From contig PMAT01000105.1 of the NCBI GenBank assembly GCA_003152695.1, forward strand, positions 1 to 56,442: a DNA stretch of 56,442 nt, written 5' to 3'. This document shows, piece after piece, positions 1 to 56,442 of this stretch. How positions within the stretch are numbered: the stretch's first letter is position 1; every line of letters begins with the position of its first letter. The notes beneath the pieces are model-generated. The model was not told where the DNA came from, did not search any database, and saw only the letters and a list, made by a program, of their open reading frames with translations. Origin of the DNA: Acidobacteriaceae bacterium. Lineage in GTDB: Bacteria > Acidobacteriota > Terriglobia > Terriglobales > Acidobacteriaceae. A program made the translations under genes and the position numbers.

Positions 1-1
1 G

Positions 2-613
2 TTTCCCCGGACAGCAGTGAAACCAAGTAAGACCCCGGACGAGCGGAACAAAGACGTGCTGCCGTTTGTGAAGCTAATCTGTGAGCATGTGGAACTTGGC
101 ATTGTTTCGGCTGTCAAGGTGATTGACTATAAGAATGCGCACCCTCGATTTCGGCAAACGTTCGGTACAGACCCACTGTATTTTGCTTTTCAGCGGGCCA
201 TCTTCGGCATTTTGGATCACTGGGTCGCACCAGACAAATATGATGTTGGCCTCATTTTGGATGATGAGGAAGCAAAATCTATCGAATGCTATCGTTTCCT
301 CAAGAAGCTGAAGCTATCAAGTGAGCGGGTGCGAAAACAGGTAACAAGCATCTGCTTTACCGACGACAAGACCTCAGTCCAAGACCAAGCCGCTGACTTA
401 TTTTGTTATCTGAGTCGAATTGATCTTGAATGGACGTTCCTCAACAAACCGCACCCGTTTAGGCTGCTATGCGAGCCGCTGCGATCTAAGTATCCAGGCA
501 GGCGGCTCAACACAGCCGGAGGGCTATTCGAGGAAACTTATCTCGCCGAATTTCTCGACTCAGCAATCCGCATGGAGCAAGAAGCAAAGAAAGCGAATGG
601 CAAAAATGGCTGA
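2..613 (+). CDS. DUF3800-like protein, 5' end outside window
   Basis: The reading frame is open to the window edge; the first in-frame start is GTG at 17, so the gene probably begins upstream. The C-terminal half has a stretch ending VGLILDDEEAK, then about 40 residues later VQDQAADLFCYLSR. This resembles the 'DDE ... lQ.ADl.ay' part of DUF3800, an RNase H-like fold family of unknown function that is common in mobile and defence-rich regions. The expected N-terminal DESG motif is not visible, which fits a missing 5' end. The family call is my pattern recognition only. The neighbours are small hypotheticals and a transposase, so this is accessory DNA. Confidence 0.5.
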   Translation, partial: FPRTAVKPSKTPDERNKDVLPFVKLICEHVELGIVSAVKVIDYKNAHPRFRQTFGTDPLYFAFQRAIFGILDHWVAPDKYDVGLILDDEEAKSIECYRFLKKLKLSSERVRKQVTSICFTDDKTSVQDQAADLFCYLSRIDLEWTFLNKPHPFRLLCEPLRSKYPGRRLNTAGGLFEETYLAEFLDSAIRMEQEAKKANGKNG

Positions 614-681
614 CGATGAGTTCGCCAGATTCGTTGTGCGGGAGTGACTCCGTTAACTTTGCGGGGCGTATCATAACGAGT

Positions 682-849
682 ATGAAGCAACAGGCAGAGA
701 TGATCGAAGGGCCGGAAGCGTTTGAGCGCTTCCGCGAGGCGGCTAAGAAGATGCTGTCCGTGCCCAAGAGTGCGGTTCCTAATCCCTTCAACAAGAAGGC
801 CAGGGTCACACGCCCAGATGTCAGCCGCAAGCGGAAAGTAACGGGATGA
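682..849 (+). CDS. small conserved-looking hypothetical, 55 aa
   Basis: The frame is open from 616, but I choose ATG 682 (MKQQAEMIEGPEAFERF) because it starts the part that looks conserved: an acidic helix 'EGPEAFERFREA', then 'LSVPKSAVPNPF' and a very basic tail. Proteins of this shape recur beside phage and mobile genes as unannotated ORFs. No enzyme motif or membrane segment is visible. Its TGA overlaps the ATG of the next gene (ATGA at 846-849), suggesting translational coupling. Function unknown. Confidence 0.5.
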   Translation: MKQQAEMIEGPEAFERFREAAKKMLSVPKSAVPNPFNKKARVTRPDVSRKRKVTG

Positions 850-1466
850 AATACGCAATCGCTTTCGCTCTGGTCTTGCTCGGTTCCACTTTGTTCGCCC
901 AGCAGTTCAAAGGGCACGCAATCGGTGAGACGGCTCAGCAGTTTTTCTCGACAGCAACCGTAGCGGAATCCCGTCAGCTGACCGTAGAGTACTGCACCAC
1001 ATTACTCAATAATCCAAAGGCCATGAAGAAGCACCTTGGGTTAGCAATGCCCGTGGAGACACAGGGCTGTCAAGAGGTCATGGCTGCGCTTCAAGGTATG
1101 GATACAGAAGTAGGCAATCGCTTTGCAGATGCGCTTGGCCCCGGAAACACCAGATTCCATGCTGGCAAACTCGTCTACATGAAGTTCATCATGGATTCGC
1201 CGTATATCGACGTAGTGGCTGACATGACGAAGAAACTCAAGTCGTCGCCGGAGCAAAGCTACGTCACCTATCAAAATGGGTTTGGAGCTACTTTTCAACG
1301 CAGAAAAGCAATGTGGGTATCTGGCAATCTCATGGCCACAGTCGAAGAATCTCCCTCTGTTCCATTTAAGGGGGAGGCGCTACTCGTGACTATCTTTGAC
1401 GCGAAAGGGGCAGATGAGGCTTGGCAACGGCGCGAAGCTACTAGACCAAGCACTTTAGACCCGTAA
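846..1466 (+). CDS. secreted hypothetical protein, 206 aa
   Basis: A clear Sec signal peptide covers residues 1-18 (MKYAIAFALVLLGSTLFA), with likely cleavage before QQ. The mature part is about 188 residues, mixed alpha/beta, with two cysteines near residues 42 and 76 that could pair. I recognise no family. It starts inside the stop of the preceding small gene (ATGA overlap), so the two are probably co-translated. A GC-rich stem-loop lies 35 bases after the stop. Function unknown; the periplasmic or secreted location is inferred from the signal peptide. Confidence 0.6.
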   Translation: MKYAIAFALVLLGSTLFAQQFKGHAIGETAQQFFSTATVAESRQLTVEYCTTLLNNPKAMKKHLGLAMPVETQGCQEVMAALQGMDTEVGNRFADALGPGNTRFHAGKLVYMKFIMDSPYIDVVADMTKKLKSSPEQSYVTYQNGFGATFQRRKAMWVSGNLMATVEESPSVPFKGEALLVTIFDAKGADEAWQRREATRPSTLDP

Positions 1467-1500
1467 CGGTATTCTGGGGAAATCGGGCAGACAGCAAAAG

Positions 1501-1520
1501 GCCCGCTGGCAGGCGGGCTT
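1501..1520 (+). terminator. stem-loop, terminator candidate
   Basis: GCCCGC (1501-1506) pairs with GCGGGC (1513-1518) around a 6-base loop. It is preceded by an A-run and followed by only TT, so it would be a weak intrinsic terminator for the 846-1466 gene. Confidence 0.45.
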
Positions 1521-1628
1521 CGCTGAAACTATCGGAGCGCAATCCAACGGTAACACATTAGGTGTGCTTCGATGTGGTCAGGCGTGTACGTTTGTTGTTA
1601 CCCATCTAAACTTTGGGTCATCAAGGCA

Positions 1629-2417
1629 ATGACGGCCATTGTGCGCACACTCACGCGGGAGGGCTTCGTTCTTGCGGCGGATGGAAGAAACAGTGAGGCC
1701 ATAGGCGGCGCTGTCATCAGTGATTCAGTTCAAAAACTTTTCCCAATTAAAACGCTCATCGGTTCTTTTGCCTACTCTATTGCTGGAACGATTAACGTCA
1801 TCACGGATGACGGAACGGAAGTAGCAGTGAACCTGATCGACGAAGTTCGAAAGTCGGCGGAATCTCTAGCGACCCAGAAAACTAAGAATTTGGTGGGCTA
1901 TGCCGTAAGGCTTTGCCGGCCGGTTTGCCGGGCACTAGAAGATGCGCGGAAGTTAGGCCGCTTCTCCCGCTACCCGTCATATCAGCCGAGCGTACCAAGC
2001 GAGCGCGGTAACACAATCATGCGACTTTGCATTGATGGCTTTCGGGAGGGATACCCTTCGTCTGTAGCGATCCGGCTTTTCCATGAAAATGATAGGCTTT
2101 GCGAGCCCGAAATTATGACGGAAACGAACTATGTTGGGCTTCACAGGGCGTTAGCTCCTGTTCGGCTTATTGGAAGTATATTGTGGGAGGCGGAGGGCGA
2201 TCCACGTTTAGCGGCCTACAAGGGGCCGCAGATACTTCCAAAGGACATCACCCTACAGGATGCGATTGATCGTTCGCGTTCTTATATTCAGGCGCATTCC
2301 GATCCAGAAGCCATCGCCATTGACGATGACTGCCGTTCCGTTGGCGGTCACATCCACATCGCCACGATTACCCCGTCCGAAGGGTTTAGGTGGATTATCG
2401 AACCGGTCTGTGAGTGA
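1629..2417 (+). CDS. proteasome-like Ntn hydrolase, 262 aa
   Basis: The frame is open from ATG 1572, but I choose ATG 1629 because removal of Met would expose Thr1. The sequence then reads like a proteasome beta subunit: 'TAIVRTLTREGFVLAADGR' puts Asp exactly at position 17, and 'VQKLFPI' puts Lys at 35, where beta subunits have Lys33 before a similar hydrophobic run. A small-residue strand 'SIAGTI' and a C-terminal 'GGHIHIATITPSEGFRWI' also resemble the family. The usual D-x-x-S-G-G site appears altered to C-R-S-V-G-G. At 262 residues it is longer than HslV (about 175) and similar to Anbu or BPH-type proteins. No ATPase partner is nearby. The fold call is inference; proteolysis is unproven. 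Confidence 0.6.
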   Translation: MTAIVRTLTREGFVLAADGRNSEAIGGAVISDSVQKLFPIKTLIGSFAYSIAGTINVITDDGTEVAVNLIDEVRKSAESLATQKTKNLVGYAVRLCRPVCRALEDARKLGRFSRYPSYQPSVPSERGNTIMRLCIDGFREGYPSSVAIRLFHENDRLCEPEIMTETNYVGLHRALAPVRLIGSILWEAEGDPRLAAYKGPQILPKDITLQDAIDRSRSYIQAHSDPEAIAIDDDCRSVGGHIHIATITPSEGFRWIIEPVCE

Positions 2418-2452
2418 TGCGCTTCCCGCGCTTCTGGCGTTGCCGTTCTTTC

Positions 2453-3415
2453 TCAGTTAGGACACGTCGCACTGTCAGTCTTGCCAGTGACCTCATCCCA
2501 AGTGAGCCGCTTTCCGACGATTTGAGTAGCGGCCATCTTGAAGCGGTCAAAATCGTTCATGTCATTTCGATTGTTGAAGCGATAGGCTTGCTCATCAAGG
2601 TAGCGAAATAGATGGAAAGGTTCCACGCTCACATAGGTTCCATTGATGCCGCGCTTCAACAGGCTCCAGAAGTTTTCGAGTCCATTGGTGTGAACCTTCC
2701 CGTCAACGTACTTCTCGGCATGGTCAATCACTTGGTGAGCGTACTCCTGGGCCAGTCCATCATAGGACTTGAGCGCATCAGAATAGAGCGCTGCTCCCGC
2801 TGCGACATGATCCCTCACTTCGGCTTGTAGTGCGCTCTTGCGGCGATTCGGAACAACCTTCACGCGAACCCTGCCGCCGCGCTCCAAGATGCCCATGACG
2901 GCTGTCTTGTCTTTGCCGCCAGTACCAGTGATGCGACGCTCCCGTTTGTCAACGTGCATGTTGCGAGCCTTGCCGCCAATGAAAGTTTCATCAACTTCGA
3001 CTTCGCCGGATAACTTATCGAACGTGCCTTCGTGAAGCGCGTAGCGGATACGATGATTCAGGAACCATGCGGACTTCTGAGTGATGCCCAAGTCCTTCGC
3101 CACTTCACAGGAGCTAATGCCGTTCTTGCAGTTGACGACGAGCCACAAAGCAGCGAGCCACTTATCGACGCCAATAGGCGAGTCCTCCATCGTGGTTCCG
3201 GTCTTCAGTGAGAACTTTGCATGGTCATGCTTTCCGTAGCACTTCCATACGCGCTCTTTCTCAATCCAGAACACCTTGTCCGATCCGCAGCGCGGACATT
3301 TTACGACGCCATCCTGCCAGCGAAGGCCGATCATAAAGCTCTTGCAGTTCTCAAAATCGGCGTAGTGCAGAATCGCTTCTTGTAGGGTTTTTGGGTCTCT
3401 CTCTGTGGCTTTCAT
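2453..3415 (-). CDS. IS1595-family (ISXO2-like) transposase, 320 aa
   Basis: The N-terminal zinc ribbon (CPRCGSDKVFW, then a KCY segment) is followed by a helix-turn-helix-like stretch and a DDE-type ISXO2 domain. The visible motifs are EVDETFIGGKA, LYSDALKSYDGL and the terminal HTNGLENFWSLLKRG. About 320 residues is normal for the family and the frame is intact. The stop lies 35 bases from the end of the Ntn-hydrolase gene, which it faces. I looked for terminal inverted repeats on both sides and could not define them. It catalyses cut-and-paste transposition of its own element. Confidence 0.9.
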   Translation of the reverse strand: MKATERDPKTLQEAILHYADFENCKSFMIGLRWQDGVVKCPRCGSDKVFWIEKERVWKCYGKHDHAKFSLKTGTTMEDSPIGVDKWLAALWLVVNCKNGISSCEVAKDLGITQKSAWFLNHRIRYALHEGTFDKLSGEVEVDETFIGGKARNMHVDKRERRITGTGGKDKTAVMGILERGGRVRVKVVPNRRKSALQAEVRDHVAAGAALYSDALKSYDGLAQEYAHQVIDHAEKYVDGKVHTNGLENFWSLLKRGINGTYVSVEPFHLFRYLDEQAYRFNNRNDMNDFDRFKMAATQIVGKRLTWDEVTGKTDSATCPN

Positions 3416-3421
3416 GCTCTA

Positions 3422-3450
3422 ATCATGCCACAATTGCGTTAGTCTGTCAA
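3422..3450 (-). promoter_or_regulatory. sigma-70 promoter of the transposase
   Basis: On the minus strand, TTGACA (3445-3450) and CATGAT (3422-3427) are separated by exactly 17 bases. The -10 ends 7 bases before the ATG at 3415, so the transcript would start at or next to the start codon and be leaderless. Confidence 0.5.
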
Positions 3451-3908
3451 GTAAATAGTTGCCCTACGGAGGGACAGTTGCCAGAAAACAGGGGTCAGGG
3501 GTTAGGGGTCAGGTTGGAACCCACCCTGTCACCAAAACAGGGCGACAAGGGTGGAGCACCCGCGCAACGGGAGGAAACAGCAGGTCCCTCCGCTCGGGCC
3601 TACGGTCCTCGGTCGGGATGACAAATTTGAACGGGTCGGGATGACAAGGCGGTGGATAGTGATTAGTGGCTGGTGGATAGTGAACAACCGTTGCTGCTAT
3701 GGAACTCACGACAAGTATGAACCAAGTGCATGGCAAGTCCTTATTCCGCAGTATCTTACGTGTAAGTCTCAGGGGCTCAGGATCTTGGCGGAGGGGTCAT
3801 GCAAGCCATTGAAATGACGCGAGTTATTGGCGCTCCTAACCCCTGCAAACACAGGATCTTACGAGCAAGATCGTCATATCAAAGGAGTTACAGAAAGGGG
3901 GTGGCCCC
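3451..3908. repeat. gene-free DNA with degenerate dispersed repeats
   Basis: I see no credible gene. It holds runs of the words GGGGTCAGGGGTTAGGGGTCAG (split over 3487-3511), CCCACCCTGTC...GACAAGGGTGG (3521-3555), a degraded 'GGTCC...CGGTCGGGATGACA' copy (3581-3646), and GGATAGTGATTAGTGGCTGG-type words (3653-3682). These match repeat families seen elsewhere in the window. The last part (3886-3905) carries the GGGGGTGG ribosome-binding site of the next gene. Confidence 0.5.
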
Positions 3909-4367
3909 TTGAGTCTTCCTACTCTTGAAGCTACCGATACGAGTCTTTATGCGATCTGCGAGCACATCAAGCCGAGCGGTGAGCATTGCGGTTCGCCCGC
4001 GTGGCACGACGAGAAATACTGCTATCACCACACCGAGGTGCGCAAACGCGCTCCCAAGACCAACCTCTTTGTGCGGCTGTTTAACCCTCATCCAGAGCAG
4101 CACCCTGATTACCGGTATGAGATGCCCTATCTGGAGGACCCGGCGGCCATACAGATCGGCTTTATGCAGTTGATCCATGGCGTGGCGCAAGAACTGATTC
4201 GGCCGGACCGCGCGAAGCTGATCCTGTCGGCGCTGCACGGCGCGGCGCTCAACCTGCGGATGATGGAGAAGGCCGAAGCTCGGCGGGAACGCGCGTCGGT
4301 TCCAAGAACAGTTGTCAGTAGTCAGTTGCCAGTTGTCAGTTCGGAAGAATGCAAGGAAGCGAGATGA
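3909..4367 (+). CDS. hypothetical protein with Cys/His cluster, 152 aa
   Basis: TTG start at 3909, chosen because a strong GGGGGTGG lies four bases upstream and no ATG precedes the conserved part. Residues 16-41 hold Cys and His residues spaced C-x8-C and C-x2-HH (ICEHIK, EHCGSPAW, YCYHHTEVR), which could bind one zinc. After that comes a mostly helical segment rich in Leu and Arg. The last 20 or so residues (VVSSQLPVVSSEECKEAR) are encoded by the intergenic CAGTTGTCAGT repeat, so the original C-terminus was probably replaced or extended. No known function. Confidence 0.6.
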   Translation: MSLPTLEATDTSLYAICEHIKPSGEHCGSPAWHDEKYCYHHTEVRKRAPKTNLFVRLFNPHPEQHPDYRYEMPYLEDPAAIQIGFMQLIHGVAQELIRPDRAKLILSALHGAALNLRMMEKAEARRERASVPRTVVSSQLPVVSSEECKEAR

Positions 4368-4548
4368 CAGCGCTGATGAGACGAGAGCCGCAGGTTCCTC
4401 CGCTTGTCAGTTGCCAGTAGTCAGTAGCCAGTTGTCAGTTGGGAAGAACGGGATGACAAGAACCAGTTGTCAGTTGCCAGTAGTCAGTTGTCAGCAAGAA
4501 CAACCGCAGATCCTTCGACTCGTCGCTCCGCTCCTCGCTCAGGATGAC
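4303..4548. repeat. CAGTTGTCAGT/TTGCCAGTAGTCAG direct repeat tract and palindrome
   Basis: Three clusters (about 4309-4341, 4405-4440 and 4463-4494) repeat the 7- to 9-base words CAGTTGTCAG, GTTGCCAG and TAGTCAG. They are followed at 4504-4548 by an inverted copy of the CATCCTGAGCG...GAGTCGAAGGATC element. The clusters are irregular and lack unique spacers, so this is not CRISPR. The first cluster runs into the end of the 3909 gene. Confidence 0.75.
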
Positions 4549-4572
4549 AACTCTAAAGAGTATGGGCGCGAC

Positions 4573-5739
4573 TTACCGCACCGAGGCCTTTCCTGCCGCC
4601 GACACCGGAACCTGCTCCACGATTTCGATGCCGAAGCCTTCGAGGCCGGCGACCTTGCGGGGATGGTTGGTGAGCAGGCGAATGCGCTTGAGGTTCAGGT
4701 CCGACAGAATTTGCGCGCCGATGCCGATCTCGCGCTGGATGCGCCGCTGGCTTTCGGGCAGCGTGGCCAGTTGCTGCTCGTGGTGAAACTGGATGGTCAT
4801 GCGGTCGCCCAGCCGCTCCACCGAATAGCCCTTGGAGGTCGAGTGCAGGTAGATCAGCGCGCCGCGGCCTTCTTCGGCGATGCGGCGCATGGCGGCGTCG
4901 ATGACATCGCGGCATCCGCACCACTTCGCGCCGAAGACATCGCCCACCAGGCAGTGCGAATGCATACGCACCAGCACCGGCTCGTCGTCCGCATTCTCCA
5001 CGTCGCCCTTGACCATGGCGATGTGCGAGTCGCCGGTGATCTCCGACTCGTAGGCGATCATGCGGAAGTCGCCGTAAGCGGTGGGCACAACCGCCTCAGC
5101 CAGCCGCCGCACGTAGCGTTCGTGCGCCATGCGGTAGCGGATCAGCTCGGCGACGGTGAGCATCTTCATGTCGTGGCGGCGGCAGAATTCGGTCAGCTCA
5201 GGAACGCGCGCCATGGTGCCGTCGTCGCTCATGATCTCGCAAATCACGCCCGCCGGAACCAGCCCCGCGAGGCGCGCCAGATCGACCGAGGCTTCCGTCT
5301 GTCCGGCGCGCACCAGTACGCCGCCTTTGCGGGCGCGCAGCGGGAAGATGTGTCCGGGACGCGCCAGATCGTTGGGCCGGGTTGCCGGATCAATCGCCAC
5401 GCGGATGGTTTGCGAGCGGTCGTAGGCCGAGATACCGGTGGTGACGCCGTCCTTGGCGTCGATGGACTCGGTGAACGCGGTGCCGAAGTTGGAGGTGTTC
5501 TCGGCGGACATCTGGCCGAGGCGAAGGTAGTCGAGGCGCTCCTCGGTCATGGCCAGGCAGACCAGGCCGCGGCCGTATTTGGCCATGAAGTTGATGGCGT
5601 CCGGGGTGATCTTCTCGGCGGCCATGGTGAGGTCGCCTTCGTTTTCGCGATCTTCGTCGTCGATGACCACAATCATGCGGCCGGCGCGGATTTCCTCCAG
5701 CGCGGTCTCGACGTCGCAAAATGGAGAATGCGTGGGCAT
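4573..5739 (-). CDS. ribBA: RibBA-type protein: DHBP synthase with degenerate GTP cyclohydrolase II half
   Basis: ATG 5739 (MPTHSPF) fits the family N-terminus better than the upstream ATG at 5793; neither has a clear ribosome-binding site. Residues 1-200 are a complete 3,4-dihydroxy-2-butanone-4-phosphate synthase with [14 protein letters not shown], which makes the four-carbon riboflavin precursor from ribulose 5-phosphate. The C-terminal half keeps the GCHII zinc ligands ([15 protein letters not shown]) and LTNHPRKV. However, the catalytic segment that reads HRQEGRNIGLLNK in E. coli RibA is replaced by [12 protein letters not shown]. The second half may therefore be inactive or altered, as in RibBX proteins. 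It stands alone, with no rib neighbours. Confidence 0.85.
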
Positions 5740-5834
5740 GGATGGCTTGGTGAAGATTTTAGCAGGGAAGCGGGAAGGGCCGCTGTTCGCCATCCGCTGT
5801 TCGCCAGAGCATCAGATCAAGCGATACGCAACAG

Positions 5835-5857
5835 AAAAGGGCCGCACACGGCGGCCC
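5835..5857 (-). terminator. rho-independent terminator of the 75-aa gene
   Basis: Read on the minus strand, a 7-bp stem GGGCCGC/GCGGCCC with a 5-base loop (5839-5857) is followed by TTTT (5835-5838). It lies 23 bases after the stop of the 5880-6107 gene. Confidence 0.7.
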
Positions 5858-5879
5858 TAACGGAAATCGGATGACCGAC

Positions 5880-6107
5880 TTACAGGGTGGACTCGATTTC
5901 GAATCCCCAGGCCTCCAGAAGAGGCTCGGGGATGTACTTGGAGTTCTTATTCTTGCGCGCCCATTCCCGCAGACGGGTGGAACGGATGTACTGGTCAGGT
6001 TGGAGCTTGAACTCTTTCACCACCTGCTCGAATTCAGTGATCGTGGGAACAACCGGTCCGATCGGTTCCGGCTTGCCCCAATTAGGATTGCCACGACGTT
6101 TTGCCAT
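5880..6107 (-). CDS. small basic hypothetical protein, 75 aa
   Basis: ATG 6107 has a GGCGGAAAGA ribosome-binding site upstream, and an intrinsic terminator follows the stop, so this is a real monocistronic gene. It begins MAKRRGNPNWGKP and continues with a helical, charged region (FEQVVKEFKLQPDQY, LREWARKNKNSKYIPE). It ends in the hydrophobic-acidic EAWGFEIESTL. The Arg/Lys-rich N-terminus and small size suggest nucleic-acid or regulatory binding, but no domain is recognised. No membrane segment or signal peptide is present. Confidence 0.7.
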   Translation of the reverse strand: MAKRRGNPNWGKPEPIGPVVPTITEFEQVVKEFKLQPDQYIRSTRLREWARKNKNSKYIPEPLLEAWGFEIESTL

Positions 6108-6540
6108 ATCTGCGCTCTTTCCGCCTTCGAGATTTATTATGAGGATGACGTAATTGGCCCTAAATGATGCCTACGCAGCCCGGTTATCTGATTGGATTCG
6201 CGCCACTTCTACAACGATTCAAGAGGCGCGTTTGTCCCGTGGGGGACACGAGGGCAGGGTCCCAACAAAAGGCCTAGAGACTGCCTACTATACCTCGCTT
6301 TTCCCCCTAGATCAAAGGAAAATGAAAATTCGGTAATGGTACAGTTTTGTACCATTACCGAAAATTCTTACGGCTGGTGCGGAAAATCCACAAGAGCCGC
6401 CACAATCTTCGCTTATCCCTCGCGGAATGAGACGGTTGGGGACGAGAAACGTGAGCAGAAAGGCGGGAAAGTCCTACGGCCGCCGACTCAGGAGCGCAGA
6501 TCATTGCGCGGTGACGGTGGTCAGATGCCGCTTTGCGGAC
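6108..6540. other. 433-base gene-free interval
   Basis: It contains short open frames on the plus strand, but none has protein-like composition or a ribosome-binding site. The notable content is the perfect 30-base palindrome at 6331-6360 (listed separately) and the promoter region of the 75-aa gene. Confidence 0.5.
6331..6360. promoter_or_regulatory. perfect 13-bp inverted repeat with 4-base loop
   Basis: CGGTAATGGTACA is mirrored by TGTACCATTACCG around GTTT. The same hexamer AAAATT flanks both sides in direct orientation. No T-run follows on either strand beyond short Ts, so an operator (a TACA-N4-TGTA core, similar to BlaI-type boxes) or an RNA hairpin is as likely as a terminator. It sits between two diverging minus and plus intervals without an obvious target gene. 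Confidence 0.5.
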
Positions 6541-7272
6541 TCACTGAACGGTCAGCGTTATAGGGTTGCTGGTGACCGTGCCGACGGAGCCAGCGGACGT
6601 AGCAGTGATGACCGTAGTTCCTACCGCCACGCTCGTGGCCAACCCACTGCCGCTGCTGAGACCGGTGCTGATCGTAGCTGTGCTCGTGGTAGACGAACTC
6701 CAAATTACGGCGTTTGTAATATCCTGGTTAGCCGATCCATTAGCGTAGGCGTAGAACTGCAGGGTCGATGGTATCCCGGACATCGAAGCGGTCGATTGGG
6801 GAAGAGTACTCCCCTGCGTCGTGGTAATTGATATGGTTGTCAAGTTTTCGACCGTGACGGTGACGCTGCCTGTCCCGCTGACGCCTTGCGCGGTGGCCGT
6901 TATGGTTGCGGTACCCGTGCCGACTCCCGTGACCAGTCCGCCGTTCGAGATCGTGGCTACGGTGTCATCCGAACTTGACCAACCGACCGCGGATCCCGAA
7001 AGCGGCTGCCTGCTTCCGTCGGAGTAGGTGCCGGTGGCGGTTAGCTGCTGCGTGCCGTTGATGGCGATCGTGGTCGAAGCGGGGGTGATAAAAATTGAAC
7101 TTATTGAAGGATTTATAAAGAAACCCGTGCAGCCTGCCCACGCCAGGCATAGGAGAATGGCGATGCCTGTCGCTAGCAGTAAGCGCCGCCTAAGACCGAG
7201 CCGCCGAAGAACACTGCCATGAGAAGACAAATGGAGCTTCTGGTTGCGTCTGCGCCGGACTATATCATTCAT
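6541..7272 (-). CDS. Ig-like (Big_2) repeat lipoprotein, 243 aa
   Basis: ATG 7272 is preferred over GTG 7278; GGAG words precede both. An Arg-rich N-terminus (residues 7-30) is followed by a hydrophobic segment LLLATGIAILLCLAWAGC that could be a lipobox-type signal or a TM anchor. Two bacterial Ig-like group 2 domains follow. The first begins 'ITPASTTIAINGTQQLTATGTYSDGS' (split) with 'WSSSDDTVATIS' and 'GTATITATAQG'. The second has 'TLQFYAYANGS', 'VIWSSSTTSTATIS' and 'GTTVITATSAG'. Big_2 domains mediate surface adhesion or serve as structural spacers. The exact role is unknown; it is transcribed alone. Confidence 0.8.
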   Translation of the reverse strand: MNDIVRRRRNQKLHLSSHGSVLRRLGLRRRLLLATGIAILLCLAWAGCTGFFINPSISSIFITPASTTIAINGTQQLTATGTYSDGSRQPLSGSAVGWSSSDDTVATISNGGLVTGVGTGTATITATAQGVSGTGSVTVTVENLTTISITTTQGSTLPQSTASMSGIPSTLQFYAYANGSANQDITNAVIWSSSTTSTATISTGLSSGSGLATSVAVGTTVITATSAGSVGTVTSNPITLTVQ

Positions 7273-7417
7273 CTCCACTCATCTCCACTCCCGAGATTAA
7301 CCCCAGTTTGATCACTGAGTTGTCAAGGACGGGTCAATTTGAGCACGTTTCAAATTTGCTTGCACTTCCAATCCCGTATCTTACTACGGCGCGAAACCGT
7401 CTGCAGCGATGCTTCTG

Positions 7418-9406
7418 TCAGTGCCCGCTGGGCAACTGCACCGCGAACGATCTGGTCTCCGGCAGACGAAGGATGTGGGGCGTGATGACCACCAGCAGGT
7501 CGTCCCCCGTGTCGTTGTTAGTATGACTCGAAGCGCCGTAGGTCAGGCCCGGGACTGCTGCGAAGAAGGGCATTCCGCTTATGCTGCGGCTGTCGGCTGC
7601 GGAGATGAGGCCAGTGATTACGCTGGACTCGCCGTTCTTGAGCGTGATGCTGCCGCTGTACTCGCGGTTGTTGATGATGGGGATTCCGTTGTTCGTCTGC
7701 GAGCCCAGGGAGCGGATGTTCATTTCCAATTTCAAAGTGACGTCCCGGTCGGCGTGAATGATGGGGGTAGCCTTCAGATTGAGCCCCAGGTCTTCAAAGT
7801 TGAAGGATGGGAAAGGCGCAATGTAGCTTTGGTTGCCGAGGACTTGCGAGATGGCCGAGGAGTTGTAGATGGGAGCGAAGGTTGCATTCACGATGGGGTA
7901 GCGTTCTCCCACCTTGAACACGGCAGCGTTGTTCTGCGACGCGCGCAGGGTGACGTGCTCCAGGGAACGGACGTCCGACTGATTGACATTAAAATTGACG
8001 GTCGTGCCGCTGGCCCCGGTAAGGCCAAAAAGGGTAGCGCCACCGCCGAAGGTGGCGAACGGTGTCGACAGAATGGAGCTGGCTTGACTGGACAATTGCG
8101 CCAGCAAGGCCTGGATGGCCTGCGAATTGGCCTGGTTGATGCCGCCGGAAGAAATCAATTGGTTGATGAGATTCTGCGAGTTTTGTCCCAGACCCGCGAC
8201 GAGCGCCGGACTGATATTGAACAAGTTGAACTGCGCCGGATAAGTGGTCCCGAGCTGTCTCAGGAAGTTGGAGCTGATCTCATAGACCCGCATGTCCAGC
8301 AGGACTTCGGGACGACCGCCGGTCAGGCTTTCCAGCAACTGGCCCGCCGCTTCCAACACCGGCTCCTCCGCCCGCACCGAGATGGTGGATTGCGCCTTGT
8401 CCTGCGCGATGTAGCGCAGATTGAGAAGCACGCGGAGTGAATTAGTCATCTCCGTCAGTTCCTGGTCGGTCGCCAGATCGGGCAGGTAGAAAGTGCGCAA
8501 GGACATGCGCGTGTAGTTGCGCCGGTTCTCGACGGTATCGGCCGCAAATAGCATTTGCTTGGCCGACAGCGGTATCCAGAATGTCTTGGTGACGCGGGTC
8601 ACCGTTTCCATGGCGGTGGCGAAGTTCACGTCTTCAATGTCAAATCGGACCCGCTTCGACGGCACCGAGTCATCGAACTGGGCGGTTATCCCGTAGGCCT
8701 GCGCGACCTGAGTGAGCAGGCCCTTACCATCGCCCTTCAAATGGAAGTCCTGGTGCTTGGCGGTGGGCTGCATTTCGATGGGAGTGGACTGTTCCACCAC
8801 GCGCATACTGCGGCTCACCGGTTCTTCGTCCAGCGGTATCGAGTCGCGCAGCCGCTGCAGCGCATATTCGTTGCTGGGATCGACTTCCAGAGCGCGCCGG
8901 AAGTCGGCCATGGCAACGATCTCGTTGTGGTCGAGCATGGCTTGGTTGCCCTGCTTCAGAAATTGCATCACCAGTTGCTGGCGCGTGAACTCACGGGCGG
9001 TAAGAAACTCGACATTGTGGGGCGCGAGCTTTGCCGCTAGCTCAAACTTCTCCAAGGCGGCATCCATCTGGCCCGCCGATTTCAGCTTCACACCCGCTTT
9101 GAATTGGCGCTTAGCTTGGGCGACATCTTTGGGATCGTCAGGCGGAACCGTCGGCGTGCCGGGCTGCGCCGGGGCAGCCTGGCCTGCCACACTCGGCTGT
9201 GCAGCTGGCGCTTGCGCGGGCGAATTGCTGTCAGAAGCTGGCTGGCTGGGCGGGTTGGAGTTGCCCGGCTGGGCCGATTGCGGCGTGCTGGCGGCTGTGG
9301 TCGGGCCGTTCGGCGGAGCAGCAGCCGTGGCGGGCGCAGCCGTCTGCTGCCCAGACAGCGTGCTCGTCATCGCGAGCCCCAGTAGCATCCCGGCCAAAAC
9401 GCGCAT
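7418..9406 (-). CDS. secretin-family outer-membrane protein, 662 aa
   Basis: Signal peptide at residues 1-19 (MRVLAGMLLGLAMTSTLSG), then about 75 residues of Ala/Pro/Gln/Ser-rich linker. TPR-like helices follow (about 95-170, 'QFKAGVKLKSAGQMDAALEKF' type). Next is a secretin N-domain-like region (about 220-350) and a secretin core (about 365-650) with LLDMRVYEIS, the GLISAADSRSISGMPFFAAVPGL gate segment (split), and DDLLVVITPHILR near the end. Secretins form gated rings for type II secretion or type IV pili. Here no GspE/F or PilB/C neighbour is present, and such solitary TPR-secretins are frequent in acidobacteria. The pseudopilin-like gene at 21580 is 12 kb away. Confidence 0.85.
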   Translation of the reverse strand: MRVLAGMLLGLAMTSTLSGQQTAAPATAAAPPNGPTTAASTPQSAQPGNSNPPSQPASDSNSPAQAPAAQPSVAGQAAPAQPGTPTVPPDDPKDVAQAKRQFKAGVKLKSAGQMDAALEKFELAAKLAPHNVEFLTAREFTRQQLVMQFLKQGNQAMLDHNEIVAMADFRRALEVDPSNEYALQRLRDSIPLDEEPVSRSMRVVEQSTPIEMQPTAKHQDFHLKGDGKGLLTQVAQAYGITAQFDDSVPSKRVRFDIEDVNFATAMETVTRVTKTFWIPLSAKQMLFAADTVENRRNYTRMSLRTFYLPDLATDQELTEMTNSLRVLLNLRYIAQDKAQSTISVRAEEPVLEAAGQLLESLTGGRPEVLLDMRVYEISSNFLRQLGTTYPAQFNLFNISPALVAGLGQNSQNLINQLISSGGINQANSQAIQALLAQLSSQASSILSTPFATFGGGATLFGLTGASGTTVNFNVNQSDVRSLEHVTLRASQNNAAVFKVGERYPIVNATFAPIYNSSAISQVLGNQSYIAPFPSFNFEDLGLNLKATPIIHADRDVTLKLEMNIRSLGSQTNNGIPIINNREYSGSITLKNGESSVITGLISAADSRSISGMPFFAAVPGLTYGASSHTNNDTGDDLLVVITPHILRLPETRSFAVQLPSGH

Positions 9407-9530
9407 CAGTGTTGAGATTGTATGCCAGGGGATTGCAGCTTGTCGCGTCAGAGCGCCCGCGTGAGCAGCCCAGTGCGAGATCGCATACCAAGCGCCCTGT
9501 GCTAAACTTCATTCACATCGAGGGTTGAGG

Positions 9531-9986
9531 ATGAATACGGTTTTACGCAAGCTGATGTTCGTGGATTTGATCAAGGGACTCAGAGTCACGTTCCGCAATC
9601 AGGACCCAAAGGAAAGTATCACCGAGCAGTATCCGCTGCAGCGGCCTGAAGTCGCGGAGCGTTTCCGCGGCGCGCCCCGCCTCAACAACAATCCCGAAAC
9701 CAACGAAACCCTGTGCATCTCCTGCGACCTCTGCGCGCTGGTGTGCCCTGAGCACCTCATCGTGGTGAACAGCGAACGCAATCCTCACACCCGCCGCAAG
9801 GAGCTGACGGACTTCACCTACGACCTCAGCCGCTGCATGTTTTGCGGACTTTGCGAGGATGCCTGCCCCACCGACGCGCTGGAGTTGACCCAGGATTTTG
9901 AGATGGCGAACTACAGCCGGGAAGGGCTCATCTGGAACCGCGAGACCCTGGAGAAAGGCCCCGAGCCCAACGTGTATCGGCGCTAG
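9531..9986 (+). CDS. nuoI: NuoI-like 2[4Fe-4S] ferredoxin subunit, 151 aa
   Basis: ATG 9531 is chosen over TTG 9525 because AGGG lies six bases upstream. Two complete iron-sulfur motifs are visible: CISCDLCALVCP and CMFCGLCEDACP. The N-terminal 'LIKGLRVTFRNQDP' and C-terminal 'LTQDFEMANYSREGLIW' are typical of complex I subunit I (NuoI), which passes electrons between Fe-S clusters N6a and N6b. The gene is solitary: no other nuo gene is in the window, so it may serve a split complex I or another oxidoreductase. Length is normal for short NuoI proteins. Confidence 0.85.
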   Translation: MNTVLRKLMFVDLIKGLRVTFRNQDPKESITEQYPLQRPEVAERFRGAPRLNNNPETNETLCISCDLCALVCPEHLIVVNSERNPHTRRKELTDFTYDLSRCMFCGLCEDACPTDALELTQDFEMANYSREGLIWNRETLEKGPEPNVYRR

Positions 9987-10047
9987 GCCGGACGGCATAA
10001 TTTTCTTACAGGTCAACAGGGCCGCTTGCTCTAGCGGGTAGCCGTCA

Positions 10048-10246
10048 GCACCCAGAATTCAGCAATTAGCATTTAGCATTTAGCATTTAGCCAATGAATT
10101 GTCATCCTGAGCGGAGCACGAGCCTCTTTTGCTCGTGCGGAGTCGAAGGATCTGCGGTTCGCTGGCGTCGGGAACAGCCGCAGGTCCTTCGGCTCGTCAC
10201 TCCGGTTGAGAATGTTTTGCTAATTGCTAACTGCTAAATGCCAAGT
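10048..10246. repeat. nested inverted repeat between convergent genes
   Basis: Outer arms: CAGCAATTAGCATTTAGC-type words (10060-10092, TTAGCATTTAGC three times) are mirrored by GCTAATTGCTAACTGCTAAATGCC (split, 10218-10241). Inner arms: CATCCTGAGCGGAG...GAGTCGAAGGATC (10103-10152) are mirrored by GGTCCTTCGGCTCG...CTCCGG (10175-10204). An 8-bp stem GCACGAGC/GCTCGTGC lies at 10116-10138. The element sits between the convergent nuoI and tonB-like genes and could form a bidirectional terminator hairpin. It is a repeat-family copy. Confidence 0.75.
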
Positions 10247-10250
10247 GCTC

Positions 10251-11984
10251 TTACCGCAAATGTCTCATCCGGAACGGAATCTGCACCACCGCTTCCAGCG
10301 CGACAGGCTCGCCGTTCTTTGTGCCGGGGCGGAAGTGCCAGCCCGACAGTGCGCGCATGGCGTTCGCGTCGAGGCGCGAGTCCAGGCTGTCGAGCACTTT
10401 GATGCCATCCACGGTCCCATCGGCGCGGATCACGGCATACAGCGTGACCGTGCCTTCCACGTGGTCACGCAGCACCTCGGGCGGATAGGCGGGATCAACC
10501 TTGGTAGTAGCCACCGGCGCAGTAAGCAGACCTTTGTCGGTGCTTTCCTTCAGCTCAGCAAAACGAATAATCCAACTTCCGGTGGCCGAGGTCAGGTTGG
10601 GCATGTTCATGATCAGGGAATAATAGGGCTTCGCGCGGAAGACCCGCTTCTCGATGCTGGCGTCGGGGTCCTCTGACAATGTGGGAGGCGGGGCCGAAGG
10701 CTGCCGGTCATGGTAGCTGGGCAGCGACGGCTTCATCGCGGCGGCGATCATGCGCTTGCGAGCTTCCATGTCGGGAGTCGAAGCAGGCTGCTTGGCGGGC
10801 ATTCCGGCGACGGCGGACGTAACGGCTCCCGGCGGTGGGGCCCCGACTGTGATGCCCGGAGGCAGACCGTTCGCGTTGCCCCGGCCGTTGCCGCCGCTGG
10901 CATTGTTGCCGCTGCCAACCACGTTGGGCGTGCCCGGTGCGTCCGGCTTGCCGCCGGGCGAGGCGTGAAATTCTCCGCTGCGATTGCCGCTGGGCACCGT
11001 GATGGGCCCGCGCACCTCGGCCGGACTCAGGCCTAACGCGATCAACTGTCCCTGTCCCTGCGCCGCGGGAAGGTTTTGCACATTGGCCGGGGGCGGAATG
11101 TTCGCCGCTGCGTTGTCGCCGGCCCCACTGGCCCGTTGCGCCGGTACTGGCAGCCGGGGAGCCTCCACCTGCGGCTGCATCTGCGCCATGTTGAGCTCTC
11201 CCTTTTGCCGCTTCAACTGCTCGGGAGACAACGGAGGTTCTACCACGGAAAGCTGCGGCAGCGTGGGAAGCTGCAGCTTCGACTTGAGTTGCGAGACGTC
11301 GGCGGCTGGGGCCACGACTTGCGGGTCAAACTGTGGGACCTTCAACTGCGAAACCGGACGCGCCGAGGCGGCTATCGGCTGGGCGGCGGGTATGGGCGTC
11401 CAGGCGACGATGTTGGGCAGCGGCACGTCATGATTCAGTTTGACCTTGGGCGGCGTGACGATCGTCTGGTGATTGTTGTCGGCTTGCGGCGGGACGGAGA
11501 GAATCTCTTGCCTCGCCAGCTTGGGCGCGCCTTGGCGCGGCTTCACCGGCGCCTTGCTGGCGGTGTTGATGGGCGGCAGATACTCGCTGACGGGGTAGTA
11601 CTCGACCTTGGTATTCTCAAACGGCGATTGCAGTTTGGGCGGGCGATTGAATAGCGGCAGCGTGCAGACCAGATAAACCACGATGATGAATGCGATGTGG
11701 CCGGCGTACGACTCGGCGAAGCGGTAGGCATCGATGCCGGTGCGGATAAAATATCCCGGCCGCAGGGTGACAGGCTGTGCGGTGGTCTCGACCGGAGGCG
11801 GCTGGCGGCGCAGGAGCACGTCGCCGAGATTACGGAAGAAGACACGATGCCACGGCTCCAGTTCGCACAGCAGTGCCGGGGGCCTGAAGTCCCCGTGTGG
11901 CCGCGAGGTTGCGCCCTCGGGGGCAGGCGGATCACCTCCTGCAGGATCGCGCTGGGGCCTGGTTGCGGTACTGTGCGCCATCAT
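10251..11984 (-). CDS. TonB-family energy-transducer protein, 577 aa
   Basis: ATG 11984 (or the adjacent ATG 11981) follows CGAGG; the longer frame to 12074 would need a TTG start. One TM helix lies near residues 88-110 (HIAFIIVVYLVCTLPLF). It is followed by about 330 residues rich in Pro, Gln, Ala and Gly that span the periplasm, and a C-terminal TonB domain (about 490-575) with 'DPAYPPEVLRDHVEGTVTLY', 'DGTVDGIKVLDS' and 'ALSGWHFRPGTKNGEPV'. TonB transmits proton-motive force to outer-membrane receptors. At 577 residues it is much longer than E. coli TonB (239), and no ExbB/D lies beside it. The substrate is unknown. Confidence 0.85.
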   Translation of the reverse strand: MMAHSTATRPQRDPAGGDPPAPEGATSRPHGDFRPPALLCELEPWHRVFFRNLGDVLLRRQPPPVETTAQPVTLRPGYFIRTGIDAYRFAESYAGHIAFIIVVYLVCTLPLFNRPPKLQSPFENTKVEYYPVSEYLPPINTASKAPVKPRQGAPKLARQEILSVPPQADNNHQTIVTPPKVKLNHDVPLPNIVAWTPIPAAQPIAASARPVSQLKVPQFDPQVVAPAADVSQLKSKLQLPTLPQLSVVEPPLSPEQLKRQKGELNMAQMQPQVEAPRLPVPAQRASGAGDNAAANIPPPANVQNLPAAQGQGQLIALGLSPAEVRGPITVPSGNRSGEFHASPGGKPDAPGTPNVVGSGNNASGGNGRGNANGLPPGITVGAPPPGAVTSAVAGMPAKQPASTPDMEARKRMIAAAMKPSLPSYHDRQPSAPPPTLSEDPDASIEKRVFRAKPYYSLIMNMPNLTSATGSWIIRFAELKESTDKGLLTAPVATTKVDPAYPPEVLRDHVEGTVTLYAVIRADGTVDGIKVLDSLDSRLDANAMRALSGWHFRPGTKNGEPVALEAVVQIPFRMRHLR

Positions 11985-12115
11985 CCTCGACCGTGGAGCA
12001 AGTACTCGGATTATAGCGGAAAACTGCGGGCCCGCGGCGAGGTGATCAGCGATGAGAAGTTGCTCTTTCGCCAACCTGCGGCGGCGTGCAATGATGGGTG
12101 ACCACGGGAGCGAAT

Positions 12116-12619
12116 ATGATTCGGAGAGGTGTAGTGTTGGCGGCGTTGCTCACGTCGCTTGTGACGTTGACCTTAGCGCTGGCGCGGCAATCGGCAACGG
12201 CGTCACCGGCCCAGCAGACGGCGAAGCCCGCTTCCCCGGCGGACGATCCTTCCGGGATGTATTCCTTCTTGCGCGAGGGCGAGTTCGTGCAGCTCACGCT
12301 GGACGATGGCAAGCTATCCGGCTTCATCTCGCGCTTCGGGGACGCCGACAGCGACAAGGGCCAGTTCATCGACCAGTTCTTCGACAAGGCTACCCTTGCG
12401 GGCGACCGTCTGTCGTTCAAAACCAAGACGGTGCACGCAGTCTGGTACGAGTTCACCGGCGTGATCAACATAACGCCGGGCAAGCAGCCCGGTCAGGAAG
12501 ACTACCGCGTCCTCAAGGGCACGCTGACGCAGCACACAATCGATGCCAGCAGTCACGACAAAGCAATCCAGCGACAGGTGGAGTTCAAAGCGTTTCCGCA
12601 AGACCTGAGCAAGCCGTAA
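12116..12619 (+). CDS. exported hypothetical protein, 167 aa
   Basis: ATG 12116 has GGGAG six bases upstream; the upstream GTG at 12098 is less likely. The signal peptide is roughly residues 1-24 (MIRRGVVLAALLTSLVTLTLALA), followed by a short Ala/Pro/Ser linker. The globular part starts 'SGMYSFLREGEFVQLTLDDGKL' (split) and 'GFISRFGDADSDKGQFIDQF', alternating beta strands that suggest a small lipocalin- or beta-barrel-like fold. No catalytic motif is seen. It diverges from the tonB-like gene across about 130 bases. Function unknown. Confidence 0.65.
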   Translation: MIRRGVVLAALLTSLVTLTLALARQSATASPAQQTAKPASPADDPSGMYSFLREGEFVQLTLDDGKLSGFISRFGDADSDKGQFIDQFFDKATLAGDRLSFKTKTVHAVWYEFTGVINITPGKQPGQEDYRVLKGTLTQHTIDASSHDKAIQRQVEFKAFPQDLSKP

Positions 12620-12648
12620 GGCAGCTGTAAGCTAGCGGCCGTCAGCTA

Positions 12649-13173
12649 TCAGTTGGCCTTCTTGTCGTTGGTGGGATGGGGAACGAGCTTGCGCTGAATG
12701 TAAGCCACGTGGCTGTCTTCCATTTCGGCGAGTTCGCGATAGAGCCGGCGCAGTTTGCCTTCATGCGTCTTCTCTGCCAGGTCCGAGTAGTAGCGTTGGG
12801 CGCTTAACTCCGCGGTGAGCGCCACCTGCAGGGCCCGGCCTCGCGGGTTGGTGGTGCGGCCGTCACCGGTTGCAGCAAAGACGTCCCCGTCCTCCAACTT
12901 CGGGACTTCGATCCACTCGACCAAGTCTTCTTCGGTAAGGGCGCAACGCGAGTTTCCGTACTCTTCGATGTACTTGTCTTGCAGGGCTGAGCTGTGATTC
13001 TTTTCTTCCGCCGCCATCTCCCAGAACACGCTGGCGATTTCCAGAGACTCGCTATCACGAAACTCGACAAACATCTCCGCGAAGCGATGGTACAACTCGG
13101 CATTGCGTTCCTCGATGAAGATGGCGACATGCAGGGCTTCTTGAGGGTTGAGGGAAGCGAAACTCTGTTTCAT
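12649..13173 (-). CDS. rubrerythrin-like ferritin-fold diiron protein, 174 aa
   Basis: A four-helix ferritin-like domain with the expected pairs of iron ligands: FIEERNAELYHRFAE (helix A), MAAEEKNHSSAL (helix B), LTAELSAQRYYSDLAE (helix C) and LAEMEDSHVAYIQ (helix D). This is the E-x6-Y / E-x2-H pattern of rubrerythrin-type diiron sites. There is no C-terminal rubredoxin Cys4 domain, so it is of the short kind. Such proteins reduce peroxide or handle iron in the cytoplasm. An insertion of about 30 residues between helices B and C (EVPKLEDGDVFAATG) is unusual but shared by some membrane-less homologs. Confidence 0.8.
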   Translation of the reverse strand: MKQSFASLNPQEALHVAIFIEERNAELYHRFAEMFVEFRDSESLEIASVFWEMAAEEKNHSSALQDKYIEEYGNSRCALTEEDLVEWIEVPKLEDGDVFAATGDGRTTNPRGRALQVALTAELSAQRYYSDLAEKTHEGKLRRLYRELAEMEDSHVAYIQRKLVPHPTNDKKAN

Positions 13174-13313
13174 GTTGGCTCCGGCAGGCGGCTGGCCCGA
13201 TGCCGCATTCTATCCGCAAAAAGGCCGGAGAATCCGACGTGAGCGGATTCTTTCGTAAGTTCGGTTCCGAAATGGGACAGACGTGCAGGATCGGGTCTTC
13301 CAACCGCAGTCGG

Positions 13314-13706
13314 CTATCCCGCCTTCTGGGTTGCCAGTTCTGCTTTCTGTTTGGCCCGATCGGCTTCGATTCTTGCGATCGTGCGCTTCAGCCAGTGCTT
13401 TACGTTCTCCCGCAGCTCTTCTTCTGTCTGATTCGGCGTTGCGACTGTAACCCCTTGGCGATTCAGCAGGATGTGATGGCAGGGCACATCTTCGGTGCGG
13501 TATTCCTCAGGAACGAAGTCATAGAGCAAGCACTCGTGACAAGCGTGTGGACGGGTAGGGTCCCCGTGGTTAGGGCAAGTCAGCGAGTCCTGGAAGATGG
13601 AAGCAGGCCCCCACGGCGTGCTATACCAATTTCCATAACCCCCTTGCTCCAGGAAGTTGAGTTCGTACCGCAAAACCTCCAGAACATCGCGTCTGTCGTC
13701 CGACAT
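13314..13706 (-). CDS. conserved hypothetical with Cys/His motifs, 130 aa
   Basis: ATG 13706 (MSDDRRDV) is preceded by a strong GGAGGGAG, so the longer frame to 13742 is rejected. The middle holds six metal-binding-type residues: 'LTCPNHGDPTRPHACHECLL' and later 'DVPCHHI'. These could ligate one or two metals. A strongly charged helix forms the C-terminus (WLKRTIARIEADRAKQKAEL). No signal peptide is present. I do not recognise a named family. It lies between the diiron protein and a membrane protein on the same strand, with 140-base gaps. Confidence 0.65.
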   Translation of the reverse strand: MSDDRRDVLEVLRYELNFLEQGGYGNWYSTPWGPASIFQDSLTCPNHGDPTRPHACHECLLYDFVPEEYRTEDVPCHHILLNRQGVTVATPNQTEEELRENVKHWLKRTIARIEADRAKQKAELATQKAG

Positions 13707-13785
13707 GACTCCCTCCAACGGCGGCGCCTGGCTACGCCTCACTCTGCTGCGATTGTGGGCTCAAGACGCACAACCCTGCTGTGAT

Positions 13786-14991
13786 CTATCTCACGTTTTG
13801 GTGTGACGGATCTCCGCCTGGCGCTGCCGCGATTCCCGCCTCGGTCAGATAGCGCGCCGCAATCACCGCTAACACGAACACCAGCGGCATGAAGTTACGC
13901 ATTTCAACCAGAAAACTAAAAAAGAGGCCTGACAAGAAAAGCACCGGGAACAGAAACAATGCCAACTGCTTAAGCGACCAGGGTGTGTCTCGCCAACTCA
14001 GTACCAGGAATGGCAGGAATGCACCTACGGTAAGGAGAAGGCCCTCCGGCCAGCGAGCATCGTGCCAATTGATCGCTGGCATGTTCGGAGGCGCGACACT
14101 GATCTGCGTATAAGCATTCATGGCTCCGTGCAAGACAAGCATCCGCACGCCGAGGAACATGGCCCCGCTGGCAACACAGAGCGTGATCGCCTTTAGCCAA
14201 TAATGGCTTTCCTTCCGGCAGAAGAGGACGTAGTATCCCGCCATCGCGAGCACGGTTTCTTTGGCGAGTGAGCCGACCAGCAAGGTGGTCAGCAAGAGTG
14301 CAAAGTCCTCGGTTTCCAGAAAAATAAACGCGAGAACGAACGACAAGTGGGAGAGCGGGTCGGTTAATTGCCCAGCATAATACTCAAAGCTCACTGGATA
14401 TATGACCGCAATGAATAGCATGGCTAGAATGGCGCCCAGATAGTTCGTATACAGACGCGCATATTTGTAGATCGCATAAAAAAGTAGGATGCCAAAAATG
14501 AGTCGATAGAGATCGCGCGCCGGCTCGTAGGCCAATCCGCCCATCTGAAACCAGCGGACAATTGAGTTAGGCAAAAAGCGGTAGGAATGAGGCAAGACGG
14601 CGGGGGATAGTTGAATTACAAGATCATTCACCAATCCTTGCCAGAGGACATTGGAAACATACCTGGGAAGGTAGGGCACACCATTGTCGACATTGACATG
14701 GTGAAGGTTATTCACGATGCAGGTCAACAGGAAAACCAGAAACACCAAAACGAAGGTCCGAGAGCGAGAGAGATGTCGCGATTCGCGACGGTAGATATAG
14801 CCACAAATCGCGGCGGCCACGATGTACCCCAAATACTGGACGAGTTTTCCGTCGGATTTCGGGACCGCTGTCCAGCGGAAGAGGGCGGGGATGGCCGCCA
14901 GAATGGCGAGCCCCCAAACCAAGATCAGGACCCACAGCTTCCGGCTACGTTCTCGGTCAGGTTTGCTTTGGTCTACCGCAGTGCTCAGCAT
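13786..14991 (-). CDS. polytopic membrane protein, 401 aa
   Basis: ATG 14991 sits 9 bases after GGGGAA. About ten hydrophobic helices are visible, beginning 'LWVLILVWGLAILAAIPAL' and 'YIVAAAICGYIY' and ending 'LPFLVLSW', 'LFLFPVLFLSGLFFSFLV' and 'FVLAVIAARYL'. A loop with HHVNVDNGVPYLPRY follows the third helix. The organisation resembles GT-C-type glycosyltransferases or O-antigen-type polymerases, but the hallmark acidic catalytic loop motif is not clear. I call it only an integral membrane protein of unknown function. Confidence 0.65.
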   Translation of the reverse strand: MLSTAVDQSKPDRERSRKLWVLILVWGLAILAAIPALFRWTAVPKSDGKLVQYLGYIVAAAICGYIYRRESRHLSRSRTFVLVFLVFLLTCIVNNLHHVNVDNGVPYLPRYVSNVLWQGLVNDLVIQLSPAVLPHSYRFLPNSIVRWFQMGGLAYEPARDLYRLIFGILLFYAIYKYARLYTNYLGAILAMLFIAVIYPVSFEYYAGQLTDPLSHLSFVLAFIFLETEDFALLLTTLLVGSLAKETVLAMAGYYVLFCRKESHYWLKAITLCVASGAMFLGVRMLVLHGAMNAYTQISVAPPNMPAINWHDARWPEGLLLTVGAFLPFLVLSWRDTPWSLKQLALFLFPVLFLSGLFFSFLVEMRNFMPLVFVLAVIAARYLTEAGIAAAPGGDPSHQNVR

Positions 14992-15105
14992 TAGCACGGA
15001 TTCCCCTGGAGTTAAGATTTCCGCACCTGAGATTTTACCTGCCGGTTGGTTCGCCCTGGAGACAGAAGTCCGGGCCGCCAGTGTCGTACCCGGCCCAATC
15101 GGCCG

Positions 15106-16551
15106 CTAGCTATTCCCGTTGTCCCGGTTCTTCTTCTTGATCTCAATATTCAAGCGCTTGATTTTCTGGTTCAGGGTGGAGAGTGGGATGCGGAAGCGGT
15201 CGGCGGCTTCGGTCTGGTTCCAGCCGCATTTTTCCAGCATATCGCCGATCACGCGGCGCTCGCAGTCTTCAATGATTTCGAACAGCGAGGCGTCAGGGCG
15301 CTGTTGCAGGATGGCAAACGTGCTGCCGCGGCCGATGACATTGTCAGGTAGCAGTTCCACGGTAAGGTTCGGCCCGGTTGCCAGCACCACGGCGCGCTCA
15401 ATCACATTTTCCAGTTCGCGCACATTGCCCGGCCAGTCGTACTCCAGCAGCGGGCGCATGGCTTCGGGAGTGGCGCGCAGCGGCAGCCGCTCATTCTCTT
15501 CGGCAAACTTGGCGATGAAGTATGCCACCAGCATCGGAATGTCATTCTTGCGCTGGCGCAACGGCGGCAGGTCGATGGTGATCACGTTGAGACGGTAGAA
15601 CAGGTCATCGCGGAACTTGCCGTCCTTCACCTGTTGCTGGAGATTGACGTTGGTGGCGGCGATAATGCGCACGTCCACTTGTATCTCGTTCACTCCGCCC
15701 AGGTGCATGAACTTGCGGTCCTGCAGCACGCGCAGGATCTTGGCCTGCGTCTCCAGGTTCATGGTGCCGATCTCGTCGAGGAACAGGGTCCCGCGGTCGG
15801 CCACCTCGAACAGGCCTTTCTTGCTGGCGATGGCGCTGGTGAAGGCCCCTTTGACGTGGCCGAAGAGCGTGGACTCCAGCAGGTCCGCAGGCATGGAGCC
15901 GGTGTTCACCGGCACGAAGGCGCGGTCGCGACGGGTGGAGTTCATGTGGATGGCTTTGGCGATCAGCTCCTTGCCGGTGCCGCTTTCGCCTTGCAGCAAC
16001 ACGGTGGAGCGGCTGGGCGCCACCTGCGCCACCAGGTCGAAGATGCGCAGCATGGGCTCGCTCTTGCCGATAATGTTCTCGAAGTTGTAGCGCTGCTTGA
16101 GGGCGCGCTTCAGTTGAATGACTTCTTCTTCGGCGCGGCGCCGGCCCACCGCCGTGCGTACGTCGGCCAGCAGTTTTTCGTTGTCCCAGGGTTTCTGGAT
16201 GAAGTTGGTGGCCCCGGCCTGCATGGCATTCACGGCATTCTCCACCGTGCCGTAGGCGGTGATCATGATGACGGGCAGATCGGAATCGCGCTCCCGGATG
16301 TCGTGCAGGATCTCAATGCCATTGCGCTCGGGCAGCGCGAAATCCAGCAGCACCAGGTCGAAGGGATGTTCCGCAATGCGAGCCAACCCCTCAAGGCCGT
16401 CGTTGGCCACCTCCACGGCGTAGCCTTCAAACTCCAGCAGAGCTTGCAGGGACTCACGAATGGCGGCTTCGTCATCGACGATCAACACCGAGCCGGCGGA
16501 GGCGAAATCCTCGCGTCCCGTAGCCATGCGACTGACGGCTAGTTCAGGCAT
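15106..16551 (-). CDS. NtrC-type sigma-54 response regulator, 481 aa
   Basis: Receiver domain (about 20-135) with VLIVDDE, the phospho-acceptor Asp in [10 protein letters not shown], and the conserved Lys in FIQKPW. AAA+ domain (about 165-400) with Walker A GESGTGKE, Walker B TLFLDEI and a C-terminal Fis-type helix-turn-helix ('[20 protein letters not shown]'). The sigma-54 contact loop reads GAFTSA instead of GAFTGA. Its ATG overlaps the stop of the histidine kinase gene by 8 bases, so the two are translationally coupled and form a kinase/regulator pair. Targets are unknown. Confidence 0.92.
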
Positions 16552-19375
16552 TGACCACCTTTCTCAACATGGGGAATTCCATGATGAAGGTCGTGCCTTG
16601 ACCGGGTGCGCTGGCCACGCGAATCTTGCCGGCATGTTCCTGGATGATGCCGTAGGTCACCGACAAACCCAAGCCAGTGCCACCGCTATGTCCTGTCTTG
16701 GGCTTGTTCTTGGTGGTGAAAAACGGATCGTAGATGCGATGAATATGTTCCTGCGCGATTCCAGTGCCCGTGTCCGACACCTTCACCTGCACCTGATGGC
16801 CATTGGAGGTGCTGATCATCAGCGTGCCACCGGCGGGCATCGCGTCTTTGGCATTCAGGAACAGGTTGAGAAAGACCTGCTGGAGCTTTCCGGTGTTGCC
16901 GTAGATGGGCGGCAACTCCGGCTGCAGATCGGGTTGCACTTTGATGCGCGCGGTCTTGAATTGGTGATCGAGCAGGGTCAGCGTGTCCTGAATGACGCGA
17001 TTCAGGTCCACATTGCTGAATTCGGTGCTCGAGGTACGCGAGAAGTTCAGCAGGCTGTTCACAATTTCCGAAGCGCGGAAGGTCTGGCGCGTGATCTTAT
17101 CCAGCAAGCCGGACTGCTTCTCGTCGCCGTGCACCTGCTTGGCCAGCATCTGCGCGTACGACGAGATAACCGCCAGCGGAGTATTGACTTCATGCGCGAC
17201 CCCGGCTGCCAGCAGCCCGATGGACGAGAGCTTCTCGGCCTGCGAGAGTTGCGATTCCAGCTCGATCCGCTCGGTAATATCGTCCACGATAATCAGGCGG
17301 CCAATCACGCTGAAGTCCTTGGTGACCAGTGGCGCGATGGCGATATTGGCCACCCGGGTGTCGCCGGCAGTGGTGCCCAAGCGGAACTTATACAGATTGT
17401 GGATGCCGGGAGTCTGACGCACGCGGTAATATTCATCCAGAAATGCGGGCGCCAGCACTTCGCCCAGAGGGCGTCCCAGCGCTTCCAGGCGCGGCAAGGC
17501 GTACATCACTTCCATCTGTGAATTCCACGACTCGATGCGATCGTCCAAGTCCACCGCGAGCACGCCCACGCTGATGGATTCCACAATGTTTTCGTTGAAC
17601 TCCTTCAGGCGCTCGTACTGCCCGGCCTTCTGCTCCAGAGACTTGTACAGGCGCGCGTTCTGCACCGCGATGCCGATGTATCCGGCGAGGGTTTCCAGCA
17701 ACTGCACATCTTCGCTGGAGAGGAAATCGCCTTCCGACGTTTTACCCAGGCCGAGGACGGCGATCATGCGATTCATGACCGTGCAGGGAATGTAATAGTT
17801 CAGCTCCAGGCGACGGATGGTGTCGCGCGCGCTCGGAGTTTCGCGCACTGCCTGGTTGGTGTTGTCGAAAAACAGGTGACCCAGCTGCCACTCCGGCCGT
17901 TCGACGTGCAGGAAGTCGAAGTCGAGTCCGCTGGTGTTGGAAATGCCGTAGGACTTGGCCAGCGAGAACTGCTCCGTCTGCTCCGAATCGGAGAGGAAGA
18001 TGGCCAGCCGGTCCACCAGCAAAGTGCGCGACAAGCGGTCCACGATCGAGGTGAGCATCTTGTCGAGGTCGGTCTCCGAGTTCAAGTCGCGGCCGAACTC
18101 CGTCAGCGTCTTCCGGTAATCGTAGCGTTTGCGATAGAAGAATTTGTCCAGGTAATCCTGCACCCAGTTCTTGAAGGGATCGAACAGCAACGCGGTCACG
18201 GCGATTGCTACGATCAATCCGATGGGTCCGACGCTGGGGAAACTCTGATGGAACAGCTCCGAAGCAATGCCCACCGCCGCGAAATACGCCCCCGTGATCG
18301 CGCCCGCCGCGATGGTGTAAGCCATGCCGCGCTTGAAGATGAGGTCCACGTCCATCAGGCGGTAGCGGAAGATGGCATAGCCGAAGGTGAGCGGCAAAAA
18401 CACCAGCGACAACACCGAGATCTTCATCCACATCGACAGCGCGGGCGGGCTACCCGCCAGGTAGGGGACCACATAGAGCAGAGTGAAGGGCGCGACGGCG
18501 AGAATGGTTCCGCGCGTCACCCACTTCATCTGCTGCCGCAGAATTGCCGACTCGGCATGACGATAGCTGTGCCATAGCACCGTCGCCGACATCACAAAAT
18601 AAGTGGCGAGGTACGACATCTGCAGCCGGTCGAGGTTCCAACGCAGCACTTCACTGGGTTGCAGCAGTTCGAGAGCACAGATGTGCGCGATCAGTAAAAT
18701 CGCGCCCGGGACATACACGGCCGGAATCAGCCAGGGACGGCGATTCACCAGGCCTTTGCGTTCCGGGAACGTAAGCGAGAAATGCAGGAACAGGGCCGGT
18801 TGCAGCAACAATGCCACCACATTGGCCCAGTAGATGATCCAGTCGAAATCGTTAAGTTTGCCGGTGTAGTGGAAGGAGTAAAAGATGAAAGAAACCAGGC
18901 AGAAAACGTAAAAATGGGTGCTCTTGGGAGCGGTCCAACGCCGCAGCAGAACATACATGCCGATGCCCAGGTACACCAGGGCAATGAGCCGCAGTCCGCC
19001 AAACAGGGACCGGTCGGCGGGGGCGAGAATCAGCGGCGCTTCCAGACTTACGCTTTGGCGCACTAGCGAGTAGTTGGCTTTGGACCAGACTCCGGCGCGA
19101 TAGAGCTGCCGTTCCAGGCTGCCGACGTTGCCTACATCCCGGCCGTCAACCGCTACCAGGCGGTCGCCCAGCTTGATGCCGGCTTTCTGGCCGGGACCGT
19201 CAATGTCCACCCGAGCCGCCCGCAGATGGCTGCCGTCTTCCACCCACCAAACTCCATCGTAGGGGGCAGAGAACTCACGCTCCTTCTCAAAGTTGATCCA
19301 CGCGAACACGACCGCCGCCACGCTCAATAGCGCCAGGATGACGGCAAAAAAACGCGTTTGTAGATCTCGTGCCAT
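16544..19375 (-). CDS. hybrid-sensor histidine kinase with PDZ, GAF and PAS domains, 943 aa
   Basis: I choose ATG 19375 (MARDLQTRFFAV), which starts right before the first TM helix; the longer frame to 19489 adds a low-complexity Pro/Thr extension. The order is: TM helix (8-28), periplasmic PDZ-like domain ('GQKAGIKLGDRLVAVDGRDV'), and about seven TM helices (110-350). A GAF domain follows (about 430-590), then PAS ('VGVLAVDLDDRIESWNS'), HisKA with VAHEVNTPLAVIS carrying the phospho-His, and HATPase ('LNAKDAMPAGG', 'DTGTGIAQ', 'GTGLGLSVTYGI'). It phosphorylates the NtrC-type regulator encoded next. The PDZ input suggests sensing of misfolded or peptide ligands. Stimulus unknown. Confidence 0.9.
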   Translation of the reverse strand: MARDLQTRFFAVILALLSVAAVVFAWINFEKEREFSAPYDGVWWVEDGSHLRAARVDIDGPGQKAGIKLGDRLVAVDGRDVGNVGSLERQLYRAGVWSKANYSLVRQSVSLEAPLILAPADRSLFGGLRLIALVYLGIGMYVLLRRWTAPKSTHFYVFCLVSFIFYSFHYTGKLNDFDWIIYWANVVALLLQPALFLHFSLTFPERKGLVNRRPWLIPAVYVPGAILLIAHICALELLQPSEVLRWNLDRLQMSYLATYFVMSATVLWHSYRHAESAILRQQMKWVTRGTILAVAPFTLLYVVPYLAGSPPALSMWMKISVLSLVFLPLTFGYAIFRYRLMDVDLIFKRGMAYTIAAGAITGAYFAAVGIASELFHQSFPSVGPIGLIVAIAVTALLFDPFKNWVQDYLDKFFYRKRYDYRKTLTEFGRDLNSETDLDKMLTSIVDRLSRTLLVDRLAIFLSDSEQTEQFSLAKSYGISNTSGLDFDFLHVERPEWQLGHLFFDNTNQAVRETPSARDTIRRLELNYYIPCTVMNRMIAVLGLGKTSEGDFLSSEDVQLLETLAGYIGIAVQNARLYKSLEQKAGQYERLKEFNENIVESISVGVLAVDLDDRIESWNSQMEVMYALPRLEALGRPLGEVLAPAFLDEYYRVRQTPGIHNLYKFRLGTTAGDTRVANIAIAPLVTKDFSVIGRLIIVDDITERIELESQLSQAEKLSSIGLLAAGVAHEVNTPLAVISSYAQMLAKQVHGDEKQSGLLDKITRQTFRASEIVNSLLNFSRTSSTEFSNVDLNRVIQDTLTLLDHQFKTARIKVQPDLQPELPPIYGNTGKLQQVFLNLFLNAKDAMPAGGTLMISTSNGHQVQVKVSDTGTGIAQEHIHRIYDPFFTTKNKPKTGHSGGTGLGLSVTYGIIQEHAGKIRVASAPGQGTTFIMEFPMLRKVVNA

Positions 19376-19878
19376 CGGGGCAGGTGGCTGACGGGTACGA
19401 CGTACCGGTGGGATCACCCCCACGGGTGCATTATTACCGTGCAACTTAGATGCCACGCTCGTGCCGACCGGCTGTGTAGTAACCCACATTTTATGAACAG
19501 TTTCCCAAATTATAGATCAGGAGGCTCGTCGAACGTATTATTTTTGGAATATCTCTCCGAAATTCAGAATGACCGGAAGTTACTAAAGGGGCATGTACTT
19601 GAGAATAGTAACCTTGCTGAACTGCGTTACCGATATGGATTACCGGCGATGCAACCGACCGGCTAGTTTAGGTCAGGGTTTCGGTTTGGAAGGACGCTCG
19701 GCGTCAACTGCGGCGGCGTGCATGGTTCATCGGCTTCGAGGGCGCTCGTGGGCGGCATGTGCTTTCCTCATTTTCTCAGCGGTGCTGGGCAGCCAGGTGG
19801 TAATCTCTGTAGCGTCGCGCGAGCGCCGCAATCCTGCCGCAGTAAAGTGGCCTGATGCCAAGCAGGCAAGGAGGAGCA
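19376..19878. other. 503-base divergent intergenic region
   Basis: It is AT-richer than its surroundings around 19490-19640 and lies between the divergent kinase and AtoE genes. It contains an inverted repeat GTTACTA/TAGTAAC (19579-19585 and 19606-19612). Short plus-strand frames here lack protein-like composition. The AtoE gene's AAGGAGGAG ribosome-binding site is at 19868-19876. No RNA gene is recognised. Confidence 0.4.
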
Positions 19879-21309
19879 ATGCCGTCCCAGTCATTGTCAT
19901 CCGGGCGTAAAACAAACTCGGCTCAGCAAGACAGTGGTTTAGCGCGTTTTGGGTTGGCCCTGGCAACCTGGAGCGAGCGCTGGTTTCCTGATCCTCTGGT
20001 CTTTGCGCTGGCCGGAATCGTCATCGTTTTCATCTTCGGATTGTGTCTCCACGAGTCCGCCAGCAAGCTCGCCATTCAAGGCGCCAAAAATTTCTGGACT
20101 TTGGTGCCCTTCACCATGCAGATGGTGATGATCATCATTGGCGGATATGTCGTCGCCACCACGCCCGTAGTGAACCGCCTGATCCGTGCGTTGGCGGGAA
20201 TCCCGAAGAGCGGTCGCGGCGCGATCGCGATGATCGCGCTGTTCTCCATGTTGACGTCGCTGATCTCGTGGGGACTCAGCCTGATCTTCAGCGGGCTGCT
20301 GGCCCGCGAGCTGGCTCGCCGGGTGAAAGGCATGGATTATCGTGCGGCTGGCGCGGCTGCGTACCTCGGACTCGGTGCAGTGTGGGCGCTGGGACTGTCT
20401 TCCTCGGCGGCCATGATGATGGCCACCAAAGGCTCCATCCCTCCGGCACTGTTCACAATTTCCGGCCTCATCCCGCTCCGGCAATCACTTTTTCTGTGGC
20501 AAAGCATCGCCATGGCAGTCGTGCTCATCGTGGTTTCGGTGGCGGTCGCTTACTTCTCCGCGCCGTCGCCGGAGAGAGCGAAGACTGCCGCTGACTTCGG
20601 CATCGAGTACGAGTCGGTCGATCGCCCCATCGAGAAAAGGACAAAGCCAGGCGAGTGGCTGGAGTACAGTCCGCTGCTGACCGTCTTCGTGTCAGCGCTG
20701 ATCATTTGGTATCTGTTCGATTTCTTCCGCACTTCGCCACAAGGCGCGCTCGCCGCGTTGGACCTGAACACCTACAACCTGATGTTCATTACCGCAGGAC
20801 TGCTTCTGCATTGGCGGCCCAAACGATTTGTGCGGGCCGTCGCCGATGCAGTTCCCGCGACGGGTGGAGTGCTGATCCAGTTCCCGTTTTACGCAGTTAT
20901 TTTTGGCATGATTGTTGGCACCGGCATCTCCGCTTGGCTGGCCAGCCTGTTTGCTCGAATCACCACCCAGGCGAGCTATCCGCTGCTGGTAGCGTTGTAT
21001 TCGGCAATCCTTGGGACCTTCGTTCCTTCCGGCGGAAGCAAGTGGGTCATCGAAGCGCCTTACATTCTGCAGGCGGCGAACTTGCACCACGTTCACCTCG
21101 GCTGGGTGGTGCAGATTTACAATGCGGCGGAAGCTTTGCCCAACCTTGTCAATCCGTTTTGGATGTTGCCTCTGCTGGGCATTCTCAAGCTGAAGGCGCG
21201 CGACCTGGTCGGCTATAGCGTGCTGCAAATGATCGTGCACGTCCCCATCGTGTTTTTCATGTGCTGGTTGTTTGCGCGCTACATTCCTTATCTGCCGCCG
21301 ATGAAGTAG
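19879..21309 (+). CDS. atoE: AtoE-family short-chain fatty acid transporter, 476 aa
   Basis: ATG 19879 follows a perfect GGAGGAG. The protein is polytopic, with about 11-12 TM helices. Family marks are 'FWTLVPFTMQMVMIIIGGYV', 'LISWGLSLIFSGLLARE', 'AYLGLGAVWALGLSSSAAMM', 'FYAVIFGMIVGTGIS' and the C-terminal 'FVPSGGSKWVIEAPY'. AtoE transports short-chain fatty acids such as butyrate or acetoacetate across the inner membrane. Length (440-480) is normal. No ato catabolic genes are adjacent, so it is probably a solitary uptake gene. The stop is followed by a repeat element that may act as a terminator. Confidence 0.9.
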   Translation: MPSQSLSSGRKTNSAQQDSGLARFGLALATWSERWFPDPLVFALAGIVIVFIFGLCLHESASKLAIQGAKNFWTLVPFTMQMVMIIIGGYVVATTPVVNRLIRALAGIPKSGRGAIAMIALFSMLTSLISWGLSLIFSGLLARELARRVKGMDYRAAGAAAYLGLGAVWALGLSSSAAMMMATKGSIPPALFTISGLIPLRQSLFLWQSIAMAVVLIVVSVAVAYFSAPSPERAKTAADFGIEYESVDRPIEKRTKPGEWLEYSPLLTVFVSALIIWYLFDFFRTSPQGALAALDLNTYNLMFITAGLLLHWRPKRFVRAVADAVPATGGVLIQFPFYAVIFGMIVGTGISAWLASLFARITTQASYPLLVALYSAILGTFVPSGGSKWVIEAPYILQAANLHHVHLGWVVQIYNAAEALPNLVNPFWMLPLLGILKLKARDLVGYSVLQMIVHVPIVFFMCWLFARYIPYLPPMK

Positions 21310-21340
21310 CGAAGCGCGATCGCCGCGTTTTCTTGCCTGC

Positions 21341-21440
21341 CATCCTGAGCGAGGAGGTGGTCCGCCACGGCGGACCACCGGCGAGTCGAAGGACCCCTAT
21401 AGCTACCACGGACCTCGACTCAGCTATAGGGATGCTTCGA
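21341..21440. repeat. CATCCTGAGCG...GAGTCGAAGGACC dispersed repeat
   Basis: The family ends CATCCTGAGCGAGGA and GCGAGTCGAAGGACC enclose an 11+2+11 perfect palindrome (GGTGGTCCGCC/GGCGGACCACC, 21356-21379). They are followed by a second hairpin, CCCTATAGCT/AGCTATAGGG (21395-21404 and 21422-21431). It lies directly after the atoE stop. Other copies are at 3581, 4504, 10103 and 38484. Confidence 0.8.
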
Positions 21441-21579
21441 CTCGCGTTCATTAACCCCGGCGAACACGCGCTCAGCACGACATTCCAATAGTCGTTTAGA
21501 ATGAAGACCGACAGAGGTTCTTTTCCGCAACCTCCTCTGGCCTTGAGCGTCTATACAGGCAGGACCTGACTACCAAAGC

Positions 21580-22623
21580 GTGCCACGTCATCTTCCAGTT
21601 CGGGCCATCAATCCTCACCGGCGCCAGTGTGAGGGCGGCTATCTGCTGTTGGCGATCCTGCTGATGATGGCGCTGATGATTATCGCCGCCACCGTCGAAG
21701 CTCCCCGGGTGGTGCAGCAAATGAAGCGTGACCGCGAAGAGGAGATGATCCATCGCGGCACCGAGTACGCGCGCGCCATCAAGAAGTTCTACAAGAAGTT
21801 CGGCCGGTATCCCACCAGCCTGGAGCAGCTCGACAACACCAACCAGATCCGCTTCCTGCGCAAGCGTTACAAGGACCCGCTTACCAAAGACGGCAAGTGG
21901 ACGCTGCTGCATTACGGCGACATCCAGATACTGACCAATCCCAACGCACCTGGAACGCCTGCCGCCGCGCTGGGCTCGCAAGGCGCGACGCCGGGTGGTG
22001 CGGCCTTCAGCAACGGTCCCGGCTCGGACGGGAGTGGTTCTCTGTTCTCGAGCAGTCCTGTCCAGTCTCCGCAGTACGTGAACGGTCCCAATTCGGAGGG
22101 CGGCGGTAGTACGTTTGGGGGAAGTCCTCCCCAAGGCCAGCAATATACCAACGGCCCGGGTTCGGACGGCGGCGGGAGTATTTTTGGCGGAGGTTCCACT
22201 GGTGCACAGCCAGGCAACAGTCTAGGGACCAGTCCGTTTGCCGGTAGCGCCAACGGACAGACTGGTGCTCCAGGCTCGTCGAGCTCTGCGGGCGGCAATC
22301 AGACGTTTGGCGGTGGCGCGATTGTCGGCGTTGCCAGCTTGAGCAAAGATCCCACAATTCGCATTTACAACAAGAAGAAGAAATACAACGAGTGGCAGTT
22401 CATCTATGATCCCATGTCTGACCAGCTAAATATTTTGCTGCGCGGTCCGTACCAGCCACCCACCTTCGGCGGAGCGCAGGTGGGAACTCCAGCCGGGCAG
22501 ATGAATGGCCAACAGCAAAGCCCATTCGGACAGCAACCGGGTAATACTCCCCAGCAGACTGCGCCGGGACAACGCGGCCCGGGGAGCATGTTTCCACCCG
22601 ATCAGAATCAGCCGCAGCAGTAG
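21580..22623 (+). CDS. type II pseudopilin-like protein with 23-residue repeats, 347 aa
   Basis: A GTG start at 21580 is the only start before the hydrophobic helix. Residues 17-41 ('CEGGYLLLAILLMMALMIIA') resemble a class III prepilin leader and helix, cut after Gly, but Glu5 is missing. 'GTEYARAIKKFYKKFGRYP' and 'DPLTKDGKWTLLHYG' match the GspG-like pseudopilin body. From residue 145 there are three units of exactly 69 bases (22012, 22081, 22150), each 'NGP.S.G.GS.F....' and rich in Gly, Ser and Gln, and a Pro/Gln tail follows. No secretion ATPase is nearby. Such stand-alone proteins occur in acidobacteria; function unknown. Confidence 0.7.
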   Translation: MPRHLPVRAINPHRRQCEGGYLLLAILLMMALMIIAATVEAPRVVQQMKRDREEEMIHRGTEYARAIKKFYKKFGRYPTSLEQLDNTNQIRFLRKRYKDPLTKDGKWTLLHYGDIQILTNPNAPGTPAAALGSQGATPGGAAFSNGPGSDGSGSLFSSSPVQSPQYVNGPNSEGGGSTFGGSPPQGQQYTNGPGSDGGGSIFGGGSTGAQPGNSLGTSPFAGSANGQTGAPGSSSSAGGNQTFGGGAIVGVASLSKDPTIRIYNKKKKYNEWQFIYDPMSDQLNILLRGPYQPPTFGGAQVGTPAGQMNGQQQSPFGQQPGNTPQQTAPGQRGPGSMFPPDQNQPQQ

Positions 22624-22739
22624 GGCGGGCGGGGGCCACCGTCGCTCGCGATTCGCCGTTCCCAACCTGCCCTTGCCGGCAACATGCCGATTATCGGCTA
22701 AAATCATGGCAGGTACTTCGCGCGGAGTTTCCGATTCCG

Positions 22740-23732
22740 ATGATTGCCGCGGTCCTTACCGATCCCCAGGATATTTCCAAGCGTCCTCTTCGCATAGAGG
22801 AAGTTGTGCGCCCCGCGCTGCAACCGGGCCATGTCCTGTTGAAGGTGCGAGCTTGCGGGGTTTGCCGCACCGACCTGCACATTGTGGAGGGCGAACTTCC
22901 TCCGCGGCGGGAGCACCTGATTCCCGGGCATCAGATTGTCGGTGACGTCGTGGAAGGCGCCACCGCGGAGCTGGCGACTGGCACCCGCGTTGGAGTTTCG
23001 TGGATTGGCGGCATTGACGGAACGTGTTGGTACTGCCGCCGAAGCATGGAGAACCTTTGCGATGCTCCTGTCTTCACTGGCTATACGGTAGATGGCGGCT
23101 ACGCGGAATACGCGCTCGCGCGGGCCGATTTCGTCTTTCCCCTTCCGCAAGGGCTCGACGACTTGCATGCTGCGCCGCTGCTCTGTGCCGGCATCATTGG
23201 TTTTCGCAGTCTGCGCGTTGCCGGGGTGGAACCCGGCGAGCGGGTTGGGTTATTCGGATTTGGCGCGTCGGCCCATCTCGCGATCGAGGTGCTTCACGCC
23301 TGGAACTGTGCTGTGTACGTTTCGACGCGAGGAGCTTCGCATCGCCAACTGGCAAAGTCACTCGGGGCTACATGGGTGGGAACGGAAACGGAAAGGCCGC
23401 CCGTCGAACTTGATCGCGCCATCACCTTCGCGCCCAGCGGCGACGTGGTGATCGCGGCCCTGGCCAGTTTGCGCAAGGGTGGAGTGGTCGCCATCAACGC
23501 CATCCATCTCGATTACATTCCCCAGTTCGACTACGACAGCCTGCTTTGGGGCGAGCGGCAGATTCGCAGTGTCACCAACATGACGCGCGCCGATGCCCGC
23601 GATTTCCTCAAGATTGCCACCGAGATCAAGCTTCATCCCAAGAGCACGAAGTTTCCGCTCAGTCAGGCCAATGAAGCGCTGCTCGCGATCAAGAACGATG
23701 CCATCGACGGCGCAGCAGTCATCGTTCCCTGA
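22740..23732 (+). CDS. zinc-dependent alcohol dehydrogenase, 330 aa
   Basis: Medium-chain dehydrogenase. The catalytic zinc motif GVCRTDLHIVEGELPPR and GHQIVGDV match the CAD2-like group, as does 'FTGYTVDGGYAEYALA'. The structural zinc site reads 'DGTCWYCRRSMENLC', where the first of four Cys is Asp. The Rossmann motif is GLFGFGASAHLAIE. NAD(P)-dependent oxidation of an unidentified alcohol is likely. ATG 22740 is preceded by a purine-poor leader. It lies 112 bases upstream of hypF on the same strand, but there is no functional link that I know of. Confidence 0.85.
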   Translation: MIAAVLTDPQDISKRPLRIEEVVRPALQPGHVLLKVRACGVCRTDLHIVEGELPPRREHLIPGHQIVGDVVEGATAELATGTRVGVSWIGGIDGTCWYCRRSMENLCDAPVFTGYTVDGGYAEYALARADFVFPLPQGLDDLHAAPLLCAGIIGFRSLRVAGVEPGERVGLFGFGASAHLAIEVLHAWNCAVYVSTRGASHRQLAKSLGATWVGTETERPPVELDRAITFAPSGDVVIAALASLRKGGVVAINAIHLDYIPQFDYDSLLWGERQIRSVTNMTRADARDFLKIATEIKLHPKSTKFPLSQANEALLAIKNDAIDGAAVIVP

Positions 23733-23844
23733 GCAAGGTTTCTCTTCCACAGCTAACACCTCTGCCTTGACATGCGCGTACATGTAGCAACGGGCGTCAG
23801 CGGCATGGTAGTGTCTGTTAACGGGACGGTCGGGAGCACCTATT

Positions 23845-26184
23845 TTGGCGGCCACAACACGTCCGTCGCTAATCCGCAAACAGATACGTGTGCGCGGCAT
23901 CGTGCAGGGTGTCGGGTTCCGTCCATTCGTTTACAAGCTCGCCCGCGAACTCGGGCTGACCGGATACGTCCTCAATTCATCGGCAGGTGTGACCGTCGAG
24001 ATTGAGGGGGCCGACGAGGGCATTCAGAAATTCCTCGACACGTTGCGGCACCGGCCACCGCCGCTGGCGATGATCAAAGAAGTCACCGTGGCCGAGCTCA
24101 ATCCGCTTGGCGAGACTGACTTCGTAATACGGCAAAGCCACGCGGAGGCGGGCGAGTTTGTGCTGGTATCGCCCGATATGGCCACCTGCGACGACTGCTG
24201 GCGCGACTTCGGCGATCCCAAGAATCGCCGTTTTGGATATCCTTTTACCAACTGCACCAATTGCGGACCGCGCTACACTATCATTCAGGACATTCCTTAC
24301 GATCGCCCGATGACCACCATGTCATCGTTTCGCATGTGCGCGCTTTGCCAGGCGGAATACGAAGACCCAACCAATCGCCGCTTTCATGCGCAGCCGAATG
24401 CCTGTCCGGTGTGCGGCCCGGCTTTGGCAATCGCGGCATCCGGATCGGCTTTCCCGCAAGATGCGGACTACAACCCTGCTGGATCTGCGGCGATCATCGG
24501 AAAGGCGCGCGACTTGCTGCGCGAAGGCAAGATCGTAGCGGTCAAAGGGCTGGGCGGTTTTCTGCTGGCCTGCGATGCGCAGAACGATGCCAGCGTGAAG
24601 CTGTTACGCGCTCGCAAACGCCGGAGCGACAAGCCTTTCGCCTTGATGGCACGCGATCTTGCCACCGTCGATAGCTTCTGCGTTGTTTCCGACACCGAGC
24701 GCGCCGCTCTGCTGAGTCCGCGACGCCCCATCGTGGTGCTGCGCCGCCGACCGGATGCGACCATCTCTGCCGCTGTCGCTCCCAGCAATAACACCATTGG
24801 CGTCATGCTGCCGTACACGCCGCTCCATTACCTGCTGTTCAGCGACTCGCCCGCCGACCCGCCACAGTTTACGGCGTTGGTGATGACCAGCGGCAACCTC
24901 AGCGAGGAGCCCATTGTCATTTCCAATCAAGAGGCGTGGGAGCGTTTGCAGCCGGTAGCCGATTGGTTTGTATTTCACAACCGCGACATCTACATGCGCA
25001 CGGATGATTCCGTGGTGCGTACGCTGGCGGGACGTGAGCGTGTGCTGCGGCGTTCCCGTGGATACGTGCCGCACCCCGTGGACCTCGGCATCCCGCTGCT
25101 GGAGATTCTGGCCTGCGGCGCCGAGCTGAAGAATACGTTTTGCCTGACTAAGGGGAAGTACGCAATCCTCAGTCAGCACATTGGCGATCTGGAGAATTAC
25201 GAGACACTGGTGTTCTTCGAGGAAACGCTGACCAACCTGAAAAAGCTCTTCCGGGTTGAACCTCGAGCCGTAGCGTACGACCTGCATCCCAACTATATGA
25301 GCTCGCGTTTCGCGCTGAAAATGCAACTCGAACAAAAAGTCGGCGTGCAGCACCATCATGCGCACATTGCCAGTTGCATGGCGGAAAATCACCTCAGTGG
25401 CAAGGTGATCGGCGTAGCCTTCGATGGCACCGGTTATGGCACGGATGGAAAGATCTGGGGCGGGGAATTCCTGGTCGCCGACTTCGCCGGATTCGAGCGG
25501 CGGGCGCATTTGCGTTACGTCCCGCTGGTGGGCGGCGATACAGCAGTGCGGCAGCCGTGGCGCATGGCGCTCAGCTATCTGCGCGACGCGTTCGGTCCGA
25601 ACTCTCTGCCGTCGGGCCTCCGCTTTTTGGACAGCATTCCGGAAAAGCAACTCGACCTGGTGGACGCCATGCTGTTGCGCGGTATCAACAGTGTTGAGAC
25701 CTCTTCCTGCGGCCGTTTGTTCGATGCCGTTGCCTCCCTTATCGACTTGCGGCAGGAGGTCAACTTTGAGGGCCAGGCGGCGATCGAGTTGGAAATGATT
25801 GCGCAAGCGGACCTCGAACAGCGGTATCCTTTCCTTGTGAGTGATGGCGAGCCCGCACAGGTGGACATGCGGCCCATGATTGAGAACATCGTGCAAGACC
25901 TTGCGCGCTCGAAGCCGCCTAGTTACATCGCCGCGTGTTTTCATAACACCGTCGCCGCCGCAATTGTGGAAGTTTGCCGGAGTATCCGTGAGCGCGACCA
26001 ACTGAAGCGCGTTTGCCTGAGCGGTGGTACCTTCCAGAACATGTACCTGCTACGCCGCGCCGTGGAAGGACTACAACGCGATGGGTTCGAGGTTTACCTG
26101 CACAGCTTAGTTCCTCCCAACGATGGAGGAATCTCTTTGGGCCAGGCGGTCATCGCGAACGAAATGTTGCGAAGGGGAAACTGA
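23845..26184 (+). CDS. hypF: hydrogenase maturation carbamoyltransferase HypF, 779 aa
   Basis: TTG start with GGGAG 8 bases upstream. An acylphosphatase domain (residues 10-95) has VRGIVQGVGFRPFVYKLA. Two zinc fingers with four CxxC pairs follow (CDDCWRDF, CTNCGPRY, CALCQAEY, CPVCGP). A YrdC-like domain covers about 205-390, and a Kae1-like carbamoyltransferase has VQHHHAHIASC and AFDGTGYGTDGKIWGGEF. HypF forms carbamoyl-AMP and transfers the carbamoyl to the HypE C-terminal Cys to make the cyanide ligands of [NiFe] hydrogenase. Full length for the family. It starts the hypF-hypC-hypD-hypE run; hypA and hypB are absent from the window. Confidence 0.95.
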   Translation: MAATTRPSLIRKQIRVRGIVQGVGFRPFVYKLARELGLTGYVLNSSAGVTVEIEGADEGIQKFLDTLRHRPPPLAMIKEVTVAELNPLGETDFVIRQSHAEAGEFVLVSPDMATCDDCWRDFGDPKNRRFGYPFTNCTNCGPRYTIIQDIPYDRPMTTMSSFRMCALCQAEYEDPTNRRFHAQPNACPVCGPALAIAASGSAFPQDADYNPAGSAAIIGKARDLLREGKIVAVKGLGGFLLACDAQNDASVKLLRARKRRSDKPFALMARDLATVDSFCVVSDTERAALLSPRRPIVVLRRRPDATISAAVAPSNNTIGVMLPYTPLHYLLFSDSPADPPQFTALVMTSGNLSEEPIVISNQEAWERLQPVADWFVFHNRDIYMRTDDSVVRTLAGRERVLRRSRGYVPHPVDLGIPLLEILACGAELKNTFCLTKGKYAILSQHIGDLENYETLVFFEETLTNLKKLFRVEPRAVAYDLHPNYMSSRFALKMQLEQKVGVQHHHAHIASCMAENHLSGKVIGVAFDGTGYGTDGKIWGGEFLVADFAGFERRAHLRYVPLVGGDTAVRQPWRMALSYLRDAFGPNSLPSGLRFLDSIPEKQLDLVDAMLLRGINSVETSSCGRLFDAVASLIDLRQEVNFEGQAAIELEMIAQADLEQRYPFLVSDGEPAQVDMRPMIENIVQDLARSKPPSYIAACFHNTVAAAIVEVCRSIRERDQLKRVCLSGGTFQNMYLLRRAVEGLQRDGFEVYLHSLVPPNDGGISLGQAVIANEMLRRGN

Positions 26185-26185
26185 A

Positions 26186-26467
26186 ATGTGTTTGGCGATT
26201 CCCGGCAAGGTGGTCGAGGTATTCGACCAGCAGGGCATGCGTATGGCCAAGGTCCAGTTTGGCGGCATCGTGCGCGAGGCCTGCCTGGAGTACCTTCCGG
26301 AGACGCGGGTCGGCGACTACGTCCTGGTTCACGTGGGTTTCGCCATCAGCCGGGTCGATGAAGAAGAGGCGCGCCGCACTTACCAACTGCTGGAAGAATT
26401 GGACCAACTGACGGAACTCAATGCTCCGCTCGTGGATGAGATCGGCGATGGGAGACGTAAGCCATGA
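26186..26467 (+). CDS. hypC: hydrogenase assembly chaperone HypC, 93 aa
   Basis: ATG 26186, one base after the hypF stop, with AAGGGGAAACTGA upstream. It begins [12 protein letters not shown]; the invariant N-terminal Cys2 (after Met removal) carries the Fe(CN)2CO unit with HypD. '[18 protein letters not shown]' and '[20 protein letters not shown]' are typical. It overlaps hypD by 4 bases (ATGA). Its C-terminal tail is slightly longer than E. coli HypC. Confidence 0.95.
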
Positions 26468-27606
26468 AGTACCTGGATGAATATCGTGACGGACGGTTGG
26501 CCGGCAAGATCGTCGAGGAAATTCACCGTATCCAGACCAAGCCGTGGGTGATTATGGAAGTCTGCGGCGGCCAGACGCACTCCATCGTCAAGCATGGAAT
26601 CGACTACCTACTGCCGAGCGAGATCGAGTTGGTGCATGGCCCCGGCTGCCCGGTCTGTGTGACGCCCATGGAGATGATAGACAAAGCGCACGCTATTGCG
26701 CGGCGCCCCGACGTGATCTTCTGCTCGTTCGGCGACATGCTGCGGGTGCCCGGATCGGACGGAGATTTATTTACCATCAAGTCTCTAGGCGGCGACGTTC
26801 GCGTGGTTTACTCGCCGCTGGATTGCCTGAAGATTGCGCTCGCCAATCCCGACAAGCAAGTGGTGTTCTTCGCCATCGGTTTCGAGACCACTGCGCCCGC
26901 CAACGCCATGCTGGTCTGGCGCGCCCAGCAGGAAGGCGTCAGAAACGTTTCCATGCTGGTTTCCCATGTGCTGGTGCCGCCCGCGATCGCCGCGATCCTG
27001 CAATCTCCGCTGAACCGAGTGCAGGGATTTCTAGGGCCGGGGCACGTCTGCGCGGTGATGGGATATCGCGAGTACGAACCGCTTAGCGCGCAGTTCAAGG
27101 TGCCGATCGTCATCACGGGGTTCGAGCCGCTGGACATTCTGCAGGGAATACTGATGACCGTCCAGCAGCTGGAAAGCGGGCGCGCCGAAGTGCAGAACGA
27201 ATACTCGCGCGTCCTGGACCGGGAAGGGAACCAGCCGGCGCAGAAATTGGTGTTCAATGTGTTTGAAGTCGCCGATCGCAAGTGGCGAGGGGTGGGGACC
27301 ATCCCGAAAAGCGGTTACAAATTGCGCTGGGAGTTCCGCGAGCATGATGCGGAAAAGCTGTTCGATGTTAAGGAAATCGATACTCTCGAGTCCGAGGTTT
27401 GCATCAGCGGTCAAATCCTGAGCGGCATCAAGAAGCCGCACGATTGCCCGGCGTTCGGCAAGGAATGCAATCCGCAACATCCGCTGGGCGCGACCATGGT
27501 CTCAGCCGAAGGCGCCTGCGCCGCCTATTACGCCTACGGCAGGCATCTGAAGCGAGACAAAGATGACGTCAAGCTGACGGCGATTTCCACCGGAGGAGCC
27601 GCATGA
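26464..27606 (+). CDS. hypD: hydrogenase Fe-cyanide maturation protein HypD, 380 aa
   Basis: ATGA overlap with hypC at 26464-26467. Diagnostic motifs are [35 protein letters not shown] and [13 protein letters not shown]. The C-terminal 4Fe-4S and redox region contains CISGQILSG and [20 protein letters not shown]. HypD with HypC is the scaffold on which Fe(CN)2CO is assembled. Full length for the family. Its stop overlaps the hypE start by 4 bases. Confidence 0.96.
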
Positions 27607-28661
27607 CGGTATTCGGTTCCTGTCCACTGCCGATCTTCGAGCACAAGCAGATCGTGCTGGGTCACGGCAGCGGCGGCAAGCTGACGGCTGAGCTGATCGA
27701 CAAGATCTTCCGTCCGGCCTTCACCAACCCAATTCTCGACAAGCTCGACGACCAGGCCGTGATCCAGGTGAATGGCACCCGGCTGGCATTCACCACGGAC
27801 TCGTTCGTAGTGACGCCGATTTTCTTTCCTGGCGGAGATATTGGACGACTGGCAATCAATGGCACGGTGAATGATCTGGCCATGAGCGGCGCCCGTCCGC
27901 TGTATTTGGCCGCTGCGTTCATTCTGGAAGAAGGGCTGGCGGCGGATGACCTTCGTCGCGTGGTCGAATCCATGCGCGACGCGGCCAACGAAGCCGGTGT
28001 GCTGCTGGTGACCGGAGACACCAAGGTTGTCAATCGCGGCAAGGGCGACCAGGTGTTCATCACGACGACGGGGCTGGGCGTGATCGACAGGCCAGTGGAG
28101 ATCTCCGCGGATCGCGCGCGTCCGGGCGACAAGATCATTCTCAGCGGATTCATTGGCGATCACGGCATGGCGGTCATGTCGCAACGGGAGAACCTGGAGT
28201 TTGAAGGGGCGATTGAAAGCGACTGCGCGCCACTCCATGGCCTGGTTAACGTAATGCTCGAAGTGATGGGCAGCGACGGAGTGCCGACTATCCACTGCCT
28301 GCGCGATCCAACCCGCGGCGGCGTAGCTACCACCTTGAATGAAATTGCCGGCCAGTCGCAGGTCGGAATGCTGCTGCAAGAGCGCGATATTCCAGTCCGT
28401 GAAACCGTCCAAGGCGCCTGCGAAATATTGGGACTCGATCCTCTTTATGTGGCTAATGAGGGTAAGCTGGTTGCGATCGTTGCCGCTGAGGCAGCGGATG
28501 AAATTGTCCAGCGCATGCGCCAGCACCCGCTGGGCGGCGAAGCTGCCGTGATCGGAGAGGTGGTTGCCGATCATGCCGGCATGGTGCTGATGAAGACCGA
28601 GATCGGCGGCACGCGCGTCCTGGACGTCATGTTCGGCGAGCAGCTGCCACGAATTTGTTAG
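27603..28661 (+). CDS. hypE: hydrogenase maturation protein HypE, 352 aa
   Basis: ATGA overlap with hypD at 27603-27606. The N-terminal [14 protein letters not shown], 'DDQAVIQ', '[19 protein letters not shown]', and '[15 protein letters not shown]' mark the PurM/AIR-synthase-like ATP-binding fold. It ends in GEQLPRIC, with the invariant C-terminal Cys that is carbamoylated by HypF and dehydrated to a thiocyanate. This completes the HypFCDE cyanide pathway. No hydrogenase structural gene is visible in the window. Confidence 0.96.
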
Positions 28662-28801
28662 CTCGGCAACCCACCCTCAGGAGGATGGCATCGCACCGGG
28701 TTTAAGTGCCAGGGTTGGGGATTCGGACTCAAATATAGCCTGCGACGAGGAATGTTTTTTGCGGCCCAGCGTGCTAGCATGAAAACCCGACAGGTGCTCC
28801 C

Positions 28802-29254
28802 ATGAAGGTCAATGACGCAGTCGAATCGCTGCTAAAGCAAAAAGACAGCAACGCAATTTTGTCGGTGGATCCCGACCAGTCCGTTTACGAGGCCATTGAG
28901 AAGATGGCTAAGGAGGGTGTCGGAGCCTTACTAGTGTTGTTGGAAGGCAAACTCGTGGGGATCCTCTCCGAACGTGACTATGCCCGCAAGATCATCCTTA
29001 AGGGACGGTCGTCGAAGGACACTCGGGTCCGCGAGATCATGACCAGTCCGGTGATCTTTGTAACTCGCAAGAACACAATAGAGGAGTGCATGGCCATCAT
29101 GACCAATCGCCATTTCCGGCATCTTCCGGTAGTCGAGGAGGGCACCGCCATCGGCATAGTGTCGATCGGCGATCTGGTGAAATGGATCATCTCCGGTCAC
29201 GAAGAAACTATCAGGCACTTGGAAGGCTACATCACGGGAAAGTATCCCGCCTAA
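28802..29254 (+). CDS. tandem CBS-domain protein, 150 aa
   Basis: Two CBS domains fill the protein. Residues 11-65 hold '[20 protein letters not shown]' and '[17 protein letters not shown]'. Residues 80-140 hold '[24 protein letters not shown]' (split) and '[15 protein letters not shown]'. CBS pairs bind adenosine nucleotides and report energy state. It matches the stand-alone two-CBS 'inosine-5-monophosphate dehydrogenase related' type. It is a single gene between hypE and rpsA. Partner unknown. Confidence 0.9.
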
Positions 29255-29308
29255 GGCAGCCCCGCCAGCATCCGTGTCCGGTTTATGACAGAATGAAACC
29301 ATACCCTC

Positions 29309-30997
29309 ATGTCCAATCCAAGCATTCCAGATTCCCAACCTCCGGCCGAACCCGACGAGTCATTCGGTGACCTTCTTTCCCAGTTCGAGCAGAGCCATTC
29401 GCGCAAGCCTGAAGACGGCAGCCGACAAATCGAAGGCACGGTGATCGCTGTCTCCGGTGAGTCGGTTTTTCTCGATATCGGTTTCAAGAGCGAAGGTATC
29501 CTGCCCATCTCGGCGTTCCAGAGCGCTGGCGAGGAAGTGAAACCCGGCGACAAGCTTGTGGTCTCGGTGAAGGGCCGCGACCCTGACGGCTACTACGAGC
29601 TTTCCCGCTTCAAGACCGCTCTGCCCAGGGACTGGTCGGCACTGGAGCGCGCCTTCGCCGACAAGTCAACGATCATGGGCACGGTGACAGGCGTCATCAA
29701 AGGCGGACTGAGCGTGGATGTCGGAGTGCGCGCGTTTATGCCAGGTTCGCGCAGTGGAGCGCGCGACGCCGCCGAGCTGGAGAAGTTGGTGGGGCAGGAG
29801 ATCCGCTGCCGCATTATCAAGCTCGACGTGACCGACGAAGATGTGGTGGTGGACCGCCGCGTCGTGACGGAAGAGGAAGAGCGCAGCGGAAAGGAGCGCC
29901 GCTATTCGGAGGTCAAGGAAGGCGAGACGGTGCACGGCACGGTCCGCAGCCTCACCGATTACGGCGCCTTCGTTGACATCGGCGGAGTGGACGGCCTGCT
30001 GCACGTCAGCGACATAGCCTGGAGCCGCGTTTCTAACCCTGCCGACGTGCTTTCGGTGGGGCAGGAGATCGAAGCCAGAGTGCTGAAGATCGACCCGGAG
30101 AAGCGTCGTATTTCGCTGGGCCTGAAACAGCTTCAGCCCGATCCATGGCATTCGGCGGCCGAGAAATACAAGGCAGGCGAGCGCGTGCGCGGCGCGGTGT
30201 CGCGCGTCGTCGACTTTGGAGCATTTGTAGAACTGGAGCCCGGAGTGGAAGGCTTGATCCACCTTTCGGAGATGTCCTGGGCCAAGAAAGTAAGGCAGCC
30301 CAGCGACGTGGTGAAGCCGGGCGAGGTAGTCGAAGCGGTGGTTCTGACTGTCAGCCCAAGCGAGCGTCGCATTTCTCTGGGACTGAAGCAGGCTCTGGGA
30401 GATCCCTGGGCTGAGGTGACGCAAAAGTTTGGGGTGGGCTCGGTCATCGAAGGGCCGGTCACCAGTCTCACCAACTTCGGCGCGTTTGTGCAGCTTTCCG
30501 AAGGCGTCGAGGGGATGATTCACGTTAGCGAAATCAGCGCCGAGAAGCGCATCAGCCATCCGCAGGAGGTTCTGAAAGTTGGGCAGGTGGTGAAGGCCCA
30601 GGTACTCGCGATCGACAAAGACCGGCGGCTCTTGCGATTGGGGATGAAGCAACTGGTTCCCACTAGCCTGGATGAATATATCGCCGAGCACAAAGAAGGT
30701 GACTTAGTCACGGGGCGCATGATCGACATTTCGGATGGACACGCGCGCGTGGAACTGGGCGAAGGCATCTTGGGCACGTGCCCAATCCTCGCTCCGAGTC
30801 CAGCGAAGGAAGCGATGCGGGGCGAAGGCAAGGCGGATTTGTCAGCGCTGAGTTCCATGCTGACGGCGCGCTGGAAGGGCGGCGCCGCCGGCGGCGCGGC
30901 GAAGCCGGAAGCCATTCATGCCGGACAGATTCGCAGTTTTCGGATTGCGAAGCTGGATGCGGCCGCGAAGAAGATTGAATTGCAGTTGGCGGAATAG
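29309..30997 (+). CDS. rpsA: 30S ribosomal protein S1, multi-S1 domain, 562 aa
   Basis: An acidic N-terminus is followed by about six S1 RNA-binding repeats. The best ones are at about residues 38-105 ('GTVIAVSGESVFLDIGFKSEG'), 210-280 ('GTVRSLTDYGAFVDIGGVDG'), 295-365 ('GAVSRVVDFGAFVELEPGVEG') and 380-450 ('GPVTSLTNFGAFVQLSEGVEG'). The last repeat is weaker. S1 unfolds and docks mRNA on the 30S subunit. The sequence ends with an Ala/Gly-rich linker and a helix (KLDAAAKKIELQLAE). Length matches bacterial S1 (about 550). It is monocistronic, and a palindrome cluster follows the stop. Confidence 0.88.
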   Translation: MSNPSIPDSQPPAEPDESFGDLLSQFEQSHSRKPEDGSRQIEGTVIAVSGESVFLDIGFKSEGILPISAFQSAGEEVKPGDKLVVSVKGRDPDGYYELSRFKTALPRDWSALERAFADKSTIMGTVTGVIKGGLSVDVGVRAFMPGSRSGARDAAELEKLVGQEIRCRIIKLDVTDEDVVVDRRVVTEEEERSGKERRYSEVKEGETVHGTVRSLTDYGAFVDIGGVDGLLHVSDIAWSRVSNPADVLSVGQEIEARVLKIDPEKRRISLGLKQLQPDPWHSAAEKYKAGERVRGAVSRVVDFGAFVELEPGVEGLIHLSEMSWAKKVRQPSDVVKPGEVVEAVVLTVSPSERRISLGLKQALGDPWAEVTQKFGVGSVIEGPVTSLTNFGAFVQLSEGVEGMIHVSEISAEKRISHPQEVLKVGQVVKAQVLAIDKDRRLLRLGMKQLVPTSLDEYIAEHKEGDLVTGRMIDISDGHARVELGEGILGTCPILAPSPAKEAMRGEGKADLSALSSMLTARWKGGAAGGAAKPEAIHAGQIRSFRIAKLDAAAKKIELQLAE

Positions 30998-31081
30998 GGC
31001 GGCGCAGTTCCAGAGTTTCCGCATCCATTCGTGAGGGGAACGCGCCTTTCAGAGTCTGCGGGAAAAGTCTCGGGAAGGCTT

Positions 31082-31270
31082 TTGGTGGAAGCCCCCTGCT
31101 TCAGCAGGGGGGAGCTGGACTTCAGTCCGGCGGAGAAGAAACGATTCGTGAAATGGGCTTCAGCCCTGGGTTTTTCGATTCCCGGCGCTAAAGCGCATGA
31201 GCCAAGCCGAACTCTTCCCGGAGCGCTGAAGCGCTCCTTCCCCCGCATAAATGCGGGGGCTGCCACCGAA
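31082..31270. repeat. cluster of six short perfect palindromes
   Basis: Six dyads, each with a 2-base centre, lie in under 190 bases: CCCCCTGCTTCAGCAGGGGG (31092-31112), GGACTTCAGTCC (31117-31128), GGGCTTCAGCCC (31155-31166), GCGCTAAAGCGC (31185-31196), GGAGCGCTGAAGCGCTCC (31220-31237) and CCCCCGCATAAATGCGGGGG (31240-31259). It lies between rpsA and the convergent CheY-like gene. No protein is encoded here, although one plus-strand frame is open through it. Confidence 0.85.
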
Positions 31271-31359
31271 AAGTGCAAGCCGCGAACTTCTGCGCCTATT
31301 TTTCCGCAGCCTGTTTCGTGCATGCATGCCAAGGCTGCAGAAAACTGACGAGGTTTTGC

Positions 31360-31740
31360 TTATGCGCTTTTCAGCTTTCGAACTGGCGCCATCTCGCCGT
31401 CGCCCAGATAGGTCTTGACCTTGTCCAGCAGCGCGGGAAACATCTCTTCCTTGGGAACACATTCCTTCACATCGCGGCCGCCGTCAATTGGTCCGTAGCC
31501 GGTCACAAGGATCACGGGAATTTCGGGACTGCTGGCATGGACCTGTTTGGCCAACTCCAGGCCGTTCATGCCTTCCATACGAAAGTCGGTGACCAGCAGG
31601 TCGAACTTCTGGCGTTTTATTTTGTCCAGCGCATCTTGCCCGCTATAGGCGCTGACAGCCCGGTAACCCTGCATCTCGAGGATCTCGCAGCTCAGGCGGG
31701 CCAGCAACTCGTGGTCGTCCACAAAGAGAATCGCTTTCAT
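31360..31740 (-). CDS. CheY-like single-domain response regulator, 126 aa
   Basis: ATG 31740 with TAGG five bases upstream is preferred over GTG 31746. It is a lone receiver domain: AILFVDDHELLAR, phospho-acceptor Asp in LLVTDFRMEGMNG, Thr in VILVTGYG and the conserved Lys (VPKEE). There is no output domain. Proteins of this kind act as phospho-relay or signalling shuttles. No kinase is adjacent; the palindrome cluster lies downstream. Confidence 0.88.
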   Translation of the reverse strand: MKAILFVDDHELLARLSCEILEMQGYRAVSAYSGQDALDKIKRQKFDLLVTDFRMEGMNGLELAKQVHASSPEIPVILVTGYGPIDGGRDVKECVPKEEMFPALLDKVKTYLGDGEMAPVRKLKSA

Positions 31741-31913
31741 ACACACCTATTCTGGGCGTTTGTGAGTCGGCAACAGTCCCGTCAATTTGGTTTCGAGAGA
31801 GGCCCAAAAAGATGCCCGCGGCCTTTATGTTTTTTTGGAGTCAAATTTGATTTTCCAGAAAATGGGAGGATGTGACGCCGTCCGACATTCGCCGGCGTTC
31901 ATCATGGACGTGT

Positions 31914-31942
31914 TTGACCATGCCAGAAGCGTCATGTAAACT
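31914..31942 (+). promoter_or_regulatory. sigma-70 promoter for tRNA-Val/tRNA-Asp
   Basis: TTGACC (31914-31919) and TAAACT (31937-31942) are separated by 17 bases. The -10 lies about 50 bases upstream of tRNA-Val. Confidence 0.5.
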
Positions 31943-31991
31943 CAAATAGTTGATTCCGCTCTAGTACCACCTCGGAAGAGGCGCGTACGAC

Positions 31992-32068
31992 GGGCGGTTA
32001 GCTCAGTTGGTTAGAGCGCCTGCCTTACAAGCAGGAGGTCGCAGGTTCGAGCCCTGCACTGCCCACCA
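31992..32068 (+). tRNA. tRNA-Val (anticodon TAC)
   Basis: The cloverleaf is complete: GGGCGGT/ACTGCCC acceptor with one G-T pair, GCTCAGTTGGTTAGAGC D-arm, anticodon loop CTTACAA, and GGTTCGAGCC T-arm. CCA is encoded at 32066-32068. It decodes GTA and wobble codons. tRNA-Asp follows in 67 bases, probably in the same transcript. Confidence 0.97.
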
Positions 32069-32135
32069 TACCCGTCACCGGCGAGTAAAATGAGCTAGGT
32101 GACACGTCCCGAGGGGGACAACAACCGCGCAAAGC

Positions 32136-32212
32136 GGGGTCGTAGTTCAGTTGGTTAGAACGCTGCCCTGTCACGGCAGAGGCCGCGGGTTCGAGTCCCG
32201 TCGACCCCGCCA
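32136..32212 (+). tRNA. tRNA-Asp (anticodon GTC)
   Basis: Acceptor GGGGTCG/CGACCCC with discriminator G, D-arm GTTCAGTTGGTTAGAAC, anticodon loop CTGTCAC, GGTTCGAGTCC T-arm, and encoded CCA (32210-32212). A small GGAGGA/TCCTCC hairpin with a TGGC loop follows at 32233-32248. Confidence 0.97.
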
Positions 32213-32380
32213 TTCTCTTCAGTAACTTCTGAGGAGGATGGCTCCTCCAAAACAATTCGTACGAACTTACTGCATCAGATCCTTATGGCGCGGCTGCTCA
32301 ATAATGAGTTCGCGCTCCCCGCGGATTACTTGTGAAATGGCGATTTATCACCAGTGATCCGGCTCAGGAAGGATGGGTCT

Positions 32381-33691
32381 TTACGGCGTGATCTCGTACG
32401 CCACCCCATAGTTATACAAGCCACCGTTTGCCGCTGTGCCGTACAGATTGCCGGCTCCATCTATCGCCAGCGGGCTGACTGGTTTAAATCCGTCCAAACC
32501 ACCGGAGAAGGAATACACGATACTTTCCGTCCATTGACCTCCGGAGGACGGCGTCAACTTGAACACCGTACCGCAGCCGTTGGCACCGCATGGAGCGCAC
32601 CCGAAAACACTGCATAGACCGCGGCCACTGCCACCAGCGGTCGTGCCGTAGATATTGCCGGCTCGATCAAATGTAATGCGCTGGGTGGGGGTTGCTCCGT
32701 CGTGGAGCCCGGGACCGCGAAACGCGTACAGCACAGTTTCAGTCCAAGTGCCATCTGAATTCGGCGTGAGTTTGAAGACCGTCCCGCACCCCAGCACGCA
32801 ATAAAGACCCCCTGTGTACCCGCCGCCCTGGGTTACACCGTAGAGGCTGCCATCCGGGCCAAAAACTACACCCAAGGGAGCATTGCCATCGGAAGCACCG
32901 GTAAAGGCGCACAAGACTGTTTGCTGCCAGAAGAGGCTCCCCTGTTTCGTCAGTTTGAAGACAATACCGGAGTTATAAGCGCCCTCTCCCAGCGTCGTGC
33001 CATAGAGATTGCCATTGGCATCAAATGTGATTGCGCCATACGGGCCCCCTCCGCCGTCACTGGGGTATCCGTCGAAGACATGGAGAAGCTGCTCCTGCCA
33101 CCCTGACGATCGATTCAGACTGAAGACCGTGCCAGCATCATTCAGGCCTCCAAATCTAGTTGTTCCGTAAATATTGCCGGCTGCGTCGAGGGTCAATTCC
33201 CCCGGGTAGCCGCCGTCCCAGGAGCCGGAAAACTGGTGGAGGACTGATTCCGTCCAGGTGCCATCGGAACCTGGCAGCAACTGGTAAACGAAGCCTGCGT
33301 GAAAACAAGAGCCCTCAACACATGAAGTAGAACCGTCGAGGTTGCCTTGAGAGTCAAAGATTGGGGAAGACTCCGGAAACGCACCATCGCTTCCGTCGAA
33401 AGCGTGAATCACTGTCTCCGTCCAGCTGCCGTCGGAATTGGGCTTCAATTGGTAAACTGTGCCGCATCCATCGCCGTTGCATCCACTTCCCGACGGACCA
33501 AAGTCAGTAACTCCATAAAGATTTCCCTGGCCATCAAATACCTGGCCAAATTGCGGGGCTAGCCCGTCGCCAGTATTGCCGAAGGCATGCAGTATCTTGA
33601 AGGTCTGCCCCCAAGCACATGGGCCGACCAACGCCGCTGTGAAGATTGTGAGGGCTAAACTGCGAACGACCGTGTATTTCTGGTTGAACAT
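32381..33691 (-). CDS. GloVer-repeat secreted protein, 436 aa
   Basis: ATG 33691 has GGAGG six bases upstream; the frame to 33721 adds only a short extension. The signal peptide runs to about residue 29 (LALTIFTAALVGPCAWG-Q). The rest is a tandem array of 'GNLYGTT...G...GTVFKLTP' units (TIGR03803-type), such as 'GNLYGTTLGEGAYNSGIVFK', 'GNIYGTTAGGSGRG' and 'GNLYGTAANGGLYNYGVAYE', predicted to form a beta-propeller. These proteins are abundant in acidobacteria and have choice-of-anchor sorting signals, but no anchor is visible here. Function unknown, surface or periplasmic. Confidence 0.85.
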   Translation of the reverse strand: MFNQKYTVVRSLALTIFTAALVGPCAWGQTFKILHAFGNTGDGLAPQFGQVFDGQGNLYGVTDFGPSGSGCNGDGCGTVYQLKPNSDGSWTETVIHAFDGSDGAFPESSPIFDSQGNLDGSTSCVEGSCFHAGFVYQLLPGSDGTWTESVLHQFSGSWDGGYPGELTLDAAGNIYGTTRFGGLNDAGTVFSLNRSSGWQEQLLHVFDGYPSDGGGGPYGAITFDANGNLYGTTLGEGAYNSGIVFKLTKQGSLFWQQTVLCAFTGASDGNAPLGVVFGPDGSLYGVTQGGGYTGGLYCVLGCGTVFKLTPNSDGTWTETVLYAFRGPGLHDGATPTQRITFDRAGNIYGTTAGGSGRGLCSVFGCAPCGANGCGTVFKLTPSSGGQWTESIVYSFSGGLDGFKPVSPLAIDGAGNLYGTAANGGLYNYGVAYEITP

Positions 33692-33945
33692 CGGGGTCCT
33701 CCGAAAGCGTAATGTCTCCACAGGCCTCGTCTGGGATCAATCTTGCTCATGTGGGGCCTTGGTCCTGCGGAGGCGAAACAGGCGCGAATCTTAGCACGAG
33801 TTTCTGCGTTCGAGGCGGATTATTGTTGTAAAGAGGCCATTTCACAACCAATCCCGAAACGTGAGTCTTCGGCGCGGATTACTTGGTTAATGGGGATTTC
33901 TCGGCAGCTATCGGATTGCGGTAGTCGCTTCCTTTCGCAAGATAA

Positions 33946-33960
33946 TATCGTAATACGATA
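33946..33960. promoter_or_regulatory. 15-base palindrome upstream of ClC gene, operator candidate
   Basis: TATCGTA-A-TACGATA has perfect 7-base arms and ends 17 bases before the ATG at 33978, where a repressor would block initiation. The regulator is not identified. Confidence 0.5.
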
Positions 33961-33977
33961 CAATCATAAAGTTGGCT

Positions 33978-35819
33978 ATGACACTTTGGGAAACGATCAC
34001 GGGTGCGCGAAACCGCCGCAAGCGCCCGGACCTATCGCAACGGCTGGGTGACTTTACCACCACCTGGAGCGTTGTTCCCATAGCTGCGCTCGCGACTGGC
34101 ATCGGCGTGCTCAGCGCTTTCGTCGCGCTCGCCTTGCTTCGGCTGATTGGTATTTTCACCAACCTGTTCTTCTTCCAGCGTTGGGGCACGGCGCTGGTCT
34201 CGCCCGCCGCCAACAAACTTGGCTGGTGGGAAATTCTTGTGCCCATGGTTGGCGGCCTCCTCGTCGGCATCATGGCACGCTATGGTTCCGAGCGTATTCG
34301 AGGCCACGGCATCCCCGAAGCCATTGAGGCGATTCTGCTCAAGGGAGGCCGGATCGAACCCAGGGTCGCCATCCTGAAGCCGCTCTCCTCTGCCATTTCA
34401 ATCGGATCGGGTGGACCTTTTGGAGCGGAAGGTCCAATCATCATGACGGGTGGCGCGTTCGGCTCTCTCGTCGCCCAGCTTTTCCATCTCACCAGCGCCG
34501 AGCGCAGAACTCTGCTTGTGGCCGGCGCCGCCGGAGGCATGTCGGCGACCTTCGCCTCTCCGCTGGCGGCGGTGCTGCTGGCGGTTGAATTGCTGTTGTT
34601 TGAATGGAAGCCGCGAAGCCTGATTCCGGTAGCGTTGGCCAGCGTAGCAGCCGCGGCGACACGACGCTACATCATCGGCATGGGACCGTTATTCCCCACG
34701 CTGCCCCATCCTGCGTTTATCGGGCCGGAGGGTCTGCTGGGCTGCATTCTGGTGGGGATATTGGCGGGCGCACTTTCGGCGCTGTTGACACTGGCGGTTT
34801 ATGCCGCGGAAGATGCCTTCCTCAAGCTGCCGTTTCATTGGATGTGGTGGCCGGTCATTGGAGGCCTATTCATCGGCTTGGGTGGATTGATCTTTCCCCA
34901 GGCCCTGGGCGTGGGCTACGACACCATTGGAGCGTTGCTGCAAGGCAAGGTCGTGCTTGGCGCCATTGCAGGCATTTTGCTGGTCAAGTCCATCATTTGG
35001 GCGGTATCACTTGGCTCGGGAACATCGGGTGGTGTGCTGGCCCCGCTGCTCATGATGGGCGGCGCGCTAGGCGGACTGCTGAGCGGCTTTCTGCCCAACG
35101 AAGGGGCTGGCTTCTGGGCGCTGGTCAGCATGGGCGCCATTCTGGGCGGCACCATGCGTTCGCCCCTCACCGGCGTGGTGTTCGTGGTTGAACTTACCCA
35201 TGACGTCAACGTCATTCTCCCCTTGCTGCTGGCGTCGGTGGTGGCGCATGGCTTCACCGTGTTGACTCTGCGGCGCTCTATTTTGACCGAGAAGGTCTCC
35301 CGCCGTGGCTATCATTTGAGCCGCGAATACTCCGTCGATCCTCTGGAGATTCTGTTCGTACGCGAGGTGATGCGCTCGAACATTGTCGCCATTGCCGCGA
35401 AAACACCCGTGGCTGAACTGGCCCGCTCGCTGCACGATGGGCACAGCCCTCGGCGGCAGCGACTCTATCCGGTCGTCGACCAGGACAAGAACCTTATTGG
35501 CGTGGTTCCGCGCCAGGAGCTGCAACACTTGATCAAGCACGGCAATGGCCACGGGCTGGCGGAGTTGATCAGGCGAGATCCCAAGGTGGCCTATCCCGAT
35601 GAGCCGCTGCGCGTGGTTGTCTATCGCATGGCGGAAACTGGGCTGACGCGGTTTCCGGTGGTGGAGCGCGACGGGACACACAAACTCGTAGGCATGGTTT
35701 CACTCGACGATCTGCTCAAAGCCAGGGCCAACACGCTGGACGCCGAACGCCGTCGCGAACGGGTTCTGCCGCTTCGCCTCATGTTCCCGCTCGGGCGGAA
35801 GAAGCAGACTGTTGACTAG
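33978..35819 (+). CDS. ClC chloride channel/transporter with CBS domains, 613 aa
   Basis: ATG 33978 is preferred over TTG 33972. The core has about 11 TM helices (residues 30-420). The ClC motifs are present with changes: GHGIPEAIEAI (Ser107 of E. coli ClC is His), GSGGPFGAEGPI (the gating Glu kept, GREGP to GAEGP) and 'LGSGTSGGVLAPLLMMGGA'. The C-terminus holds two CBS domains (about 465-590, 'MRSNIVAIAAKTPVAELARS', 'FPVVERDGTHKLVGMVSL'). It likely moves Cl- or exchanges H+. It sits alone, with a palindromic operator candidate 17 bases upstream. Confidence 0.9.
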   Translation: MTLWETITGARNRRKRPDLSQRLGDFTTTWSVVPIAALATGIGVLSAFVALALLRLIGIFTNLFFFQRWGTALVSPAANKLGWWEILVPMVGGLLVGIMARYGSERIRGHGIPEAIEAILLKGGRIEPRVAILKPLSSAISIGSGGPFGAEGPIIMTGGAFGSLVAQLFHLTSAERRTLLVAGAAGGMSATFASPLAAVLLAVELLLFEWKPRSLIPVALASVAAAATRRYIIGMGPLFPTLPHPAFIGPEGLLGCILVGILAGALSALLTLAVYAAEDAFLKLPFHWMWWPVIGGLFIGLGGLIFPQALGVGYDTIGALLQGKVVLGAIAGILLVKSIIWAVSLGSGTSGGVLAPLLMMGGALGGLLSGFLPNEGAGFWALVSMGAILGGTMRSPLTGVVFVVELTHDVNVILPLLLASVVAHGFTVLTLRRSILTEKVSRRGYHLSREYSVDPLEILFVREVMRSNIVAIAAKTPVAELARSLHDGHSPRRQRLYPVVDQDKNLIGVVPRQELQHLIKHGNGHGLAELIRRDPKVAYPDEPLRVVVYRMAETGLTRFPVVERDGTHKLVGMVSLDDLLKARANTLDAERRRERVLPLRLMFPLGRKKQTVD

Positions 35820-35877
35820 CGACTTACCTATAACGAGATTAGGTAACAGCCAACGGCTTGCATTATCCTCATCTGTT

Positions 35878-37350
35878 ATGCCCGCACTCGTAGAATGTGT
35901 ACCCAACTTTTCTGAAGGGCGCGACAAGTCCCGAGTCGATGCCATTATCGACGCCATGAAGATGGACGGCGTGTATCTGCTCGACCGCGAGATGGACGCC
36001 GACCACAACCGCTGCGTCATTACGCTGGTCGGCGAACCGGTGAACGTGGCGGAGGCCGCGATCCGCGGGGTCGGCAAGGCTGCCGAGCTTATTGACCTAA
36101 CCAAGCACACCGGGGCGCATCCCCGGCTGGGAGCGGCCGATGTGATTCCGTTCATTCCGATCGAAGGTGTGACGCTGGAAGACTGTGTCGCCATTGCTCG
36201 GCGTGTCGGCGAAGACATATGGAAGCGGTACCAGGTGCCGGTTTACCTGTACGAAGCGGCCGCGCAAACGCCCGAGCGCCAGAACCTGGAGAACGTGCGC
36301 CGCGGCCAATTCGAAGGCATTCGCGAGGAGTTGAAGACAAATCCGGCGCGCAAGCCCGACTTTGGCAACGCCGAGCTGCACCCGACGGCAGGCGCTACGA
36401 TTGTTGGGGCGCGCAAATTTCTCGTTGCCTACAACGTCTATCTCAATACCCCCGATGTCGAGATTGCGAAGAAGATTGCCAAGACCGTGCGCTTTTCCAA
36501 CGGTGGCCTGCGCTACGTCAAAGGAATGGGCGTTCCTGTGCGCGGGCTGGCACAGGTCTCCATGAACCTGACCGACACCAACCAGACGCCGATCGCGCGC
36601 GTATTTGAGTACGTGAAGCGCGAGGCGGCGCGCTATGGGGTCATGCCGGTGTCCAGCGAGATCGTCGGCTTGATTCCCAAGAAGGCGCTGGAAGATGCGG
36701 CGGAGTGGTTTCTGCAGATCGAGAACTTCGACTCGTCGCTGATTCTGGAGAACCGCCTGGCGGCCGTGATGAGCGGGAAAATGGCGGTCGGAGGAATTCG
36801 CTCCGGGGTCGAGCCGTTCATCGAGCAGCTCGCCGCGCCCACGGCTGCGCCCGGAGGCGGTTGCGCCGCCGCTGCCACCGCGGCGATGGCTGCGGCGCTG
36901 GGCGGCATGGTCGCCGGAATGTCGCGCGGCAAGAAGGCCTATGCGCAATACGAGCGCCAGTTAAGCGATGCCTTGGCGCGGTTGGCTGAGCTGCGCGAAC
37001 AGTTCAAGGTGTCGATTGACGCCGATGCCGCGTCGTTCAACGAGGTGATGGCAGCATTCAAGAAAGCGAAAGATCATCCCGAGGCGAAGGCTGAGATCGA
37101 AGCGGCAACCAAAAAGGCGACGCTGGTTCCGCTGCTGGTTGCCGAACGGGCAAGGGAAGTGCGGCAGATTCTTGAATCGCTGCGGCCGATCACCAATCCG
37201 AGGATGGCGTCGGATTTGGCCGTGGGTGTGAGCTTGGCGCGAGCGGCGGTTGAGGGCGCCATGGCGAACGTGGAGATCAATCTCGGGGACATCAAGGATG
37301 AGGTGTTTGTCGCGGATGTGCGGAAGCGGGTGGTGGCGGCGCGAAGTTAG
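35878..37350 (+). CDS. ftcD: bifunctional glutamate formimidoyltransferase/cyclodeaminase, 490 aa
   Basis: ATG 35878 (MPALVECVPNFSEGRD), with the family N-terminus, lies 58 bases after the ClC stop. Residues 1-300 are the formimidoyltransferase, with VECVPNFSEGR and TKHTGAHPRLGAADVIPFIP (split), and transfer the formimino group of formiminoglutamate to tetrahydrofolate. The C-terminal cyclodeaminase domain (about 320-485, 'APTAAPGGGCAAAATAAMAA') makes methenyl-THF and ammonia. The fusion of both halves, known from animals, is also common in bacteria. No other hut genes are nearby. Confidence 0.9.
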   Translation: MPALVECVPNFSEGRDKSRVDAIIDAMKMDGVYLLDREMDADHNRCVITLVGEPVNVAEAAIRGVGKAAELIDLTKHTGAHPRLGAADVIPFIPIEGVTLEDCVAIARRVGEDIWKRYQVPVYLYEAAAQTPERQNLENVRRGQFEGIREELKTNPARKPDFGNAELHPTAGATIVGARKFLVAYNVYLNTPDVEIAKKIAKTVRFSNGGLRYVKGMGVPVRGLAQVSMNLTDTNQTPIARVFEYVKREAARYGVMPVSSEIVGLIPKKALEDAAEWFLQIENFDSSLILENRLAAVMSGKMAVGGIRSGVEPFIEQLAAPTAAPGGGCAAAATAAMAAALGGMVAGMSRGKKAYAQYERQLSDALARLAELREQFKVSIDADAASFNEVMAAFKKAKDHPEAKAEIEAATKKATLVPLLVAERAREVRQILESLRPITNPRMASDLAVGVSLARAAVEGAMANVEINLGDIKDEVFVADVRKRVVAARS

Positions 37351-37527
37351 TGGTCAGGGGATAGTGGCGAGTGAATAGTCAGCCCCGCGCATTGTCCTCT
37401 AATCGTGAGCCGTGGTGATGTTGTTGCGCGTCTAACGTCTAAACCTTTGTTCGTTAGCATTGGAAGTGCAGTAAAAGCAACGGAAGTTTACAATCCCGCA
37501 TCTCGTCTGAGATTGTCGAGTAGAATT

Positions 37528-38469
37528 ATGAACATGAAGCAGTTCCTGACAGGCCTTTTTCTGAGCGCCGTTTTCTGCCTGCCCGCATTCGCGGCGCCTC
37601 TGAGCAGCAATGCCCGCACCGTGGTTCCATCGGCGATCCAGCAGATCATCTCCATCGATTACCGCACACTGCGGGATTCGCCATCAGCGCGCGCCCTCAA
37701 GGACCGCGTCCTGCCCGACAACCTGAAGGAATTCGAGAACGCCCTGAAGGGGGCGGGCATTGATCCTGACAAGGACATGGAGCAACTCACCTTCGTTACT
37801 TATCGCCAGGCCAAAGGCGGTCTGCGCAGCATCGGCATTGCCCAGGGCCCTTTCAAGCAGAAGGAGTTTCTGCAGAAGATGCGCCTGAAGAAGATCAAGC
37901 CGGAGAAGTATCTGCTCTCCTACCTCTACCCCATGGGCACGGGGATGCACCTGGTGTTCCTTGACCCCAGTACCATCTTGTTCGGCGAGAGTGCTTCCAT
38001 TAAAGGCGCGATCGACGTGCGCGACAACAGCGCCGAGTCGCTGGAATCCAACACTACCATTGACGATCTGATCACCAGCGTGGACAGCGCGGCGATTTGG
38101 AGCGTGCTCGATCAGCCGGGGACGCAGACCATGCTGCGGTCGGCGCTGGGGCAGGCAGCCTCTCTAGGTGACTACGACGTGGTGAAGAAGCGGCTGCTGG
38201 CCTCGGATTACACCATGAATTTCACCAATGGGGTGACCTTCGACCTGAATGTCAAAACTTCCGATACCATGACCGCAGCCACCATGGCCTCGCTGCTGAA
38301 GGCGGGAGTGTTGTATCGCAAAATGAACGCCACTCCCGCGGAGAAGCTGGCGCTCGACAACACCACGGTCGACAATTCTCACGATATGCTGCAAATGCAC
38401 TTTAAGACCGACGATCAACGCTTCACGGCGTTGCTGAAGTCGGACCTGTTTGCCGCGGTATCGAAATAA
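37528..38469 (+). CDS. secreted hypothetical protein, 313 aa
   Basis: ATG 37528 (MNMKQFLTG) is chosen because the signal peptide ('LTGLFLSAVFCLPAFA') follows directly; the longer frame to 37405 is rejected. The mature protein is helix-rich, with 'IQQIISIDYRTLRDSPSA', 'LEFENALKGAGIDPDKD'-like segments, and a clear beta/alpha alternation. There is no catalytic or metal motif and it contains few cysteines. I do not recognise a family. It precedes a TPR gene by 118 bases across a dispersed repeat. Confidence 0.65.
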   Translation: MNMKQFLTGLFLSAVFCLPAFAAPLSSNARTVVPSAIQQIISIDYRTLRDSPSARALKDRVLPDNLKEFENALKGAGIDPDKDMEQLTFVTYRQAKGGLRSIGIAQGPFKQKEFLQKMRLKKIKPEKYLLSYLYPMGTGMHLVFLDPSTILFGESASIKGAIDVRDNSAESLESNTTIDDLITSVDSAAIWSVLDQPGTQTMLRSALGQAASLGDYDVVKKRLLASDYTMNFTNGVTFDLNVKTSDTMTAATMASLLKAGVLYRKMNATPAEKLALDNTTVDNSHDMLQMHFKTDDQRFTALLKSDLFAAVSK

Positions 38470-38482
38470 GGTCGATCAAGCC

Positions 38483-38566
38483 CTGTCATTCCGAGAGGGC
38501 GCCGCGAGTGTTTTTGTCCGTGCCCGCATTTGGCGGGGTCGCGGCGCGAGTCGAGGGACCTGCTTT
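38483..38566. repeat. dispersed GTCATTCCGAG...GAGTCGAGGGACC repeat copy
   Basis: TGTCATTCCGAGAGG at 38484 and GAGTCGAGGGACCTGC at 38548 bracket a stem GCGCCGCG (38499-38506)/CGCGGCGC (38540-38547). It belongs to the same family as the copies at 10103 and 21341. It overlaps the artificial N-terminal extension of the next gene's frame. Confidence 0.7.
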
Positions 38567-38587
38567 CAGCCATTGGTGCCTTCGAGC

Positions 38588-40273
38588 GTGAGGCCGAAAG
38601 ACCTCATTGCAGCATTTATAATTCAAGACACTTTGCAACGATCTCTCACTCGCCTCGCTTCCCGTGGCCTTCTTCTATTGACCACGCTCTGCCTGCTTTG
38701 TCATCTCAGCGTGGGCCAGACGCTTGCCGGGACCCGCACCGTGATGGTCATGCCGTTTGAAAATCAGACCACCGCTCCGGGGTTGGAGTGGGTCGGTGAG
38801 GCTTTTCCCGAAGTCCTGTCGCAGCGCATGGAGGCGCCTGGGCTCTACGTCATCAGCCGCGATGATCGCAGCTATGCCTTCGATCATGCCGGCATTCCGC
38901 TGAGCGTTCGGCCCTCGCGGGCGACGGTCTATCGGGTCGCTGAACAGATGGATGCCGACTACGTAGTGCTCGGCAACTACGGTCTCGATGGCCAGACTTT
39001 CAAGGCCAATGCGCAACTTCTCGACATGAAGAAGCTGCACCTTTACCCGGAGGTACACAGCAGCGGGGCTTTGACCAGCCTGATCGATTTGCAGACGGCA
39101 TTGGCCTGGGAACTGCTGCAGCAAATGACTCCGCCGCCCGCGATCAGCCGCGATCAATTTCTGAAAGCCTCAAGGCCTATCAGCCTCGCTGCATTCGAGA
39201 GCTATATCCGCGGAATCCTGGCCACCGACCAGCAGCAGAAGATTCGTTATCTGCGAAATGCGATAAAGCTCAATCCTAATTACACCCTGGCCATGCTGCA
39301 GTTGGGCAAGACGTATTACAGCGCCCACGAATACGAATCGGCAGCGTCCTGGTTCAGTCGCATAGCGAAGGACGACCCGGTCGCCGGCGAGGCCAACTTT
39401 CTGCTGGGCATGTCGGAGTTCTATCGCGGAAGTTTCGAGAAGGCATTCACCGCGTTCAACTATCTCGCCAGCCGGCTGCCGCTCACCGAGGTTTACAACA
39501 ATCTGGGGGTTGTGGAAGCCCGGCGAGGCCGGCGCTCGGCGGCGGTCGAATACTTCTCCAAGGCGGTCAGTGCCGACCCGAACGACCCGGACTACCGCTT
39601 CAACCTGGCAGTGGCATCATTCAAGAACGGAGACAGCGCCGGGGCCGCGCGCCAATTGCGGGAGCAGTTACAGCGGAGCCCAAGCGATGGCGAAGCCAAG
39701 GCCCTGCTGGATTTGATCAACCGGGGTGGCGCGCCGCCTCCCCCCGTGAATCCCACTGCGACATCCGGCAACGCATTGCTGCCGCCAAACCAGCCTCGCA
39801 TTCCCATGGAGCGCCTCAAGCGCAACTACGACGAAGCGTCTTATCGCCAAGTCGAGATGGAAATCGACAAGCTTGCCGAGGCGCGGCTGGCCAAGACGGA
39901 TGGACGCACCCACGCCGCCTATCACGTAGAGCGTGGCAAGGAGTTGCTGGCGCAGAACATGGCGACCCAGGCAGAAAGCGAATTTCGCGCAGCAATCAGC
40001 GCCGACCGTAACAATGCTACGGCGCACGCGCAGTTGGCGATTCTGCTGGAAAAGAAGGGCGATCTCGCGAGTGCACGGACGGAAGCGCAAACTTCGGTGC
40101 GCCTGCAGCCCAACGTTGACGCCTGGCTGGTGCTGGCCCGGCTTGACCTGAACCAGAGCCAGTTGGAATCCGCCGCCAGCGAGGTGGACCATGCCCTCGC
40201 GTTGCAACCCGCCGACCCAACCGCGCAAGTTTTGAAGCGCGACATCGCGGCCAAGCAGACAGTGTCAAAGTAA
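38588..40273 (+). CDS. exported TPR-repeat protein with FlgO-like domain, 561 aa
   Basis: The open frame starts earlier (38450), but that part is the dispersed repeat and the end of the preceding gene, so I use GTG 38588; a TTG at about 38635 is an alternative. A signal-like helix 'GLLLLTTLCLLCHLSVGQ' is followed by a FlgO/CsgG-like domain ('VMVMPFENQTTAPGLEWVGE', 'ADYVVLGNYGLDG'). Two TPR blocks come next, at about 215-400 and 460-550 ('YNNLGVVEARRGRRSAAVEY', 'NATAHAQLAILLEKKGDLAS'). It is likely an outer-membrane or periplasmic assembly protein. Start uncertain. Confidence 0.75.
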   Translation: MRPKDLIAAFIIQDTLQRSLTRLASRGLLLLTTLCLLCHLSVGQTLAGTRTVMVMPFENQTTAPGLEWVGEAFPEVLSQRMEAPGLYVISRDDRSYAFDHAGIPLSVRPSRATVYRVAEQMDADYVVLGNYGLDGQTFKANAQLLDMKKLHLYPEVHSSGALTSLIDLQTALAWELLQQMTPPPAISRDQFLKASRPISLAAFESYIRGILATDQQQKIRYLRNAIKLNPNYTLAMLQLGKTYYSAHEYESAASWFSRIAKDDPVAGEANFLLGMSEFYRGSFEKAFTAFNYLASRLPLTEVYNNLGVVEARRGRRSAAVEYFSKAVSADPNDPDYRFNLAVASFKNGDSAGAARQLREQLQRSPSDGEAKALLDLINRGGAPPPPVNPTATSGNALLPPNQPRIPMERLKRNYDEASYRQVEMEIDKLAEARLAKTDGRTHAAYHVERGKELLAQNMATQAESEFRAAISADRNNATAHAQLAILLEKKGDLASARTEAQTSVRLQPNVDAWLVLARLDLNQSQLESAASEVDHALALQPADPTAQVLKRDIAAKQTVSK

Positions 40274-40366
40274 GGCGACCTTTTGCCTTTATGCGATTTT
40301 GTGTGGTTTTGTGGTGAAGAGGGGAACAGCGAAAGGCTGCTAATCCAAGCGGCAGGAACGAAATAA

Positions 40367-40418
40367 AATGGCGCGCCCTGAGAGATTCGAACTCCCGGCC
40401 TTCTGGTTCGTAGCCAGA
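40367..40418 (-). pseudogene. tRNA-Arg(ACG) 3' fragment, attachment-site-like
   Basis: It matches the 3' part of the intact tRNA-Arg at 41943-41994 over 52 bases with one mismatch: the anticodon loop, variable loop, T-arm, acceptor 3' strand and CCA. It ends inside the anticodon stem and the D-arm and 5' acceptor are missing, so it cannot fold as a tRNA. Same orientation as the intact copy, 1576 bases apart. Confidence 0.88.
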
Positions 40419-40535
40419 TCTAGGTCAAATCCGCGACCCTCGTCCTGAAGCCAGAAAAGCCCCTTGCATCTGGTCGCAATTGAAGAGAGAATACCGCAAC
40501 CTCGACTTGCTGCCGGGGAATCAGCGGGGATCCGT

Positions 40536-41891
40536 ATGCAGCCACAACTGCGCGCAGAGAGTCCATCGAACTCGATTGCTGGGCCAGAAGGAGAAGCCCG
40601 CGGAATTGAGCCTCCATGCTGGCGGCTCGGAACAAAGATCGCGTTTCGTTTCGCATTTGTTTACTTCTCGCTCTACACGCTCTACTTTCCCCTTCACTTT
40701 CTTTCAATTCCTCCCGTCCTCCTAATCTCCCAGATGTATTCCTCGCTGTGGTCGGCAGCGGTTCCATGGGTCAGCAGGCATGCTCTGCACCTGTCACACG
40801 ACTTCGGCATGGACTACCTGAATACAGTCGGCGGCAGCAAGGACACGACGTTTGTCTACGTTCAAGTGCTGTGTTATCTGCTGATTGCACTACTGGCGAC
40901 TGTGATCTGGTCGCTGCTGGACCGCCAACGGCGCAACTACAAGTGGCTGCACAAGTGGTTCACGGTGTATCTGCGTCTCAACCTGGCAGTCGGCATGATT
41001 GCATATGGTGTCGCCAAACTTTTTCCCTTACAGTTTCCCCCACCCTCTCTCTCGAAGCTACTGGAGACCTACGGCGAGTCCTCTCCCATGGGCCTGATGT
41101 GGACCTTCATGGGCGCCTCGCGGATCTATAGCATTTTCGGTGGTGCCGGCGAGGTGCTGGCAGGGTTGCTTTTAGTGGTTCCTCGGCTGGCGACCCTGGG
41201 TGCTTTGGTGTGCATAGGGGTCATGAGCAACGTCTTGACATTGAACTTGGGGTACGACATACCTGTCAAGCTGGGCTCCATTCACCTGATTCTGATCGCA
41301 GGTTTTGTGGTCCTTCCAGACTTAAGAAGGTTGGTTGACTTCTTTGTCTTGAATCGTCGGGTTGAACCTGCGCCGGCGCCGCCTCTCTTCCGTCGAAAGT
41401 GGCTGAATCGGGTTGCGATCGCATTGCAGGTGGCATTCGGCTTGCTTTTGTTGGCCTACAATCTTTACCATAGCGAACACCTGCTACGAGCAATCCAGGC
41501 TCGCAATACAGTACCCTTGTATGGCATTTGGTCGGTCGACGAATTCAAGATCGGCGGAGAGGTGCGGCCGCCCTTACTGTCAGACCCGGTTCGATGGAAT
41601 CGCATCATCGTTGAGTCCGACCAGGATGCCGGGGTTCAGCCAATGTCGGGCCCCGTCCAGCACCTATATCTGCATTTCGACAAGCAAAACAGAAAATTCA
41701 TCTTAGCCGGGCACGTTCCGTATGGAAGCGCTGCATTCAACTACGAGAATCCTCAGCCGGAGGTTCTCATTTTGACAGGGAAGATGGGCGGACAACCCGT
41801 GAGTGTCACGTTGCACAAAGAGGATGAATCTAAGTTCTTGCTGAACAGCCGCGGATTTCATTGGATACAGGACTACTCTGTCAACCAATAA
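40536..41891 (+). CDS. DoxX-like integral membrane protein, 451 aa
   Basis: ATG 40536 with GCGGGGATCC upstream is a better start than ATG 40464. The N-terminus is charged; TM helices begin 'FVYFSLYTLYFPLHF' and 'VYVQVLCYLLIALLATVIW'. A DoxX-like block of four helices (about 155-290) has 'LRLNLAVGMIAYGVAKLFP', 'GGAGEVLAGLLLVVP' and 'LILIAGFVVLPDLRRL'. The C-terminal 130 residues are extracytoplasmic. DoxX-type proteins handle thiosulfate or quinone redox, but the role here is unknown. It is bracketed by a tRNA-Arg fragment and the intact tRNA-Arg, in opposite orientation. Confidence 0.7.
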   Translation: MQPQLRAESPSNSIAGPEGEARGIEPPCWRLGTKIAFRFAFVYFSLYTLYFPLHFLSIPPVLLISQMYSSLWSAAVPWVSRHALHLSHDFGMDYLNTVGGSKDTTFVYVQVLCYLLIALLATVIWSLLDRQRRNYKWLHKWFTVYLRLNLAVGMIAYGVAKLFPLQFPPPSLSKLLETYGESSPMGLMWTFMGASRIYSIFGGAGEVLAGLLLVVPRLATLGALVCIGVMSNVLTLNLGYDIPVKLGSIHLILIAGFVVLPDLRRLVDFFVLNRRVEPAPAPPLFRRKWLNRVAIALQVAFGLLLLAYNLYHSEHLLRAIQARNTVPLYGIWSVDEFKIGGEVRPPLLSDPVRWNRIIVESDQDAGVQPMSGPVQHLYLHFDKQNRKFILAGHVPYGSAAFNYENPQPEVLILTGKMGGQPVSVTLHKEDESKFLLNSRGFHWIQDYSVNQ

Positions 41892-41944
41892 ACTCGCTCG
41901 ACTTGTCGTTACGGAAAAGGTGGACGAAACACATGGGTGAAGAA

Positions 41945-42021
41945 TGGTGCGCCCTGAGAGATTCGAACTCCCGGCCTTCTGGTTCGTAGCCAGACGCTCT
42001 ATCCAGCTGAGCTAAGGGCGC
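41945..42021 (-). tRNA. tRNA-Arg (anticodon ACG)
   Basis: Minus-strand cloverleaf: acceptor GCGCCCT/AGGGCGC, D-arm GCTCAGCTGGATAGAGC, anticodon loop CTACGAA (ACG, read as inosine by TadA), GAGTTCGAATC T-arm. The discriminator A and encoded CCA are at 41945-41948. Complete; its 3' part is duplicated at 40367-40418. Confidence 0.97.
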
Positions 42022-42542
42022 GCAAGGTGAGCAGTCAGAAAATTATACCAAACCCCGCCAACGATCTCCGGCATCACAGCAGACCTTATACGAGAGCGGC
42101 CTTCTCCATTCGTGGGGCAGATCACGAAACCTCGGCGCGACCTGGCGGGAAACAGTGGCTGATTTTCGCGAATCTAGCGCACACCACTTTAGTGCCTTTA
42201 GGTAAACTTTTCCTAGTACCGGAAAGTTCTACAGTGTATCCCAAATAGGGAACCACGTAACCCCTTTAGTTTCACTGATCATCCTTTGGTATGACGGATG
42301 CTCTAACCAACCACAGACGAAGTGGCGCAATAAGGGGCCGCTCGGAAGGGAATTTCGGCCAGAGTTCCCTTCGACGAGCGGCCCCTCAATATTTAGACCC
42401 CTCCCGAACATCAACCACGCTGTGTGACCGACCACTAGACCGCCTAAAAGGCGTTCTCCGCAAGTGCCCAGACCGGGCAATAGGGCGAAGTGCTCCCCTC
42501 CATCGCGCTTCGCCTTTTGTATTTGAATCGGGCGCGCCTTGA
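42022..42542. other. 521-base gene-free interval with structured RNA candidate
   Basis: No credible protein frame. From 42331 to 42480 it contains three hairpins: a long bulged stem at 42333-42386, CGCCTAAAAGGCG (42441-42453) and GCCC-AGACC-GGGC (42466-42478). The sequence before 42300 shows no recognisable element apart from leader DNA of tRNA-Arg. Confidence 0.45.
42333..42386. other. 20-bp hairpin with 2-base bulge
   Basis: AGGGGCCGCTCG-GAAGGGAA (42333-42352) pairs with TTCCCTTC-GA-CGAGCGGCCCCT (split, 42365-42386), leaving a 12-base loop. No poly-T follows on either strand (TCAATATTTA downstream), so it is not a clean terminator; a structured RNA or a repeat is possible. Confidence 0.55.
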
Positions 42543-42770
42543 TTACACCAGCGCTAGCTTTTCGCGAATATCGAGTCCGGCGCTGCGCAGCAGCTTTTCC
42601 ACGCTTGACTCGTTCAGGCGCGTGGCGTCGTATTCCACCCGGATGGTCCGTTCCATCTCATTAAACCGCACCCGGCGGATGCCATAGACATCGCTCACCT
42701 GTCCTAGCGCGCCCATTTCCATCTCACCTGGCGACATTCCATAGCGAAACAAAACTTCGACTGCAGTCAT
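42543..42770 (-). CDS. small HMA-fold-like protein without CxxC, 75 aa
   Basis: ATG 42770 has GAGGGCGG upstream; the longer frame to 42788 is rejected. The pattern beta-alpha-beta-beta-alpha-beta ('TAVEVLFRYGMSPGEM', 'VYGIRRVRFNEMERTIRVEY', 'ESSVEKLLRSAGLDI') is that of heavy-metal-associated domains. However, the CxxC metal loop is replaced by YGMSPGE, where Met may matter. It is divergent from the copper-type ATPase, 174 bases away, suggesting a metal chaperone- or regulator-like partner, which I infer only from position. Confidence 0.55.
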   Translation of the reverse strand: MTAVEVLFRYGMSPGEMEMGALGQVSDVYGIRRVRFNEMERTIRVEYDATRLNESSVEKLLRSAGLDIREKLALV

Positions 42771-42943
42771 CGAACCGCCCTCGCGCAAACGTGCAATGAT
42801 GATACGGAGGAGCTGGAAACTGTCTTGCGCATCTAGAATAGCTAGCGACTAGAAGTTTCGGCCTTCGCACCGAATCCGCAATCAATATAGAGCATCGCTG
42901 CCTCAATGAACAGCGCCAGCACACAGTTCAGGAGAGGGAGGGA

Positions 42944-45823
<2,880 letters not shown>

Positions 45824-45837
45824 GCGGTGAGTTTGCT

Positions 45838-46584
45838 TCAGGTTCGACGTGTGTCGGTGTCATGCGCCTGCTTCGGTTGGCGCGTGGAGTCCAGCAGGGC
45901 CTCCAGTTCCTGATTTCTCTTCCTTCGCCACTCGCTGAGAGCGCTCCATGCTATGAAAACAGATAGGAGGGTAAAGAGCGTCGACTGGACTACTAACCAC
46001 GATTGGAGGACCTGCGAAGAGTGCTGTGGCGCGAACTGATCGGCGGGAACAAGCTCTATACCCTTCTCGACCATGTCTATCTTTGGGCTCTCCTTGCTGT
46101 CAGTTGCCAGGACGACTGCGAAGAGGCCGGTGCCAGCTTTGACTGGCGACATTTGGCAGTTGTATCCCAATGTGAGGGCGGTGTCTGCCTTGTTGGGTAC
46201 ACTAGCCGTCTGCTCCAACCGCGCGCAAGATAGCTTGTGAAGTGCCGAGGGGGACTCAGGTCTGATCCCGTAAACGTGAATAGCTTTGGAAAAAGTGACA
46301 GCAAACTCCGCACGTTCAGCGAACGGACCTTGCCTTGGTACTAACTCTACGGTGTAGGCGTAGAGCTCTTGAATTGGCTCGGCGCCGATGAGAACCTTCA
46401 GGTTGGGAATCAACCCGGCGGCTTGCGGGTCAGCAAGCGTTGTGGATATCACCCTATAAGTCACTACCGTGGGTTTAGGGCTGTTGATCCACCAGGTAAA
46501 AACGGCACCTCCTAGGCCTCCGAAGAGGAAGACGCCTATGAGGGGAAGCATCCATCGCCATCGACTTGGCTGTTCCGACGACAT
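45838..46584 (-). CDS. membrane-anchored hypothetical protein, 248 aa
   Basis: An N-terminal TM helix lies at residues 12-32 (MLPLIGVFLFGGLGGAVFTWW) and a second near 200-220 (SWLVVQSTLFTLLSVFIAWS). Between them is a predicted extracytoplasmic domain of about 150 residues with two cysteines. It is lower in GC than its neighbours. It is convergent with the ATPase gene, only 15 bases between the stops. No motif is recognised, and I make no functional guess. Confidence 0.65.
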   Translation of the reverse strand: MSSEQPSRWRWMLPLIGVFLFGGLGGAVFTWWINSPKPTVVTYRVISTTLADPQAAGLIPNLKVLIGAEPIQELYAYTVELVPRQGPFAERAEFAVTFSKAIHVYGIRPESPSALHKLSCARLEQTASVPNKADTALTLGYNCQMSPVKAGTGLFAVVLATDSKESPKIDMVEKGIELVPADQFAPQHSSQVLQSWLVVQSTLFTLLSVFIAWSALSEWRRKRNQELEALLDSTRQPKQAHDTDTRRT

Positions 46585-46708
46585 TTATCAGTTAACGTGG
46601 TACCACTTGTCGGCGAACTCTTCAGTACAGATTCTAGCAGGCACTGGCACCGGGCTAAGCATTTCGCGCGTCCGGCGCTGGTTTGGCGAGCGCCGAAGGT
46701 GAAGTTTC

Positions 46709-46858
46709 TTAGCGGCGCTCTGCATGTTTGTGCAGGGTCTTAATCAGCCCCTTCTTGCGAATCTCTGCGAGCGGTACGTCAATGGTTCGCCCCTTCGCAG
46801 CGGCGAGCAACGACTGTTCCAACGTGGCCAAGCGTCGTTCTTTGTCCTGGCGGATCAA
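46709..46858 (-). CDS. small basic protein, 49 aa, uncertain
   Basis: A TTG at 46858 has GGGGAG upstream and lies 18 bases after the TlpA-like stop; the frame is open further, to 46918, inside that gene. The peptide (LIRQDKERRLATLEQSLL, AAAKGRTIDVPLAEIRKKGL) is helical and basic, with an even residue distribution like a real protein. It is too short to recognise, so treat it as tentative. Confidence 0.35.
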   Translation of the reverse strand: MIRQDKERRLATLEQSLLAAAKGRTIDVPLAEIRKKGLIKTLHKHAERR

Positions 46859-46875
46859 CTTAGACTCCCCAATCT

Positions 46876-47382
46876 CTACATCTTCTTCAAATAATCCACG
46901 ATCTCCGGGCTGGTCCACTCCTGCGGGCCGATGAATTTGCGGACGATCTTGCCAGTGCGATCGATCACGAAGGTTTCAGGAAACCCCGTCGTGCCATACA
47001 GGCCGTTGGTTTTCTGCCGGGTGTCGCGGACCGTGAGCAGATCGACGTTGTGGTCGCGGACGAACTGTTTGTACGCGCTGTCGTCCTCGTCCTCGCTGAC
47101 GGCGATGATGGTCACCTTGTCGCCAAGCTGCTTTTGCAATTGCACCAGCGAGGGCATTTCCTCAATGCACGGCGGGCACCACGTTGCCCAGAAATTGAGC
47201 ACCACGGGCTTGCCATGAAATTGGTCTAGCGCGACTGTGCGCTGGGAATCGGTGATGGTGAACTCTGGGGCGGCGCTGCCGATGCGCGGCGGATGTGCGC
47301 CGCTATTGCACGCCGCGAGCAATACCAGGCAGACGAGAACGGATGAGGAGATGAAGCGCTTCACAGACCTATAATAATTCAT
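46876..47382 (-). CDS. TlpA-like thioredoxin lipoprotein, 168 aa
   Basis: Lipoprotein signal peptide with lipobox LLAAC at about residue 24. The AhpC/TSA-thioredoxin fold has 'IGSAAPEFTITDSQR', VVLNFWATWCPPCIEEMPSL with the redox WCPPC, and a cis-Pro loop in TTGFPETFVIDRTGKIV. This TlpA or ResA type reduces or shuffles disulfides in periplasmic proteins such as cytochrome c. No ccm gene is adjacent. Confidence 0.9.
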   Translation of the reverse strand: MNYYRSVKRFISSSVLVCLVLLAACNSGAHPPRIGSAAPEFTITDSQRTVALDQFHGKPVVLNFWATWCPPCIEEMPSLVQLQKQLGDKVTIIAVSEDEDDSAYKQFVRDHNVDLLTVRDTRQKTNGLYGTTGFPETFVIDRTGKIVRKFIGPQEWTSPEIVDYLKKM

Positions 47383-47448
47383 GGCGGCAGCGATGGTCGC
47401 GGCCAGGATTTTCGAGTGCTCACTGCCGTCTGGTACTCTTTAATCTTC

Positions 47449-48516
47449 ATGGAACAAGGCGAAACCGCTCCCGAGATCTCGGTCATCGTTCCGGCGCGAA
47501 ACGAAGAAGCCTGCCTGGCCGAATGCTTGCGGTCGCTGGTTGACCAGGCGGGGTCTGCCTACGAGGTCATCGTGGTCGACGACCACTCGACCGACGGCAC
47601 GCGCGCCATCGCCGAAAGCTTTCCGGTGAATCTGGTCAGCGCGGGTGAATTGCTGCCTGGTTGGATCGGCAAATGCAACGCGGCCTGGAGCGGCGCCAAA
47701 GCGGCGAAAGGGAAGTGGCTGCTGTTTACCGATGCGGATACCCGGCACGCGCCGGACTCCATCGCGCGCGGCTTGCAGGAAGCGAAAGAGAACAGCGCGG
47801 ACATGCTCTCCTATTCACCCAAGCAGGAAGTGCGCGGATTCGCGGAACGTGCGCTGATGCCCGTCATCTTTGCCGAACTGGCGACGACCTATCCGCCCAA
47901 GGAAGTGTGCGATCCCAAGTCGCCGGTGGCCGCTGCCAACGGACAGTACTTGCTCATGCGGCGGGAAGCTTACGACGCGGTGGGTGGCCACGCCGCGGTT
48001 GCGACTACGCCGTTGGAGGATGTGGAGCTGGCAAAACGGCTGAAGCAGGCGGGATTTGCTCTGCGTTTTGGCATGTCCGACGCAGTCAGCACCCGAATGT
48101 ATCGCAGCTTTCCCCAGATGTGGGAAGGCTGGACCAAGAACCTGGCGCTGCTGTTTCCCAAGCCGCGAAGGCTGGCCTTATGGCGGGCGCTGGAGTTTGT
48201 CGCCATCTTGGCCATGCTGACGTTTGCGATTGTCTCGTTGACCAAGGGCGACATGATCACCTTCCTTGTCGCGGCGGCGGTGACCCTGCAGTGGCTTTAT
48301 CTCTTCGGGAGGCGCATTGCGCGCGCCCATTTTGACGGGCTGTCCAATACGCTGGCGTTCTTCGGATTGCCGCTTTTCGCGGTTCTTTTGGTCAACTCAA
48401 GCATCTCTCATGAGAAGGGAACAGTTCGCTGGAAGGGACGCGAGTATTCGGGTTTGCGAAATGTTCAACCAGCGGACGAAGCGCCGGTCGCCGCTGGAAA
48501 CACGTCGGCGCACTAA
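47449..48516 (+). CDS. family 2 glycosyltransferase with C-terminal TM helices, 355 aa
   Basis: ATG 47449 begins MEQGETAPEISVIVPARNEE; GTG 47416 is a possible longer start. The GT-A core has VIVVDDHSTDGTRAIA, FTDADTRHAPDS (metal-binding DxD) and EDVELAKRLKQ. Three or four TM helices close the protein ('LEFVAILAMLTFAIVSL', 'FFGLPLFAVLLVN'). It resembles HpnB-type hopanoid-associated or membrane GT2 enzymes. It ends 43 bases before the first PTPS gene on the same strand, so it could be part of the pterin operon, although that is only inferred. Confidence 0.82.
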   Translation: MEQGETAPEISVIVPARNEEACLAECLRSLVDQAGSAYEVIVVDDHSTDGTRAIAESFPVNLVSAGELLPGWIGKCNAAWSGAKAAKGKWLLFTDADTRHAPDSIARGLQEAKENSADMLSYSPKQEVRGFAERALMPVIFAELATTYPPKEVCDPKSPVAAANGQYLLMRREAYDAVGGHAAVATTPLEDVELAKRLKQAGFALRFGMSDAVSTRMYRSFPQMWEGWTKNLALLFPKPRRLALWRALEFVAILAMLTFAIVSLTKGDMITFLVAAAVTLQWLYLFGRRIARAHFDGLSNTLAFFGLPLFAVLLVNSSISHEKGTVRWKGREYSGLRNVQPADEAPVAAGNTSAH

Positions 48517-48559
48517 ACCGCATGCACTACTTCAGGCGTAAAAGCCGGCCCAGGAAAAC

Positions 48560-48970
48560 ATGGTCTATCTAACCCGCAAGTGTGAGTTTTCCGCGTCGCA
48601 CTATTATCACAACCCCGAGTTCTCGACGGAAGAAAACCAGCGCATCTTCGGCAAGTGTGCCAACTTGAATGGCCACGGACACAACTACACCCTCGAGGTG
48701 ACGGTGAAGGGCGATGTCGACCCTAAGACGGGTTTTGTAGTGGACTTGAAGGAGCTTAAGGAAATCTTGAACCGCGAAGTCCTCGACGCGCTTGATCATC
48801 GCCATCTGAATAAGGAAGTGCCGGAGTTCCTGCGACAAATTCCTACGACGGAGAATCTTGCCATCGCCATCTGGAATCGCTTGCAAGGCAAGTTGCATGT
48901 GGCAAAGCTGCATCGCGTGCGGGTGTACGAGTTGCCCGACCTCTTCGTCGATTTCTACGGAGAAGCATGA
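48560..48970 (+). CDS. 6-pyruvoyl-tetrahydropterin synthase, paralog 1, 136 aa
   Basis: AGGAAAAC precedes ATG 48560. All PTPS key residues are present: zinc His14, His39 and His41 (FSASHYY; NGHGHNY), catalytic Cys33 in FGKCANLNGHGH, the Asp79-His80 pair in LDHRHL, TTEN, and pterin-binding Glu in VYELPD. The C-x5-HGH spacing matches animal PTPS (CNNPNGHGH), not bacterial QueD (C-x3-HGH). It converts 7,8-dihydroneopterin triphosphate to 6-pyruvoyl-tetrahydropterin. It overlaps paralog 2 by ATGA. The substrate assignment follows the family and is unproven here. Confidence 0.88.
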   Translation: MVYLTRKCEFSASHYYHNPEFSTEENQRIFGKCANLNGHGHNYTLEVTVKGDVDPKTGFVVDLKELKEILNREVLDALDHRHLNKEVPEFLRQIPTTENLAIAIWNRLQGKLHVAKLHRVRVYELPDLFVDFYGEA

Positions 48971-49389
48971 AGGCCCATCTGACGCGGCGCTATCTGTTTT
49001 CGGCGTCCCACCGGTTGCACTGCGATGGGCTCTCCGAGTCGGAGAACCAGGCGACTTACGGCAAGTGTAATAATCCGCACGGCCACGGGCACAACTACGC
49101 ACTGGAGGTCACGGTGAGCGGACAAGTCAATCCGCAGACCGGAATGGTATGCAACCTGGTTGATTTGGACGGCGCAGTGCATCGTGAAGTGTTGGAACGC
49201 TTCGATCACGTGAACTTGAATGCGCGTCGAGAATTCGCGGCGACCGTGCCCACCACGGAAAATCTAAGCGAGGTCATCTTCAACATTTTGAAGCAAAGAT
49301 TTACTGCGGCTCATCTTGAGGAGGTACGGCTCGAAGAGACTATGATGAATAGCTTCGAGTACGCAGGCGGAGCGGAATTACGGGTGTAA
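48967..49389 (+). CDS. 6-pyruvoyl-tetrahydropterin synthase, paralog 2, 140 aa
   Basis: ATGA overlap with paralog 1. The residues are again complete: His15 in FSASHRL, Cys34 in [14 protein letters not shown], His40 and His42, FDHVNL, TTEN and LEET. It shares about half of its residues with paralog 1 by eye, but the middle ([15 protein letters not shown]) and the tail differ, so it is an old duplication. It ends 15 bases before folE. The presence of two intact PTPS genes in tandem is uncommon; one may act on a related pterin or form a hetero-oligomer. Confidence 0.88.
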
Positions 49390-49403
49390 GCCTGGAGAGA
49401 CTG

Positions 49404-50003
49404 ATGAGAGACCTGACGGAAACGCCGACCCTGACCAGTGCCAGCTTCGAAGAACTGGCGCGCGAGATGCTGGTTCGCCTGGGCGAACAGCCTGATCGCG
49501 AGGGCCTGTTGAAGACGCCGGAGCGCTACGCCAACGCTTTGCAGTACCTGACCAAGGGCTACGGCGAAGACCCGGAACAAATGCTGAAGGCAGCGCTGTT
49601 CAGCGTGGACTACGATGAGATGGTGATCGTGAAGGACATCGAAATGTTCAGCCTTTGCGAGCACCATGTGCTGCCATTCTTCGGCAAGGTGCACGTGGCT
49701 TACATTCCCAAGGGCAAAGTGATCGGCCTGAGCAAGGTCCCGCGGTTGGTGGAAGTGTTTGCCCGTCGTCTCCAGGTGCAGGAGCGTCTGACCGTGCAAA
49801 TTGCGGAGACAATTCAAAAGGCGATTCAACCCTTGGGCGTCGGAGTGGTCATCGAGGCACGCCACCTGTGCATGATGATGCGCGGGGTCGAGAAGCAACA
49901 TTCGGCCACGGTGACGTCGTCCATGCTTGGCGCCTTCCGCGCACAACAGACCCGCCAGGAATTTTTGTCCCTGATCCACGCCAAGAACGGCAGCGGAATC
50001 TAA
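49404..50003 (+). CDS. folE: GTP cyclohydrolase I, 199 aa
   Basis: ATG 49404 with GGAGAG upstream. The core has [34 protein letters not shown] (zinc Cys-His), [19 protein letters not shown] (split), and HLCMMMRGV with the second Cys. It forms 7,8-dihydroneopterin triphosphate from GTP, the substrate of the two upstream PTPS genes. Full length (about 190-220). It starts 15 bases after paralog 2 and ends 3 bases before the SDR gene, so all four are one operon. Confidence 0.95.
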
Positions 50004-50006
50004 TCC

Positions 50007-50822
50007 ATGACTGCGAAGAAGCCGCAGTCTCACCGCAAAACAGGAATCAACACCCAGGAATCGCGCTCTGGTAAACCTCGCTTATTGGGCAAGGTCGCGG
50101 TCGTGACTGGCGCCAGCCGCGGCATCGGCTTCGCCATTGCCCGCACCTTTGCCGCCGAAGGTTGCAGCGTCGTCATCACGGGTCGCGATGCTGCAACGCT
50201 CGCCAAGAGCGCCGCGGAACTCAGGCGGTTGCTTCCGAAACAAACATCTGCGCATGACAAGGGTGGCGCTCAGATCGTCGCCGAGGTTTGCGACGTGCGC
50301 GATCCAGATTCCGTCGCGTTGCTTTTCGCGATGGTGAAGCAGCGCTTCGGCAGGCTCGACCTGCTGGTGAACAATGCAGGGATTGCTCAACCGGCAGTTT
50401 CCATCGAACAAACCAGCCTCGAAGTATGGCGCGCTGCGATCGATACCAACCTCACAGGCTTGTTTCTCTGCACACGCGCGGCGCTGCCTCTCATGCAGGC
50501 GGGCGCGATCATCATCAACAACCTCTCGGTTGCGGCCAGGACCGTGTTTCCAAATTTCGCCGCCTACAACGCCTCCAAGCATGGCGCACTGGGCTTCACC
50601 TTGTCGCTGCGCGATGAACTCATCCCTCGCGGCATTCGCGTGGTTGCGCTTATGCCCGGCGCAACCGACACCGATTTGTGGCAGCAATTCTGGCCCGACG
50701 CTCCGCGCGAACGCATGGTTGACGTGGAGAGCGTCGCCCAAGCCGTGCTCTACGCCGTGCTTCTGCCGCCGAATGCAAATCTGTCCGAGCTTGTGCTAGC
50801 GCCGAGCGGCGGAGCGCTGTAG
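50007..50822 (+). CDS. SDR oxidoreductase, sepiapterin-reductase candidate, 271 aa
   Basis: Rossmann motif VVTGASRGIGFAIA, NNAGIAQ, and the YxxxK pair in YNASKHGALGF mark a classical short-chain dehydrogenase, probably NADPH dependent (Arg after the glycine motif, TGRDAA). It follows folE by three bases. Its place behind folE and two PTPS genes makes a sepiapterin-reductase-like step (6-pyruvoyl-tetrahydropterin to BH4) a reasonable guess. Bacterial SDRs are too similar to fix the substrate from sequence. The N-terminus (first 25 residues) is Lys/Gln/Arg-rich and may be non-conserved. Confidence 0.8.
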   Translation: MTAKKPQSHRKTGINTQESRSGKPRLLGKVAVVTGASRGIGFAIARTFAAEGCSVVITGRDAATLAKSAAELRRLLPKQTSAHDKGGAQIVAEVCDVRDPDSVALLFAMVKQRFGRLDLLVNNAGIAQPAVSIEQTSLEVWRAAIDTNLTGLFLCTRAALPLMQAGAIIINNLSVAARTVFPNFAAYNASKHGALGFTLSLRDELIPRGIRVVALMPGATDTDLWQQFWPDAPRERMVDVESVAQAVLYAVLLPPNANLSELVLAPSGGAL

Positions 50823-50839
50823 CTAGCAATCCGCGATGC

Positions 50840-51589
50840 TCACAGCCCGTAGTGATAGCGCCGCGTCCGGGCAGGGAAGACCTTAATCAGCAGCATGCCT
50901 GCCAGAAAGCCTCCGACGTGGGCCCAGAAGGCGATCCCGCTGGAGTTGCCGCCACGCGCCGTGATCGAGCTGGCAGCTCCGCTGAGAAACTGCGCGACAA
51001 ACCAATAGCCGAGCACAATCCAGGCCGGCAGCCACATGAAAAAGACGAAGAAGAACGGCACCAGGGTCAACACGCGTGCTCGCGGATACAACAGGAAGTA
51101 CGCTCCCATCACCCCGGCAATCGCACCGCTGGCGCCCACGCTGGGCACGGTCGAGGCAATATTGAACAGCGTGTGCAGCAGCGCGGCCGCAATTCCGCAG
51201 ACGAAGTAAAGCACCAAATAGAGTGAATGCCCGAGATAATCTTCCACGTTGTCGCCGAAGATCCACAACGCCCACATGTTGAAGATCAGATGCAGCCAGC
51301 CGCCGTGCAGGAACATCGAGGTGAGGAATGGCAGGATGGCTTCCGTAGTTGAGACGTAGCGCATGCCGAGGCCCGAGATGAGGTCCCAGGGCACGTATCC
51401 ATGGTTGAAGAGGACGACCGTTAACCGCGCGGGTACCAAGCCGAACAAGGTAAGAATCTGTGGACTAGGCTCTGGCGGAAGCCACTGCCAATTCAGGGAT
51501 AGAAAGAACGCCAGCGTATTTAGCGCCAGCAGCGCATAAGTCACGTACGGAGTGCCGATCCGGGGTGCGTCGTCTTTCAGCGGGATCAT
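50840..51589 (-). CDS. rhomboid-family intramembrane serine protease, 249 aa
   Basis: Six to seven TM helices. The catalytic dyad is visible as GASGAIAGVMGAY (Ser) and HVGGFLAGM (His). HLIFNMWALWIFGDNVED is the typical HxxxN-W region. It begins MIPLKDDAPRIGTPYVTY, the common short N-terminus. Rhomboids cut TM helices of membrane proteins. It ends 18 bases after the convergent SDR gene and diverges from truB. Confidence 0.92.
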   Translation of the reverse strand: MIPLKDDAPRIGTPYVTYALLALNTLAFFLSLNWQWLPPEPSPQILTLFGLVPARLTVVLFNHGYVPWDLISGLGMRYVSTTEAILPFLTSMFLHGGWLHLIFNMWALWIFGDNVEDYLGHSLYLVLYFVCGIAAALLHTLFNIASTVPSVGASGAIAGVMGAYFLLYPRARVLTLVPFFFVFFMWLPAWIVLGYWFVAQFLSGAASSITARGGNSSGIAFWAHVGGFLAGMLLIKVFPARTRRYHYGL

Positions 51590-51710
51590 AGGACGTGGGT
51601 CACGCGTGCCGCATGGCAGGGAACTGAATTCCCTTCAAATTCCGCGCGGCTGCCGGGTTCTCGCCGGCGATTTGACCAAACCACCATTGAACCTACACGA
51701 TAGCAGAAGG

Positions 51711-52595
51711 ATGCCGCTCAATGGTGTGATCGTGGTGGATAAACCTGCGGGATGGACCTCGCACGATGTCGTGGCGAAGTCACGCCGCATTTTGGGCGAA
51801 CGCTCCATCGGGCACCTGGGAACCCTCGACCCCATGGCGACCGGAGTGCTTCCTCTGGTGCTGGGGCGGATGACCCGCCTGTGCCAATTTTATTTGTCCT
51901 CGGAAAAGGCTTATGAGGGGACAATCCGGCTGGGGGTCGCGACCGACACTTACGATTGCGACGGCGACCCGGCGGGACCGTCGCAGGTAGTCAATGTAAC
52001 ACTTGAAGAACTTTGCGCCGTCGCGTCGGGGTTTGTTGGCGTCCTCCAGCAGACTCCACCCCCGTTTTCCGCCAAGAAGATCAAAGGCGTTCCGGCCTAC
52101 AAGCTGGCCCGTAAGAAGCAGCATGTCGAGCTTGAGCCGGTCTCGGTGGAAGTGAAGGAATTCACGGTCCTGGGCCTGAGCAACGGCCTGGTCGATTTTC
52201 GCTGCCGGGTGTCGTCGGGGACCTATGTCCGCAGCCTGGCCCACGAATTGGGGCAAAAGCTGGGCATCGGGGCCCATCTGGCCAGCCTCCGCCGGACGCA
52301 GGTAGCCGAGTTCGCTGTCGAGCAGAGCCATACGTTGGAGGAAATGGGCGAAGCTGCCAGCCAAGGCCGTATCCAGGAGTTGCTGGTCCATCCGCGGCGG
52401 GTCCTGCCGGAGATTCCGTCGGTTGTGGCCACCGACGAGGACATCGCGAAAATTCGCCATGGCCGGACCGTGAACCTGCCGGAAATGTCCCGGTCGCGTT
52501 TCGTGAAGGTCTTTGCCGGACAATCTGAGCTGATCTGCATCGCCAGCCGGGTGGCAGGGACGCTGTTCCATCCCAAGGTGGTGCTGTGCGGCTAG
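51711..52595 (+). CDS. truB: tRNA pseudouridine-55 synthase TruB, 294 aa
   Basis: ATG 51711 (MPLNGVIVVDKPAGWTSHDV), with AGAAGG immediately before it, is the family N-terminus; the frame open to 51552 is not used. The catalytic Asp lies in HLGTLDPMATGVLPL. The motif 'YEGTIRLGVATDTYDCDGD' and RVSSGTYVRSLAHELG are present. It converts U55 of the T-loop. Length is normal (about 295-315). Confidence 0.95.
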   Translation: MPLNGVIVVDKPAGWTSHDVVAKSRRILGERSIGHLGTLDPMATGVLPLVLGRMTRLCQFYLSSEKAYEGTIRLGVATDTYDCDGDPAGPSQVVNVTLEELCAVASGFVGVLQQTPPPFSAKKIKGVPAYKLARKKQHVELEPVSVEVKEFTVLGLSNGLVDFRCRVSSGTYVRSLAHELGQKLGIGAHLASLRRTQVAEFAVEQSHTLEEMGEAASQGRIQELLVHPRRVLPEIPSVVATDEDIAKIRHGRTVNLPEMSRSRFVKVFAGQSELICIASRVAGTLFHPKVVLCG

Positions 52596-52637
52596 CCTGC
52601 GGGTGTACACTTTTTTGTACTTTGGAGGGAAGCCTCT

Positions 52638-52973
52638 GTGGCCGCTGACGAAACCCCTGTTTTGCAGTTGGAGATCGAAAGACAACCCGATGCGAACATC
52701 GTGCACTGCACGGGCAAGGTGGTGATTGACTCCTGGGCCATGTTCACCGTGGCGGTCCGCGCACTCATTCCTGAGGGCAAGCCGATCCTCGTGGATCTGG
52801 CCAAAGTCACCCTGGTGGATAGTGTCGGCATCGGCACCTTCGTCAGCGTCTGGGCCTCCGCTCGAAAGAGCGGCTGCGAGCTGAAATTCATCAATCTGAA
52901 CGACGACATCCACGACTTGTTCGAGATCACCCGCTTGCACGGCCTGTTTGGCGGCGACGCCCCCGGCGCTTAA
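52638..52973 (+). CDS. STAS-domain anti-sigma-factor antagonist, 111 aa
   Basis: GTG 52638 with GGAGGG upstream. A single STAS domain has 'VHCTGKVVIDSWAMF', 'GKPILVDLAKVTLVDSVGIG' (Ser in the DSVGIG segment is the phospho-acceptor position of SpoIIAA) and 'CELKFINLNDDIHDLFEITR'. It is likely part of a partner-switch with an anti-sigma kinase not seen here. A damaged copy of its 3' two thirds lies at 53553-53772. Confidence 0.88.
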   Translation: MAADETPVLQLEIERQPDANIVHCTGKVVIDSWAMFTVAVRALIPEGKPILVDLAKVTLVDSVGIGTFVSVWASARKSGCELKFINLNDDIHDLFEITRLHGLFGGDAPGA

Positions 52974-53058
52974 AGGACGTGCGTGAGAACCCGTTCTCAG
53001 TTGGCAGGGTGGAACACGGAAAAAGCACCCTAAGTACCCCTCCCCCCCGGCATTTCTG

Positions 53059-53280
53059 CATCTTTGTTTTCAATACTTTGCCTGCAAAGTATTCATAACA
53101 CGTAACTTAGATGCATTCGTAAGTCTTTGCTACTCAATACCTTGCGAGATTCCCGCCAAAGTATTCATAACACTTGACTTAGTGGCAACTCTAAGTCTTT
53201 GCTGCTCAATACTTTACACGATTCCAGCCAAAGTATTCTATCTAAATCAGTTACACGCAAAGTATTCCGAACAAAGCACT
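53059..53280. repeat. three 72-base repeats of the AAAGTATTC type
   Basis: AAAGTATTC occurs at 53086, 53158 and 53230, spaced exactly 72 bases, and again at 53259. The first copy is inside a perfect 10+2+10 palindrome (AATACTTTGC/GCAAAGTATT, 53072-53093). Inverted copies CAATACTTT or CAATACCTT precede each. The words CATAACAC, CTTAG and TAAGTCTTTGCT recur with the same phase. No gene is encoded; the region lies between the intact and broken STAS copies. Confidence 0.85.
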
Positions 53281-53289
53281 TATCGGGTG

Positions 53290-53420
53290 CCCAAGGGGTG
53301 CCCCATCCTAACCTTCTTTTGACTAGGGTGGGAATTTGCTGGGTCGCTGGTTTTCAAAGATCGCCGCCGCACGGGGCCCCATCCTAGCCTTCCTTTGGCA
53401 AGGGTGGGAACTTAGCCGTT
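53290..53420. repeat. two GGGTGCCCCATCC...GGGTGGG hairpin repeats
   Basis: CCCCATCCTAACC...CTAGGGTGGGAA (53300-53333) and CCCCATCCTAGCC...AAGGGTGGGAA (53377-53410) are two copies of a 35-base element. Each has near-complementary ends CCCA(T)CCTA and TAGGGTGGG. They follow the 72-base repeats. A related inverted copy lies at 3521-3555. Confidence 0.75.
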
Positions 53421-53552
53421 CACGGTCACCGCTGCACAACGGAGGCGGGCATTCGCGGCGCCGAAGACTGACTCCGGCCTTTTCATTCTATTTTGCGGGT
53501 ATATGTGGGGCCGAGGAGAAAACGCATTCCGCAGAACGAAGGTAATCACACT

Positions 53553-53772
53553 CTCCGTGCGTTCATTCCTGAGGGCAAGCCGATCCTTGTTGACCTGGCC
53601 AACGTGAGCCAGCGGACAGCGTGGGCATCGGCGCCTTCGTCAGCCTCAGGGCCTCAGCCCGAAAGAGCGCTGCGAGCTTGAGTTCATCAATCTGAACGAA
53701 CACACTCACGATCTGTTCGAGATCACCCGCTTGCACGGCCTGTTTGGGTCCGATGTCCCCGGCGCCGACTAA
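53553..53772 (+). pseudogene. broken 3' copy of the STAS gene
   Basis: Bases 53553-53772 match codons of the STAS gene from about 52754 to its stop (52973), for example ATTCCTGAGGGCAAGCCGAT, the ATCAATCTGAACGA region and CTTGCACGGCCTGTTTG. There are two single-base deletions (near 53610-53625 and 53675) that shift the frame. No start remains. Divergence is moderate, so the copy has been decaying since duplication. About 580 bases separate it from the original gene. Confidence 0.88.
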
Positions 53773-54031
53773 GACTCCATAAGGTGTTGCGTCACTTCAG
53801 GTTAGGGTTTTGTTGCGCACTTAACCCGGCGAGAGAGCAACGGTCCCAACCTGGTTCTTGGGGCATGGGGGCCAGTCCTGGGCGAAGCGGGGCCATCGCC
53901 AATCACATCGTGTCAACGTGTTCGTTAACGGGACGAGGGACCACGTCCCTTGAATTCGCTGGGGGGATTCCACCTGCCAGCCCAGCTATACTTTCAACGC
54001 CGACATCGAACTGCCGGATCGGGAGGCTGCG

Positions 54032-55000
54032 ATGAACGTAACGCGAATGCTCAAGAGTTCCGTTGTATCCGGAATATTCGCAAACTGGCTTACTCAATTA
54101 CTCGCTAGCGTCGTTGGATTGGCGGTTCTAGGGCTCGGCCGGATTTTTGGCTGGTACACAAACTTAGAATGGATTTCGTTAGCTGCAGGATACAGTGTCC
54201 TCTGGATCGCGCTGATTTTTCTGTACTTCCGTAAGGCGCCCGGCCGAATTGAGGCCCCAGCGGCAGAATTGCCAGCCACCTCAAGATTGCCGTCCCGCAC
54301 CCGACGCCTCCTTCTTTTTCTCATTGTTACAATGCCCATCGTCCCGCTTGCCGGCACTGCGCTGTGGAGACTTTATGAGAGAGTTCCTCCACGCCACGTA
54401 CTTATTCTGGTTGCTAATTTCGAGGAGGATGGCAGCCAACGCCCTCTTACAGAAACAATCCTGCAAAATCTTGAGGACGCCACGAGAAACTATCCGGACA
54501 TCAAGGTGGAGCACCTCGATAAATTTATCCCATGGGAAACAGAGGAGGGAAACCGGGCTGCAGATCAAGCAGGTGCTGCCAGAAAGGCAAGCGTGGTCCT
54601 CTGGGGCAACTACGCCAAGACGACGACACACGCGAGGGTAGTAGTTCATTTTCATGTACTGGGCAGAGGTCGTGTCAATAGTCTGAAGCTCAATAGCGAG
54701 CGTGAAAAGCTAGTCGTTCCACTCTCGGCTCTCGAGGACTTCTCGGTTGGCCAAACAGTTTCTAGCCAGATGAGCTATGTCACTTTTCTGGCGGTTGGGA
54801 TCGCCCACAATAGGGCGGGGGACGATAAGGGAGCACTTTCCTACTATGACGCCGCGCTGCGGTACGCCGAGAATGAACCGCAGGACCTTGTCAATCCTGA
54901 AGCTCTATATGGCTATCGTGGAATATCACATTTCATCCTCGTCCAAATTAACTCCGCTGTGCTGAGCGTCGCCGGGAAGAAGAAGGCTGAGAGTCTCTGA
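54032..55000 (+). CDS. membrane TPR-type protein truncated by an IS4 element, 322 aa
   Basis: ATG 54032. Two TM segments lie at about residues 18-60 (LLASVVGLAVLGLGRIFGW, 'AAGYSVLWIALIFLYF') and one at 90-108 (LLLFLIVTMPIVPLAGTAL). After that comes a cytoplasmic or extracytoplasmic domain, with a TPR-like unit at about 257-278 (GIAHNRAGDDKGALSYYDAA). The insertion's left inverted repeat begins at 54934, residue 301, so the last 22 residues (FILVQINSAVLSVAG...) are IS-derived. The intact gene was longer. Function unknown. Confidence 0.7.
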   Translation: MNVTRMLKSSVVSGIFANWLTQLLASVVGLAVLGLGRIFGWYTNLEWISLAAGYSVLWIALIFLYFRKAPGRIEAPAAELPATSRLPSRTRRLLLFLIVTMPIVPLAGTALWRLYERVPPRHVLILVANFEEDGSQRPLTETILQNLEDATRNYPDIKVEHLDKFIPWETEEGNRAADQAGAARKASVVLWGNYAKTTTHARVVVHFHVLGRGRVNSLKLNSEREKLVVPLSALEDFSVGQTVSSQMSYVTFLAVGIAHNRAGDDKGALSYYDAALRYAENEPQDLVNPEALYGYRGISHFILVQINSAVLSVAGKKKAESL

Positions 55001-56420
55001 TAAGTTGAGTTTGCAAAGACCAACGAGTCAGAGGAGGACTCAGCCTTGAACAGAGTATGCAGCATTTTCTCGCAGATTTTGCAGCTCATTTCACGAACCG
55101 GCTTTGACACAGCGGCCCGTAAACATAAAGCCGAACGGCACGCGCGCGGATTCAGCAGTTGGGGACAGTTTGTCGCCATGCTGTTTTGCCAACTGGGCGG
55201 GGCCAAGTCGCTGCGCGAAATTTGCGGCGGACTGGCGGCCAGTGAGGGCAAGCTGCGGCATTTAGGGTTGCCGCAGGCGCCGGCGCGCTCCACCTTGGCC
55301 TACGCCAACGAGCATCGTCCGTGGCAGTTATACGAAGAGCTATTCCAGCAGCTGCTGACCCAATGCCGGGGGTTAGCCGTGCAGCAATCTGCGGGCCGAC
55401 GCAAGTTCCGCTTCAAACACAAGCTGATCAGCATGGACGCGACGGTGATCGATCTGTGCGCCAGCGTTTTCGATTGGGCGCGATTCCGCCGTACCAAAGG
55501 CGCGGTCAAGCTGCACCTGCTGCTGGATCACGACGGTTTTCTCCCCTGCTATGCGGTGATCACCGAGGGCAAGCAGCATGAGATTGGAGTAGCCCGACAA
55601 CTGCGCTATGAGCCGGGGACCCTGCTGGCCATCGATCGCGGCTACCTGGACTACGGGTGGTTCGCCGCTCTGAGCCAACAGGGCGTGTACTTCGTCACCC
55701 GGATGAAGGACAACGCTGATTACCTGGTGGTGGAAGACCGAGAGTTGCCGCACCGCAAGGGTCTGCTGCGCGACCAGGTAATTTGCTTTTACCAGCAGGC
55801 ACGGGACGGACAGCAATGCTATTTCCGCCGCATCGAGTTCTACGACGAAGAGCAGGACCGGGTGCTGGTGTTTGTGACCAATCACCTGACCTTGGCTGCC
55901 GCCACCGTGGCGGAGGTGTACAAGCAGCGCTGGCAGATCGAGCTGTTTTTCAAAGCCTTAAAGCAAAATCTTCGGGTGAAGACCTTCATCGGGACTTCCG
56001 CCAATGCCCTGAAGACGCAAGTCTGGGCGGCGTTGATTGCCATGTTGCTGATCAAGTACCTGCAGTTGAAGGCCACCTTCGGCTGGTCGCTTTCCAATCT
56101 GGTGGCGCTGCTGCGGCAGCAGTTGTTCGTCTACCGTGACTTGTGGGTGTGGATCGATCATCCCTTTCAAGCCCCGGAGTTGCCGGAATCGCTACCGGAA
56201 CAACTGGCGATGGTCTGGCAGTAGTTGGACAGCAGCCCACTTCTCAAGGAAAACATCGTGGCCAAATTGACCATTTCGGGAGCTGCAATCTAGACAGCAT
56301 CCATCAGGGGAACCGATTTTCGAAGGGGCCAACCTGCTTTGTGCGAAGGCAGGAGAGGATGATTATGTCCCGCATTTCAGCAGCGCCGAGCCGAGTCCTC
56401 AGCTAACTTGGACAGCAATG
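54934..56420 (+). mobile_element. IS4-family insertion sequence, about 1.49 kb
   Basis: Inner-facing ends match at 14 of 20 bases: CATCCTCGTCCAAATTAACT at 54934-54953 versus CATTGCTGTCCAAGTTAGCT read inward from 56420. The transposase (55046-56224) is intact. The left end lies within the truncated TPR-type gene. No target-site duplication is certain from the remaining 22 bases to the window end. Confidence 0.75.
55046..56224 (+). CDS. IS4-family transposase, 392 aa
   Basis: TTG 55046 follows a strong GAGGAGGACTCAGCC. An N-terminal DUF4372-like region (residues 1-90, 'RARGFSSWGQFVAMLFCQLG' type) is followed by DDE residues: Asp in SMDATVIDL, Asp in AIDRGYLDYGW and Glu in YKQRWQIELFFKALKQNL (Y2R3E6K). 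The frame is complete, so the element could be active. It lies wholly inside the inverted repeats described above. Confidence 0.93.
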   Translation: MNRVCSIFSQILQLISRTGFDTAARKHKAERHARGFSSWGQFVAMLFCQLGGAKSLREICGGLAASEGKLRHLGLPQAPARSTLAYANEHRPWQLYEELFQQLLTQCRGLAVQQSAGRRKFRFKHKLISMDATVIDLCASVFDWARFRRTKGAVKLHLLLDHDGFLPCYAVITEGKQHEIGVARQLRYEPGTLLAIDRGYLDYGWFAALSQQGVYFVTRMKDNADYLVVEDRELPHRKGLLRDQVICFYQQARDGQQCYFRRIEFYDEEQDRVLVFVTNHLTLAAATVAEVYKQRWQIELFFKALKQNLRVKTFIGTSANALKTQVWAALIAMLLIKYLQLKATFGWSLSNLVALLRQQLFVYRDLWVWIDHPFQAPELPESLPEQLAMVWQ

Positions 56421-56442
56421 GTTTTGCATTATTGTCTATTTC

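Follow-up and report, generated by a model that had tools for sequence, protein, structure and literature searches.

Background

The catalytic triad of 6-pyruvoyl-tetrahydropterin synthase (PTPS) is reportedly intersubunit, as the title of a study by Burgisser in 1995 is said to state, and a study by Ploom in 1999 is said to have assigned the Cys to one subunit and the Asp-His pair to the neighbouring subunit. Animal PTPS is described in PMC10767420 as a hexamer of identical subunits. In PMC5041015 the family is divided by motif, PTPS-II being defined by CxxxxxHGH, PTPS-I by Cx3HGH and PTPS-I/III by CExxHGH; the same source describes the synthesis of tetrahydrobiopterin (BH4), with which PTPS-II next to folE and a reductase would agree. 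A literature search confined to open-licence papers found no description of a heteromeric or split-site PTPS.

The locus considered here carries two PTPS genes in tandem. An earlier note, made from the DNA letters, had read it as a four-gene operon, likely for BH4 synthesis, and had suggested a hetero-oligomer or a second pterin product as the reason for the doubled synthase. The loss of catalytic residues in related pairs points to the former.

The operon and its distribution

The operon lies in the window, i.e. the whole stretch of DNA that was analysed (56,442 nucleotides), on contig C67 of a genome of 4.5 Mb in 141 contigs that is 99.4% complete. The gene order PTPS1-PTPS2-folE-SDR of the earlier note was confirmed from the open reading frames (ORFs), all on the forward strand: the start of PTPS2 overlaps the stop of PTPS1 by 4 bases (ATGA), and gaps of 14 and 3 bases follow. 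A gene that had been missed, encoding a GT2 glycosyltransferase, ends 43 bases ahead of PTPS1. The features are:

47416..48516, forward strand: GT2 glycosyltransferase, HpnB-like (ORF and profile matches), likely the first gene of the operon
48560..48970, forward strand: PTPS1, PTPS-II type (Pfam PTPS, 129.6 bits)
48656..48658, forward strand: codon of PTPS1 Cys33 (position of rat Cys42), present in the window and without Cys in 49/149 relatives
48794..48799, forward strand: PTPS1 Asp79-His80 (position of rat Asp88-His89), from sequence and column alignment
48967..49389, forward strand: PTPS2, PTPS-II type (Pfam PTPS, 109.2 bits)
49066..49068, forward strand: codon of PTPS2 Cys34, from sequence; C34 is an invariant alignment column
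49204..49209, forward strand: PTPS2 Asp80-His81, present in the window and altered in 64/149 relatives
49404..50003, forward strand: folE, GTP cyclohydrolase I (Pfam GTP_cyclohydroI, 250 bits)
50007..50822, forward strand: SDR oxidoreductase, generic by sequence, candidate reductase of 6-pyruvoyl-tetrahydropterin (Pfam adh_short, 180.5 bits)

A TlpA/ResA-like gene (46876-47382) is divergent from the glycosyltransferase gene. A search of the window genome found a single copy of folE, which must therefore supply folate and queuosine too.

The phylum and the class were searched in even draws of genomes. Among the matches listed, PTPS was found in at least 96 of 101 class genomes, and at least 66 of the 101 have three or more PTPS genes; folE is present in 98. 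Tandem PTPS genes overlap or nearly touch, the median distance from the stop of PTPS1 to the PTPS2 domain being 2 bases across the tandem loci, and folE follows the pair 3' on the same strand in all 144 loci with room for it, so that the grouping is not due to chance. The invariant core is PTPS1-PTPS2-folE. A GT2 homologue stands upstream of the pair in 72 of 137 loci with room, and an SDR gene downstream in 49 of 131. The best 80 loci of the contig scan are all titled Acidobacteria or members thereof.

Type of the two synthases

The animal-type residues that the earlier note had pointed out are indeed present in both proteins, namely Cx5HGH, three zinc-binding His, Asp-His, TTEN and a late Glu. 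The PTPS-II motif CxxxxxHGH occurs in both chains, one of which reads KCANLNGHGH; the Cys lies six residues ahead of HGH in both, in place of the CxxxHGH of QueD (PTPS-I), and neither chain has the ExxHGH or CExxHGH motif of PTPS-III and the FolB bypass. Triad, zinc ligands and pterin Glu are complete in both window chains; in 87 of 149 relatives one or both chains fail in this respect. By sequence, the nearest solved structures of both are rat, human and Caenorhabditis elegans PTPS (E 1.5e-38 to 3.9e-27), the best QueD matches being far weaker (E 2.2e-10 and 2.5e-6). Neither protein reaches the cut-off that NCBIfam has curated for TIGR00039 or TIGR03367, and hence neither has an NCBI equivalog name.

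In a PTPS tree of 152 rows, calculated with the three triad columns masked, both paralogs group with animal PTPS and away from the QueD of their own genome (support 97), as expected from the earlier view of them as unlike QueD; a position of both within QueD, named there as refuting, did not appear. The cluster comprises PTPS1, PTPS2, the lone PTPS-II of other classes and animal PTPS; within the tree PTPS2 forms one group (support 84), and PTPS1 another, joined by the first f26 family copies and by a half of one fusion (support 99). QueD does not form a clean clade, the E. coli-like QueD rows L222 and L280 falling among PTPS-II rows on or near long branches. The separate queD that the earlier note had proposed to look for turned up as the third of the three PTPS genes of the genome; it lies on contig C117, reads KCEKPHGH and adjoins queE. 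Motif and tree thus support the assignment of the window paralogs to the PTPS-II type.

One-way loss of catalytic residues

The comparison covers 149 tandem pairs from Acidobacteriota, each distinct and complete, 70 from named records and 79 from other genomes, the fragment pairs L172, L136 and L132 being left out. Residues were read via a profile alignment at the positions of rat His23, Cys42, His48, His50, Asp88, His89, Glu107 and Glu133. PTPS1 has Asp-His in 149/149 pairs and the Cys in 100/149, the latter being replaced in the other 49 by Ala (24), Glu (8), Ser (7), Gly (4), Asp (3) or Asn (3); PTPS2 has the Cys in 149/149 and Asp-His in 85/149. The reverse losses, i.e. of Asp-His in PTPS1 or of Cys in PTPS2, number none among the 149 pairs. 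Both chains are complete in 62 pairs, PTPS2 alone is without Asp-His in 38, PTPS1 alone is without Cys in 23, and both are split in 26, so that the full triad is found in neither chain of these last. The zinc ligands His48 and His50 as well as Glu107 are kept in 149/149 of both chains, His23 in 148 (PTPS1) and 149 (PTPS2), and Glu133 in 148 of each, the remainder being an exception or a gap. Collapsing the set at 95% identity in both chains leaves 148 pairs and the same picture.

All 49 PTPS1 without the Cys belong to families f5 and f2. Loss of this Cys takes 2 changes on the PTPS1 tree and loss of Asp-His at least 28 on a quick PTPS2 tree, both counts being rough since the proteins are short and offer few columns. 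Among the 54 pairs whose PTPS2 is at least 65% identical to that of the window, 27 are without the PTPS2 Asp-His; in L104, L101 and L111 it is lost at about 74% identity. Outside the 149, two PTPS2 at contig ends (L099 and L117) are without Asp-His, PTPS1 being absent from the contig piece, and in L152 a complete PTPS2 accompanies a PTPS1 matched only as a piece.

Fusions, unlinked copies and controls

Outside the class, at least two genomes carry a single ORF with two PTPS domains, adjoining folE. In one (L246) Lys replaces the Cys in the N-terminal half, where Asp-His is kept, and the C-terminal half keeps the Cys and has Asp-Cys for Asp-His; in the other (L275) the N-terminal half has Arg for Cys with Asp-His kept, and the C-terminal half has the Cys with Gln-Gly for Asp-His. 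The polarity of the split is that of the tandem genes in both. Two further genomes (G189 and G228; L262-L265) have unlinked copies that are likewise complementary, with Cys and Asp-Arg in one and Ala and Asp-His in the other, the second copy additionally being without one zinc His and the late Glu.

Lone PTPS-II from other classes, with no PTPS neighbour, are complete in nine cases out of nine among the matches listed (L253-L256, L258, L259, L276-L278); the other PTPS matches of these nine genomes look like QueD, judging mostly from their length. In the tandem pairs of family f26 (L247-L250) both chains are complete in four out of four, so pairing alone does not force a split. In L251 the second copy is without both the Cys and Asp-His. 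QueD-like rows have the whole signature in 78 of 86 cases, and three such rows from f5 have Thr or Ser for the Cys with Asp-His kept.

An AlphaFold model of the fused L246 protein reached a pLDDT of 86.3 and a pTM of 0.70, two of the five models standing at 69. Its best fold match is between the second half and rat PTPS (1gtq; Z 18.4, rmsd 1.6, 135 aligned), and over the whole length it matches 7cuc, a urate oxidase (Z 12.4, rmsd 3.5, 214 aligned), as well as 3d2o, a GTP cyclohydrolase IB (Z 11.2, rmsd 4.2, 195 aligned). The model hints that the two PTPS domains lie side by side in one barrel, its first half resting on very few sequences because the single-domain rows of the alignment (every second of 42) fall on the second half only.

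A putative composite active site

Given an intersubunit triad, one-way complementary losses are the hallmark of hetero-oligomers whose active site is composite. The passing remark on a hetero-oligomer in the earlier note thus gains strong support for the family from the complementary losses of residues: the PTPS pairs very probably form a heteromer whose composite site takes its Cys from PTPS2 and its Asp-His from PTPS1. The fuller statement, that this operon encodes such a heteromer and that it serves a BH4-type product, is probable. From the sequences we infer a physical complex of PTPS1 and PTPS2, its activity and its product. Since the window pair is complete in both chains, a heteromer there would follow from orthology with close relatives, and this pair could still hold sites in both orientations.

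In the proposed scheme, FolE would convert GTP to dihydroneopterin triphosphate, which PTPS1 and PTPS2, as two subunits of one hetero-oligomeric PTPS, would turn into 6-pyruvoyl-tetrahydropterin at composite sites. PTPS2 would contribute the zinc site together with the Cys, which the Asp-His of PTPS1 would activate from the other side of the subunit interface; a reductase, be it the SDR or a different one, would then yield a tetrahydrobiopterin-type pterin.

Gene order, conservation, one-way losses, natural fusions and the separation from the genome's own QueD were counted in favour of the heteromer. Counted against it were the 62 of 149 pairs (that of the window included) and the four f26 pairs that keep both triads; the Cys-less PTPS1, which stem from only two families and just two tree changes; the 38 pairs in which PTPS2 is without Asp-His and PTPS1 is complete, where a PTPS1 homomer could suffice; the doubly lost copy of L251 together with L152; and, as regards the product, an SDR that is generic and in many loci missing, and a window genome in which a search turned up no phenylalanine hydroxylase.

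A wider reading, speculative and rather doubtful, is that of a phylum-wide obligate heteromeric PTPS, in which duplication would have split one intersubunit site and some lineages would have kept the vacated second zinc site for another step, e.g. a PTPS-III-like one where PTPS1 has Glu or Asp for the Cys, giving one ring with two chemistries. The vacated zinc site meant here is that of a PTPS1 without Cys facing a PTPS2 without Asp-His.

It is unlikely that the two genes, co-transcribed with folE, encode independent homo-oligomers, of which one is a normal PTPS and the second is moving towards a new reaction with the same substrate. Such an arrangement would agree with the pairs that keep both triads, with the 100 of 149 in which PTPS1 is complete, and with the age of the duplication, PTPS1 and PTPS2 forming separate groups in the tree; yet in 26 pairs of f5 neither homomer would possess a triad although zinc ligands, both Glu and operon are kept, and neither the single direction of the losses nor the identical split of the two fusions would be expected of it.

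Folate synthesis offers a further, improbable explanation, in which the tandem pair would take the place of the absent FolB and form 6-hydroxymethyl-dihydropterin. A search of the window genome revealed HPPK and no FolB; among the matches listed, 3 of the 66 class genomes with at least three PTPS genes have FolB above its cut-off, vs 22 of the 35 with fewer. The CExxHGH Glu, however, sits in the separate QueD, that of the window genome included: at the 60 QueD loci with known FolB state, it occurs in 0/11 with FolB and in 45/49 without (Fisher p 4e-9, uncorrected for kinship). The latter are 45 of 48 FolB-less genomes, one of which (G083) has two QueD loci; G081 and G112, whose FolB matches are weak and below the cut-off, were counted as FolB-less. 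The loci are those with the best scores together with those of chosen f5 genomes, a non-random set that leaves out the QueD of G029. Moreover, four of the genomes with FolB (G080, G089, G110 and G113) also carry a PTPS pair, and both window PTPS have the Cys. The relation of FolB presence to the QueD motif thus makes replacement of FolB by the tandem pair unlikely, with the exception of G057, G063 and G109, which are FolB-less, have a QueD without the Glu and show Asp, Glu and Glu, respectively, at the Cys position of PTPS1; acidic residues stand there in 8 of the 46 other Cys-less PTPS1 (p 0.009, post hoc). The CExxHGH QueD is the better candidate for a folate bypass.

That the f5 pair is merely decaying after loss of function, as the many altered triad residues there might suggest, is highly improbable, for the frames are open, the zinc ligands and Glu are kept, the operon occurs in many f5 genera, and decay would not spare every PTPS2 Cys and every PTPS1 Asp-His.

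Product and user of the pterin

A tetrahydrobiopterin-type product is likely, judging from the genes. As regards the order of enzymes from GTP to BH4 put forward in the earlier note, folE and the PTPS-II type stand, and the SDR was not identified as a sepiapterin reductase: it is not among the matches of TIGR01500 (sepiapterin reductase) in its own genome at E 1e-10, and 82 of the 131 loci with room have no SDR downstream. The matches listed from the window genome are four different SDRs, all far below the cut-off, which was reached in no control genome either, so that bacterial sepiapterin reductases may escape this model. Nor do structures bear out the SDR as a proven sepiapterin reductase, many of the best 60 PDB matches listed being generic SDRs.

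Phenylalanine hydroxylase, named in the earlier note as a possible user of BH4, was sought as PF00351 and found in 18 of 101 class genomes and not in that of the window. Among the matches listed, 17 of the 66 class genomes with at least three PTPS genes have it, vs 1 of the 35 with fewer (Fisher p 0.005, uncorrected for kinship), and its presence in 17/66 rules it out as the general user of the pterin. Pterin-4a-carbinolamine dehydratase occurs in 98/101 class genomes and is therefore uninformative as a pointer to a hydroxylase. An abundant group of soil bacteria, most of whose sampled genomes have no phenylalanine hydroxylase, is predicted to invest in a BH4-type pathway.

Comparison with known systems

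PTPS has been treated as a homohexamer; here, duplicated copies seem each to have shed the half of the triad that the partner supplies, many times over. The split pairs would put the intersubunit triad directly to the test and would be a natural case of the passage from homomer to obligate heteromer. For annotation, the rule would be that a single PTPS gene by itself may be inactive.

Urate oxidase and GTP cyclohydrolase IB share a two-domain T-fold with the model of the fused PTPS; the likeness is one of arrangement only, for their chemistry is different and identity is 6 to 11%. QueD (PTPS-I) and PTPS-I/III have the COG0720 family and the T-fold in common with the window PTPS and differ by their motif, Cx3HGH or CExxHGH in PMC5041015; the QueD of this genome is another gene, beside queE. 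For PTPS-II of Synechococcus, PMC5041015 describes PTPS activity and a place beside a separate PTPS-I, just as QueD is separate here; the Synechococcus PTPS-II is described as single, whereas here a tandem PTPS-II pair accompanies QueD. Animal PTPS (rat 1b66 and 1gtq, human 3i2b, C. elegans 2g64) has Cx5HGH, the three zinc His, Asp-His, TTEN and the late Glu in common with the window proteins; unlike the animal homohexamer, this locus has two paralogs, and in its relatives their triads are split in one direction.

QueD and the folate step

FolB was not found in the genome of the window, which encodes, apart from the tandem PTPS genes, the following PTPS-family protein:

contig C117 (locus L001), 1498-1890, minus strand: QueD of PTPS-I/III type, CExxHGH motif read as KCEKPHGH

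The protein is likely a dual enzyme, a candidate for both queuosine and folate synthesis. Among the loci compared, the Glu of CExxHGH in QueD is present in 45 of 49 from FolB-less genomes, versus 0 of 11 with FolB.

Three FolB-less genomes (G057, G063 and G109) have a QueD that lacks this Glu; in their tandem loci the Cys position of PTPS1 is occupied by Asp (L071), Glu (L073) and Glu (L187), respectively; the folate step may have passed to the vacated PTPS1 half-site. In family f5, three QueD proteins retain Glu and have Cys replaced by Thr (L227, GKTEPIHGH; L228, GATEPVHGH) or Ser (L229, GKSEDVHGH); they may be folate-only enzymes.

Unusual PTPS loci

L251, 3171-5277, plus strand: consecutive PTPS, glycosyltransferase and PTPS
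L152, 4876-5402, plus strand: complete PTPS2 adjoining a partial PTPS1 match

The second PTPS of L251 has lost Cys and Asp-His (YHY), the zinc-binding His being retained. The PTPS1 match of L152 is limited to the C-terminal part, the gene being possibly broken or misassembled.

Genes at and near the operon

46876-47382, minus strand: TlpA/ResA-like thioredoxin, divergent from the operon
47416-48516, plus strand: HpnB-like glycosyltransferase, operon head
52638-52973, plus strand: small gene, beginning VRALIPEGKPILVDLAKVT
53493-53681, plus strand: short ORF, beginning LRAFIPEGKPILVDLANVS

Downstream, the short ORF, by eye similar to part of the small gene, looks like its degraded duplicate. Upstream, a comparison of 35 tandem loci shows the homology cluster of the thioredoxin gene in 27. 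An HpnB-like glycosyltransferase heads the operon in 72 of the 137 loci with room for it; pterin glycoside formation and an unrelated role are both possible for it.
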